Shown: one piece after another, positions 1 to 47,990 of the stretch | Layout: each line of letters opens with the position of its first letter | Numbering within the stretch: the first letter of the stretch is position 1 | Source of the DNA: Cyanobacteria bacterium SW_9_44_58 | Lineage (GTDB): Bacteria > Cyanobacteriota > Cyanobacteriia > Cyanobacteriales > Rubidibacteraceae | Assembly (NCBI GenBank): GCA_003021905.1 | Contig: PXPI01000066.1 | Span: forward strand, 1-47,990 | Direction: 5' to 3' | DNA length: 47,990 nt | The notes under the pieces: generated by a model | Told to the model about the DNA's origin: nothing | Seen by the model: the letters and a program-made list of their open reading frames with translations, nothing else | Database searches by the model: none | Translations under genes and position numbers: made by a program

Positions 1-165
1 GTTCAGTCACTTAGTCCGATAATAGGAAGGGCTGATTCATTCAAAAAAGAGCATTCTTTATCGGGGCTGGGAACCCGCCTCGTTAGACGCAGAGCTATCC
101 ACCTCTGACCATCCTGGAAAGGATGATTAAGTGGAAGCGATGAAGCGTCAGAAACCGCAAGCTTA
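1..165 (+). mobile_element. Possible 3' tail of an IS200/IS605-type element (remnant)
   Basis: This stretch has no convincing gene. One frame stays open from base 1 to a TGA at 115-117 and could be the C-terminal end of a TnpB-like protein starting outside the window, but no TnpB domain is visible. Downstream lie a small hairpin (CATCC at 110-114 pairing with GGATG at 121-125) and a purine-rich 'GGAAGCGATGAAGC' segment. Such motifs are common in the structured 3' end of TnpB elements, where the guide-like RNA is made. GCAAGC (157-162) and GCTTGT (175-180) could form a subterminal hairpin. The neighbouring gene fragment at 166-399 is broken here, which fits an insertion. The assignment rests on resemblance only. 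Confidence 0.33.
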
Positions 166-399
166 CTACATGTGGCTTGTGCGTAGTTCATTCGTGCCAG
201 CAGCCACAGGGGCAGTAATACGGAATGCTTCACCATTTCCCATATCAACGCCGGTAGGGGCTGTGCCTTGGGCGGCTTCATCAATGGTGGCAGACTGATC
301 AAACCCATGAATGACAATTTCCCGGTCTTCTAGCGGCGTTAAATTATTAAATTGACGCAGCTGATCGGGTTCGGTGAGATCAAATGTATAGGTAGTTTC
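166..399 (-). pseudogene. Gene fragment of unknown family, truncated at both ends
   Basis: On the minus strand a 77-codon frame with ordinary, protein-like composition (many acidic residues; segments such as EDREIVIHGFDQS and TAPTGVDMGN) runs from 399 to a TAG at 166-168. It has no start codon: a TGA lies immediately upstream in frame, only a few bases after the pepA stop. Its end, at the putative IS boundary, reads into sequence of different character. It therefore looks like an internal or C-terminal piece of a former gene stranded between pepA and a mobile element. I do not recognise the family. Confidence 0.45.
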
Positions 400-404
400 T
401 CAAG

Positions 405-1877
405 TTAACTGCAAACCCAGTTGACTAACGTACGTACCGGGAAGCCAGTGGCACCCGCATTATTAACGCCGCTTTCTTTATCAATCATTGCTGTCCCAGC
501 AATGTCTAAATGTGCCCAAGGGGTTTCGTTAACATACTGCTTCAAGAAAAGCGCGGCGGTAATGGAGCCTGCTTGACGAGGCCCCACGTTTTTCATATCG
601 GCAATTTGGGATTTTAAGCCCTCAAAATACTTTTCTTCTAAGGGCATTTGCCAAATTTTTTCGCCTCCTAACTCAGAAGCCGTTTTTAACTGCTCAGCAA
701 GGAGATCATCGGTACTCCATAAACCGCCGATTTCATCGCCGAGGGCAATAACACAAGCCCCGGTTAAAGTTGCTAGGTCAACAATGGCATCAACGCTTAA
801 TTTTTCCGTAAAGACTAGGGCATCAGCAAGCGTTAAGCGTCCTTCGGCATCAGTATTGTTAACTTCAATGGTTTTGCCATTGGAAGCAGTAAGAATATCC
901 CCTGGATGAAGGGCATGACCGCTAATCATATTTTCTGTAGCGGCGCTGATGAAATGGACTTCCACATCAGGCTTAATTTGAGCAATGGCTTTGGCCGCAC
1001 CAAAGGTAGCGCCAGCACCGCCCATATCCATTTTCATGGTTTCAATGCCGCTTCCTCCGGTTTTCAGGTTGAGTCCGCCTGAATCAAAGGTTATTCCTTT
1101 TCCGACAATCGCCAGTTTCCGGCGCGGGGTTCCTTGTGGCTTGTAGGTGAGATGGATGAATTTGGGAGGAATATCGGAAGCTTGGGCAACTCCTAAATAG
1201 GCTCCCATCCCTAGCTTTTCGCAGTCTTCTTTTTCCAGAATTTCTACTTCTAAGTTATAGTCAGAAGCCAGTTCCTGGGCTAAATTGGCAAGGGTCACTG
1301 AGGTTACCGAATTCGCAGGGGCGCCCACCAGTTCTTTTGCCAAAATCACGCCATCGCAAATTTGTTCGGCTTTGGCAATGGCAGCTTTTTGGTCGCCCAG
1401 TTCCAACAGTTCCACTGTTTCCAGTTTTAGAGGCGTTTCCTCGGGTTCTGACTTAAACCGTCGGTCTTGGTAGAGGGCAAGGGTAACGCCTTCGGCAATT
1501 GCTTGGGCGGTTAGGGCAGGGTTGTTATCGAAAATGGGGAGACTAACGGCAAGGGTTTTACTTCGCTGCGATTTGGCTAGGCGCGCGATCGCGGCTGCGG
1601 CGAGACGCACACTATCCAGTTTAAAATCTTCGGCTTCTCCCAGTCCCACCAACATAATTTTGCGAACGGGAGCATCTCCGGCCACTCGCGTAACGACATT
1701 ATTGCCCGCTTTTCCATCGAACTCGGTTTCAGCAATTAATTCTTTAATCGTGCCAAATAATTGCTCATCCAGTTGCGCTAATTCTCCGGTAACCGTTACC
1801 CCGCCCACAAATAGGCCGACTGCCAGTGTATCGCCAGTCCAAGTTAATGTGGTTTTGTCTGTTGCTTGTATTTTCAT
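405..1877 (-). CDS. pepA: Leucyl aminopeptidase (M17 family)
   Basis: Cytosolic two-metal exopeptidase that removes N-terminal residues, especially leucine, from peptides during protein turnover. The 490-residue length is normal for M17. The C-terminal half carries the metal and active-site signatures [14 protein letters not shown] and [14 protein letters not shown] (around residue 340). The N-terminal half is the usual less conserved M17 N domain. The ATG at 1877 is the natural start. The gene lies 58 bp downstream of a lipoprotein gene on the same strand. Its stop is followed almost at once by gene debris, so the 3' flank has been rearranged, but the coding sequence itself ends normally. 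Confidence 0.96.
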
Positions 1878-1934
1878 ACTACCTTCTTGCTTAATCTATC
1901 TAGAAAGCATAATTTTTTTAGACGCTCTTTTTCC

Positions 1935-2366
1935 TCATTCTAAGCAATATTGATTGATTTTTGTTACTAATTCTTCCTCGGGAGCTGTTGCTTTTTTCAA
2001 TTGTTCCCGAGCTTGTTTTAATTGCCTTTGATCCGTTTTCTCATAAGCCTTAACAAAAGATCGAGTTGCCTGGGCTGTATTTCGATACATATCAATAAAA
2101 TCTTTTTGATACTGTTGCAACTTTGGATCGCTAATCTCTAAACTTGCCATTTCTTGCGCCGCCATTTCCATGGTATCCGCTGCTAGCAAAGCCGCTTCTG
2201 GATCAGTACTTTTTTGCCCATTTGTCAAGTTTCGAGCTTCCTTCACCGTATCATTGGCAAGTTCAATAATTTTTTGACACTGATTCCTTTTTGTGGCGGC
2301 ACAACCGCTACTAATTAAACTGATTGTGACGATTAAGCAAACAACTCGAATCAACGCTTTTGCCAT
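1935..2366 (-). CDS. Small putative lipoprotein, helical
   Basis: A 143-residue protein that begins with a signal peptide ending in the lipobox-like ISSGC, so it is probably lipid-anchored at the cysteine. The mature part is charged and helical (repeated Gln, Glu, Lys and Ala) with two further cysteines, one near the new N-terminus and one in the final NQYCLE. I place the start at the ATG at 2366 (MAKALIRVV), which is preceded by GAGAAG. A slightly longer reading uses an upstream codon. No enzyme motif is seen and the family is not recognised. It diverges from bciB and precedes pepA. Confidence 0.7.
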   Translation of the reverse strand: MAKALIRVVCLIVTISLISSGCAATKRNQCQKIIELANDTVKEARNLTNGQKSTDPEAALLAADTMEMAAQEMASLEISDPKLQQYQKDFIDMYRNTAQATRSFVKAYEKTDQRQLKQAREQLKKATAPEEELVTKINQYCLE

Positions 2367-2510
2367 GAGACTTCTCAATTCATTTTGAAAAAATTTATCT
2401 GATCAATCAACAATTATCAATTATCAATAATAACCGACTGATCTAGCTTCTTAAACCGACTGTGAATTATCCTAATAATAGTCGTCTTAAAAATTACTGA
2501 TAAAATTCGA

Positions 2511-3707
2511 ATGAGTGCTGTTTCTTCCCATCATAAGGCGAAAGGGCTAGCCCCAGGTCGTCCCCGTCCCGCAAAAGCCCTTTGCAGTGAGTGTGGGTTA
2601 TGCGATACTTACTATATCCACTATGTGAAAGAAGCTTGTGCTTTCCTCAATGAGCAAATCGCAGCGCTAGAAGCTGAAGCTCATGGCCAAAGCCGAGACT
2701 TAAGTTCCGAAGATGACCTCTATTTCGGAGTTCATCAAGACATGATGGCGGCTCGCAAAAAAGCGCCCATTGAAGGCGCCCAGTGGACCGGAATTGTAAG
2801 CGCGATCGCGTGTGAAATGCTCAACCAGGGCAAAGTGGAAGGGGTAGTCTGTGTTCAAAACAGTCCCGAGGATCGCTTTCAACCTGAACCGATCATAGCG
2901 CGTACCCCCGAAGAAGTGTTAGCCGCCCGCGTCAATAAGCCCACTCTCTCCCCCAATCTCTCCATCTTAGAAGAAGTGGAACAATCCGGCTTCAAACGTC
3001 TCCTTGTGATTGGCGTTGGCTGTCAAATTCAAGCCCTGCGGGCGGTTCAAGATAAAATCGGTTTAGAAAAACTCTACGTTTTAGGAACCCCCTGCGTCGA
3101 TAATGTCACCCGGGAAGGGCTGCAGAAGTTTCTAGAAACTACCAGCAAGTCTCCCGAAACGGTGGTCAGTTATGAATTTATGCAAGACTTTCGGGTTCAC
3201 TTTAAACATGAAGACGGCAGCATTGAGAAAGTGCCCTTTTTTGGACTCAACACCAAAGAACTCAAGGATGTGTTTGCTCCCTCCTGCATGAGCTGCTTTG
3301 ACTATGTGAATTCTTTAGCTGATCTAGTGGTAGGTTACATGGGAGCGCCCTTTAGCTATCAATGGCTAGTGGTTCGCAACGATACCGGCCAAGAAATGTT
3401 AGACCTGGTGCAAGATCAACTGGAAACCCAGCCAGTGAGTTCCCAAGGCGACCGCAAAAATGCTGTGCAAAAAAGCATTCCCGCTTATGATAAAGGAGTG
3501 ACCCTTCCCATGTGGGCAGCCAGACTCATGGGCGTTGTTATTGAAAAAATCGGTCCGAAAGGCTTAGAATATGCCCGCTTCTCCATTGACTCTCACTTTA
3601 CCCGCAATTACCTGTATGTGAAGCGCAACTATCCGGAAAAATTGGACGATCATGTTCCCGAGTTTGCCAAACGAATTGTGGAACAATACGAACTGCCAAA
3701 AGAGTGA
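2511..3707 (+). CDS. bciB: Ferredoxin-dependent 3,8-divinyl chlorophyllide 8-vinyl reductase (BciB-type)
   Basis: Member of the F420-hydrogenase beta-subunit (FrhB) family. In cyanobacteria this type reduces the 8-vinyl group of divinyl chlorophyllide, using reduced ferredoxin, FAD and Fe-S clusters. The 398-residue protein opens with CSECGLC (Cys25, 28, 31), followed by the FrhB N-domain. The C-domain has GVGCQIQ (Cys171), GTPCVDN (Cys195) and PSCMSC (Cys259, 262), a cysteine set fitting two [4Fe-4S] clusters. The ATG at 2511 has no strong ribosome-binding site. The related plant 7-hydroxymethyl-chlorophyll reductase is the main alternative by homology, but cyanobacterial members are generally BciB. 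Confidence 0.88.
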   Translation: MSAVSSHHKAKGLAPGRPRPAKALCSECGLCDTYYIHYVKEACAFLNEQIAALEAEAHGQSRDLSSEDDLYFGVHQDMMAARKKAPIEGAQWTGIVSAIACEMLNQGKVEGVVCVQNSPEDRFQPEPIIARTPEEVLAARVNKPTLSPNLSILEEVEQSGFKRLLVIGVGCQIQALRAVQDKIGLEKLYVLGTPCVDNVTREGLQKFLETTSKSPETVVSYEFMQDFRVHFKHEDGSIEKVPFFGLNTKELKDVFAPSCMSCFDYVNSLADLVVGYMGAPFSYQWLVVRNDTGQEMLDLVQDQLETQPVSSQGDRKNAVQKSIPAYDKGVTLPMWAARLMGVVIEKIGPKGLEYARFSIDSHFTRNYLYVKRNYPEKLDDHVPEFAKRIVEQYELPKE

Positions 3708-3751
3708 AAAGATACACTAGAAACAAGTAAGCCCCAATAGGAGAATTGATT

Positions 3752-4072
3752 ATGAATGTTTTTGGCATTGGTTTACCAGAAATGGCTCTGATTTTAGTCA
3801 TTGCATTGCTTGTATTTGGCCCGAAAAAGTTGCCGGAAATTGGGAGCAGTCTTGGCAAAGCAATTCGAGGATTTCAAGATGCATCTCGGGAATTTGAAAA
3901 TGAATTCAAACGAGAAACCAGCAAGGCAGAAAATGCAGACAATAAAGACTCTGCTGTAAAAATGAATGCGCAACTCGAACCCAGTTCCTCGGAAGCAGAA
4001 ACGGTATCTGATGCCCAAGCCGCTGAGGAAACAACTGCCGCTCAAAATGAACAATCGAAAGTAAACAGTTAA
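3752..4072 (+). CDS. tatA: Twin-arginine translocase subunit TatA/E
   Basis: Small pore-forming subunit of the Tat pathway, which exports folded proteins across thylakoid and plasma membranes. The 106-residue protein has the canonical layout. A short N-terminal membrane helix (MNVFGIGLPEMALILVIAL) is followed by the FGPKKLPEIG hinge, then an amphipathic helix (SSLGKAIRGFQDASREF) and an acidic, disordered tail. The start is the ATG at 3752, with GGAGA just upstream; an in-frame TTG two codons earlier is less likely. It follows bciB by 44 bp and precedes a membrane J-protein. Confidence 0.92.
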   Translation: MNVFGIGLPEMALILVIALLVFGPKKLPEIGSSLGKAIRGFQDASREFENEFKRETSKAENADNKDSAVKMNAQLEPSSSEAETVSDAQAAEETTAAQNEQSKVNS

Positions 4073-4166
4073 GGGAATCCCTTGTTTGCCGAAACAAACA
4101 GGATAGATTAACCGCATTGATCAACGGATTGATGATATTTGATCAGTCACATTCAAGGAGAGAAGC

Positions 4167-4766
4167 ATGAGTGAGCAAAATCCTTATGAACAACTTGGCG
4201 TAACTGAAGACGCCTCTTTTGAAGAAATTCAAGAAGCCAAAACCCGATTAACCAAAGAATATGAAAATGATCAGCGACGTAAGGAAGCAGTAGAGGAGGC
4301 ATATGATGCCGTCATTATGGATAGGCTGCGCCTTCGTCAAGAAGGGAAAATTAAGGTGCCGGAGCGGATTCGTTTCCCGGAACGCTCTAAACCCCCTAAA
4401 CCCAATCCTCAACAGATTAATCAAGCCAGTTCCCCAGCTTGGCTGCAACGACTCCTTGATACGCCCTCTCGCAATGATTTATTAATTTCCTCTGGCTTAT
4501 TTGTTCTGTTTGTCGCAATTACTTTATTCTACAGCAGCAGTGCCTCACTAATTTTGGCATTAGGATTTGCCGCCACTGCTTATTTGCTGAACCGCAAGGA
4601 AAATCGTTTAGGCCGCGCGCTACTGATTAGTTTAGCAAGTTTGCTGATTGGGGTGGGGTTAGGGGCATTACTCGCTCCTATTGTTGCCTCCGGTATGCCC
4701 AGTGAGCAATTTACTGCCTTAAGCAGTCTATTTCTGTTTTGGTTAGCCAGCAGCTTTTTGCGATAA
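4167..4766 (+). CDS. CPP1-like membrane protein with a degenerate J domain
   Basis: A 199-residue protein resembling the chloroplast/cyanobacterial CPP1 family, whose plant member stabilises protochlorophyllide oxidoreductase. Residues 1-65 form a J-like helical domain (NPYEQLGVTEDASFEEIQ), but the HPD tripeptide needed to stimulate Hsp70 is absent, as is usual in this family. A basic proline-rich linker follows, then four hydrophobic segments from about residue 97 to the end. The ATG at 4167 is backed by AAGGAGAG. Its position near bciB is consistent with a role in chlorophyll synthesis, but that link is inference. Confidence 0.82.
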   Translation: MSEQNPYEQLGVTEDASFEEIQEAKTRLTKEYENDQRRKEAVEEAYDAVIMDRLRLRQEGKIKVPERIRFPERSKPPKPNPQQINQASSPAWLQRLLDTPSRNDLLISSGLFVLFVAITLFYSSSASLILALGFAATAYLLNRKENRLGRALLISLASLLIGVGLGALLAPIVASGMPSEQFTALSSLFLFWLASSFLR

Positions 4767-4824
4767 AGTTGGGTTTCCCAATCCTGTTAAAATGCTCACG
4801 AGTCGTTAAAGGAAAAAAACAGCA

Positions 4825-5655
4825 ATGACAGAGGAAGAATCGGTAATTCCAGTGGTCGTTAATGGCGCCGCTGGCAAAATGGGGCGCGAAGTCATCAAAG
4901 CCGTTTCCCAAGCCGAAGGGATGATGTTAGTGGGAGCTGTGGATCAAAATCCTGCTTATATTGGTCAAGATGTAGGAGAAGTTGCCGGTTGCGGTCCTCT
5001 AGAAGTTCCTTTGCTGAATGAATTGCAAGGAACGCTGGTGATGGCAACTCAGTATCCGACTCAAGGGGTAATGGTTGATTTTACTCATCCTGATAGTGTG
5101 TATGAAAACACTAGAACCGCGATCGCGTATGGGATACGTCCGGTCGTGGGAACCACGGGATTAACGGAAAAACAACTGTCGGATTTAACCGATTTTGCCG
5201 AAAAAGCAACCACAGGGGCATTAATTGTCCCTAATTTTTCCATTGGCATTGTGCTGCAACAACAAGCTGCTATTCAAGCCTCAAAATACTTTGATCATGT
5301 GGAAATTATCGAACTCCACCATAACCAAAAAGCGGATGCGCCAAGCGGAACTGCCATTAAAACAGCACAAATGCTAGGCGGCAAAGAAAACTCCTATAAT
5401 CCCCCCCAAGTGAAGGAACAAGAAACATTAGCCGGGGCTCGGGGAGCATTAGCCAATGATAATATTCATTTGCACAGTGTTCGCTTACCGGGATTGATTG
5501 CGCATCAACAAGTAATTTTTGGGGGCCAAGGGCAAACCTATACGCTTCGCCATGATACCACTGATCGCGCTGCTTATATGCCTGGTGTCATCCTTGCGAT
5601 TCGTCAAGTAACGCAATTAAAATCTTTGGTATACGGATTAGAAAATATTTTGTAA
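4825..5655 (+). CDS. dapB: 4-hydroxy-tetrahydrodipicolinate reductase
   Basis: Reduces hydroxy-tetrahydrodipicolinate with NAD(P)H in the diaminopimelate/lysine pathway. The N-terminus has the Rossmann loop [10 protein letters not shown], and the catalytic and substrate region [15 protein letters not shown] lies near residue 170. A length of 276 residues is typical. The ATG start is preceded by AAAGGAAA. The pathway's last enzyme, lysA, is also in this window but 21 kb away, so the genes are not clustered. A HIP1-bearing GC-rich palindrome follows the stop. Confidence 0.96.
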
Positions 5656-5755
5656 ACCAAACGCGCGATCGCGTTTTCTGGCAAATTCCCCATTCCCTCC
5701 TCTCCCTCTTTCTTTATCACGGGAAATTTGTAAAAACTCATGGCAAGAGGAAATT

Positions 5756-6854
5756 ATGACTGTCTCCAATCGCCCCCAATCCATTGAATCCGATGTCGAT
5801 CAAATGATCAATAGCTTGTTTCAAGAAATTGATCAAATGCTAGAACAAGGCAACCATTTTCAAAGCGACACAGAAAAGAACAAGCAAAATGTTGCGCTAG
5901 ACAAAACTGAAACATCTGATGCCAAAGCTGCCAAAAGTTGGGGGCACATTTTTGCGGAAAGGCGTCCTAATCAATCTTCCCATCCCTTATTGAAACCAGC
6001 CTCCGAAGAGTTTGTGTCTTTTCCCGATTTTGTGGACGAGGATTATTGTTATCAAAGGGAATCTGAGCAACTGCCACTATGGATACGCCACCTGGATAAA
6101 ATTGTTTTTTCTTCTTCCTGTTCCTTATTTTTAGGCATTTTATTTTTCTTACAAAAAGAAGAGCAATGGGCTGAATTTAGTGTAACTCAACTATCAAATC
6201 AAATTACCCTTTCCAAAATTTCAAATCAACCTGCCATTGATACTGATCAAAAATTTTTAAGCTACATGGAACGGGCGTTAGCTGAAATTAATCAAGAGAA
6301 AAAGCAAGCTCAGCAACAGGAAGCCAAAAAAAGAACCGATTCAGCCAGTTCAACCGGTTCAACCCAGGCAATCTCCTCAGCGCAATCAATCAACTGTTGT
6401 TTCTTCTCTTCCTGCACTTGCTCCTCCTCCCCCTTTCACCCCCCAGCAATCGCGTTCTACACCAACTCAATCATCAGCCAAGACTGCACCTTCGCCGCCG
6501 GCAAACAATGTTGCGAAGGCAAACTCCTCAGCAAGCTCTAAAGAGAAAAAGAATCCCGCTTCTTCCTCCTCAACAAAAGAACAAGCAAAGAATGTTTCTC
6601 CTACCCCTGAAGAAAATACAACCGCAGAAACAACGCCGCAACTTCCAGATTATACGTTGGTTGGCTTATTAGAATTAGAAGAGCACTCGGCTGCGTTGCT
6701 AAAAACAGAGGGCACAACACAACGCGTTATGTTGGGGGAAACAATTCCGGGAAGCAACTGGAAATTAATTTCAATTGCCAACCAGAAAGCGACATTTGAA
6801 CAAAACAGTCAGCAAAAATCAATGTCGGTTGGTCAGACAACATTAGCCAAATAA
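5756..6854 (+). CDS. Single-pass membrane protein with PilP/GspC-like C-terminal domain; frameshifted in this sequence
   Basis: The gene starts at an ATG behind AAGAGGAAA. The first frame gives a soluble N-terminal segment, one membrane helix (about residues 118-136) and a Gln/Lys helix. At a run of seven A (6326-6332) the sensible reading moves to the +1 frame. After the shift it gives a Pro/Gln/Ser-rich linker (EPIQPVQPVQPRQ) and a compact C-terminal domain (DYTLVGLLELEEHSAALL, then QRVMLGETIPGSNWKLISI) ending at 6854. Without the shift the frame stops at 6541 after a low-complexity Cys/Ser stretch. Removing one A gives about 365 residues. The C-terminal domain resembles the periplasmic homology region of PilP or GspC; this is pattern recognition, not a search result. 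The next gene follows after 12 bp. Confidence 0.68.
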
Positions 6855-6866
6855 GGAGTATGAGCA

Positions 6867-7436
6867 GTGGGTTTATTAGATGATTTGACACAGTTTTTGG
6901 AAACCCGTTTAGACGAGTTTTTAAAGAAAAATCCTCACTTAGAATTACAAGCATTAGAAGAACAATTGCGAGAACAAGAAAAAGATACGATTCGTTTAAT
7001 TCTCAATTTACAAAAACAAGAGAAAAAATTGGAAAACGAAATCCTTTCCTTAGCAAAAGATATTAAATTATGGCATGAAAGAATTGATAAAGCCAGAGCC
7101 GCCAATCGAGAAGACTTAGCCCAAGCTGCGCAAGAAAAAGAAGCCAGTCTCTTGCGTTTAGGGAATCAACGCTGGGGACAAATGAAAGGCGTAAAAGAGC
7201 AAATTCGACAAGCTAGAGAATTAGTGGAACAAATCAGAGAACGCCAAAAACAAGTCAAAGCGAAAGCACAACAAGCGCAAGCCCAACAAAGCAATTCTGG
7301 GGTTACCAGCAGTTGGAATACAACACAAACCGATTATTCCAGCTATAATCGCGCTTTTGATCCCCTAGAAGAAGAATTCCGCAACTGGGAAGTGGAACAA
7401 GAATTAGGAGAAATGAAACAAAAACAAAGAAATTAG
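6867..7436 (+). CDS. TIGR04376-type cyanobacterial coiled-coil protein
   Basis: A 189-residue, highly charged helical protein. The N-terminus (GLLDDLTQFLETRLDEFLKK, then NPHLELQALEEQLREQE) matches my memory of a cyanobacteria-specific family of unknown function (TIGR04376). Residues 30-140 should form a long coiled coil, and the tail is rich in Ser/Thr/Gln. The start is a GTG at 6867 behind AAGGAG. An overlapping ATG seven bases upstream is in another frame and is not used. It sits 12 bp after the PilP/GspC-like gene, so the two are probably co-transcribed and may work together at the envelope. No catalytic motif is visible. Confidence 0.78.
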   Translation: MGLLDDLTQFLETRLDEFLKKNPHLELQALEEQLREQEKDTIRLILNLQKQEKKLENEILSLAKDIKLWHERIDKARAANREDLAQAAQEKEASLLRLGNQRWGQMKGVKEQIRQARELVEQIRERQKQVKAKAQQAQAQQSNSGVTSSWNTTQTDYSSYNRAFDPLEEEFRNWEVEQELGEMKQKQRN

Positions 7437-7666
7437 TTTTGGGAAAACGGGGGGAATTGCTTATTTTGCAAGTCTGAAGCGTTTTGAGACAGGTTGAACC
7501 GAAAACAGTGAGAAGCAATTGAGTAAAAATTCAAATTCGACGCGATCGCGAGGCTAATTCCTCCTACTACACATAAAGGAAACGGCAGCGTCAATTGTTG
7601 CAACCATTCCCATAATTCCACCATGACAAACAAAATGCCAAAGCAAACTAGCCAAAAGCGCAGCAT
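7433..7666 (-). CDS. Small membrane protein, probably conserved in cyanobacteria
   Basis: A 77-residue protein with two hydrophobic stretches (LRFWLVCFGILFVMVELWEW and PLCVVGGISLAIASN). The ATG at 7666 is preceded by GGGAGA at good spacing, which separates it from chance ORFs. The first 45 residues resemble small cyanobacterial membrane proteins that usually end soon after an AIASN-type motif. Here the frame continues about 30 more residues of ordinary charged sequence, so the C-terminus may be extended. It overlaps the end of the convergent coiled-coil gene by four bases. Confidence 0.55.
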   Translation of the reverse strand: MLRFWLVCFGILFVMVELWEWLQQLTLPFPLCVVGGISLAIASNLNFYSIASHCFRFNLSQNASDLQNKQFPPFSQN

Positions 7667-7755
7667 AATTATTCTCCCGTAGAAGCGAGAATCGCTCCCT
7701 CTCGCAAAGTGGGGTCAATCACCCATGATTTAGTTGTAACATGATTCAACAAATA

Positions 7756-7783
7756 GCGGGAGAGTAGGAACGGTCTCCCCCGC
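7756..7783 (-). terminator. Hairpin downstream of prk, candidate terminator
   Basis: GCGGGAGA (7756-7763) can pair with TCTCCCCCGC (7774-7783), leaving a small bulge. Read from the prk strand it is followed by TATTTGTTG, a weak U-rich tail. It lies 36 bp beyond the prk stop. Confidence 0.45.
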
Positions 7784-7818
7784 AAAGGGTTTTTAAGAAG
7801 CTATTCCCGGACGCTTCA

Positions 7819-8820
7819 CTATACCGCAGCAGCGGCCTTGGCTTCTTCTTTGGTTAACAATTCGTAGGCTTCTCGCATCTTCAAGCCAACTAAGACCTGG
7901 AAGAGTCCAGTTCCATCATTGGCTCCCGGCGCATCGGGATGCTTCAACAGCAACTCGGTCATTTCCCCATAGAACTTAGTTGCTGTATTGCTCAGATGAT
8001 TTTCAATATAAATCATTTCTTCTAAGTTATCAAAGCGGCCATCTACCTCTAAAACAGAGACATCATGGTTGTAGTAGGTATCTGGACCATAGAACAGCTT
8101 AATGCCAGGATAAGCACAAGTTAACTTGCGGCCGCAGGGGCGCCAGTCAATGGTGGAGCCTTCATCGAATAGGTAAACCGTATTGAAGCCTTCAATGCCT
8201 TCTTTCTGAATTAAACGCACCCGCAGATATTTGCTTTCTTTATCTTCAATCAGTTCGGTGGGAAGAACTTGAATCACCACATCCGCAAATTCTTTTTGCG
8301 GTTCAATATAGGCAGTGAAATCAGGTTTTCTAGCATTAATCGATGCAAGCACATCTTCATAAGTATGACCGCGTTCGGCCATATCCCGCTTAATTTTCCA
8401 GTTAATTTTTACCTCATCGCTAATATCAAGATAAACACTGAAATCTAATAAGTTCCGCACCCGTTCATCATAGAGCGGATGCAGCCCTTCTAGTACCACT
8501 ACCTTATTCGGTTCAATCCGTTCTGGGGGATCAATTTCTCCCGTTTCGTGATTATAAATCGGTTTATCAATGGCTTGACCATTTTTGATGGCTTTCGCCT
8601 GCTCATACATCAGGTCGAAATTATTGGCTTTTGGATTTAGTGCTGTTACACCTGCTTCTTTTCTTCCTTTGCGGTCAAGGCTATGATAGTCATCTAAACA
8701 GATGACCGTCATAAATTGTTCACCGAATAAATCTTTGAGGCGACGTAGAAAAGTGGATTTGCCACAACCAGAATCTCCAGCAACACCGATTAAAACGACA
8801 CGATTAGATTCTGTATTCAT
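7819..8820 (-). CDS. prk: Phosphoribulokinase
   Basis: Calvin-cycle kinase that makes ribulose-1,5-bisphosphate from ribulose-5-phosphate and ATP. The P-loop GDSGCGKST occupies residues 15-23. Cys19 and Cys41 form the redox-regulated N-terminal pair, and Cys229 and Cys235 (in WRPCGRKLTCAYPG) form the C-terminal pair, the arrangement known for light/CP12 control of cyanobacterial PRK. The 333-residue length is typical. The ATG at 8820 has GGGAGA four bases upstream. The gene diverges from the thioredoxin gene across 462 bp; thioredoxin is the class of protein that reduces these cysteines. Confidence 0.98.
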   Translation of the reverse strand: MNTESNRVVLIGVAGDSGCGKSTFLRRLKDLFGEQFMTVICLDDYHSLDRKGRKEAGVTALNPKANNFDLMYEQAKAIKNGQAIDKPIYNHETGEIDPPERIEPNKVVVLEGLHPLYDERVRNLLDFSVYLDISDEVKINWKIKRDMAERGHTYEDVLASINARKPDFTAYIEPQKEFADVVIQVLPTELIEDKESKYLRVRLIQKEGIEGFNTVYLFDEGSTIDWRPCGRKLTCAYPGIKLFYGPDTYYNHDVSVLEVDGRFDNLEEMIYIENHLSNTATKFYGEMTELLLKHPDAPGANDGTGLFQVLVGLKMREAYELLTKEEAKAAAAV

Positions 8821-9282
8821 AGTTTCTCCCTATATTTAGAGTCATCAAACAAATTTTTTAACCCAATAGCCTTAAGGTTTTGAGGAACGCCAGGGCGGTT
8901 TACTATTACATCAAGCCAACTTAGCAAACCGAGCAATTTCCCTCGACTAGCCTAGAGGGGTTATAAGTAATTAGTCTTATGTTGGGTACTTGGGTACTAA
9001 ACTCGAATCTTACCATTAACAGAAGACTCTCTACAAGGAAAACCTTAGCGAGTTCCTCACCTTTGAAGGGATCTTTGATGATTTTCCAACTAAATCCAAA
9101 CGAAAACTTCTTTCAATCTCTACCCTGCTGAGGCCTAACTAAACCTCCAAATTGAAAGGATAAAGATAAAGCGCCAGATTAGCTGCCATCCCTCTCTGAA
9201 GCGATAAACAATGAGTTTGATGATCGCGATGAATCTGATACGGTAGAGGTTAATCAAACTTCAATCAAGAGGAGACCTTAAC
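8821..9282. promoter_or_regulatory. Divergent prk/trxA intergenic region with a tandem 8-bp repeat
   Basis: This is 462 bp without a gene. It must hold the promoters of prk and trxA, although no textbook -35/-10 pair stands out. At 8982-8997 the octamer TTGGGTAC occurs twice back to back. An imperfect hairpin (CCCTC and GAGGG around 8940-8959) lies just beside it. A LysR-type or other regulator could bind here, but this is only a guess. I looked for the small RNA Yfr1, which sits near trxA in some cyanobacteria, and did not find its core motif. Confidence 0.4.
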
Positions 9283-9606
9283 GTGGCAGAAACAGCTTAT
9301 ATTCAGAGCGAAGCTGAATTTGACGAACTCAAAAACAACCAATCTGTATTAGTCGTTGATTGTACAGCCACTTGGTGTGGTCCCTGTAAGCTGGTTTCGC
9401 CATTAATTGACCAGTTGGCAGACGCATACAGCGATCGCGCCAAAGTGTGCAAGCTAGACTTAGATGATAATAAAGATGTGGCCAAACGCTTTGAAATTAA
9501 AAGCATTCCCGCAGTCATGTTTTTTAAGGAAGGGGAACTGGTGGAAACTTTAGTGGGAGCAAAAGCTTACGAACAATATAGTGAAGAACTAGAAAAACAC
9601 CTTTAG
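9283..9606 (+). CDS. trxA: Thioredoxin
   Basis: Small dithiol-disulfide protein that passes electrons from ferredoxin- or NADPH-thioredoxin reductase to target enzymes. Residues 31-36 are WCGPCK, with active-site Cys32 and Cys35; the conserved cis-proline occurs in KSIPAVMFF. The 107-residue length is normal. The start is a GTG at 9283 behind AGAGGAG. The region just N-terminal to the active site reads VVDCTAT rather than the common VDFWA, giving an extra cysteine at residue 27. This resembles some cyanobacterial thioredoxin subtypes, but I do not assign one. Confidence 0.93.
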   Translation: MAETAYIQSEAEFDELKNNQSVLVVDCTATWCGPCKLVSPLIDQLADAYSDRAKVCKLDLDDNKDVAKRFEIKSIPAVMFFKEGELVETLVGAKAYEQYSEELEKHL

Positions 9607-9642
9607 TCGAAAGGATCGCTCAGTAAGTGGAATGAATGCTCT

Positions 9643-9681
9643 GATGCCCTAGTCCCTATTGCCTTGGAATGTTAGGGTATC
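9643..9681 (+). terminator. Stem-loop between trxA and petH
   Basis: GATGCCCTA (9643-9651) pairs with TAGGGTATC (9673-9681) over nine positions including one G-U pair, with a 21-nt loop. No clear T-tract follows, so it may be a weak terminator or part of the petH leader. Confidence 0.35.
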
Positions 9682-9732
9682 AGGTTGGTCATGCTTTTAA
9701 GCAACAATGTTTAGATAATTTTTGTAAGATAA

Positions 9733-10983
<1,251 letters not shown>

Positions 10984-11018
10984 ATTCTGTTTTATGCCGA
11001 TTGTCGAATGAACCGAAC

Positions 11019-11060
11019 GAGCGCGTTTGCGTTGCCTAAGCCGGTAGCGTAGACGCGCTC
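11019..11060. repeat. GC-rich inverted repeat between petH and ftsH
   Basis: GAGCGCGT at 11019-11026 is exactly repeated in reverse complement as ACGCGCTC at 11053-11060. The interior also has a partly self-complementary core (GCC and GGT arms). It resembles the small palindromic repeats dispersed in cyanobacterial genomes and may also end petH transcription, since TTGATTTTG follows. Only one copy was noticed in this window. Confidence 0.5.
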
Positions 11061-11224
11061 TTGATTTTGATAAATCCCTGAAAAATATGTTAAGTTAAGT
11101 TAAGAAAGTCAAATTATAAAATATAAGGTTACAACCCCTTAAAACTCTCTCCCAAAGAGGAGGAAATCCTAAAAAAACTTGACTTAAACATTAATTATTG
11201 TTAGAAACGCAAAGGACTTAAAAA

Positions 11225-13114
11225 ATGAAACTACCTTGGCGGGTAATATTGCTTTGGACATTACCAATTCTTGTCGTCGGCTTCTTTCTCTGGCAGGGAA
11301 CCTTTTCTCCAAGCCCAGGAGATGCTAGCGGCAATCGAGCCAATACCCAGCTTAGTTATGGCCGTTTTCTAAACTATTTAGAATCCAACCGGGTGCAAGC
11401 TGTCGATTTGTACGATAATGGTCGAACCGCGATCGTAGAAGCCAGTGATCCCCAACTCAATGGCAATGTTCAACGTTATCGGGTTGATTTGCCTGAAGAA
11501 GCACCGGAATTAATTACTAAGATGCGAGAAGCCGATGTGGAAATTGATTCCCATGATAATGGGGATAACGGTGCAATTTGGGGCTTCTTAGGCAATCTAA
11601 TTTTCCCAGTTTTACTCATTGGCGCCTTATTCTTCCTCTTCCGCCGCTCCAACCAAGGAGGAGGCGGTCCCGGACAAGCCATGAACTTCGGCAAATCGAA
11701 GGCACGTTTCCAAATGGAAGCGAAAACGGGCGTCCTCTTCGATGATGTCGCTGGTATTGAAGAAGCAAAAGAAGAACTGCAAGAAGTTGTTACCTTCCTG
11801 AAACAGCCGGAACGGTTTACTGCAGTTGGCGCCAAAATTCCAAAAGGAGCTCTCTTAGTAGGTCCCCCTGGAACCGGGAAAACGTTAATGGCAAAAGCCA
11901 TTGCCGGTGAAGCCGGTGTTCCCTTCTTCAGTATCTCTGGCTCCGAATTTGTGGAAATGTTTGTGGGAGTCGGCGCCTCTCGCGTCCGCGACCTGTTCAA
12001 GAAAGCCAAAGAAAATGCCCCCTGCCTCATCTTTATTGATGAAATTGATGCCGTTGGCCGTCAACGGGGCGCTGGTATCGGCGGCGGCAACGATGAGCGG
12101 GAACAAACCCTCAACCAGTTGCTAACGGAAATGGATGGATTTGAAGGCAATACGGGCATTATCATTATTGCTGCCACCAACCGTCCGGATGTCCTCGATA
12201 CGGCTCTGTTGCGTCCCGGACGTTTCGACCGGCAAGTGAGTGTGGATGCCCCAGATGTCAAAGGACGGGTTTCCATCCTTAATGTTCATGCTCGCAACAA
12301 GAAGCTAGATCCCGATGTTTCTCTAGAGTCCATTGCCCGACGGACACCTGGATTCACCGGCGCTGATTTAGCGAACTTGCTGAATGAAGCTGCCATCTTA
12401 ACGGCTCGCCGCCGTAAGGAAGCAATTACCTTAGCCGAAATTGACGATGCAGTGGATCGCGTTGTCGCCGGCATGGAAGGAACGCCCTTAGTGGATAGCA
12501 AGAGCAAGCGCTTAATTGCGTATCACGAATTAGGTCACGCCATTATCGGCACCTTGCTCAAAGACCACGATCCTGTGCAAAAAGTCACTCTCATTCCTCG
12601 CGGGCAAGCACAAGGCTTAACTTGGTTTACCCCCAATGAAGAGCAAACCCTTGTCTCTCGTGCGCAGTTGAAAGCTCGGATTACCGGTGCTTTAGGCGGT
12701 CGCGCCGCGGAAGAAGAAGTCTTTGGCGATGCGGAAGTTACCTCGGGCGCTGGCGGCGACTTGCAACAGCTTACCAACATGGCCCGGCAGATGGTCACCC
12801 GTTTTGGCATGTCGGATCTGGGTCCCATGTCTTGGGAAGAGCAAAATAGTCAAGTGTTCCTCGGCGGCGGTTTAAATCGCTCCGAATACTCCGAAGAAAT
12901 TTCTTCTCGCATTGATGCTCAAGTGCGGGAAATTGTCGAACAGTGCCACCAAAATGCTCGTCAGATTATCCGCGACAATCGGGTCGCTATTGACCGGTTA
13001 GTGGACTTGCTGATTGAAAAAGAAACCATTGATGGGGACGAGTTCCGCAAAATTCTCTCGGAATACACCGATATTCCCGAAAAAGAACAATATACGCCCC
13101 AATTGCAAAAATAG
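11225..13114 (+). CDS. ftsH: ATP-dependent zinc metalloprotease FtsH (thylakoid type)
   Basis: Membrane AAA+ protease that degrades damaged membrane proteins, including photosystem II D1. In 629 residues there are two membrane helices (7-24 and about 119-139), Walker A GPPGTGKT (213-220), Walker B ending at Asp272-Glu273, the SRH around [19 protein letters not shown], and the zinc site HELGH (434-438). The HELGH spelling with Leu is a minor variation on HEAGH or HEVGH. The region after the zinc site ([18 protein letters not shown]) is like cyanobacterial FtsH2/FtsH4. A strong terminator follows. Confidence 0.97.
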
Positions 13115-13145
13115 CAACACTAACCTAAGGGGTTAAAAAATGAAG

Positions 13146-13178
13146 AAAGAGATGGGTCATTCTCCCATCTCTTTTTTT
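13146..13178 (+). terminator. Rho-independent terminator of ftsH
   Basis: AAAGAGATGGG (13146-13156) is perfectly complementary to CCCATCTCTTT (13164-13174) with a 7-nt loop, and seven T residues run through 13172-13178. It lies 31 bp after the ftsH stop. Confidence 0.92.
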
Positions 13179-13240
13179 AGTTGGCAGAACGCGATCGCGC
13201 CTAAATTAATGTACATCACACTTTGCCTAAAAAACACAAA

Positions 13241-13396
13241 ATGAACGTCACGATTCGACAAGCGCGATCGGATGAAATAGAGACAATTATTGATTTACAA
13301 ACGCGATCGCTTTCCGTATTATTATCTAAAGAATGGGGTGAGCTACTCTCTTTACCCTTTTTCCCAATTACTCTACCTATTTGTAGCATTAATTAA
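13241..13396 (+). pseudogene. Truncated N-terminus of a GNAT-type acetyltransferase
   Basis: A 51-codon frame from ATG 13241 to TAA 13396. Its first 32 residues (MNVTIRQARSDEIETIIDLQ, then TRSLSVLLSKEW) have the typical start of a GNAT N-acetyltransferase: beta1, then the helix with a conserved acidic/polar face. After the GEL at residues 33-35 the sequence turns hydrophobic and stops, and the acetyl-CoA-binding half is missing. The following bases show no continuation in other frames, so this is probably a gene remnant, cut off between two terminators. Two HIP1-type sites fall inside it. Confidence 0.5.
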
Positions 13397-13451
13397 TTAA
13401 ATCCGTATAATATTATCAGACTTGATTCGTACTGGAAGCAAATCCCATGAC

Positions 13452-13495
13452 AAAAAAAAGAAAAAATGAAGATTGGGTTACACCTTCTCACCCAA
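13452..13495 (-). terminator. Terminator downstream of sucrose synthase
   Basis: Read on the minus strand, TTGGGT and ACCCAA (at 13473-13478 and 13490-13495) form a 6-bp stem. It is followed by a long U-rich tract (A-rich on the plus strand, 13452-13467), about 40 bp after the gene's stop. Confidence 0.7.
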
Positions 13496-13532
13496 CCTTG
13501 GTTTTTATAATCAATCCAATTTCCAGCTTAAG

Positions 13533-15956
13533 CTAGAGATTAGCGTGTTTCTCTAACAACGCTTTTGCCCTTGGTTTGTAAATGAGATAAAACAGCGATT
13601 CAATGTAGCGCAACATATCCTCTCGATTTTCTTTAGAGGTAAAGTTCCAGAAGCCATAAATGCGCGCTAGAGATAACAGTTTATTGGTGTGAATTTTCCA
13701 GGTGTAATTGCTGTAAACGCGTTGCATGGCTTTTTGGGAGACTTCTTCCCAGAGTTCCGGTTCTTTCTCGCATTTCGCAACAAAATCAAGAAGTTTTTGT
13801 GCCGTCTCTTCTAAATGGGTGGGATTAATGTAGAACCCGCTGACTTGGTCTTGAATAATTTCCAAAGGACCGCCGAATTGGGTTCCAAAGGTGGGTAAAC
13901 CGGAAATCATCGCTTCTAAAATGGTGAGACCAAAGGCTTCAAATAAAGCGGGCTGCACAAAAATGCCTTTATGATCTGCAATGACGCGATAAACTTCCCC
14001 CGACTCAGTTTTAGCAAGTCGCACCCCCAACCAACGAATTTTCCCATAGAGGTGGTATTCGTCAATGAGACGATACATTTTCTCAATTTCTTGGCGTTCC
14101 TCGCTATCGTCGGTTTCCGAGACGCGAAGTTTCCCTGCCACCAGAATGAGGTTACAGTGTTGTTGCAACTCTGGCGACCGTCCAAAACATTCCACTAACC
14201 CGGTGAGGTTTTTAATCCGGTCTAAACGCGCCATGGAAAACAAGGGACGCTTATTGGGATCTTCCAGTTTTCCAAAGACTTGCGACTCATCTTCTTTGTA
14301 GAATAATAGTTCTTCCACTTGTTCCACGCGATTCGGTATTCGATCTTCCTTATTGGTGTAGGGAAAATAAATGTTTTCGTTGACCCCAGGGGGAACAACA
14401 TTAAACTTGGGAGAAAATAGTTCTATGCCATTGACCACATGATACAAATCGGGCATCGTAAAGTTTTGGTAAGACTCATACTGCCCTACACTGTCAGGTC
14501 GTCCCACAATTTCTTGATAGGTACTGCTGATAATGCACTGGGCGGCGTTCATGGCAATTAAATCTGCCGTAAATTGAATGGAAAAGTGATAGGTATCCTC
14601 TAAATCTTGCCAATAGAGGTTGCTAAACAGATATTTGGATTTTTCTAATGCGTGGGCAACATTAAATTGCGTCACATTAAGACGGCGGGCTAATAGAAAC
14701 GCGACTAAATTGCCATCGGAATAGTTGCCAATAATGAGATCCGGCTTTCCCTCCAATTCCGCGCCAATTTCTCGTTCGGCATCAATGGCGTAGGTTTCTA
14801 AATAGGGCCAAATTTCAAACCGAGAAATCCAATTTTGTGTCACATTGGGATTATACTCCCGGAAGGGGACTCGTAAGATCCAAGCATTGTCAGTGCCATG
14901 GACTTTTTCTAAGCGTTCGTTGCAGCGAGTGCCGTCATTATTGGGAATGAGACGAGACAGAATTAAAACTTTGGGTTTCACGCCCAAACCGCTTAATCCC
15001 GCCAACTCGATATCTTCTTCCAGTTGTTTTTCCAAACTGCGGGCTTGGTCTAAGACATAAACGACTTGACCGCCTGTATCTGGTCGTCCTAAGACCCCTT
15101 CTTGGCCAAACCAACCATGAACCGAGACCAAGACAATTTTGAAAATCATGGGAATGCGGGAAAGGAAGGCTTCTAGCCCTTTGCTTTCTGGGGAGTCAAT
15201 GAGTTCATCCAGAATTTCCAGGCTTTCTTGAATCCGCCCTGCCGTGTTTCCCCAACCGGGTTCAAATCCCATGTTTTGCAAGTCGAAGCGGAACTCTTCA
15301 TAGGGCTTATCACTGGGAAAATCGCTGACAAAGGCGAGGGCGCGTTTCACTTGGGCAGAAAGTTGATGTTGATCTTGAATTCGTCCGTTGATAAGGAGAG
15401 GAACACCTTGATAACTATGCAGACTGAGGAAATTGTAAACGGCTGTTAGCCACTGATTGGGATCTTGGAAGAGTTTACTGGACATGTAGCGGTTGAGGAA
15501 GTCAACCCCGCGCCCAATGTTTTTGGAGTCTTTAATAATGGGAGAGTAGTCATAGAACGGTTGGAAGTCAATCTCAAACACATCCCCTTCTTCCGGGTGA
15601 TAGTGATTAACATAGCGATCGCGCACATCTAATAATTCTTGCTTAGTCAGGTGTTCTACTGTTAAGTCGTCTAAGACGCGATAGCTTTCCTGTTTGGCAA
15701 TTTGCGGGCGAATAATGAGATAAAGACTTTCGTATTCCAAAATCAGTTCTTGGGTATAGTAAATGAGGCGGCCCAAGGCTGAGGTTTTGGCATACTCCGG
15801 CGATTTTTCCTGATCTTGACAGAATTCAGAAAAGGCATTGAGAATATCGTTGCGCAGGAGATAACGATGAAAACCCTCACGACGCAGGAGATCAATAAAG
15901 TCCTGCAAGTCTTTATGTTCTTTGCTTTCGATGACAGCTTGCAATAACTCAGACAT
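13533..15956 (-). CDS. susA: Sucrose synthase
   Basis: Reversible GT4 enzyme: sucrose plus NDP gives NDP-glucose plus fructose. In cyanobacteria it mainly cleaves sucrose and links the compatible solute to glycogen and ADP-glucose pools. At 807 residues it has the usual length. The N-terminal regulatory domain (about 1-270) is followed by the GT-B core with GWFGQEGVLGRPDTGGQVVY and the C-terminal EAFGLTILEAMISGLPTFGT (E-x7-E) motif. The start is the ATG at 15956 with AAGGA seven bases before it; an in-frame TTG just upstream is rejected. It diverges from the GT2-ggpP pair, so osmolyte genes share a control region. Confidence 0.95.
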   Translation of the reverse strand: MSELLQAVIESKEHKDLQDFIDLLRREGFHRYLLRNDILNAFSEFCQDQEKSPEYAKTSALGRLIYYTQELILEYESLYLIIRPQIAKQESYRVLDDLTVEHLTKQELLDVRDRYVNHYHPEEGDVFEIDFQPFYDYSPIIKDSKNIGRGVDFLNRYMSSKLFQDPNQWLTAVYNFLSLHSYQGVPLLINGRIQDQHQLSAQVKRALAFVSDFPSDKPYEEFRFDLQNMGFEPGWGNTAGRIQESLEILDELIDSPESKGLEAFLSRIPMIFKIVLVSVHGWFGQEGVLGRPDTGGQVVYVLDQARSLEKQLEEDIELAGLSGLGVKPKVLILSRLIPNNDGTRCNERLEKVHGTDNAWILRVPFREYNPNVTQNWISRFEIWPYLETYAIDAEREIGAELEGKPDLIIGNYSDGNLVAFLLARRLNVTQFNVAHALEKSKYLFSNLYWQDLEDTYHFSIQFTADLIAMNAAQCIISSTYQEIVGRPDSVGQYESYQNFTMPDLYHVVNGIELFSPKFNVVPPGVNENIYFPYTNKEDRIPNRVEQVEELLFYKEDESQVFGKLEDPNKRPLFSMARLDRIKNLTGLVECFGRSPELQQHCNLILVAGKLRVSETDDSEERQEIEKMYRLIDEYHLYGKIRWLGVRLAKTESGEVYRVIADHKGIFVQPALFEAFGLTILEAMISGLPTFGTQFGGPLEIIQDQVSGFYINPTHLEETAQKLLDFVAKCEKEPELWEEVSQKAMQRVYSNYTWKIHTNKLLSLARIYGFWNFTSKENREDMLRYIESLFYLIYKPRAKALLEKHANL

Positions 15957-16114
15957 CAATATTTCCTTTTTGCTTTGCTTACAACTTGGTCAACTACTAT
16001 GGGGAAAGTTTGCGATGGGTTTCGACTTCCTTAAGGAATAATTCGTCTTGACGAAGATAGCGCGATCGCGCTTTGATCAGTGTGTAACTGTCACACCAAC
16101 GTGAGGAGATTGTC

Positions 16115-17059
16115 TTGACTAAACTCATTATACAAATCCCCTGTTACAACGAGGAAGCGACGTTAGGGGCTACCTTAGCCGATCTTCCCCGTGAAGTTCC
16201 TGGGGTGGATCAAGTGGAATGGCTAATTATTGATGATGGGAGTCGCGATCGCACAATTGAAGTCGCCAAAGCCAGTGGGGTTGATCATATTATTCGTCAT
16301 CCCAAAAATCAAGGACTAGCTAAGGCATTTATGAGCGGTTTAAGGGCAAGCTTGGCTGCTGATGCTGATATTATCGTCAATACTGATGCTGACAACCAAT
16401 ATTGTGCAGCCGATATTCCCTCTCTTATTGAGCCTATTTTACTAAAACAAGCAGATATTGTCGTTGGGGCGCGTCCCATTAGCAGAATTCCTCACTTTTC
16501 TCCTCTCAAGAAAACCTTGCAACGATTAGGGAGTTATGTGGTCCGTTTAGCAAGCAATACTAACATTCCCGATGCCCCAAGCGGGTTTCGCGCCTTTAGT
16601 CAACAAGCGACATTACAAATTAATGTGTTTGATAACTACACTTATACCTTAGAAACAATTATTCAAGCCGGGCAAAAAGGAATCGCCATTACTTCCGTTC
16701 CCGTCAGAATCAATGAGGATTTGCGACCTTCTCGTTTGGTTAAAAGTACCCCTGGTTACATCTGGCGGTCGATGATAACGATTCTTCGCATTTTTATGTT
16801 GTATAATCCCCTGCGTTTCTTTCTTATTACCGGTTCTATTCCCTTTAGTATGGGATTTCTCTTAGGCGTGCGTTGGCTAATTTTCTTTTTTATGGGCGCC
16901 GAACGAACCCGCATTCCCAGTTTAATTTTAACGGCCATTTTAATTTTAATTGGCTTTCAATTATGGATGTTTGGGTTAGTGGCTGATTTAATGGCAGCTA
17001 ATCGCCAACTCATGGAAGATATTCAAAGCCATTTGCGAAAGCAAACCTATAAGTCTTAG
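16115..17059 (+). CDS. GT2 family glycosyltransferase with two C-terminal membrane helices
   Basis: A polyprenol-phosphate sugar transferase-like protein of 314 residues. The GT-A domain has IPCYNEEATLGATL at the N-terminus, the IIDDGSRD motif near residue 42 and NTDADNQY (metal DxD) near residue 93. Two hydrophobic segments follow (about 228-252 and 262-285), like DPM1/GtrB-type enzymes that load a sugar onto a lipid carrier. The start is a TTG at 16115, chosen because GAGGAG sits six bases upstream and no suitable ATG follows. ggpP begins 19 bp after the stop, so the two are probably one operon. The sugar donor cannot be read from sequence. Confidence 0.82.
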   Translation: MTKLIIQIPCYNEEATLGATLADLPREVPGVDQVEWLIIDDGSRDRTIEVAKASGVDHIIRHPKNQGLAKAFMSGLRASLAADADIIVNTDADNQYCAADIPSLIEPILLKQADIVVGARPISRIPHFSPLKKTLQRLGSYVVRLASNTNIPDAPSGFRAFSQQATLQINVFDNYTYTLETIIQAGQKGIAITSVPVRINEDLRPSRLVKSTPGYIWRSMITILRIFMLYNPLRFFLITGSIPFSMGFLLGVRWLIFFFMGAERTRIPSLILTAILILIGFQLWMFGLVADLMAANRQLMEDIQSHLRKQTYKS

Positions 17060-17078
17060 CGCGTTTTTAGTATCAAAA

Positions 17079-18359
17079 ATGAGTGAAACAGTTCACCCGC
17101 TACTCCAAGAAAAATCGCCTTCTCTTAATGGAGAAAAACTTGCCGATATTTTAATTAACCAGGAAAATATTCTGATTATTCAAGACTTAGATGGCGTTTG
17201 TATGGGGTTAGTGAAAGATCCCCTAAATCGAACAATTGATCCCAATTATGTCAAAGCTGCCAAGGCATTTGATAATCATTTTTATGTTTTAAGCAATGGC
17301 GAACATATTGGTAAACGCGGCGTCAACCCGATTATCGACCGCGCCTTTGGCGACGCTGAATTTGTGAAAGACAACGGCTTGTATTTGCCGGGATTAGGGG
17401 CAGGGGGTGTGCAATGGCAAGACCGTTTCGGCAAGGTTTCTCATCCTGGAGTAACTCAACAAGAATTAGATTTTTTAGCCGAAGTTCCCCAATGCATTCA
17501 ACAACAACTGCAAGACTTTTTGAATCAGCCTTCCATGCCTCCTTTTTCCACAAACATAGAAACATTAATTGAAGCCTCAATTTTAGATAACATGGCTTCC
17601 CCAACCGCCAATTTAAATACTTTATATGAACAGTTAAAAGCGTATCCGAAACTTTATGCCAGTTTACAAAAACGGATGCAACAGTTAATGGAAAACTTGC
17701 TTAGCCTCGCCCATCAACAAGGATTAACGAATTCCTTCTTTGTTCATTATGCGCCCAATTTAGGACGAGATGAAAATGGCAAAGAAATTCTAAAACCGGT
17801 TCAAGCAAACGATTCCGGAACGACTGATTTTCAATTTATGATTCGAGGGGCCATTAAAGAAGCAGGTGTCTTGGATATTTTAAATCGGTATTACTACCAA
17901 CGCACTGGCAACTATCCTTTAGGGAAATCCTTTAATGTTCGCAATGCCCCCCATAATTACTCTGATTTACTCGCGTTGGTTCACCAAAATTTTGATCCCA
18001 ATTTAATGCCCATTATGGTGGGAGTTGGGGATACTGTTAATAGCAGCGTCATCGAAAACAATGGGTCTCTCGAAGCCAGAAGAGGAGGCAACGATCGCGC
18101 TTTTCTGCAACTGATTCAAGACAGCCATCCTCACAATATTGTGGTCTATATTGATAGCAGCGGGGGCGAAGTTCAAAATCGGAAACCGGTTCGCCTAGAA
18201 ACAACAGCAGGTGGTGAAGCCAAAATTATTGAGGGGCCAACTGATCCCCGCGATACCGAGGATCCTTTAACGCTCAATGTGATCTTTCCCGGTGGGCACA
18301 CCGAATATACGGCATTTTTCCAAAACCTCGCCGCCCATCGCGGTTATTCTCCTATTTAA
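17079..18359 (+). CDS. ggpP: Glucosylglycerol-3-phosphate phosphatase
   Basis: Second step of glucosylglycerol synthesis, removing phosphate from the GgpS product to give the osmolyte. Also called stpA. The 426-residue protein has the HAD-like motif IIQDLDGVCMGLVKDP (Asp36, Asp38) and the later GVGDTVNSS acidic motif, matching the cyanobacterial GgpP family. The ATG at 17079 lacks a strong ribosome-binding site, consistent with coupling to the upstream glycosyltransferase. The partner ggpS is about 17 kb further on. A long hairpin follows the stop. Confidence 0.93.
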   Translation: MSETVHPLLQEKSPSLNGEKLADILINQENILIIQDLDGVCMGLVKDPLNRTIDPNYVKAAKAFDNHFYVLSNGEHIGKRGVNPIIDRAFGDAEFVKDNGLYLPGLGAGGVQWQDRFGKVSHPGVTQQELDFLAEVPQCIQQQLQDFLNQPSMPPFSTNIETLIEASILDNMASPTANLNTLYEQLKAYPKLYASLQKRMQQLMENLLSLAHQQGLTNSFFVHYAPNLGRDENGKEILKPVQANDSGTTDFQFMIRGAIKEAGVLDILNRYYYQRTGNYPLGKSFNVRNAPHNYSDLLALVHQNFDPNLMPIMVGVGDTVNSSVIENNGSLEARRGGNDRAFLQLIQDSHPHNIVVYIDSSGGEVQNRKPVRLETTAGGEAKIIEGPTDPRDTEDPLTLNVIFPGGHTEYTAFFQNLAAHRGYSPI

Positions 18360-18371
18360 AATCGTTTAAAA

Positions 18372-18420
18372 CACACCTGCGAAGCGCATGGCAGTTGTTT
18401 TCTGCCGCGCTTCTGGTGTG
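18372..18420. terminator. Long imperfect palindrome after ggpP
   Basis: Three nested paired blocks: CACACC with GGTGTG, GAAGCGC with GCGCTTC, and GGCAG with CTGCC, around a TTGTTTT loop. Together they make about 18 paired bases. There is no T-tract, so it is either a structure-driven terminator or RNA-stability element for ggpP, or a dispersed palindromic repeat. Confidence 0.55.
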
Positions 18421-18583
18421 ACAAATATATTGAGTGGAGTGCCGCGCGAGGCGACTTCTTGGGCGCACTTGCTATTCGCAGTGCTATCCTAGTCTTTCAA
18501 CTAGCTCCTCAAGCGTTAATTCCCATCCTCCCGATGGTACTACAATTAATTATAAAGAATAGAAAGCAAAATTGACAAGTGTT

Positions 18584-19414
18584 ATGGAATCGGTTATTTC
18601 CAGCGATTGGTTATTGAATTATCTCGATGATCCCAATGTGGTCATTATTGACTGTCGCTTTGACTTATCCCGCCCTAGCTGGGGACGTCAGCAATATGAA
18701 GCAAGCCATATCCCTGGTGCGTTTTATCTGGATTTGAACCAAGACTTATCTTCCCCAGTGCAAAAACATGGAAGACGACACCCGCTTCCCCATCCTGAGA
18801 CCTTGGCACAAAAGTTGGAAAATATGGGAATTCATTTCTCCCAAACCCGAGTTGTCGCTTATGATGATTCCCGTTTCGCCTTTGCTGCCCGTTTATGGTG
18901 GTTAATGCGCTATTTCGGCCATGATCAAGTTGCCGTATTGGATGGAGGGTGGCGTGCCTGGAAAATGGCAGGTTATCCTGTGAGTTCCGCAATTCCTTCT
19001 TCCAAAACCGGGAACTTTCCCCCTCAGCTTCGAAACGACTGGGTTGTGGATATAGAAGAAGTTAAGGCCCGTCAAGAAGACCGAAATGCTGTAATTATTG
19101 ACTCTAGAGATGCTGACCGTTATCGGGGGGAACGAGAACCCATTGACCCCGTAGCCGGTCATATTCCAGGGGCAGTAAATTTCCCGTGGAAAACGGCGAG
19201 TGACGAACAGGGCAATTTGTATTCTCCTGCGCAACAGCGGCAGCGCTGGTTAAACGGCGATCCCGCCATTGGCGAAAATCAAGAAAAAATTGTTTATTGC
19301 GGATCTGGGGTAACCGCTTGCGTCAATTTATTATCGCTGCATCTAGCGCAACTTCCCCAAGGGAAATTATATGCCGGCAGTTGGAGCGATTGGTGTTCTT
19401 ATCTGGAACAATAG
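18584..19414 (+). CDS. Sulfurtransferase with two rhodanese domains
   Basis: A 276-residue protein with tandem rhodanese domains (about 8-125 and 150-270). The first ends in the inactive form and the second carries the catalytic loop CGSGVT (VYCGSGVTACVN). That loop is typical of 3-mercaptopyruvate sulfurtransferases (SseA-like), whereas thiosulfate sulfurtransferases usually have CRKGVT. The motif HIPGAVNFPW lies in domain two. The start is taken as the ATG at 18584; a TTG four codons earlier in frame lacks support. It faces the convergent gene that ends 5 bp after it. Confidence 0.9.
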   Translation: MESVISSDWLLNYLDDPNVVIIDCRFDLSRPSWGRQQYEASHIPGAFYLDLNQDLSSPVQKHGRRHPLPHPETLAQKLENMGIHFSQTRVVAYDDSRFAFAARLWWLMRYFGHDQVAVLDGGWRAWKMAGYPVSSAIPSSKTGNFPPQLRNDWVVDIEEVKARQEDRNAVIIDSRDADRYRGEREPIDPVAGHIPGAVNFPWKTASDEQGNLYSPAQQRQRWLNGDPAIGENQEKIVYCGSGVTACVNLLSLHLAQLPQGKLYAGSWSDWCSYLEQ

Positions 19415-19419
19415 GCGGT

Positions 19420-21039
19420 TCACTCTTCCATTAACTGTAAAACCCCGAGTCCTAATTCTTCTGTAGAGAGAGCCTTTGCCTCAAATAAGGCCATCATATC
19501 GGGAAGTTTAGGCTGTCCCCGAGAAGCCCCTTTTAAGCCTCTGGCAATAATTAATCCGCAATACCCTTGGGTTTGTTGACAGCGTTTTTCCCACTGCTGA
19601 CGGGCATTGATATGCGTGGGATCGCTTTCTGCAAACTCGCCAAATAAATACAGTTCTCCATTACCAGTTTGCATAATCCCGAGATCATAAACCGCCTCGC
19701 TGGCAGGGTCTTCTCCGGCATTAAACCCAATTCCGTGGAGTCCCCCGGAATCCTGAATTTGGTCGATTATTTCTTGGGCTTTGGGGCGAGAGGTTTGGAT
19801 CAACACCACCGGCATGCCTTCTCCTTGTTCGGCAATGCCCAATGACTGATAAACCTGCTTTTGATTATTTCGCATTTGCGCGATAACATCCCAAGGCAAC
19901 ATCCCTAAGGTGAGAAACGAGTCTTTGGGAACTAAGTTTTCTCTAATGGGAGATGAAAATTCTGCTTCCTCTAAGTCTGCCAGTTCTTCTGCTTCATCCT
20001 CATCAAGCAAACCGATTAATTCTTCTTCTAATTCGGGGGTAGTGGCAACCGTAACTGTTGTTGGGGTCGTTTCTTTGGCAGATTCAGGCAGTGGGATTTG
20101 ATAGCGTTTTTCTAGTTTTTGATCAAAATTTCTCGCGAGTTGGGAGTAATTCTCCTGGATAAATTGTTGCAAGGCTTTCAGGGCGACATAGACCACAGCG
20201 GCTTCTTCTTCCCCGAGAAAACCACGCAATCCTTCATAAGGGTTAATACTTCCAAATTTGGGATCGACTTCCGTTGCACTGAAATTGTCCACTTCTTCCG
20301 GTTCTTCCACTTCTTCCGGGAGTTCGTAGTTGAGAAACCAACAATCTTGTTGCAAAAATGCATTTTCCAATTCCGCCATGGACTCCCCTTGAACCATTTG
20401 TAAACGGAAGGTTTTGAGAGAGTCAAAGGAGCGATACAATAAAACCCCATATTCTGCCCCCAACATTCCCATTACCGATATGTAAACGGGTTCCATTTCC
20501 CAATCATGAAATTCAAGGGCGATGATTTCACTGTCGTCTAGAATATCCCAGGGTGGGGTTTCCCAGATTTCTTGAGCCAGATTTAACAGGGCTTGCTGAT
20601 AGGGGGCCGGCAACGGCAAGGGACGTTCTTCCCTGGTTTCGGCTAAACTCTGAAATAGGGCATCAATCAAAGGAAGTTCCGGGACATAATCAATGGCAAT
20701 GTTTAATTCTTGCAGCACTCCCCGCAAGAAAAATTGGATCTCGCGATCGCGCACAACAATGCGTTGCGGACGACAAGGTTTCCCATACCCTTGTGGCGTT
20801 TCCATCGCCCGCAATAAGGCCCGAACGACTGTTTCTATGCCCGCTTGGGGCGACACCATCTCCATGGCGCGAACCGTGCCCTCGGAACCATCCACCCAAA
20901 TGATACAATGGTGATGCTCACTTTGCGCCTTTTCTGCTAAATTGGCATCTTCGAAATTTTTACGGTCTCCTTCCCAAACTGTATTGTGTTGCGGGAGTTT
21001 TAGTAAACGGCGGATTGTTGTGGAATGAAGAGTAGCCAT
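19420..21039 (-). CDS. Cyanobacterial DUF6930-like protein of unknown function
   Basis: A 539-residue soluble protein. The N-terminal part (about 1-215) contains WVDGSEGTVRAMEMV and resembles the cyanobacterial DUF6930 domain as I remember it. A long acidic low-complexity stretch (Glu/Asp-rich, about 240-390) joins it to a C-terminal domain with LTLGMLPWDVIAQM and RPKAQEIIDQIQ. No catalytic motif or membrane segment is visible. The ATG start is standard. It is convergent with the sulfurtransferase and precedes no obvious partner. The function is unknown; conservation within cyanobacteria is inferred from memory only. Confidence 0.7.
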   Translation of the reverse strand: MATLHSTTIRRLLKLPQHNTVWEGDRKNFEDANLAEKAQSEHHHCIIWVDGSEGTVRAMEMVSPQAGIETVVRALLRAMETPQGYGKPCRPQRIVVRDREIQFFLRGVLQELNIAIDYVPELPLIDALFQSLAETREERPLPLPAPYQQALLNLAQEIWETPPWDILDDSEIIALEFHDWEMEPVYISVMGMLGAEYGVLLYRSFDSLKTFRLQMVQGESMAELENAFLQQDCWFLNYELPEEVEEPEEVDNFSATEVDPKFGSINPYEGLRGFLGEEEAAVVYVALKALQQFIQENYSQLARNFDQKLEKRYQIPLPESAKETTPTTVTVATTPELEEELIGLLDEDEAEELADLEEAEFSSPIRENLVPKDSFLTLGMLPWDVIAQMRNNQKQVYQSLGIAEQGEGMPVVLIQTSRPKAQEIIDQIQDSGGLHGIGFNAGEDPASEAVYDLGIMQTGNGELYLFGEFAESDPTHINARQQWEKRCQQTQGYCGLIIARGLKGASRGQPKLPDMMALFEAKALSTEELGLGVLQLMEE

Positions 21040-21089
21040 AAAAGCGCGGAGAGGGTTACTGGACTTATTTTAGCACTGGGAGGATCGGG

Positions 21090-21572
21090 TTAATCATTGC
21101 CTTGCAACAGCACAACCGCATAACTACAGATTGCTTCTTCCCGTCCTACAGCATCCATTTTTTCATTGGTCGTTGCTTTAATGCTAACTTGGTCTAGATT
21201 GATCTCTAAAGTCTGAGAAACGCGATCGCGCATCGCTTTCAAATGCGGTCCCAGTTTTGGTTTTTCTGCAACCACCACAGCATCAATATTGCTAATTAAC
21301 CATCCCTGAGTTGTTATTAAACCTTTGACTTCCTGAAGCAGCGTGATGCTATCAGCATTCGCCCATTTGGCATCCGAGGGGGGAAAATAATAACCGATAT
21401 CTCCCAAACTCAAGGCCCCCAACATGGCATCGATAATCGCATGAATGAGCACATCAGCATCGCTATGTCCTACTAAGCCTAAGTGATGGGGAATGTTGAC
21501 CCCGCCGATAATCAACGGGCGGCCTTGTCCTAAACGATGAATATCATAACCATTGCCAACACGTAGTTTCAT
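21090..21572 (-). CDS. ispF: 2-C-methyl-D-erythritol 2,4-cyclodiphosphate synthase
   Basis: Enzyme of the MEP isoprenoid pathway, converting CDP-methylerythritol phosphate to the cyclic diphosphate. The 160-residue protein starts with [15 protein letters not shown]. Zinc ligands Asp10, His12 and His44 (in [20 protein letters not shown]) are in place. The start is the ATG at 21572, with AGGAG eight bases upstream; the open frame extends further but without family similarity. It is also consistent with the usual 155-165-residue family length. Confidence 0.95.
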
Positions 21573-21691
21573 CAAACTTATCTCCTGGTAATGCCTGCTT
21601 CTATTCTCCCTCTTGTTTCCCTCAGAAAAAATTTTTCCCTCAACATTTGACAAACTCTAAAATCATCGTTACTGTAGTATTTGCGTTGTTA

Positions 21692-21765
21692 GGGACTGTA
21701 GTTCAACCGGTTAGAGCACTGCCCTGTCACGGCAGAAGTTGCGGGTTCGAATCCCGTCAGTCCCG
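21692..21765 (+). tRNA. tRNA-Asp (GTC)
   Basis: A 74-nt cloverleaf: acceptor GGGACTG pairs with CAGTCCC, with discriminator G. The D-arm contains TTCAACCGGTTAGAG, the anticodon stem CTGCC/GGCAG holds the GTC anticodon at 21726-21728, and the T-arm has GGGTTCGAATCCC. CCA is not encoded. The flanking sequence shows no integrase gene or attachment repeat. Confidence 0.97.
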
Positions 21766-21851
21766 TTTTCTAAAAAATCGATGGAAGCGGTTGGTTCCTT
21801 AACTTCTTGGTAGAGGTAAGGAATTTTTTTAATATTGATCCCGCAGACAAC

Positions 21852-23489
21852 CTACTTTAAACGACCGGATCGCCAAATACTCAACAATAACCAAAACCCA
21901 ATAAAACTGGCTGCGGCAAACAAGATATTGCTAACAAAAGACAATTGAGGGGTTTGGGCGTTGGAAGAAATAATCGCCGCCCCGATAATTAAAGAAGCAA
22001 CAATAATACTAAAAGACAATCGATTAGCTGAGTCATCTAAACTTCTTCGCAACGGATCTAATTGTGGAATACTTAAATTCCAACGAATGGTTTCGGAAGT
22101 AACTCGGTCTAGCAATAATTCCAGTTGACGCGGCGTTTGTAAAGATAAACTTTTCATATCCAAAGTTGTTCTTAGCAAGGTCGGAATCGGATTATTTCCT
22201 AAAATTTGATTTCGGAATAAATCCGTCATTAAGGGTTTAACTTCATCGAGTAAATTGACCTGCGGATTAAATCCCCTTGCTACCCCTTCTAAATTGGCTA
22301 AACTTTTTGCATAAAGCCCCATATTGCTAGGAAGTTTCACATTGTTTTTACGAGAAACTTCTAAAATTTCATAAAATACTTCACTAAAATTGATTTGAGA
22401 AATGCTGAGATTGTAATACTTCCGTAGCATCTTGTCATAATCATTTTCCAGATTGATTAAATTAACATTTTTTGAACTTTCCGATAAGTCTAACGTTAAT
22501 TGACTGCAACGCTGGGCATCAATATCCACAATTGCCAACAACATTTCTGTTAGAATTTGCTGAGTGCGAGGATCAAGCCGCCCAATCATGCCGCAATCAA
22601 TTAATGCGACTCGTCCATCCTTGAGGTAAAAAATATTGCCCGGATGGGGATCAGCATGAAAGAAACCATCAAGATAAATTTGTTGGAAAAATACCCGAAA
22701 CAGAAGCGTTGTAATTTCCTGACGGCGTTTGTTTTCATCATTTTTTGGAAGTTCTGCCGATAAAATGGGCATGCCTTCCAACCATTCCATGACTAATAAT
22801 TTTTCTGTGGTAACATCCCAATGAATGGCAGGAACGACGACTTGTTTGGGATCAAACCAATTACTCTCTTCGAGATTCCGACGCAGTTGATCCGTGTAAC
22901 TTGCTTCTTTGGTAAAATCTAATTCGGCACGGAGCGCGTTGGTAAACTCTTCTGCCAAAGCAACCACATCGTAGTCTTCTCCAAAGTCTGTGCGAGAGAC
23001 TAATTCTGCTATCCCTTTGATGAGGGAAATATCCTGTTCCACAACCGTGTCAATGCCAGGACGTTGCACTTTCACGGCAACTTCTTTCCCATTGGCTAAG
23101 GTTGCCCGATGGGTTTGCGCAATGGATCCCGCAGCTACCGGTTGCTGATTAAATTCTGAGAATACTTCTTCCACTGGGGCATTGAGTTGTTCCCGCAATA
23201 CTGTTTCAATATTGGTCCAAGAAACCGGCGGCACATTGGCTTGGAGAGCGGTGAGGGCTTCGATATAATCAGGCGGGATAATATCGGGGCGAGTACTCAG
23301 CAGTTGTCCAAATTTGACATAAACTGGCCCCAAATCAACTAAGATATTGCGGAGAACGGTGGGTGTTGGCAACTCCGGCGATTCTGCTTTTCCAACGGTT
23401 AGGAGACGGCGCATATAGTCCCAACCGTTGCGGAAAACGACTTCGAGAATTTCTCGTTGACGACTTGTGTTTTGGGTAAGGAAGACCAC
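21852..23489 (-). CDS. ABC1/UbiB family atypical protein kinase
   Basis: Membrane-associated ABC1 (AarF/UbiB/ADCK) kinase-like protein of 545 residues, a family linked to prenylquinone metabolism and stress in plastids and cyanobacteria. Visible family marks are VKFGQLLSTRPDIIP, the Ala-rich loop replacement KVQRPGID, the catalytic HADPHPGN and the metal-binding DCGMIGRLD. Two hydrophobic helices close the C-terminus. The start is a GTG at 23489 behind GAGAGA. It lies 41 bp downstream of manC on the same strand, probably co-transcribed, although the link in function is not obvious. Confidence 0.9.
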   Translation of the reverse strand: MVFLTQNTSRQREILEVVFRNGWDYMRRLLTVGKAESPELPTPTVLRNILVDLGPVYVKFGQLLSTRPDIIPPDYIEALTALQANVPPVSWTNIETVLREQLNAPVEEVFSEFNQQPVAAGSIAQTHRATLANGKEVAVKVQRPGIDTVVEQDISLIKGIAELVSRTDFGEDYDVVALAEEFTNALRAELDFTKEASYTDQLRRNLEESNWFDPKQVVVPAIHWDVTTEKLLVMEWLEGMPILSAELPKNDENKRRQEITTLLFRVFFQQIYLDGFFHADPHPGNIFYLKDGRVALIDCGMIGRLDPRTQQILTEMLLAIVDIDAQRCSQLTLDLSESSKNVNLINLENDYDKMLRKYYNLSISQINFSEVFYEILEVSRKNNVKLPSNMGLYAKSLANLEGVARGFNPQVNLLDEVKPLMTDLFRNQILGNNPIPTLLRTTLDMKSLSLQTPRQLELLLDRVTSETIRWNLSIPQLDPLRRSLDDSANRLSFSIIVASLIIGAAIISSNAQTPQLSFVSNILFAAASFIGFWLLLSIWRSGRLK

Positions 23490-23530
23490 AGTTTATCTCT
23501 CGTGCAATGTTAAATAATGTTACTTCCCTC

Positions 23531-24592
23531 TTATAACAGTTTGTCAAAGCGATTGTCTGTTTGCAATTGCTTTAGGAGTTCTTTAATATCTTGGGTGCGA
23601 TCTTTTTTGGCAACAAAGGTCACCTCGCGATCGCGCACAATCACCAAATCTTCGACGCCGAGAGTAACGACTACCTCTTGTGAATCAGAACTATAGATAA
23701 TGCTGCCTTGGGTATCCAAGCCCATATGGGTTCCCATTGCCACATTGCCTTGATCCCCGTTGAACAAACGTTCCAGTGCCTTCCAATCCCCCAAATCATC
23801 CCAACCAAAATCGCAAGGAATGACATAACTCAATTGGGTGTTTTCCATCAAAGCATAGTCAATACTGTTTTTAGGAAGATCGGGGTAAGCCGCTTTGCCT
23901 TTTTCCTGTAGGGGGGTTAAGATATCCGGTGCATATTGTTGCAACTCTTGGAGAACCACCCCGGCGCGAAAAATAAACATCCCGCTATTCCAGCTAAAGC
24001 GTTTGCTATCCAGAAAAGACTTTGCTGTCTCATAATCGGGCTTTTCGGTAAAGCGAGCAACGCCATAGGCAGTCAAATCTTGATAGGTTCCCGCGAGGTC
24101 TCCTTGTTCAATGTAACCGTAGCCTGTAGCGGGATAGGTGGGGTTAACCCCAAGAGTAACAATGGCTGATTGGCGTTTTGCCAGTTCTTCTGCAGCCGCG
24201 ATCGTTTTGACAAAGGTTAGGGTATTCCCGATCCAATGATCCGCAGGAAAAAAAGCAATCACCGCATCTTCTCCATAACGCTTTGCAATTTCAAGGGTTG
24301 CCCATGCCACTGCCGGTGCTGTATCTTTGCCTTCGGGTTCCACCAAACAATTTTCTGCCGGTAATTGAGGAAGTTGTTCTTTAACCCTTGAGGCTAACAG
24401 TTGGGAGGTAATTACCCAGAGTTTGTCCCATCCAGAAGCCAAATGCAAGACGCGGTTCGCTGTCGCTTGCAGAAGCGTATTGCCGCTGCCGTCTAGGGAT
24501 AAAAATTGTTTGGGGCGTTCACGGCGGCTAACTGGCCAAAAGCGTTCTCCTTTGCCGCCAGCAAGAATAACAGGGATGATTGAAACACTCAT
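23531..24592 (-). CDS. manC: Mannose-1-phosphate guanylyltransferase
   Basis: Makes GDP-mannose from mannose-1-phosphate and GTP for polysaccharide and glycan synthesis. The N-terminal signature AGGKGERFWPVSRRERPKQF (pyrophosphorylase loop) is clear, with FTEKPDYETA, WNSGMFIF and DLGDWKALERL further on. At 353 residues it has the short form without the isomerase domain. The ATG at 24592 is the first in frame. With wecB and two GT2 enzymes in the window, a need for surface-glycan precursors is plausible. Confidence 0.93.
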   Translation of the reverse strand: MSVSIIPVILAGGKGERFWPVSRRERPKQFLSLDGSGNTLLQATANRVLHLASGWDKLWVITSQLLASRVKEQLPQLPAENCLVEPEGKDTAPAVAWATLEIAKRYGEDAVIAFFPADHWIGNTLTFVKTIAAAEELAKRQSAIVTLGVNPTYPATGYGYIEQGDLAGTYQDLTAYGVARFTEKPDYETAKSFLDSKRFSWNSGMFIFRAGVVLQELQQYAPDILTPLQEKGKAAYPDLPKNSIDYALMENTQLSYVIPCDFGWDDLGDWKALERLFNGDQGNVAMGTHMGLDTQGSIIYSSDSQEVVVTLGVEDLVIVRDREVTFVAKKDRTQDIKELLKQLQTDNRFDKLL

Positions 24593-24729
24593 AGGTTGAT
24601 GATAGTTATGCGTTGAGTCTTCATTGATTTTAAGAGATAATAGTTTATTAAAAACAGGGAACTTATAAAATCTCTGAACAATCGGATTAATCTTTTATTT
24701 TTGGTATTCATTTCAATCGGGAAAAATAA

Positions 24730-25242
24730 ATGATGGTAAAACAAATGATCAAACGAATTTTATATTTAGTCATTGCATTATTATTAGCAGGAATTTGGGT
24801 CTTATTAGATGCGAAACCGGCAGTTGCACAAGATAAAAATGTTAACTATACTCATACCGTTGTTTCTGAAAGGGACTTTTCCAATGAAGATTTAGAGGGG
24901 GCGGTTTTTGCAGCGGCGCAAATGCGTCGCACCAATTTTAGCGGCTCTAATTTAGAAAATGCCATGTTTACCAAAGGCGATTTAACCAATGCAGATTTAT
25001 CTGATACAAATTTAAGCGGCGCATTAATGGATCGCGTAGTTTTAGATGGGGCCGATTTAAGCAATGCGGTCTTAATCGGAACAGTCATGACGCGGAGTAG
25101 CTTTGAAGGAGCTAATATTACCGGGGCTGATTTTAGTGAGGCGATTCTCAATCGTTATCAAAATAAATTGCTATGTGAGCGAGCAGAAGGCGTTAACCCC
25201 ATCACCGGTGTTGCCACCCGGGATAGTTTAGGATGTCGCTAA
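24730..25242 (+). CDS. Secreted pentapeptide-repeat protein
   Basis: A 170-residue protein with an N-terminal signal or anchor helix (about 8-32, ending in AVAQD). It is followed by pentapeptide repeats of the A(D/N)LXX type from about residue 50 to 140, such as [17 protein letters not shown] and [12 protein letters not shown]. These fold as a right-handed quadrilateral beta-helix. Cys near the end (LLCERAEGV and LGCR) may form a disulfide. This architecture is common among cyanobacterial lumen and periplasm proteins of unknown role. The ATG at 24730 is followed by a second ATG, and either could be used. Confidence 0.85.
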
Positions 25243-25432
25243 ACTCAAAACATTAAACATTGCCCGAAGACATCCTCTCTAAGCCGCCAGCAATAAGGAA
25301 AACTCGCCTTAGCCTCAACACCGCTTCTCATAACAATTGGTAAGAAGTTATAAGATTTCTGAGTTTTTAGCCCCATAGTCACGTACGATGAAGGATAAAC
25401 TTTTGAAAAAAATTAGTTAAGGAGGTTCAACG

Positions 25433-26197
25433 GTGTCATTACCTTTGTTGAACTATGTTCCTTCTAGCCAAAATACGCGCGTAGAAGGATATGAAGTCCC
25501 TAGTGAAGAACAAATTAAACCGACTCCCGGCATGATGACTTCTGAAGAAGATGTGGAAGCTGTCATCTGGGCGGCCTATCGGCAGATTTTTAGTGAACAC
25601 CAAATGCTGGCCAGTAACCGGCAAAGTTTACTGGAATCTCAATTGCGTTACGGCCAAATTAGTGTTAGAGACTTTATTCGCGGGTTGCTTACGTCGGATT
25701 CCTTCCGTCGCATGAACTACGAACCCAATAGTAACTACCGCTTTGTGGAACTATGCGTCCAACGCGCCCTTGGACGGGATATTTACAACGAGCAAGAAAA
25801 AATTGCTTGGTCCATTGTGGTTGCCACCAAAGGGATTAACGGATTTATTGAGGATTTGCTCAATAGTGAAGAATATCTCAACAACTTTGGTGAAGAGACG
25901 GTTCCCTACCAGCGCCGTCGGGTCTTGCCGCAAAAAGACGCCGGAGAAACGCCTTTCAATCTCAAAACACCTCGTTATGGTCCTTACTACCGTCGGCAAT
26001 TGGGCTTCCCCCAACTTGTTTGGCAAAACCAAGTGCGTCGGTTTACTGCTCAAGAAAAACAGCCCAAAGCAGGGGATCCCAGCTTGTACTTAAATGTTGC
26101 TCGCAGCTTGAGTAGCGCAAAAGGGAATTCCTTACCAAAAGTCTCGGCCTTAAATATTGACTACGACAAAAAAGTCCCTTATCGTCAGTTCAGTTAA
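25433..26197 (+). CDS. cpcG: Phycobilisome rod-core linker CpcG
   Basis: Linker that joins phycocyanin rods to the allophycocyanin core. The N-terminus [20 protein letters not shown] is characteristic of CpcG. One PBS-linker domain spans about residues 38-165 ([20 protein letters not shown] to [13 protein letters not shown]). The C-terminal tail is basic, without a membrane helix, so it is the core-attaching CpcG1 form and not CpcL/CpcG2. The start is a GTG at 25433 with GGAGG seven bases upstream. It stands alone, with the phycocyanin operon not in the window. Confidence 0.95.
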
Positions 26198-26386
26198 ACC
26201 GAACAACAACATTAATCTCATCTTATTCTTAAGGATGGAAGGTTAAGGAAAGGGTCGCCAATTAGCAGGGTGATTTGCTAGTGAGGCAGGTTACTTTGTT
26301 AATGGGTGGCTCTTTTTGCTCTTTCCGCAATCAATGGAGATAATAGGAGGGTGACTGTTTTAAAATTTAGAGAAAAAACGCGCATT

Positions 26387-27781
26387 ATGGTCTTAACAGA
26401 AACAACGCAACAGCCGGCAGGAAGCGACTTTCTGAGAGAAATTAAGGATTCTCCCAATCAATCGCTGCTGCCTTTAACGGCAACGGTTAATGCCCAAGAT
26501 CACCTAGAAATTGGCGGTTGCGATGTTACCGAACTGGTGCAAATATTTGGTTCTCCGCTCTACATTATGGATGAACACAGCATTCGCACCGGCTGTGCTC
26601 AATATCGAGATGGTTTAGCCAATAATTATTCCGGCCAATCGTTAGTCATTTACGCTTCAAAAGCTCTCAATTGTCTGGCAATTTGTGCCCTAGTTGCCGA
26701 TGAAGGCTTAGGAATTGACGTGGCTTCTGGCGGAGAACTTTATACCGCTTTGCAAGCTGGGGTAGATCCCAAAAAAATTTACTTTCATGGCAATAATAAA
26801 TCCCGAGCTGAACTGGAACAAGCGCTAGCGTGTCATTGTACCGTTGTTGCTGATAATTGGTTAGAACTAAAGACATTAGCCGAATTAGCTCCAGGAAAGT
26901 CGCCCCGGGTGATGTTGCGGATAACCCCTGGAATTGAATGTCACACCCATGAGTATATTCGCACCGGACACCTGGATAGTAAATTTGGGTTTGATCCCAA
27001 TCAAGTTGAGGAAGTCTTAAATTTGTTAAGGAATACCCCCTCCTTAGATTTTGTGGGAGTCCATGCTCACATTGGGTCTCAGATTTTTGAACGGGAACCC
27101 CATCAAGATTTAGCCGGGGTATTGGTCAATTGGCTAAAGCGAGCGTCTGAGTTAGGGTTGCCGCCACAAGAATTAAATGTGGGGGGAGGTTTAGGCATTC
27201 GCTACACCGAAGCTGATGATCCCCCTAGTATTGGTGAATGGACAGCAACTGTTGCCCAGGCTGTGGAACAAGCATGTCAACAAGCGCAGATTAATTTACC
27301 CAAGTTGATTTGCGAACCAGGCCGCTCCTTGGTAGGAACAACCGGTGTCACGGCTTATACGGTAGGTTCTTGCAAGGAAGTCCCGGAAACGAGAACTTAT
27401 ATTGCTGTCGATGGCGGCATGTCTGATAATGCTCGTCCCATTACTTATGAATCGGTTTATCGATCGCTGATAGCCAATAAAATGTCTCAGGCGGGCACGG
27501 AAACGGTTTCTGTTGCCGGGAAACATTGTGAGTCTGGCGATATTTTGATCAAAGAAGCATTGCTGCCGCCTGCTGAACCGGAAGATACCTTATTAGTGAT
27601 GACCACTGGCGGTTACGGCTATAGTATGGCATCGAATTACAATCGCTTGCTGCGACCGGCCATGGTCTTGGTACATGAGGGAATTGCCGATGTGATTATT
27701 CAGCGTAAAACCTACCAAGATCTTATTAATCATGATCGATTACCGGAAAGACTGAGTTCAAATCCTTCCACAACCCTTTAA
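26387..27781 (+). CDS. lysA: Diaminopimelate decarboxylase
   Basis: PLP enzyme for the last step of lysine synthesis. A fold-III PLP domain carries VIYASKALNCLAI (Schiff-base lysine), and HAHIGSQIFE and CEPGRSLVG complete the active site; the C-terminal domain has CESGDIL with TTGGYGY. I choose the ATG at 26387 (464 residues). Alternatives are a GTG at 26351 directly abutting AGGAGG, too close to serve, and an ATG at 26306. Downstream, cdaA follows after 54 bp and overlaps uppS, a gene order I recall as common in cyanobacteria. Confidence 0.95.
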   Translation: MVLTETTQQPAGSDFLREIKDSPNQSLLPLTATVNAQDHLEIGGCDVTELVQIFGSPLYIMDEHSIRTGCAQYRDGLANNYSGQSLVIYASKALNCLAICALVADEGLGIDVASGGELYTALQAGVDPKKIYFHGNNKSRAELEQALACHCTVVADNWLELKTLAELAPGKSPRVMLRITPGIECHTHEYIRTGHLDSKFGFDPNQVEEVLNLLRNTPSLDFVGVHAHIGSQIFEREPHQDLAGVLVNWLKRASELGLPPQELNVGGGLGIRYTEADDPPSIGEWTATVAQAVEQACQQAQINLPKLICEPGRSLVGTTGVTAYTVGSCKEVPETRTYIAVDGGMSDNARPITYESVYRSLIANKMSQAGTETVSVAGKHCESGDILIKEALLPPAEPEDTLLVMTTGGYGYSMASNYNRLLRPAMVLVHEGIADVIIQRKTYQDLINHDRLPERLSSNPSTTL

Positions 27782-27835
27782 AATTAAATCAGTCCTCGGC
27801 TTTAATATGAAGACCCTTGTTCGTTTGACACAATA

Positions 27836-28774
27836 ATGCCCTCCCAAGGCTTATCCCATTTTCTCCCCTGGCTTCCCAGTTGGTTCCCTGGGGTTTTAGA
27901 TGTTGCCCTAGTTATCCTGTTGCTTTACGTGGCAATCCGTTTGTTAGGAGACCCCCAAAGTCGTACCCGTTGGGTGGTTCAGGGGTTTATGATTCTGATT
28001 GTGCTCCTAATGGCGACCATGTATGTCAGCCAATTGCTTCAACTGCAATTATTGCAATTTGTGCTGGAAAAACTCTTGATTGGGTCTGCGGTTGGGATAA
28101 TTGTCATTCTCCAATCCGAATTTCGTCGCTTTTTGGAACAACTGGGACGGGGAAAACTGCGCCAATTATTTCCGTCTTCGGGCAATGGCAAACTGCAACC
28201 GGATAATGTTTTAGATAAAATTTTGGATGCAGTGCGAGAATTATCTCAAAAGCGCATTGGCGCCTTACTCCTGTTGGAAACCCATGAGCCCATCGATGCG
28301 GCAGAATTTAGAAGTCCCGGTGTCACTTTAAATGCTGAAATTTCCAGTGAGTTGATTCAAACCCTGTTTCAAACCACAACCGCATTGCATGATGGGGCGG
28401 TTTTACTGCGGGGATCGCGCATTGTTGCCGCTTCTGTGATATTGCCTTTAACGGAAAAAAGTTTGTCTCGGCAATTGGGAACCCGACATCGGGCAGCAAT
28501 CGGCATTACCGAGAGAGTTTCCGATTGTTTATGCATTGTCATCTCGGAAGAAACCGGTTCCATTTCTTTAGCGGAACAAGGAACCCTGCAACGCCCGTTG
28601 ACCAGAAGCCGCTTAAGAGAATTGTTAGAATTAAGGTTTTCACCTGCAGTAGAACGGGAAACAGTTGCCCAAGATTTTGGTCGTCTAACTCGGCAAATTG
28701 GTTCTCAAGGAAAAATTCTTTTTAAGCAAGGCGCCCGTTTGTTTTCATTGAAGTCTTCAAAACGTAAAAAATGA
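27836..28774 (+). CDS. cdaA: Diadenylate cyclase CdaA-type
   Basis: Makes the second messenger c-di-AMP from two ATP; in many bacteria it governs potassium and osmolyte uptake. The 312-residue protein has three membrane helices (about 20-36, 50-66 and 72-92) followed by a DAC (DisA_N) domain. The domain shows DGAVLL (Asp186-Gly187-Ala188) and RHR (217-219, in GTRHRAAIG). It overlaps uppS by four bases (ATGA) and follows lysA, so it is part of an operon. Given the osmolyte genes nearby, a role in salt response is reasonable, though unproven here. Confidence 0.93.
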
Positions 28775-29526
28775 TTGCTAAGCCCACTGGATTACAAAAG
28801 CTTCCCTCTGATTTAGATGAAAATCGTCTCCCGCAACAAATTGCTGTCATTATGGACGGCAATGGGCGCTGGGCGCAACAGCGAGGGTTTCCTCGGGTGA
28901 TGGGGCATCGCAAAGGGGTGGATACCCTCAAAGAATTGCTCCGTTGCTGTCGGGATTGGGGAATTCCGGGATTAACCGCTTATGCCTTTTCCACGGAAAA
29001 TTGGGGACGGCCCTCAGAAGAAGTTGACTTTTTATTGACCTTGTTTGAGCGGGTGTTGCGCCAACAATTGTCGGAAATGATGGCAGAGGAGGTGCGCATT
29101 CGCTTTGTGGGGAATTTAGAGGCGCTTCCCGAATCATTGCAAGCGGAAATTGCCTCGGCAATGGAACAAACAGCCAACAATCAGGGAATTGAGTTTACAG
29201 TGGCAAGCAATTATGGCGGTCGGCAAGAGATTATCGCCGCCTGTCGCGCGATCGCGCAACAAGTGCAGGAAGGCCGTCTAAGTCCCGACCAAGTGGATGA
29301 GGCGTTATTTAAGCAACATCTTTATACCGCTCATTTGCCGGATCCCGATTTATTGATTCGCACTAGCGGCGAAATGCGCATTAGCAATTTCTTGCTGTGG
29401 CAATTGGCTTATGCGGAAATTTATGTGACTGATACCCTTTGGCCTGATTTTGATCGCCATGCCTTTCATCAAGCATTATTAGCGTTTCAACAGCGCGATC
29501 GCCGATTTGGTAAAATCCGGAAGTAA
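28771..29526 (+). CDS. uppS: Isoprenyl transferase (undecaprenyl diphosphate synthase family)
   Basis: Cis-prenyltransferase that elongates farnesyl diphosphate with IPP to make the C55 carrier for peptidoglycan and surface glycans. It has [15 protein letters not shown] at the N-terminus, YAFSTENW in the middle and a C-terminal [20 protein letters not shown] region, all signature motifs. At 251 residues it has the normal size. It begins inside the cdaA stop (ATGA overlap), so translation is probably coupled. Some relatives make shorter or dehydrodolichyl-like products, so chain length is not certain. Confidence 0.95.
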
Positions 29527-29636
29527 GTAAGGATCATCGGCAAATATTGATTTATGCGAAACTCCCCTGATCATGCTTTTTGCGCCCAAGGATTGACTCG
29601 ATCCTGTATTGAATCCAGTCTCATTGGGGGAGATCA

Positions 29637-30764
29637 ATGAGCAGTTCTCCCCAAACGGTTTGTATTGTTTTAGGAACGCGTCCCGAAGCCATCAAGCTGG
29701 CCCCTGTTATCAAGCAGTGTCAACAGTGCTCTCGTCTCAAAACCCATGTCATTCTTACAGGGCAGCATCGGGAGATGGTTGCTCAGGTAATGAAGCTATT
29801 TCAGCTAGAGGCTGACCAAAATTTAGAAATTATGCAAGCTGAGCAAACCCTCAGCGATATTACTTGTCGCAGTTTAAAGGGGTTGGAAACACACTTTCAA
29901 AACCTGCAACCGCATTTAGTCTTAGTGCAAGGGGATACTACCACCGCTTTTGCCGCCACACTGGCTGCCTTTTATCAACAAATTCCCACCGGTCACGTCG
30001 AAGCGGGATTGCGTTCTTATCATTTATATAATCCCTATCCCGAAGAAGCTAATCGCCGCCTCATTGCCCAACTCGCCCAACTCAATTTTGCCCCCACTCC
30101 CGCTGCGGTTCAAAATTTAGAAAACTCAGGGGTAATTGGAGAAATTCATCTCACCGGCAATACCGTTATTGATGCGCTATTAACCATGGCTGAACGTCAT
30201 CCCCCTTGTGAAATTCCCGGTTTAGACTGGGCATCTTATCGGGTTTTGCTAGTAACCGTTCACCGGCGGGAAAACTGGGGAGAACCGCTATCTGATATTA
30301 TCAAAGGCTTACAACAGATTTTAGATCAGTTTCCCGAGACGGCAGTTTTACTCCCCTTGCATCGCAACCCAACAGTTCGGAACCCCATTAAAAGCGCTTT
30401 AGGAGAACATCCTCGCGTTTTTTTAACAGAACCCCTTGATTATTCCCAATTAGTGGGTGCTATGCAACGCTGTTATTTATTGCTGACTGACTCAGGCGGG
30501 TTGCAAGAGGAAGCCCCCAGTTTAGGCAAGCCCGTGTTAGTGTTGCGCCGCAATACGGAACGCACCGAAGCCGTTACGGCTGGAACTGCAAAACTCGTGG
30601 GAACCCATCCTCAGAATATCTTCCAAGGCGCCAGCGAGTTGTTAAAAAATCAGCAGGCCTATCAAGGAATGGCCATGGCCATTAATCCCTTTGGCGACGG
30701 TCAAGCGGCAAAGCGGATTGTGGAAATTATTGAGCGTTATTTGGAAAATAATGTCCCTCATTAG
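29637..30764 (+). CDS. wecB: UDP-N-acetylglucosamine 2-epimerase (non-hydrolysing)
   Basis: Interconverts UDP-GlcNAc and UDP-ManNAc, feeding surface polysaccharide synthesis. The 375-residue GT-B-like fold has GTRPEAIKLAPVIK near the start, VQGDTTTAFAATLAAF and GHVEAGLRSY in the middle, and LTDSGGLQEEAPSLGKPVLV in the C-terminal nucleotide site. The ATG at 29637 follows GGGGGAG. It stands 110 bp after uppS, close enough to belong with that operon but with room for its own promoter. It is convergent with the GTPase gene, leaving only 25 bp between stops. Confidence 0.95.
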   Translation: MSSSPQTVCIVLGTRPEAIKLAPVIKQCQQCSRLKTHVILTGQHREMVAQVMKLFQLEADQNLEIMQAEQTLSDITCRSLKGLETHFQNLQPHLVLVQGDTTTAFAATLAAFYQQIPTGHVEAGLRSYHLYNPYPEEANRRLIAQLAQLNFAPTPAAVQNLENSGVIGEIHLTGNTVIDALLTMAERHPPCEIPGLDWASYRVLLVTVHRRENWGEPLSDIIKGLQQILDQFPETAVLLPLHRNPTVRNPIKSALGEHPRVFLTEPLDYSQLVGAMQRCYLLLTDSGGLQEEAPSLGKPVLVLRRNTERTEAVTAGTAKLVGTHPQNIFQGASELLKNQQAYQGMAMAINPFGDGQAAKRIVEIIERYLENNVPH

Positions 30765-30789
30765 AAGATGTTTTTAGGGGGAATTGCCC

Positions 30790-32157
30790 TTAAGTGCGCT
30801 TCAACTCTTGTTTTAAGCGATAAATAATTGTATCTCCATCCACTTGCGAGAGAATATCTTCGATCACGGTACTTGGGCCTAGGGGACCCCAACTGCAACC
30901 CTGTTTCAGGTATTCTTGGGCAACTTGGCCCACCGTATAAGCCCCATATCCCGCGATCGCGCCCTGAGTGGCAGCTAAGCCGGTGTAAGACATGATCGCG
31001 CTGGGACTGCCCCAACTCGCCCCAATGAGGGCAGTGCTTTTGCCCAAGCCGAACAAGGCACTTGTGCCGATTTCCCCGAACAGTAAGCTTCCCGAACTAA
31101 TTAAAATTCGACGCCACAGTCTGCCCGCTTCGTAACTGGTCATGGGCAACCCATAAAGCTTGGCTAAGCCTCGAATCAACGCTAAATCAGCAAAAGTTCC
31201 CCCAACCAGGTCAAAAATGGCAATGGGATTCACTGCCACCGCGATCGCTTTATATTTGGCGTAATTCCAAATTAAGGTTTCCGCATCGTCTTGGCGCAAT
31301 CTGACCGTTGCCTGGGCAATGTGAGTCTCCGCCTGTTGGGCTTGCAACAGGGCATTCAACGCCAACAAGGAGCGGCCTTCTCGATTTAAAATATCCAATA
31401 TTGCCTCTTTTAGGGCTTCCACTTGCGGCGGCGGCGTTTCCTGTTGGTAGCTAATTTCCCCATCGGGTTTTTCCACTCGCACCTGCATTGGGGCCGGTTC
31501 TGCCGATACCATGACAATTTCTCGGGGGGATAGCAATTGTTTTAACTGTTCTTCTTCTTTCCCCGTTCCCAATTGCCGCAGTTGCTGGTAAATCGCTTGC
31601 CGGTCTTTTTCCGGATAAAGATCCACTTTGTTAAAGACCAACAATAGCGGTTTTTTTGCCTGTCGCAGTTCGCACAGGGATTGATATTCCGTGCGCGTGA
31701 TATCTCCAGCCACCACAAATAAAATTAAATCCGCTTGCTGGGCAATGATTTGCGACATTTGCGCCCGTTCTTCCCCTTCCACTTCATCTAAGCCTGGGGT
31801 GTCGATTAATTCGATTTGAACTTTACCGCTAGTGGGCGTCCAGCGGATGGTTTGAGGCCAACGGGTAACGCCATTGACGGGGCCGGTGGTCATGACTTTT
31901 TTCCCCACCAAAGCGTTGATAACAGCGGATTTGCCCCGACTAACCAAGCCGAAGGCGGCAATGCGAATTACCGTTTCATCGAGTTTATCGTAAGCTGCTT
32001 TGATGGTTTGCAAGTCTTCTTTGACGGCGGCTTGCAGTTCGCTATTGGGAACCGATTTGCCATAACGACGGGCATTGCCGTACCAAGATAAGGCTTGGCT
32101 TAAACTGGCACGGGCTTGGTTGAGATGGGTTTGTTGGGAAGAAGCGTTTACTGTCAT
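30790..32157 (-). CDS. GTP-binding protein with DUF697-like membrane part
   Basis: A 455-residue Era/TrmE-like GTPase. The P-loop is GLVSRGKS (around residue 70), the G3 motif is DTPGLDEVEGEER and the G4 motif is NKVD. After a helical linker, the C-terminal half has Gly/Ala-rich hydrophobic segments resembling the DUF697 region of cyanobacterial GTPases of unknown function. The ATG at 32157 is the natural start. It lies just downstream of gghA on the same strand (71 bp), so it may be co-transcribed with it, but no metabolic link is evident. Confidence 0.82.
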   Translation of the reverse strand: MTVNASSQQTHLNQARASLSQALSWYGNARRYGKSVPNSELQAAVKEDLQTIKAAYDKLDETVIRIAAFGLVSRGKSAVINALVGKKVMTTGPVNGVTRWPQTIRWTPTSGKVQIELIDTPGLDEVEGEERAQMSQIIAQQADLILFVVAGDITRTEYQSLCELRQAKKPLLLVFNKVDLYPEKDRQAIYQQLRQLGTGKEEEQLKQLLSPREIVMVSAEPAPMQVRVEKPDGEISYQQETPPPQVEALKEAILDILNREGRSLLALNALLQAQQAETHIAQATVRLRQDDAETLIWNYAKYKAIAVAVNPIAIFDLVGGTFADLALIRGLAKLYGLPMTSYEAGRLWRRILISSGSLLFGEIGTSALFGLGKSTALIGASWGSPSAIMSYTGLAATQGAIAGYGAYTVGQVAQEYLKQGCSWGPLGPSTVIEDILSQVDGDTIIYRLKQELKRT

Positions 32158-32228
32158 TGCAGTGATAGGTTATTGGCATTTGGTGACTGGTGATCAGAAA
32201 AAATAGACAAATAACAAATTACCAATAG

Positions 32229-34708
32229 CTAACTAAACTTTGATTTTAAGAGTACCCCTTGAGAATCTTTCAGTTCAAAGCGATTCAGGTCGTTAATTTC
32301 CAGTCCCGGCGACGCGATCGCGCATTCCCACTGAGACAAATCTAATTGTAGCCAATCCCCTAAGGTGACGGTAATCGGTTCTCCCCCATGTGACTGACCA
32401 TAGCAATTTGTTCCCCGTGATTGTCGGGATTGCTTCGCACCCCATAGAAAACCGTATGGGTATCTTCGCTAAATTTATTAAAGCGGTCGGTTCCTGGAAC
32501 AAGATTCCGATTTAGCCAGCAATGTTGTTTCCGAAATCGGCGCAAACTGAGATTAAAGGCGGTTTGTTCCGGATTTAACGCCTCCTGGGTCTGAGACACA
32601 TTACAAACCTCATAACAGTCTTCCATAAACATTAACGCAAAATATTTCAATTTGGGAATATCCATATCTTGCAAAAAGGTAATCATGCCGGGACGATTCA
32701 ACCCTCTAAGCAGGGAGATTTCACAGCGATCTGCGTTTTCTCCTAAACAAGCGCGACAGGTTTCGACTACGGCATTGAGATCATAATCGCGCTCAATCAT
32801 GGTTGTTTGTAAGGCTTTGCCAAATTCCCGGAGTTGTTCGAGGGTTTCAAATCCCAAAGACTTGAGGCGACGGAAAGACTGGGGTTGATTATAAATTTGT
32901 TCCGTAATTTGCCAATCCAAAAAGCCCACTTCTTCCGACACTACTTTCACCCCATACCGTTCATCGGTGTTGCGGAAAAACATCCAGGGGGTGTGCATCA
33001 AGGCATTGATAAAATCCATGGGAATTCCTGGACTCAACCCATACACCCAAATATTGGTGGCCGGATTGTCATAAGCTTTGCCGAGAACGTCTGGAAGCGT
33101 ATTGCCTAAATTCCAATTGATGTTTTCCCCGGGGTCAATCTGATTGCCGCGGCGAACCGTATCATGATTGGCACAGCCGGTAATCCAACGCTCTCCTTGA
33201 TACATCACTTCTGAGACGCGCCGCCATTTCCGTTCCCAAAATCCCGCTAGGGCTGGGGTATTATGAGCAAAAATCAAGGGGCCCCATTGATACGATTCCG
33301 GTTTCAGCTCAATTAAATCCCGATAGGTGGACAATTCTTCCCAACCCGGTGCCGGCCAAGGACGGCCATCTTCAAAAATGGTAAACATCAAGCGTTGGTT
33401 GCCGCCGATTTCCTGGACCACATCGCTCATTTCCAACAGGTAGGCATCATCTTGTTCGACTCTGCCGCTGAGGGGATTAAAGAACCGAAAATCTTGGCCG
33501 CCATCGACGCGAATGCCATCGGCACCGGTATTGAGTTTCCGCCGTTGCATTTCCAGGAAAATCGCTCGTACTGCAGGGAGTTGATGGTTTAAGTCCTGCC
33601 CATACATATTGGGCCCTTTCAGAAACTGCCGATTCATGAGAAGTTCCGCTTGGTTATCGGCATGGCCATAGACTAAATCATAGATTAGTTTGATGGGACC
33701 GGTGGAAAAGTTGTGCAGGGCGGCAACAAAATCAACCGCTTCATCCGGGCGCAAGCTACCTAAAAGGGCAGGATTGGCGGCGCTGGACCCTAAAATGGGA
33801 ACATCATAGCCCCAATCTTGGGTACTGGGTTTTTTCAGTTTAATTTCAACGGCATCACAAAGGGGAAGATAGCTGGAATCGGGGTGTTGGCTTTCTTGAT
33901 CTTCAAAGTCGAAAAATTCGCTAATGGGGCTATTGTCATCGCGATATTCAATGGTGGGTTCAATCGGCAGCAGTTGCACCGCATCATACCCGATATAGTT
34001 TTCTTCGCTGGGGGTAAGGGGTTCTCCTTGGGCTAACTTGTCGGAAATGGTTTGATAAACTCGGGTTAGTCCTTCAAAGGTGCCTTCTTCAGAGGCGGTT
34101 CCCACATGCAATTGCAAAATATTGTTCGGTGGCGGAACGCGAGGCGGGTTTCCTTCCGAATCGGGCTGCGAGGTTTGTTGAAAATAGGCTAAGTCGGCTC
34201 GTTGCTGTTGCAAATGGTTTAGATCATAAACTTCTGCTGGACCGAAAACACCAAAGGGAAGGGAATAAGCCACCACATCCCGCACCGCTTCCAGTTCTTC
34301 GCGGGAATCTAGGTAGCGCAGCCAGTAGAGGCTTCCCAGTTGATGGCGACTGCCGGGACGCATCCCTGCATAAACGCCCCAGAAGAATTCCCCTTGTTGA
34401 CACATGGGAACGCGATCGCGCCGAAATTTGACCGTTTGGCTGCTAGCGCGCAAATCAATTTCAGCTTCGGGGGTGAATACTTCCAGATAAATGGCCCGAG
34501 GGCGCATTACTTCCCCGGTTAATTCCGGCGTCCAAAAGCCGATTTCAGTTAGGCCATCTTCCCGATAATGGGCACCGAGGCGACGGGCAAAGGCAGCTGC
34601 TTTTTTGACATAGCTTAAATCTGAGTAATCAATATCAATTGCCCAATCTAGGAGTTCTTGGGTTGCTTTTTCCTGTAGTTGAATCGTTTGTTCTGTTTCT
34701 ACAGCCAC
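32229..34708 (-). CDS. gghA: Glucosylglycerol hydrolase GghA, with a frameshift near its C-terminus
   Basis: GH13-like enzyme that breaks glucosylglycerol to glucose and glycerol when external salt falls. Visible motifs are ADGIRVDGGQDF (nucleophile Asp), TIFEDGRPWP (acid region) and NHDTVRRG. The main frame stops at 32360 after about 782 residues, ending abruptly in ENRLPSP. If one G is added to the G5 run (plus-strand C5 at 32383-32387), the reading continues GGEPITVTLGDWLQLDLSQW to a TAG at 32229, giving a typical C-terminal beta domain and about 826 residues. The start is a GTG at 34708 behind GGAAG. It diverges from ggpS. Confidence 0.88.
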
Positions 34709-35210
34709 TTTGATAATACTTCCAACAACAATGACAATTTCAGTTTAAGGAATTTGGTTGGCACTGTATAGGCAGGAAGTCGTTAAATTAATACTGATGG
34801 CATGATTCGCCTTTTCTAATTCTCAGTTCGGCGTATTTTTGTTCCGTTCAATATATCGGTTGAGATCAAAACGCCGTTAATTCTAAGGTGGAAGTAAACC
34901 GCCTTAACAACAACAGATTGAAAACTGAGTCGTTGTGGGGTCCGGATTGTCAAAGATAAATCCGGGGTTGTCTAAGAAATTTTTTTGCAAATTGGGACTT
35001 CAAAAACCTTAAAAATTCTACCGTTGGGTTGGTGATTTTCAACTTCCTTGATGCTATTGTTCGTTTAACACTCGCTAACTTAGACGGGAGACACTCAAGA
35101 TTCAAAATAAACAAAAACGAAACGTTTTTTTGTCTGACGCTACTGTTAACTCTAAATTAGTAAGAAACAAAAACGATATCAAATTAATTTGTAAAATTGG
35201 AGGTTAATTA
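34709..35210. promoter_or_regulatory. Divergent gghA/ggpS control region
   Basis: This is 502 bp without a gene, controlling two opposing osmolyte genes. A sigma70-like promoter for ggpS is visible: TTGTCT (35130-35135), a 17-bp spacer and TAAATT (35153-35158). A perfect 12-bp direct repeat AAACAAAAACGA lies on both sides of it (35109-35120 and 35165-35176). The first copy also pairs imperfectly with the CGTTTTTTTGT that follows. GGAGG at 35199-35203 is the ggpS ribosome-binding site. No small ORF was convincing. Confidence 0.55.
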
Positions 35211-36725
35211 ATGAAATCTTCTTTAGTGATTCTTTACCATCGTCAACCTTATGACGAAATCATGGATGAAAACGGCATCATTCATTACAAAGCAAAACAA
35301 AGTCCCAATGGAATTGTTCCCACTTTAAAAGGCTTCTTTTCCAATGTCAATCAGGGAACTTGGGTGGCTTCAAAAGCCGTTAAAACAGCCGATCAAGCTG
35401 ATTTTAAAGAGCGAATTTCTGTGGACGAAATTGAGGACGGAGGCAATTATAATGTCCGTCGAATTGCTTTAACCGAAAAACAAATTGAAGAGTTTTACCA
35501 CATTACTTCGAAAGAAGCTTTTTGGCCAATTTTGCATTCTTTTCCTTATCACTTCACCTACGAAACTTCCAATTGGCAAAACTTTAAAAACGTTAATCGT
35601 TTATTTGCAGAAGCAACTTGTGAAGAGGCTGCCGATGATGCCTTAATTTGGGTCCATGATTATAATCTTTGGTTAGTGCCGCAATATATTCGGGAAATCA
35701 AACCCAATGCCAAAATTGCCTTTTTCCACCATACGCCTTTTCCGTCAGTGGATATCTTTAATATTCTGCCTTGGCGAGAAGAAATTATTGATAGTCTCCT
35801 CTGTTGCAATATTGTCGGTTTTCATATTCCGCGCTATTCGGAAAACTTTGTTAATGTTGCCCGCAGTCTGCGGGATGTGGAAGTGGTAAGCAAAGAATCC
35901 GTTCCCGAACATATTACCCCGGTGGGAACAGCATTAGCAGAACCGGAAATGACCACGCAATTGCGTTGGCACAATCGCATCGTTAATGTGGATGCCTTCC
36001 CCGTGGGAACCAACCCGGAACAGATTGCCAACACCTTGCATCAACCGGAAACCGAAAAACGGTATGAAGAAATTTTAGAACGGTTGCAAGGACGCAAGTT
36101 AATTGTGTCTGCAGGACGTGTAGACTATGTCAAAGGCGTTCGGGAAATGTTGGAAGCTTTTGGCAGGTTGCTGGAACGTCGTCCCGAATTGCAAGGCAAA
36201 GTGAATCTAATGGTCACTTGTGTTGCCCCTGCCAGCGGGATGCGTGTCTATGAAGAAGCCCAAAATTTAATTGAACAGTTAGTGGGACAAATCAATGGAC
36301 ACTTTGCCACCTTAGATTGGATTCCCATTATGCTGTTTACCCAGCCGATTTCCTTTGAGGATTTGATGTGCTACTATCGCGCCGCGGATATCTGTTGGAC
36401 GACGCCCTTGCGAGACGGCCTGAACTTAGTGGCAAAAGAATATGTGGTTGCCCGGGAAGGAAAAGGCGGGGCCTTGATTCTCTCTGAATTTGTTGGGGCA
36501 GCAGTGGAATTGCCCCAAGCGATTTTAACCAATCCCTATTCCATGGATCGGATGGATGACGCCATTGATCAAGCCCTAGATATGTCCCAAGCGGAACAAG
36601 AACAACGGATGCAGAAAATGTATGAGACCGTTGCAAAATATGATGTCGCCTATTGGGGCGATCGCGTGTTTGATAAATTCCAGCAAATCCAAGAGGAAAT
36701 CGACAAACAGCCTACGACGGTTTAA
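35211..36725 (+). CDS. ggpS: Glucosylglycerol-phosphate synthase
   Basis: GT20-family enzyme that joins ADP-glucose to glycerol-3-phosphate, the first and key step of glucosylglycerol synthesis. The protein has 504 residues. The N-terminus MKSSLVILYHRQPYDE, FFHHTPFPSVDIFN and GRVDYVKGVREMLEAFGRL are family motifs, and a DGLNLVAKEYV donor site follows. These resemble trehalose-6-phosphate synthase but with the GgpS spelling. The ATG at 35211 has GGAGG seven bases upstream. The neighbouring gghA points the other way; the phosphatase ggpP is elsewhere in the window. Salt induction is expected from the family. Confidence 0.95.
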   Translation: MKSSLVILYHRQPYDEIMDENGIIHYKAKQSPNGIVPTLKGFFSNVNQGTWVASKAVKTADQADFKERISVDEIEDGGNYNVRRIALTEKQIEEFYHITSKEAFWPILHSFPYHFTYETSNWQNFKNVNRLFAEATCEEAADDALIWVHDYNLWLVPQYIREIKPNAKIAFFHHTPFPSVDIFNILPWREEIIDSLLCCNIVGFHIPRYSENFVNVARSLRDVEVVSKESVPEHITPVGTALAEPEMTTQLRWHNRIVNVDAFPVGTNPEQIANTLHQPETEKRYEEILERLQGRKLIVSAGRVDYVKGVREMLEAFGRLLERRPELQGKVNLMVTCVAPASGMRVYEEAQNLIEQLVGQINGHFATLDWIPIMLFTQPISFEDLMCYYRAADICWTTPLRDGLNLVAKEYVVAREGKGGALILSEFVGAAVELPQAILTNPYSMDRMDDAIDQALDMSQAEQEQRMQKMYETVAKYDVAYWGDRVFDKFQQIQEEIDKQPTTV

Positions 36726-36751
36726 TCGATCGCGTTTGATTAAGGGACTCT

Positions 36752-36779
36752 AAAAACTATCCCCCCTGCCTTTAGGGGG
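36752..36779 (-). terminator. Terminator between ggpS and the LEA-like gene
   Basis: A CCCCC/GGGGG stem (36762-36766 with 36775-36779). On the minus strand it is followed after ATAG by five U (plus-strand A at 36752-36756), so it ends the LEA-like gene. It may also slow transcription from ggpS. Confidence 0.6.
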
Positions 36780-36820
36780 AAAGCTAGTGTCTGGTTTGTT
36801 TGAGAAGGAACTAGAAGGGA

Positions 36821-37180
36821 TTATTTACCGGTGAATAATTTTTTGACCTTATCAACAATACCTTCTTCTTCTTCGGTTTCCGACATTCCTTCTTGGGCTT
36901 TTTCCATACCTTCTTCGGCTTTGCCTTGGATCGCTTTTTGGGCTTCTTCGGCTTTTTGATCAGCCTTATCTACCCCTTTTTCTACCGCTTTTTTCGCGTT
37001 TTCTGCACCTTGTTGGACTTGCTCAGTCGCATCCTCAGCCATTTCTTCCATGGCCGCTAGGGATTGCCCAGATTGAGGAAGCGCGATCGCGCTGGAGGCG
37101 AACATTGCTACGCTGGAAAAGGCAATAACTGCAAAGCAAAAAATCCCGAATCCGATTTGTTGAATGGTTTTTAGACTCAT
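36821..37180 (-). CDS. LEA-like secreted helical protein
   Basis: A 119-residue protein with an N-terminal signal helix (MSLKTIQQIGFGIFCFAVIA, ending near AIALPQSG). A long stretch follows in which Ala, Glu, Lys and Gln alternate (EQVQQGAENAKKAVEKGVDK). This composition is like group-3 late-embryogenesis-abundant proteins, which form helices on drying and protect proteins and membranes. I choose the ATG at 37180; upstream in-frame codons lack support. Its position beside ggpS suits a role in desiccation or salt stress, but the family is too low in complexity to prove it. Confidence 0.68.
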   Translation of the reverse strand: MSLKTIQQIGFGIFCFAVIAFSSVAMFASSAIALPQSGQSLAAMEEMAEDATEQVQQGAENAKKAVEKGVDKADQKAEEAQKAIQGKAEEGMEKAQEGMSETEEEEGIVDKVKKLFTGK

Positions 37181-37390
37181 CTTGATGTAGGCCTCACAAA
37201 CCTCACTCGCGTTTTCACCCCTAATGTTATTGTTTTTTTTAAAAAAGTCAAGCATTCTCAATAACAAAAAATTAATCTCTAAGAAAATCTTATTTAGTTT
37301 GACTAATTGATTAATCTGTGCCATCGATGATCGCAAAAGCAATTTCAGTCATGCTTGCTTAATTAGCTCAGGAATCATATCTGGTTGCGC

Positions 37391-38320
37391 TTAGTCGCTG
37401 TCCAATAAATATTTTTGTTGATACACAGCTTCCACATTATACCAATTGAGGAAAATACGGGCGATTTCTAGCGCCAGTTGCGGTTTCCCCCAATTAATCA
37501 GCCATTGCAAAAGCGGCCGCATGGTTTTTTCATTTAAACGGCCGCCCAATGACAGTGTTCCCCACAAAATTCGATGTAGCATGGTCATTTGAATCATCAT
37601 TTTGACTTCCCAAGTGGGATGTTTTTGATAAAATAAAACGCCCATTTTTCCCCGTTGGATTTCTTTTTCAATTAAATTGGGAAGTTGGTCTAAATGAAAC
37701 GGGGGATGCCAATGATAACCAACCGCCTCTGGACATTTAATCAGTTTGAGTCCCAGTTTTTTTAAGCGCACCCCTAATTCTAAATCCTCCCAACCATAGA
37801 GTTGAAATTGGGGATCAAATAATCCGGCTTGTTCTAACCAGTGACGGTGAATCGCCACATTGCCCGTGGCAAAATAGGCCGCGGAAAAATCTTTGAATTT
37901 GTAGGGTTCTGCGGTGGGATTCTCAAAATTCGAGGTATTAATCACTCGCCCGTAAGTAAATACCCGAGGGGGAGTTTTTTTCTGTCTCTGGTTTAAACAG
38001 TTGGCATGGGCTTGAATAAAGCTTTCCGTGACCACTAAATCGCTATCGATAAAAATAATAAAGTCCCCTTGGGCGTTTTTGATGCCAAAGTTTCTGGCAG
38101 CGGCAGGCCCTTGATGGGATTGTTGAAACCAGCGCAGATGAGGAAAATGGCTTTGTTTTAGCCAAGGAATGGTCTCATCTGTGGAACCGTCATCAATAAG
38201 AACAATTTCATAGCCCTGAATAAGGTTTTGGTCGGCAATGACTTGATTTTCCAGGGCGGCAAGACACTTTTCTAAAATGGGTTGACGGTTATAGGTGGGA
38301 ATAATAACACTAAAAAACAT
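37391..38320 (-). CDS. GT2 family glycosyltransferase
   Basis: A 309-residue cytoplasmic GT-A enzyme of the kind that adds sugars in surface-glycan synthesis. Motifs are SVIIPTYNRQPILEKCL at the N-terminus, LIDDGSTDETIPWL near residue 42, FIDSDLVV (DxD metal site) near residue 92 and the acceptor-side YGWEDLELGVRLKK near residue 174. No membrane segment is apparent. The sugar and acceptor cannot be inferred. It diverges from ilvC, and a gap of about 210 bp separates it from the LEA-like gene on the same strand. Confidence 0.85.
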   Translation of the reverse strand: MFFSVIIPTYNRQPILEKCLAALENQVIADQNLIQGYEIVLIDDGSTDETIPWLKQSHFPHLRWFQQSHQGPAAARNFGIKNAQGDFIIFIDSDLVVTESFIQAHANCLNQRQKKTPPRVFTYGRVINTSNFENPTAEPYKFKDFSAAYFATGNVAIHRHWLEQAGLFDPQFQLYGWEDLELGVRLKKLGLKLIKCPEAVGYHWHPPFHLDQLPNLIEKEIQRGKMGVLFYQKHPTWEVKMMIQMTMLHRILWGTLSLGGRLNEKTMRPLLQWLINWGKPQLALEIARIFLNWYNVEAVYQQKYLLDSD

Positions 38321-38446
38321 GGCTTGGATTGGTGATTGGGGATGGCTAAATGGGTCTGGTCGTCTTCTTGTTTGCGATCGCGCTTTTAGGATAAGATGAA
38401 AGACTTACAGCCAAAGATAGAGCAAGGATAAGGAGAGATTGGTTTT

Positions 38447-39442
38447 ATGGCGCAGATGTACTATGACCAAGATGCGAATTTAGACCTATTGATGGACAAA
38501 ACCGTTGCCATTATTGGCTTTGGTTCTCAGGGCCATGCCCATGCTTTAAACTTAAAAGAGAGCGGGGTCAATGTCATCGTGGGCTTGTATGAGGGCAGTA
38601 AGTCCATTCCGAAAGCCGAATCGGCAGGGTTGACGGTGAAACCCGTCGCGGAAGCGGCGCAACTGGCGGATGTCATTATGGTGTTGCTTCCCGATGAAGT
38701 GCAGAAAACCGTTTATAAACAAAAAATTGAACCCTACTTAAATTCCGGAAAAGCCTTAGCCTTTGCCCATGGGTTTAATATCCATTTTGGACAGGTAATT
38801 CCCCCGGCAGAAGTGGATGTTTTCATGGTTGCCCCGAAAGGCCCTGGCCATCTGGTGAGACGAACCTATCAACAAGGACAAGGGGTGCCCTGTTTATTTG
38901 CCATTTTTCAGGACGAAACCGGACAAGGGCGCGATCGCGCCATGGCGTATGCCAAAGGAATTGGCGGCACTCGCGCCGGTATCTTGGAAACCACCTTCCG
39001 GGAAGAAACCGAAACCGATCTATTTGGGGAACAAGCTGTCCTTTGCGGAGGCATCAGCCAGTTGATTAAAACCGGTTTTGAAACCTTAGTGGAAGCAGGT
39101 TACCAACCCGAATTAGCTTATTTTGAATGTCTCCATGAAGTCAAGTTGATTGTGGACTTGGTTGTAGAAGGGGGACTGGCCAATATGCGCAACAGTATTT
39201 CCAACACGGCAGAATATGGGGATTATACTCGCGGCCCTCGCGTCGTCAGTGAAGATACCCGTGCCGAGATGAGAAAGATTCTATCCGAAATTCAATCCGG
39301 GGAATTTGCCCGAGAATATGTGTTGGAAAATCAATCCGGCGGATCAATGTTGAGATCCACTCGCCGCCGCGAAGCAGAACATTCCATTGAAGAAGTGGGC
39401 AAAGATTTGCGGGCGATGTTTAGTTGGTTGAAGAAGGATTAA
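38447..39442 (+). CDS. ilvC: Ketol-acid reductoisomerase
   Basis: Second common step of branched-chain amino-acid synthesis: isomerises and reduces acetolactate with NADPH. At 331 residues it is the short class I form. It has the NADPH loop [13 protein letters not shown] (24-36), [12 protein letters not shown], and the two-domain C-terminus with [12 protein letters not shown] and [12 protein letters not shown] (metal-binding acidic residues). The ATG at 38447 has AAGGAGAG nearby. It faces away from the GT2 gene across 126 bp. Confidence 0.97.
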
Positions 39443-39509
39443 TTTTTATTCGCAATTGATGACTGCTGCACCTATAATTAAAGCGGTTTCTTAGTTATAG
39501 GTGTCAGTC

Positions 39510-39902
39510 ATGGAATCAGAAAATCCTAGAGAATACGAATTTGATGAGTCCCAAAATGAGTTAATTCAGGGACTTGCCTCAACTATGAAATTTGTCGGCT
39601 ATTTCCTCATTGCCGTTGGAATTCTGGTAGCCATTTCAGGAATCTTTACAATTGCCCAAGGGGGATTTTCCGGCTTAGTGCAAGGCATTGTACAAGCAAT
39701 TATTGGTTTTTGGACAATTCAAGCAGCGAAATCATTCCAGTTAATTGTTGATACCGAAGGGAGAGATATTGAAAACCTAATGGGCGCCTTAGGAGAGTTG
39801 CGAAAACTTTATCGGCTGCAGTATTGGATATTAATGATTGCTTTAGTTTTTGTTGTTATTGGCTTAATTGTCGGCCTCGTTGCCGGTATATTCGGCAGTT
39901 AA
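39510..39902 (+). CDS. Small membrane protein (DUF5362-like)
   Basis: A 130-residue protein with a charged N-terminus and three hydrophobic segments (about 25-50, 55-75 and 100-125), all with small residues. The layout resembles DUF5362 proteins of unknown function, as far as I recall. The start is the ATG at 39510, with AGGTG six bases before it; the upstream GTG at 39501 overlaps that signal. It faces the M16 peptidase gene tail-to-tail, and the AAAACG/CGTTTT stem between them could end both transcripts. Confidence 0.68.
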   Translation: MESENPREYEFDESQNELIQGLASTMKFVGYFLIAVGILVAISGIFTIAQGGFSGLVQGIVQAIIGFWTIQAAKSFQLIVDTEGRDIENLMGALGELRKLYRLQYWILMIALVFVVIGLIVGLVAGIFGS

Positions 39903-39941
39903 GTATTTAAACTTAAACTTTAAGGCGCGACGCGCGAGGAA

Positions 39942-39966
39942 AAAACGGCAGAGGCGATCGCGTTTT
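39942..39966. terminator. Candidate bidirectional terminator
   Basis: AAAACG (39942-39947) pairs with CGTTTT (39961-39966) across a 13-nt loop that contains part of a HIP1 site. It lies between two convergent genes and carries U-rich ends in both directions. Confidence 0.4.
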
Positions 39967-39969
39967 CGC

Positions 39970-41250
39970 TTAATTTGATGACTGTTGCGGGGATAAAACA
40001 ACCATCCCATAGGCCTCCGGAGAAAGATAGCGTTGCGCCGCTTGTTGAATGGTTTCCGGAGTTAAATTGCGGATGATTTGCGAGTAATTGATCGCGGCAT
40101 TGAGATCCCCCACTTGAGAGGCAAAATAACCGTAAAGGTTCGCGCGATCGCTGGGTTTTTCATTGGCAAAAATATAGCGGTTGGCCACTTGCGTTTGAAT
40201 GCGATTCAATTCTGAAACACGAATTGGTTCTTCCTGCAATTGTTTAATTTGTTGCTGAATTGCCGTTTCCACTTTCGCGATATTTTCCACAGGCAAACGA
40301 GCGGAAACTGAAAAATGTCCCTGCAATTTTTGGCTGGAATTAATTGCCCCCACAGCAGACACTAACTTTTCCTCTTCCCGCAATTGGCGAAACAAACGCG
40401 ATACTTTTCCTTGCCCTAAAATCGCCGCTAATACATCCAAGGGATAGGTTTCCTGCAGATCATTTAAACCGGGAACCCGCCACAACATCACTAACTGCGC
40501 TTGTTGCAACTGGGGATCTTCGTATTCCCGCCGCACAATTTCGGCAAAGGGAGGTTCCGGTGTCGGGAATGATACTGTGATCGGCGCAGGAGAATAACAC
40601 TGCGGCGCAATCTTTTCCCAAGCCGCTGTTACGGTTTCGATCAGCGTCTGGACGGGTAAATTTCCCACCGCACTCACCGTCATTGTTTCGGGATGATACC
40701 ATTGACGATGAAACTGGCGCATTTGTTCCGGTGTTACCTCAGAAATCACACTAGCCGGACCTAACACGGAACGACGATAGGGCAAGGATTGAAAACAAGT
40801 TTCCATAGCACGGGCATACGTCCGACGCATGGTATTATCTTCGCTGCGGCGGATTTCCTCCAGGACGACCTTTTTCTCCCGCATAAATTCATCTTCGGGG
40901 AGACTGGGATTGCTAACCAGTTCTAACAGGAAAGGGGCCAGTTCAGCAAAGTTTTGGGGGGCGGTGGTGATGTAATAATGCGTATAATCTTGGCTGGTGG
41001 CAGCATTCATTACTCCTCCCCGTTGTTCCACCAGTCGGTCAAATTCGCCGGGCTTCAGATTGGGCGTTCCCTTGAACATCATATGTTCTAAAAAATGAGC
41101 CATGCCGTTAATGGCATCCGGTTCCACAGCAGACCCCACTTGAAACCAAATGTTGAGGTTAACCGCTTCCACTGGCAGTTGTTCGGCGATAATGGTTAAG
41201 CCGTTATTGAGTTGATGAATTGTGGGATGATTGAGAGCAGTCGTTGTCAT
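39970..41250 (-). CDS. M16 family zinc metallopeptidase
   Basis: Processing-peptidase/pitrilysin-like protein of 426 residues. The zinc signature HFLEH is at residues 52-56, with the third ligand glutamate in the EEIRRSED segment at 131-132 (the HxxEH...E pattern). The 426-residue size is that of the half-clam-shell, single-subunit M16 form, which often pairs with a catalytically dead partner. No partner gene is adjacent. The ATG at 41250 is the first in frame. Substrate unknown. Confidence 0.92.
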   Translation of the reverse strand: MTTTALNHPTIHQLNNGLTIIAEQLPVEAVNLNIWFQVGSAVEPDAINGMAHFLEHMMFKGTPNLKPGEFDRLVEQRGGVMNAATSQDYTHYYITTAPQNFAELAPFLLELVSNPSLPEDEFMREKKVVLEEIRRSEDNTMRRTYARAMETCFQSLPYRRSVLGPASVISEVTPEQMRQFHRQWYHPETMTVSAVGNLPVQTLIETVTAAWEKIAPQCYSPAPITVSFPTPEPPFAEIVRREYEDPQLQQAQLVMLWRVPGLNDLQETYPLDVLAAILGQGKVSRLFRQLREEEKLVSAVGAINSSQKLQGHFSVSARLPVENIAKVETAIQQQIKQLQEEPIRVSELNRIQTQVANRYIFANEKPSDRANLYGYFASQVGDLNAAINYSQIIRNLTPETIQQAAQRYLSPEAYGMVVLSPQQSSN

Positions 41251-41411
41251 TCCTGGCTTGCCTTACAGTGAGCATTACTTCGATCTTAATGTTTGATTTC
41301 CCATTTTTTGAAACGACTGCTAATCCAGGGTTTTCTATTTTAGAAAAATCCTTGTTAATTTTGGGGAAGCGACTGTTAATCGCAATGATAATGCAATCTC
41401 CTCTATTGCGT

Positions 41412-41588
41412 TTATTGATTGGTCCTATTTAAACGGTAAATCACCTCATTGAGTAACATGACCTGAATTTCTAAGGCTTGAGCATAATCAATGGCATTGT
41501 CGGGATTGCTTTGCAGTCCTCGCGCCACAGCCGCAATACGAGCTTGAATAGACGCTAAATCTTGCACGGGATCTTGATTGGCAAACAT
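41412..41588 (-). CDS. Small hypothetical protein
   Basis: A 58-residue helical protein (MFANQDPVQDLASIQARIAA, then ARGLQSNPDNAIDYAQALEI) with no membrane segment or motif. The ATG at 41588 is preferred; a GTG nine codons upstream extends the frame. Codon use looks coding, and its position between two genes with room for its own promoter makes it plausible. I do not recognise the family. Confidence 0.5.
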   Translation of the reverse strand: MFANQDPVQDLASIQARIAAVARGLQSNPDNAIDYAQALEIQVMLLNEVIYRLNRTNQ

Positions 41589-41679
41589 CGTATTTTTGGT
41601 TAAGTTTTTTATCACAATTATCGAGCTTATTTAATCAATTGTTTTTAGTCTACTTGCTCTGCTTATAACATACAAACAG

Positions 41680-41799
41680 GAAATCTAATACAAAACTAAT
41701 AGATTTCAGCAATATTGCTTAAAAAAGCAACCAATCCAACTTGAAGCCACATTCGCTATATTAGTTACTCCCGTTCTGTTAATGTCTTGCTGACTAATA
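41680..41799. repeat. Palindromes and repeated heptamers upstream of the CyRepA-like gene
   Basis: GAAATCTA (41680-41687) and TAGATTTC (41700-41707) form a perfect 8-bp inverted repeat. Immediately after, AGCAATATTGCT is itself a palindrome, and TTGCTT/AAGCAA can pair. The heptamer ACTAATA occurs at 41695-41701 and 41793-41799, with its complement TATTAGT at 41759-41765. The region is AT-rich. Such features could be an operator for the replication gene, or iterons of an origin. No DnaA-box cluster was recognised. Confidence 0.4.
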
Positions 41800-41805
41800 T
41801 CCGAA

Positions 41806-44775
41806 ATGATCCATTGGACGCCTTTCCAGCCAGTTCCCAAGGCCAACGAGATTGCCGATGCACTGGCAACTCTCCCTTCTCATTGGAGTTTAACCCCATT
41901 GTGGGAAAAACGTCCCTATCGAGAGGGATGGCAAACGGAACCCTTTATTCCCCATGAAGAAATTGCTGCGATTTTGCGGCAAGGGGAAGAACGCATCAGC
42001 AAACGCACCGGTCACCCCTACCGTGCTTTTTGTTCCGGCTATGGGTTGCGGTTGGGAGATGTCTCCGGCGGCTTACTGGCTGTTGATATTGATGGCAGCA
42101 GTGCCCAAGATGTATTAACGGCTTTAGCAGAAACATCCCTGCCCGAGACGGTATCTTGGACTTCTGGGAAGCCGGGTCGTCGGCAACTGCTTTATCAAAT
42201 TTCGGATTCCTATCGGGAACAATTGCAATGTTTTCGCCGCAAAACCATAACCCAGTGGGAAGGGGTGACCGCAAATCCGGGAGAATTGCTGGAACTTCGA
42301 TATAATCAGCATCAATCGGTATTGCCTCCTTCTTTTCATCGGGATACAGGAGAGTATTATTGGCTTATCTCCCCAGAAGAAATTAATATCGCGATCGCGC
42401 CTGCCTGGTTATGCGAGTTTTTACTCCGCCAATGCGATTCTTCTCCAAGGAAAACCGCCGCGCCGGTATCGCGTATCCGCTCATTCTCCGGTGAGGTTAG
42501 CGGGAATCATCCCCTCAGCACGCTGTTGGAACAGGCAACGGGCAACCTAAGGACAGAACAGATTTATTATTGGCCGGGGCATCAGTTTCAGGAGTCTGGC
42601 AGCACTTGGCGCGGGTATTGTCCCCGTCACCAGTCGCAAAGCGGTACGGCGTTCACGTTAAATCCCCAAACGGGAGAATGGTATTGTTTCGGTTGCGAAA
42701 CCGGGGGAGGCGCCATTCAATATCGGCATTTCTTGCAAGGCGGCAATGGCAATCCCAGAGGACAAACGTTTCGTTCTTTGGTACATCAATTGGCAACAGA
42801 AGCCGGGGTGGATAGTGACAGTTTCCCCCCGCAGCATCATCAAACCTATCAACCCACAGACGTAATTAATCAGCCCTATTTCCATTGGGAAACCCCTCGG
42901 GAAGGAACCATGCTGGCAGTAAAGTCCAGTTTAGGCAGCGGCAAGACGACTTGGTTGGCGAAAGTTGTCTCTGAGTTGCGGGAGGAAGGTTGGTTAGCCC
43001 TGGGACATCGCAACTCTTTGTTATTGCAGTCTTGCCAACGTTGGGGATTGATTCATCTGCAAACCGAACAAGCCTTTGATTTGATCAATGTTCCCGATTC
43101 GCAGCTGGCGTTATGTGTGGATAGCTTGCACCACTTTTCTCCTGAAGCCTTTGCCGGCAAAAATATTATTCTCGATGAAGCGATCGCGATCGTTTCCCAT
43201 CTCTTGACAGGAGAAACGCTGAAACAGAAGCGAGAGGAAATTATTCAACGGTTTCGCCAAGCCTTGCAACAAGCAAAGCGCGTCATTTGTTTGGATGGAA
43301 TGCTAACCGATTGGTGCGTCAATTATCTCCATGAATTGGCGGGAACAGAACGTCCTTTGGTAAAAGTGGAAAATTGCTATCAAGGAATGCCGCTGCACAT
43401 CAAATGCTTACAGGAAAGTTGCGATGAAACCGGGAAAGGAAAACGCAACGATCGCTCTCCCTTATTGGAGCAATTATGGCAGTCTCAAAAACCGGTTATC
43501 TGTACCGATAGCCAACTGGAAGCAGAAGCCTTAGATCAACTGTTAGCGGAAACCGGAAAGCAAGGATGGCGCATCGACTCCAAAACCATTTCGCAACCGC
43601 AGATCCAAACCTTTCTCAAAGCTCCCGACGATTGCATTAAAACCGATTGTCCCGATTATTTAATTTATACCCCAGCAGCGGAAGCCGGCATTGATATTAG
43701 CATTGAAAACTATTTTAGCGATCAATTCTGTCTCTTTTTCGGCGTGCTTCAAACCAATGCCCAAGTGCAAATGATGAGTCGGGTGCGCGATCCCAAATTA
43801 ACTCGTTGGCTGTGGTGTTCCTGTTACGGACAACTCAATCAACCCCCAACCCGTTTCCAACTTCGGGAATCATTAACCGAAGCGATTAATACCTTCATTT
43901 TAAAAACCGGCACTAGCTTGCTGGAAGGAAAAGATACTTCTGCCGTTGTGGAACAATTTGTCAAGGAAGTGACCGCCGCTGCCCAAGAGATTCATCATCA
44001 AACCTTCTGTATTCTGCAAGCCATTGCCCATTATGAACAATCGCATTTATGGGACTGTTTATATCAAGCTTTAGTCAAGGCCGGCCATCATGTAGAATTA
44101 ATTTCCTTAGAAACGTCCCCGGAAGCAAAACAAAAGGAAAAATCAGCCAAAGAAGCCGTCAAACATAGCAATGCGGAAGCCATTTATTACGGCAATTGCC
44201 GTCAAGGAAAACAAGCGGCAAGCCTGCATCGGTTATTAAGAAAACAACTCCCCGGCATTGAACAAACCTCTTGTTGGGGTCCGCAATTTATCAAGCGAGT
44301 GGTCTATGACGATCGCGACTTTATTGCGAAACAGGAACGGTTTTGGTTAATCCATCATCCCGATTTAGCCCAAGACATGATGCCGTCCGCTTGGTATTCC
44401 GGAATAGGGCAACATTTGCAGCAACAATGGTCGCTGATTCAGGCCTTAATTGCCCTGGATCTTCCTCTGCTATTAAACCTGGAAACAACTTGGACCCATG
44501 ACTCCCCGCAATTGCAACGCTTACAGCAAACCCTGCAAGAGCGGGATCTGGCGTCGGTGCTGAAATTAAATCCTGATAGCAGCGCCCCCATTCCCCTGTT
44601 TCGTGAACTGTTGCGCTTGATTGGGGTGAAATTAACCCGGAAAAACGGCCGTTACCGGATTAATGCGGCTGCGTGGTATGAGCGCGATCGATTAGCCATC
44701 TTAGCTTGTTTAGATCGTCGCTGGCATACTCAGAGTTTTACCAATTTGTCAAGTTTTATCAGTCAAACTCATTAA
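41806..44775 (+). CDS. CyRepA1-like plasmid replication protein: primase-polymerase, zinc finger and SF2 helicase
   Basis: A 989-residue multidomain replication protein. Residues 70-200 look like an archaeo-eukaryotic primase-polymerase fold (VDIDG with Asp94/Asp96, then SGKPGRRQLLY). Residues 268-300 hold a CHC2-type zinc motif (Cys272, His275, Cys294, Cys297, in the DnaG-like YCPRH...CFGC form). A superfamily-2 helicase follows: Walker A GSGKT at 377-381, Walker B ILDEA with Asp457-Glu458, motif V GIDIS at 628-632 and motif VI QMMSRVR at 655-661. The order matches cyanobacterial CyRepA1-type plasmid initiators. It lies on the chromosome between core genes. The ATG at 41806 lacks a clear ribosome-binding site. 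Confidence 0.82.
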   Translation: MIHWTPFQPVPKANEIADALATLPSHWSLTPLWEKRPYREGWQTEPFIPHEEIAAILRQGEERISKRTGHPYRAFCSGYGLRLGDVSGGLLAVDIDGSSAQDVLTALAETSLPETVSWTSGKPGRRQLLYQISDSYREQLQCFRRKTITQWEGVTANPGELLELRYNQHQSVLPPSFHRDTGEYYWLISPEEINIAIAPAWLCEFLLRQCDSSPRKTAAPVSRIRSFSGEVSGNHPLSTLLEQATGNLRTEQIYYWPGHQFQESGSTWRGYCPRHQSQSGTAFTLNPQTGEWYCFGCETGGGAIQYRHFLQGGNGNPRGQTFRSLVHQLATEAGVDSDSFPPQHHQTYQPTDVINQPYFHWETPREGTMLAVKSSLGSGKTTWLAKVVSELREEGWLALGHRNSLLLQSCQRWGLIHLQTEQAFDLINVPDSQLALCVDSLHHFSPEAFAGKNIILDEAIAIVSHLLTGETLKQKREEIIQRFRQALQQAKRVICLDGMLTDWCVNYLHELAGTERPLVKVENCYQGMPLHIKCLQESCDETGKGKRNDRSPLLEQLWQSQKPVICTDSQLEAEALDQLLAETGKQGWRIDSKTISQPQIQTFLKAPDDCIKTDCPDYLIYTPAAEAGIDISIENYFSDQFCLFFGVLQTNAQVQMMSRVRDPKLTRWLWCSCYGQLNQPPTRFQLRESLTEAINTFILKTGTSLLEGKDTSAVVEQFVKEVTAAAQEIHHQTFCILQAIAHYEQSHLWDCLYQALVKAGHHVELISLETSPEAKQKEKSAKEAVKHSNAEAIYYGNCRQGKQAASLHRLLRKQLPGIEQTSCWGPQFIKRVVYDDRDFIAKQERFWLIHHPDLAQDMMPSAWYSGIGQHLQQQWSLIQALIALDLPLLLNLETTWTHDSPQLQRLQQTLQERDLASVLKLNPDSSAPIPLFRELLRLIGVKLTRKNGRYRINAAAWYERDRLAILACLDRRWHTQSFTNLSSFISQTH

Positions 44776-45255
44776 AATAAAATAATTAGATTGGATATTT
44801 CTATGATTTGTCTCTCTTAACCTAACTTAACAATGCCGGTTCAAAAAAATATTGACGAAATGATGGGCTTTCCGGTATGATACTAAAAACAAAAATCCGA
44901 AGGGGCAATTCTGTCTTGAATTGGATTAACCCGGTGGCATTGCCCATTCTCCCATTTCCTTGCTTGCTAACTTGTCAAGTTTTAGAGAAACAAGTCGTAT
45001 GGATTTTTGTTGCAACTTAATATGTTTGGTAAACAGAGATTGACAAAATAAAAAAAGTATATTAAATATCACTAACTAATTGGATAACAACAAATGGTGA
45101 TGGCTTTACCGAATTTTGATGAGGTCCAAAGCGAACAGAACAGTCGTGATATTCTAATGATATACATGGTGGCGGAAACTTCCAGACGAGCCCTCTTGGT
45201 TTGCTGAAATAATGCTGGTAAGGGACGATAACATCTTTAGGCATCACTCAGGGAT
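44776..45255. promoter_or_regulatory. Long leader region upstream of ntcA
   Basis: This is 480 bp without a convincing gene. One sigma70-like promoter is visible: TTGACG (44852-44857), 18 bp and TATGAT (44876-44881). Its transcript would begin near 44888 and could fold with GGGCAAT (44903-44909) pairing ATTGCCC (44939-44945). A second TTGACA stands at about 45039. A near match to the NtcA box (GTA-N8-TAA in place of TAC) is at 45219-45232. The 61-codon minus-strand ORF here is unsupported. Confidence 0.5.
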
Positions 45256-45933
45256 ATGAACTTATTTACGAATCCAGAAACTTCCTTAGAAGAAGTATTT
45301 CGCCAAATTGGGAGCAATGGCATTCCACCCGTTGTCCAAAACTTTGATCGGGGCAAGACGATCTTTTTTCCCGGTGATCCCGCAGAACGGGTTTACTTCT
45401 TGCTCACAGGAGCTGTGAAACTCTCTCGGGTTTATGAGACAGGAGAAGAGATCACTGTGGCGCTCTTGCGAGAGAATAGTATTTTTGGCGTTTTATCCTT
45501 AATTACCGGTCAACATTCCGATCGATTCTATCATGCCGTCGCCTTTACCCCGGTGCAATTGCTCTCTGCCCCCATTGAACAAGCAGAAATCGCGTTTCAG
45601 GAAAATGCTCAGTTAACGCGGCTCATGCTGCAAGGATTATCCTCCCGAATTTTACAAACGGAGATGATGATTGAAACCTTAGCCCATCGGGATATGGGAT
45701 CGCGCCTCGTGAGCTTTTTATTAATTTTGTGCCGCGATTTTGGACAACCTGCCGACCAAGGCATTCAGATTAACTTAAAATTATCTCACCAGGCCATTGC
45801 TGAAGCCATTGGTTCCACCCGCGTTACAGTAACCCGCCTCTTAGGAGAATTGCGGGACGAAGAGATGATTTCCATTCACAAGAAAAAAATTACCGTTCAT
45901 AATCCAGTCGTTCTTAGTCAACAATTTTCTTAG
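45256..45933 (+). CDS. ntcA: Global nitrogen regulator NtcA
   Basis: CRP/FNR-family transcription factor that senses 2-oxoglutarate and PipX and controls nitrogen assimilation. The 225-residue protein has a cyclic-nucleotide-type beta-barrel (30-125), a long dimer helix, and a DNA-reading helix-turn-helix (about 177-197, [20 protein letters not shown]), all typical of NtcA. The ATG at 45256 is the start. It begins a tight run with a DUF3084 protein and a YqgF-like protein, a gene order I recall from other cyanobacteria. Confidence 0.97.
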
Positions 45934-45945
45934 TCTTTTTCCCTT

Positions 45946-47373
45946 ATGATGACCAGTGCGCTCGTTTTAATAGCCGCAATTTTGCTGCTCGGCGGCTTAC
46001 TTGCAGCACTGGGAGATTATTTAGGAACCAAAGTTGGCAAAGCGAGGTTGCGGATTTTTCAATTGCGCCCTCGCCAAACAGCAACATTTATTACGATTTT
46101 TACCGGCACCTTAATTGCCGCGAGTACATTGGGCATTCTATTTGCAACGAGCGAATCTTTACGGAAAGGAATTTTTCGGTTGGATGAATATCTCAACCGT
46201 TTACAAGATACCCGTGAGGAATTAGCAAAAGCAATTCAAGAGAAGGAAAATGTCCAACAAGAATTAGCGAAAGCAGTTCAACAGAAGGAAAGTGTTCAAC
46301 AAGAATTAACGCAAGCCCAAAAACGGTTAGAAAACGTTAATCAAAAATACCAATCTGCTCAAAAAAAACTAACCGCAATTTCTAACAAAGTTGAACAATT
46401 AAATCAACAACTATCTTCCCTAGAAAAAGAACGGCAAAAACTATTACAGCAACGGAAAAAATTAGAGCAACAAATTCGTCAAAAAGATAAAGAGCTAGAA
46501 GCTGAGAAACAGCAACTGCAAGCAAGCAAAGAGCGGTTAGAGGAATTAGAAAAACAGCGTAGCCAATTAAAAAAGGAAATTGATCAGCAAGATCAAAAAA
46601 TTGCTGAACTTGATAATATAATTAAGAAACGAGATGAAGTGCTTAATTTTCAAGAAAAAAAAGTTGATAAATTAGAAAAAAAAATTAAGGAATTACAAAA
46701 TAAAATTCAAAATTTAGAACAGTATTATCAAAATTATCAAGCGCTGAGACAGGGGAATGTCGCCTTAAGAAAAGGAGAAGTTCTAGCCTCAAAAGTCGTA
46801 AAAATTCAAAACCAAGAACAGACTGATAAAATTGTTAATAGAATTTTGAACCAAGCAAATCGTGAAGCAATTAAAGCAACACAGCCGGGAACGGAAGACT
46901 TTAATAAACAAGTAATTGTTATCAATAAATCTCAAGTTCAACGTCTGAAAGAAATTTTAAAAACCGGTCAGGAATATGTGGTTCAAATTGCCACTGCCGG
47001 CAATTACTTAAGCGGTGAAAAAAAAATTCGAGTGTTTCCTGATTTAGCGCCGAACAAAAAAATATTTGAAAAAGGGGAAGTGATTGCCTCCTTGTCTTTA
47101 ACCCCAAAAGAAGTTCAACAAGGAAAATTATCAGAACGAATTGATTTGCTGCTGGCATCGGCTCGATTCAGAGCTCGCCGTTCGGGAATGGTTGGAGAAA
47201 TTTCCTTAGAAAAAGATGAGTTAGCGACGATCCAATTCATGGAACAATTAGCCTCGTTAGATCGCTCTTATAATGAAATTAACGCGATCGCGGCGAAACC
47301 GGCTTATACTGCTGGTCCGTTGCAATTAAAACTACAAGTCAAAAAAAATGATCAGGTGATTTTAACTAACTAA
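45946..47373 (+). CDS. DUF3084 membrane-anchored coiled-coil protein
   Basis: A 475-residue protein with two N-terminal membrane helices (about 4-28 and 44-68), a long coiled coil (about 80-265, rich in Lys, Glu and Gln) and a folded C-terminal domain (about 275-475). This is the DUF3084 layout, found next to ntcA in many cyanobacteria; its function is unknown. The coiled coil has low sequence complexity and repeats LEKERQKL-like heptads. The ATG at 45946 is 12 bp after ntcA's stop, so the two share a transcript. Confidence 0.9.
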   Translation: MMTSALVLIAAILLLGGLLAALGDYLGTKVGKARLRIFQLRPRQTATFITIFTGTLIAASTLGILFATSESLRKGIFRLDEYLNRLQDTREELAKAIQEKENVQQELAKAVQQKESVQQELTQAQKRLENVNQKYQSAQKKLTAISNKVEQLNQQLSSLEKERQKLLQQRKKLEQQIRQKDKELEAEKQQLQASKERLEELEKQRSQLKKEIDQQDQKIAELDNIIKKRDEVLNFQEKKVDKLEKKIKELQNKIQNLEQYYQNYQALRQGNVALRKGEVLASKVVKIQNQEQTDKIVNRILNQANREAIKATQPGTEDFNKQVIVINKSQVQRLKEILKTGQEYVVQIATAGNYLSGEKKIRVFPDLAPNKKIFEKGEVIASLSLTPKEVQQGKLSERIDLLLASARFRARRSGMVGEISLEKDELATIQFMEQLASLDRSYNEINAIAAKPAYTAGPLQLKLQVKKNDQVILTN

Positions 47374-47385
47374 TTTGAGTCCATT

Positions 47386-47784
47386 ATGTTGCAATTAGGG
47401 TTTGATCCAGGTCGGGATAAATGTGGGTTGGCCATATTAGATACCACCGGAAACATTATTGTTCATGAAGTCGTCAATTCGGAACAAGCGGTTTTCACCA
47501 TCAAAAATTGGTGTCATGTTTATGCCATTGATCAAATCGTGATGGGAAATCAAACAACGTCGAAAACTTGGCAAGATACCCTAAAGGCGAATTTTCCTGA
47601 AATTCCCATTACAATGGTCGATGAACGCAATAGTACCTTAGAAGCGCGGGAGCGCTACTGGCAATTATATCCCCCTCGCGGTTTATGGCGTTTGGTTCCC
47701 AAAGGCATGCGAATTCCCCCTCGCCCCATTGATGACATTGTTGCCGTTTTATTGGTAGAACGCGCTTGCCAATCTGAAGGCTAG
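47386..47784 (+). CDS. YqgF/RuvX-like RNase H-fold protein
   Basis: A 132-residue protein of the Holliday-junction-resolvase-like YqgF fold. Visible features are the first acidic strand GFDPGRDKCGLAI, a central DERNSTLEARE and a C-terminal PIDDIVAV with paired acids. Family members process the 16S rRNA 5' end or act on DNA junctions. It is a shortened cyanobacterial type found after ntcA and the DUF3084 gene, 12 bp downstream here. Whether it is a nuclease is not established. Confidence 0.82.
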   Translation: MLQLGFDPGRDKCGLAILDTTGNIIVHEVVNSEQAVFTIKNWCHVYAIDQIVMGNQTTSKTWQDTLKANFPEIPITMVDERNSTLEARERYWQLYPPRGLWRLVPKGMRIPPRPIDDIVAVLLVERACQSEG

Positions 47785-47817
47785 CTCAACCCATCTTTAT
47801 CGAAGGTCGCTGTAAAA

Positions 47818-47881
47818 CCCCTCGCCTTTAGGCAGGGGATATAAGGCGAGCTAACTGAAAGGTTCGACAGCTTGAAGTTAG
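47818..47881. mobile_element. Palindromic sequence resembling an IS200/IS605 end
   Basis: CCCC/GGGG (47818-47821 with 47835-47838) and CTCGCCTT/AAGGCGAG (47821-47828 with 47843-47850) form nested or alternative stems. Next, CTAACT (47851-47856) pairs with AGTTAG (47876-47881). The CGCCTTTAGGCAGGGG core looks like the stem-loop ends of IS200/IS605-type elements recognised by Y1 transposases. No transposase gene is present in the window. A stem-loop terminator for the ntcA run is the alternative, but there is no T-tract. Confidence 0.42.
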
Positions 47882-47923
47882 CAAATCGATCCACTTTGTG
47901 TTAATATAATATCAAACTCTTTA

Positions 47924-47990
47924 GTTACCTAAGCCAGTAGGTTGCCCTACTGACTCGGCTCCAGAACGGTGCGTGATAGTTTCCCATCAC
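47924..47990 (-). mobile_element. 3' end of a group II intron (partial domain V and domain VI)
   Basis: On the minus strand, 47990-47961 gives the distal stem, the GAAA-containing loop and the 3' strand (CGCACCGTTC) of domain V; its 5' strand is beyond the window edge. Domain VI follows: AGTCAGTAGG and CCTACTGGCT pair over ten positions around a GCAA loop. At the base, GCC faces TAGG with an unpaired adenosine, which lies seven bases before the AC ending I take as the 3' splice site (47924). A branch-point A at that distance is a hallmark of these self-splicing retroelements. The intron body and any reverse transcriptase are outside the window. Confidence 0.72.

Follow-up and report, generated by a model that had tools for sequence, protein, structure and literature searches.

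A CyRepA1-type gene among core chromosomal genes

The window (the whole stretch of 47,990 nucleotides analyzed here, from contig PXPI01000066.1 of Cyanobacteria bacterium SW_9_44_58) codes for a large protein of the CyRepA1 type, which we followed through nine genomes of the host's family, namely, the window genome itself (G000) and eight others (G001 to G008). We identified G002 as Euhalothece natronophila Z-M001, since part of its contig C4 matches that strain's plasmid at 100%. The features of the locus are the following:

41415 to 41588, minus strand: 58-aa ORF upstream of the CyRepA1-type gene; an ORF 59% identical to it lies upstream of the gene in G005
41680 to 41690 and 41697 to 41707: inverted repeat GAAATCTAATA/TAATAGATTTC, 11 nt, 91% complementary, unconserved in three relatives
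41752 to 41767, plus strand: promoter-like conserved box TTCGCTATATTAGTTA, 39 to 54 bp ahead of the start codon; same sequence in G005, one mismatch in G001, looser in G002
41806 to 44775, plus strand: gene of the CyRepA1-type protein (Prim-Pol, zinc ribbon, and CyRepA1 helicase), 989 aa, from the ORF, domain searches, and orthologue alignment
41863 to 42408, plus strand: Prim-Pol domain, residues 20 to 201 (PF09250, 90.3 bits, cutoff 22.8)
42586 to 42813, plus strand: DnaG-type CHC2 zinc ribbon, residues 261 to 336 (PF01807, 33.6 bits, cutoff 24.9)
42907 to 44640, plus strand: CyRepA1 helicase region, residues 368 to 945 (NCBIfam NF042913, 376.7 bits, cutoff 200)
45256 to 45933, plus strand: ntcA (named by sequence and in the original prediction), marker of the site common to G005 and G003

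The ORF begins with an ATG that aligns with the starts of its counterparts in G005, G001, and G002. The original prediction had read the protein as a primase-polymerase joined to a DnaG-type zinc finger and a helicase, and as a relative of CyRepA1; the PF09250, PF01807, and NF042913 matches bear out both points. Another Pfam match, Herpes_ori_bp at residues 364 to 516, is barely above its cutoff (24.6 bits against 20). The Prim-Pol domain has a DxD motif at residues 94 to 96, and the helicase region has GxGKT at residues 377 to 381 and DEA at 457 to 459, which we take to be Walker A-like and Walker B-like, respectively, plus an RxRD motif. D94, D96, and the three helicase motifs are invariant in all six family proteins. 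The histidine of Prim-Pol motif II is catalytic; glutamine takes its place in the six family proteins and in two of three plasmid relatives, histidine being found only in Nostoc N6 pNPM9, so that priming by the family proteins is not assured. The zinc ribbon scores above the PF01807 cutoff in the window protein and in those of G005, G001, G002, and G007, while the profile search gave no match in the G008 protein.

When compared with solved structures, the profile of the full protein matched DnaG primases only, and the Prim-Pol part alone gave one chance-level match; a structure model built from two sequences had a mean pLDDT of 34 and was set aside. A search of viral sequences found no relatives of the protein, and a search of named contigs found one distant MAG locus, in a set from which records close to the window genome were possibly excluded. 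The gene is the single full CyRepA1 copy in the 2.94-Mb assembly of G000. Another contig of this assembly (C42, 4,234 bp) has a 311-aa piece of a second CyRepA1 at positions 3392 to 4135, with 193 bits, just under the cutoff; given this truncated copy near a contig end (L002), the strain may also carry a CyRepA1 plasmid.

Upstream of the gene, an ORF on the minus strand (39970 to 41250) reads as an M16 peptidase by its sequence, as the original prediction had it, and the placement of the gene between this peptidase and ntcA held up, with both flanking ORFs named by sequence. The neighbors, including ilvC, the M16 peptidase, and ntcA, are presumably core genes. With such genes on both sides, and with the gene lying on contigs of 4.18 Mb in G001 and 3.33 Mb in G002, the window copy is not carried by a plasmid. 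No partition, mobilization, toxin-antitoxin, or integrase genes were recognized by eye among the translated ORFs of the window. The 58-aa ORF has no Pfam match and no counterpart at the gene in G001, G002, G007, or G008.

Upstream repeats and a conserved promoter-like box

The inverted repeat and the ACTAATA heptamers described directly upstream of the gene are present. Three heptamers (ACTAATA/TATTAGT), at 41695, 41759, and 41793, precede the gene, out of six in the whole window; the motif was chosen post hoc, and its clustering is therefore weak evidence. The 200 bp upstream of the gene contain three heptamers in G000, one in G005, and none in G001 and G002, and the inverted repeat and all but one of the three heptamers went undetected at the gene in these three relatives. 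The upstream strand folds better than shuffled sequences in the window genome (z-score of -2.5, with 3 of 200 shuffles equally good), and the z-scores in the three relatives (G005, G001, and G002) are -0.13, -1.24, and -0.37. The proposal that the repeats serve as an origin or operator thus finds no support, since they are not conserved in G005, G001, and G002.

Conservation upstream of the gene in the four genomes compared (G000, G005, G001, and G002) is limited to the promoter-like box, which includes the middle heptamer (41759). Its consensus, TTCGCTATA(T/G)TAGTTA, lies about equally far from the start codon in G000, G005, and G001; the form in G002 is looser. The box looks like a -10 promoter region; a sigma-70 scan reported no promoter at 41752 to 41767. 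Exact matches occur once each in G000, G001, and G005, solely before this gene, and G002 has one place at one mismatch. Near matches are below the reversed-pattern control in G000, G001, G003, and G005 and number 6 against 5 in the control in G002. Iterons, or any repeated binding site of this sequence, were ruled out, as no second exact match turned up in the five genomes searched.

Replication of pSYSA in Synechocystis sp. PCC 6803 has been shown to need CyRepA1 (Slr7037), which is both a primase and a helicase, together with the ssr7036/asRNA1 region (PMC9978351). The window has room for an RNA-controlled origin of this type, yet we found no Rfam match and no conserved upstream structure. 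Whereas pSYSA requires that region upstream, the gene copies in G001 and G002 leave no room for one and make an origin of the ssr7036/asRNA1 form impossible. In G001, the gene is separated by 101 bp from an upstream gene for a CCA-adding enzyme and overlaps a downstream homoserine dehydrogenase gene by 12 bp; in G002, the upstream spacer is 156 bp, following an ORF without a Pfam match, and the gene overlaps the downstream ORF by 4 bp. Considering the short spacers upstream (101 to 156 bp) and the lack of any downstream, the gene travels without a flanking origin.

Plasmid ancestry and vertical descent

We found full-length copies of the gene in six of the nine family genomes: G000, G005 (72% identity), G001 (71%), G002 (70%), G007 (51%), and G008 (49%). 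All six score above the NF042913 cutoff in the CyRepA1 region. The gene is absent from G003 and G006, both near-complete, and G004 (85% complete) gave only partial or weaker CyRepA1 matches. In a tree of the CyRepA1 region with 46 rows (L009, L011, and L012 were left out as duplicates and L002 as too short), the six family copies form one clade (support 100/100) whose sister is the Rep protein of the Crinalium plasmid pCRI9333.04 (97/95). This clade belongs to a group of 19 rows, the other 13 being six named plasmids, six short contigs without a known replicon, and one single-contig genome (G162). A separate clade of 17 rows (100/100) groups CyRepA1 proteins from other cyanobacteria; 13 of these rows map to a main chromosome contig.

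Like CyRepA1 of pSYSA, the window protein belongs to NF042913, over the cutoff; however, it is encoded on the chromosome, belongs to a different clade, and has a Prim-Pol domain as its primase part. Of 145 cyanobacteria, 80 have already been reported to have chromosomal CyRepA homologues, the function of which was described as awaiting validation (PMC10899382). The 17-row clade of our tree, most of whose rows are chromosomal like the window gene, is separate from the clade of that gene. The best score of the family against the CyRepA1 model is 413 bits, versus at least 502 in the 16 scored rows of the chromosomal clade; hence, the family seems to be without that CyRepA1, and the window gene appears to stem from a second capture event, independent of the first, in which a cyanobacterial chromosome acquired a plasmid-type CyRepA1.

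The alignment to CyRepA1 plasmids that the original prediction had called for gave plasmid homologues, the sister being the Crinalium one. The protein of Crinalium epipsammum pCRI9333.04 (NC_019735.1, L121) is the closest relative of the helicase half outside the family, with 36% identity in one comparison and 41% in another; it is plasmid-borne, near ParM and RelE/ParE genes, and has the zinc ribbon but no Prim-Pol match. Conversely, the best plasmid match of the Prim-Pol domain is the bifunctional primase/polymerase of the Crinalium plasmid NC_019733.1 (57.6% identity over residues 4 to 207), a plasmid that matches no other part of the window protein. That the nearest relatives lie on two different Crinalium plasmids suggests that the Prim-Pol and CyRepA1 halves have been recombined. 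The split of the two halves between NC_019735.1 and NC_019733.1 also points to Rep proteins having shuffled their domains.

The dN/dS ratio is 0.09 to 0.18 in the six same-genus pairs, with dS of 1.1 to 2.4 and hence partly saturated. The G+C content of the gene tracks that of the host, a few points over its surroundings (43 to 48% in the genus, 62% in G007 with flanks of 55 to 56%, and 68% in G008 with flanks of 64 to 65%). The pair G001 and G005 is recovered both in the gene tree and in a three-gene species tree, in which the base of the genus is unresolved. Shared descent in the gene tree, together with purifying selection, characterizes a domesticated gene, and the retention of a plasmid-type initiator as a vertically inherited chromosomal gene is well supported.

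Comparison of the site with relatives showed that it is shared only within the genus (by G005 and by a relic in G003) and loosely with G007; in G001 and G002 the gene lies elsewhere. In G005, the gene precedes ntcA in the same orientation as in the window, adjoined by a TnpB-type gene, and in G007, 7.7 kb separate the gene and ntcA. G003, of the same genus and without the gene, has three collinear pieces of it (residues 56 to 71, 181 to 199, and 208 to 249) just before ntcA, with tblastn E values of 6e-8 and 2e-7 and a blastn E value of 2e-7, compared to 0.001 for the best chance match in 51 control stretches; the G002 protein also finds the relic (tblastn, E value of 5e-5), whereas the G002 coding sequence does not (blastn). 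The gene thus probably stood before ntcA in the ancestor shared with G003 and then decayed in G003. The surroundings of ntcA showed no relic in G001, G002, G006, and G008, nor did the 3.7 kb examined of G004. The only neighbors shared among the compared loci are ntcA and the genes after it. The M16 peptidase was considered as a common neighbor of ntcA and ruled out, and an ORF that we take to be mutM-like is near the gene in G008 only.

The original prediction left a choice between an integrated plasmid relic, a resident protein, and a small element. The vertical-looking clade, purifying selection, intact frames, shared ntcA-side site, and lack of visible plasmid genes beside it in the window favor a resident protein of plasmid ancestry. 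As to what had been named as counting against that prediction, plasmid homologues do exist, while the upstream region is indeed unconserved except for one short box. The window gene has not integrated recently, nor does it form a visible origin.

Presence of dnaA and position of the origin

PF00308 detects dnaA in G000, G001, G003, G005, G006, and G007; it detects none in G002, G004, and G008, and a search with full DnaA as the query agrees for these three. G007 also has a weak second DnaA-like match (C90, 4068 to 4370, L039; 30.4 bits) with two stop codons inside. Leaving G004 out of the count for its 85% completeness, four of the eight near-complete family genomes have both genes, two have only dnaA (G003 and G006), two have only the CyRepA1-type gene (G002 and G008), and none lacks both. 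This distribution is suggestive but not significant, since, with two absences of each gene among eight genomes, 15 of 28 random draws would show zero overlap.

Within the order (Cyanobacteriales), PF00308 dnaA was undetected in 41 of 292 genomes; the 20 of them that were listed belong to nine families and include E. natronophila. Such losses seem to extend beyond the four free-living species treated in PMC7198777. Outside the family, CyRepA1 (plasmid copies counted) is above the cutoff in 10 of 18 dnaA-less genomes versus 14 of 16 selected dnaA-positive ones, all 34 being hand-picked (the former are the nonfamily genomes among the 20 listed, and the latter have one to six contigs each). CyRepA1 as a general substitute for DnaA is ruled out, as 8 of these 18 dnaA-less genomes have none over the cutoff.

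In 40 sampled 20-kb stretches of the G002 chromosome, we detected no significant skew (permutation P values of 0.74 for GC and 0.46 for CDS). The half-circle GC split is best with the origin placed at 1.065 Mb (the gene is 43 kb away), with the overall skew at chance level, and the position of the gene ranks at 0.79 among 400 test origins. A sign change beside the gene in the first 20 stretches (-0.036 at 1.012 Mb and +0.034 at 1.09 Mb) was discarded, as it fell to chance level with 40. These data neither favor nor rule out an origin near the gene. No V-shape of GC skew could be seen by eye in 13 stretches of G001. The absence of global skew in G002 matches the published picture for other cyanobacteria that replicate independently of DnaA (PMC7198777). 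The literature collection that we searched contained no paper on Euhalothece together with dnaA.

Possible role of the protein

Our favored reading, which we put forward tentatively, is that a plasmid-type replication initiator was captured by the chromosome in the ancestor of this cyanobacterial family and now works as a trans-acting primase-helicase in DnaA-independent initiation or restart. On this reading, the captured gene has since been inherited vertically like any other, has a promoter of its own, and is no longer part of an origin. Since it lies elsewhere with scarcely any flanking DNA in G001 and G002, the protein probably works in trans on target sites. From its domains and the role of CyRepA1 on pSYSA, its job is most likely at chromosomal sites, where the helicase would open the DNA and the Prim-Pol domain would lay primers at places other than oriC. 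Such a route for initiation or restart independent of DnaA, our best guess for its role, could permit the loss of DnaA.

A related possibility, although a somewhat unlikely one, is that the plasmid Rep was kept as a resident repair protein that primes beyond lesions or restarts forks that have stalled and takes no part in initiation. A Prim-Pol plus a helicase under purifying selection would suit such a task, as would the lack of a flanking origin in G001 and G002, the presence of dnaA in four of the six genomes that keep the gene, and the fact that the gene is dispensable, since G003 and G006 do without it. Against this, CyRepA1 has been described for plasmid replication (PMC9978351), and no neighbor besides ntcA and its followers is common to the compared loci. 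It is doubtful that the chromosomal Rep acts in trans on plasmids, either supplying small ones or exerting incompatibility against incoming ones. Both halves of the protein have plasmid relatives, and further CyRepA1 genes lie on other contigs of G000 (the fragment below the cutoff), G002, G004, and G005; however, two matching plasmids of G002 have a CyRepA1 of their own, matches to the conserved box are not in excess in the rest of the searched genomes (6 versus 5 in G002), and the gene is kept in G001, a single contig in which no plasmid client is therefore evident.

An integrated plasmid relic that includes its origin seems very unlikely to us. Plasmid kinship and the AT-rich, structured upstream DNA of the window genome would agree with it, but no plasmid genes were recognized beside the gene in the window, the frames are intact in six genomes with dN/dS near 0.1, and the upstream DNA is unconserved and almost absent in G001 and G002; nor would such a relic be recent, because the site is common to G005 and the G003 relic. 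Equally improbable is a gene without present function, drifting and under slow loss: two near-complete genomes lack it, and a relic is visible in one of them, but purifying selection is maintained across divergences of 48 to 72% identity.

Returning to the captured initiator, a bolder version, which we consider rather unlikely, is that chromosome replication in free-living dnaA-less cyanobacteria such as E. natronophila is started by a domesticated plasmid Rep that brings its own primase and helicase. In the laboratory, replication of S. elongatus is reported to have moved to the origin of an integrated plasmid after the loss of dnaA (PMC7198777); if this version is true, the bacterial initiator would have been replaced in nature by one of plasmid origin, similar to that case. 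For chromosome initiation in cyanobacteria that lack or ignore DnaA, the gene offers a concrete candidate, found in a family that misses dnaA in two separate branches, and the apparent second independent capture of a CyRepA1 hints at a recurring chromosomal need filled by such proteins.
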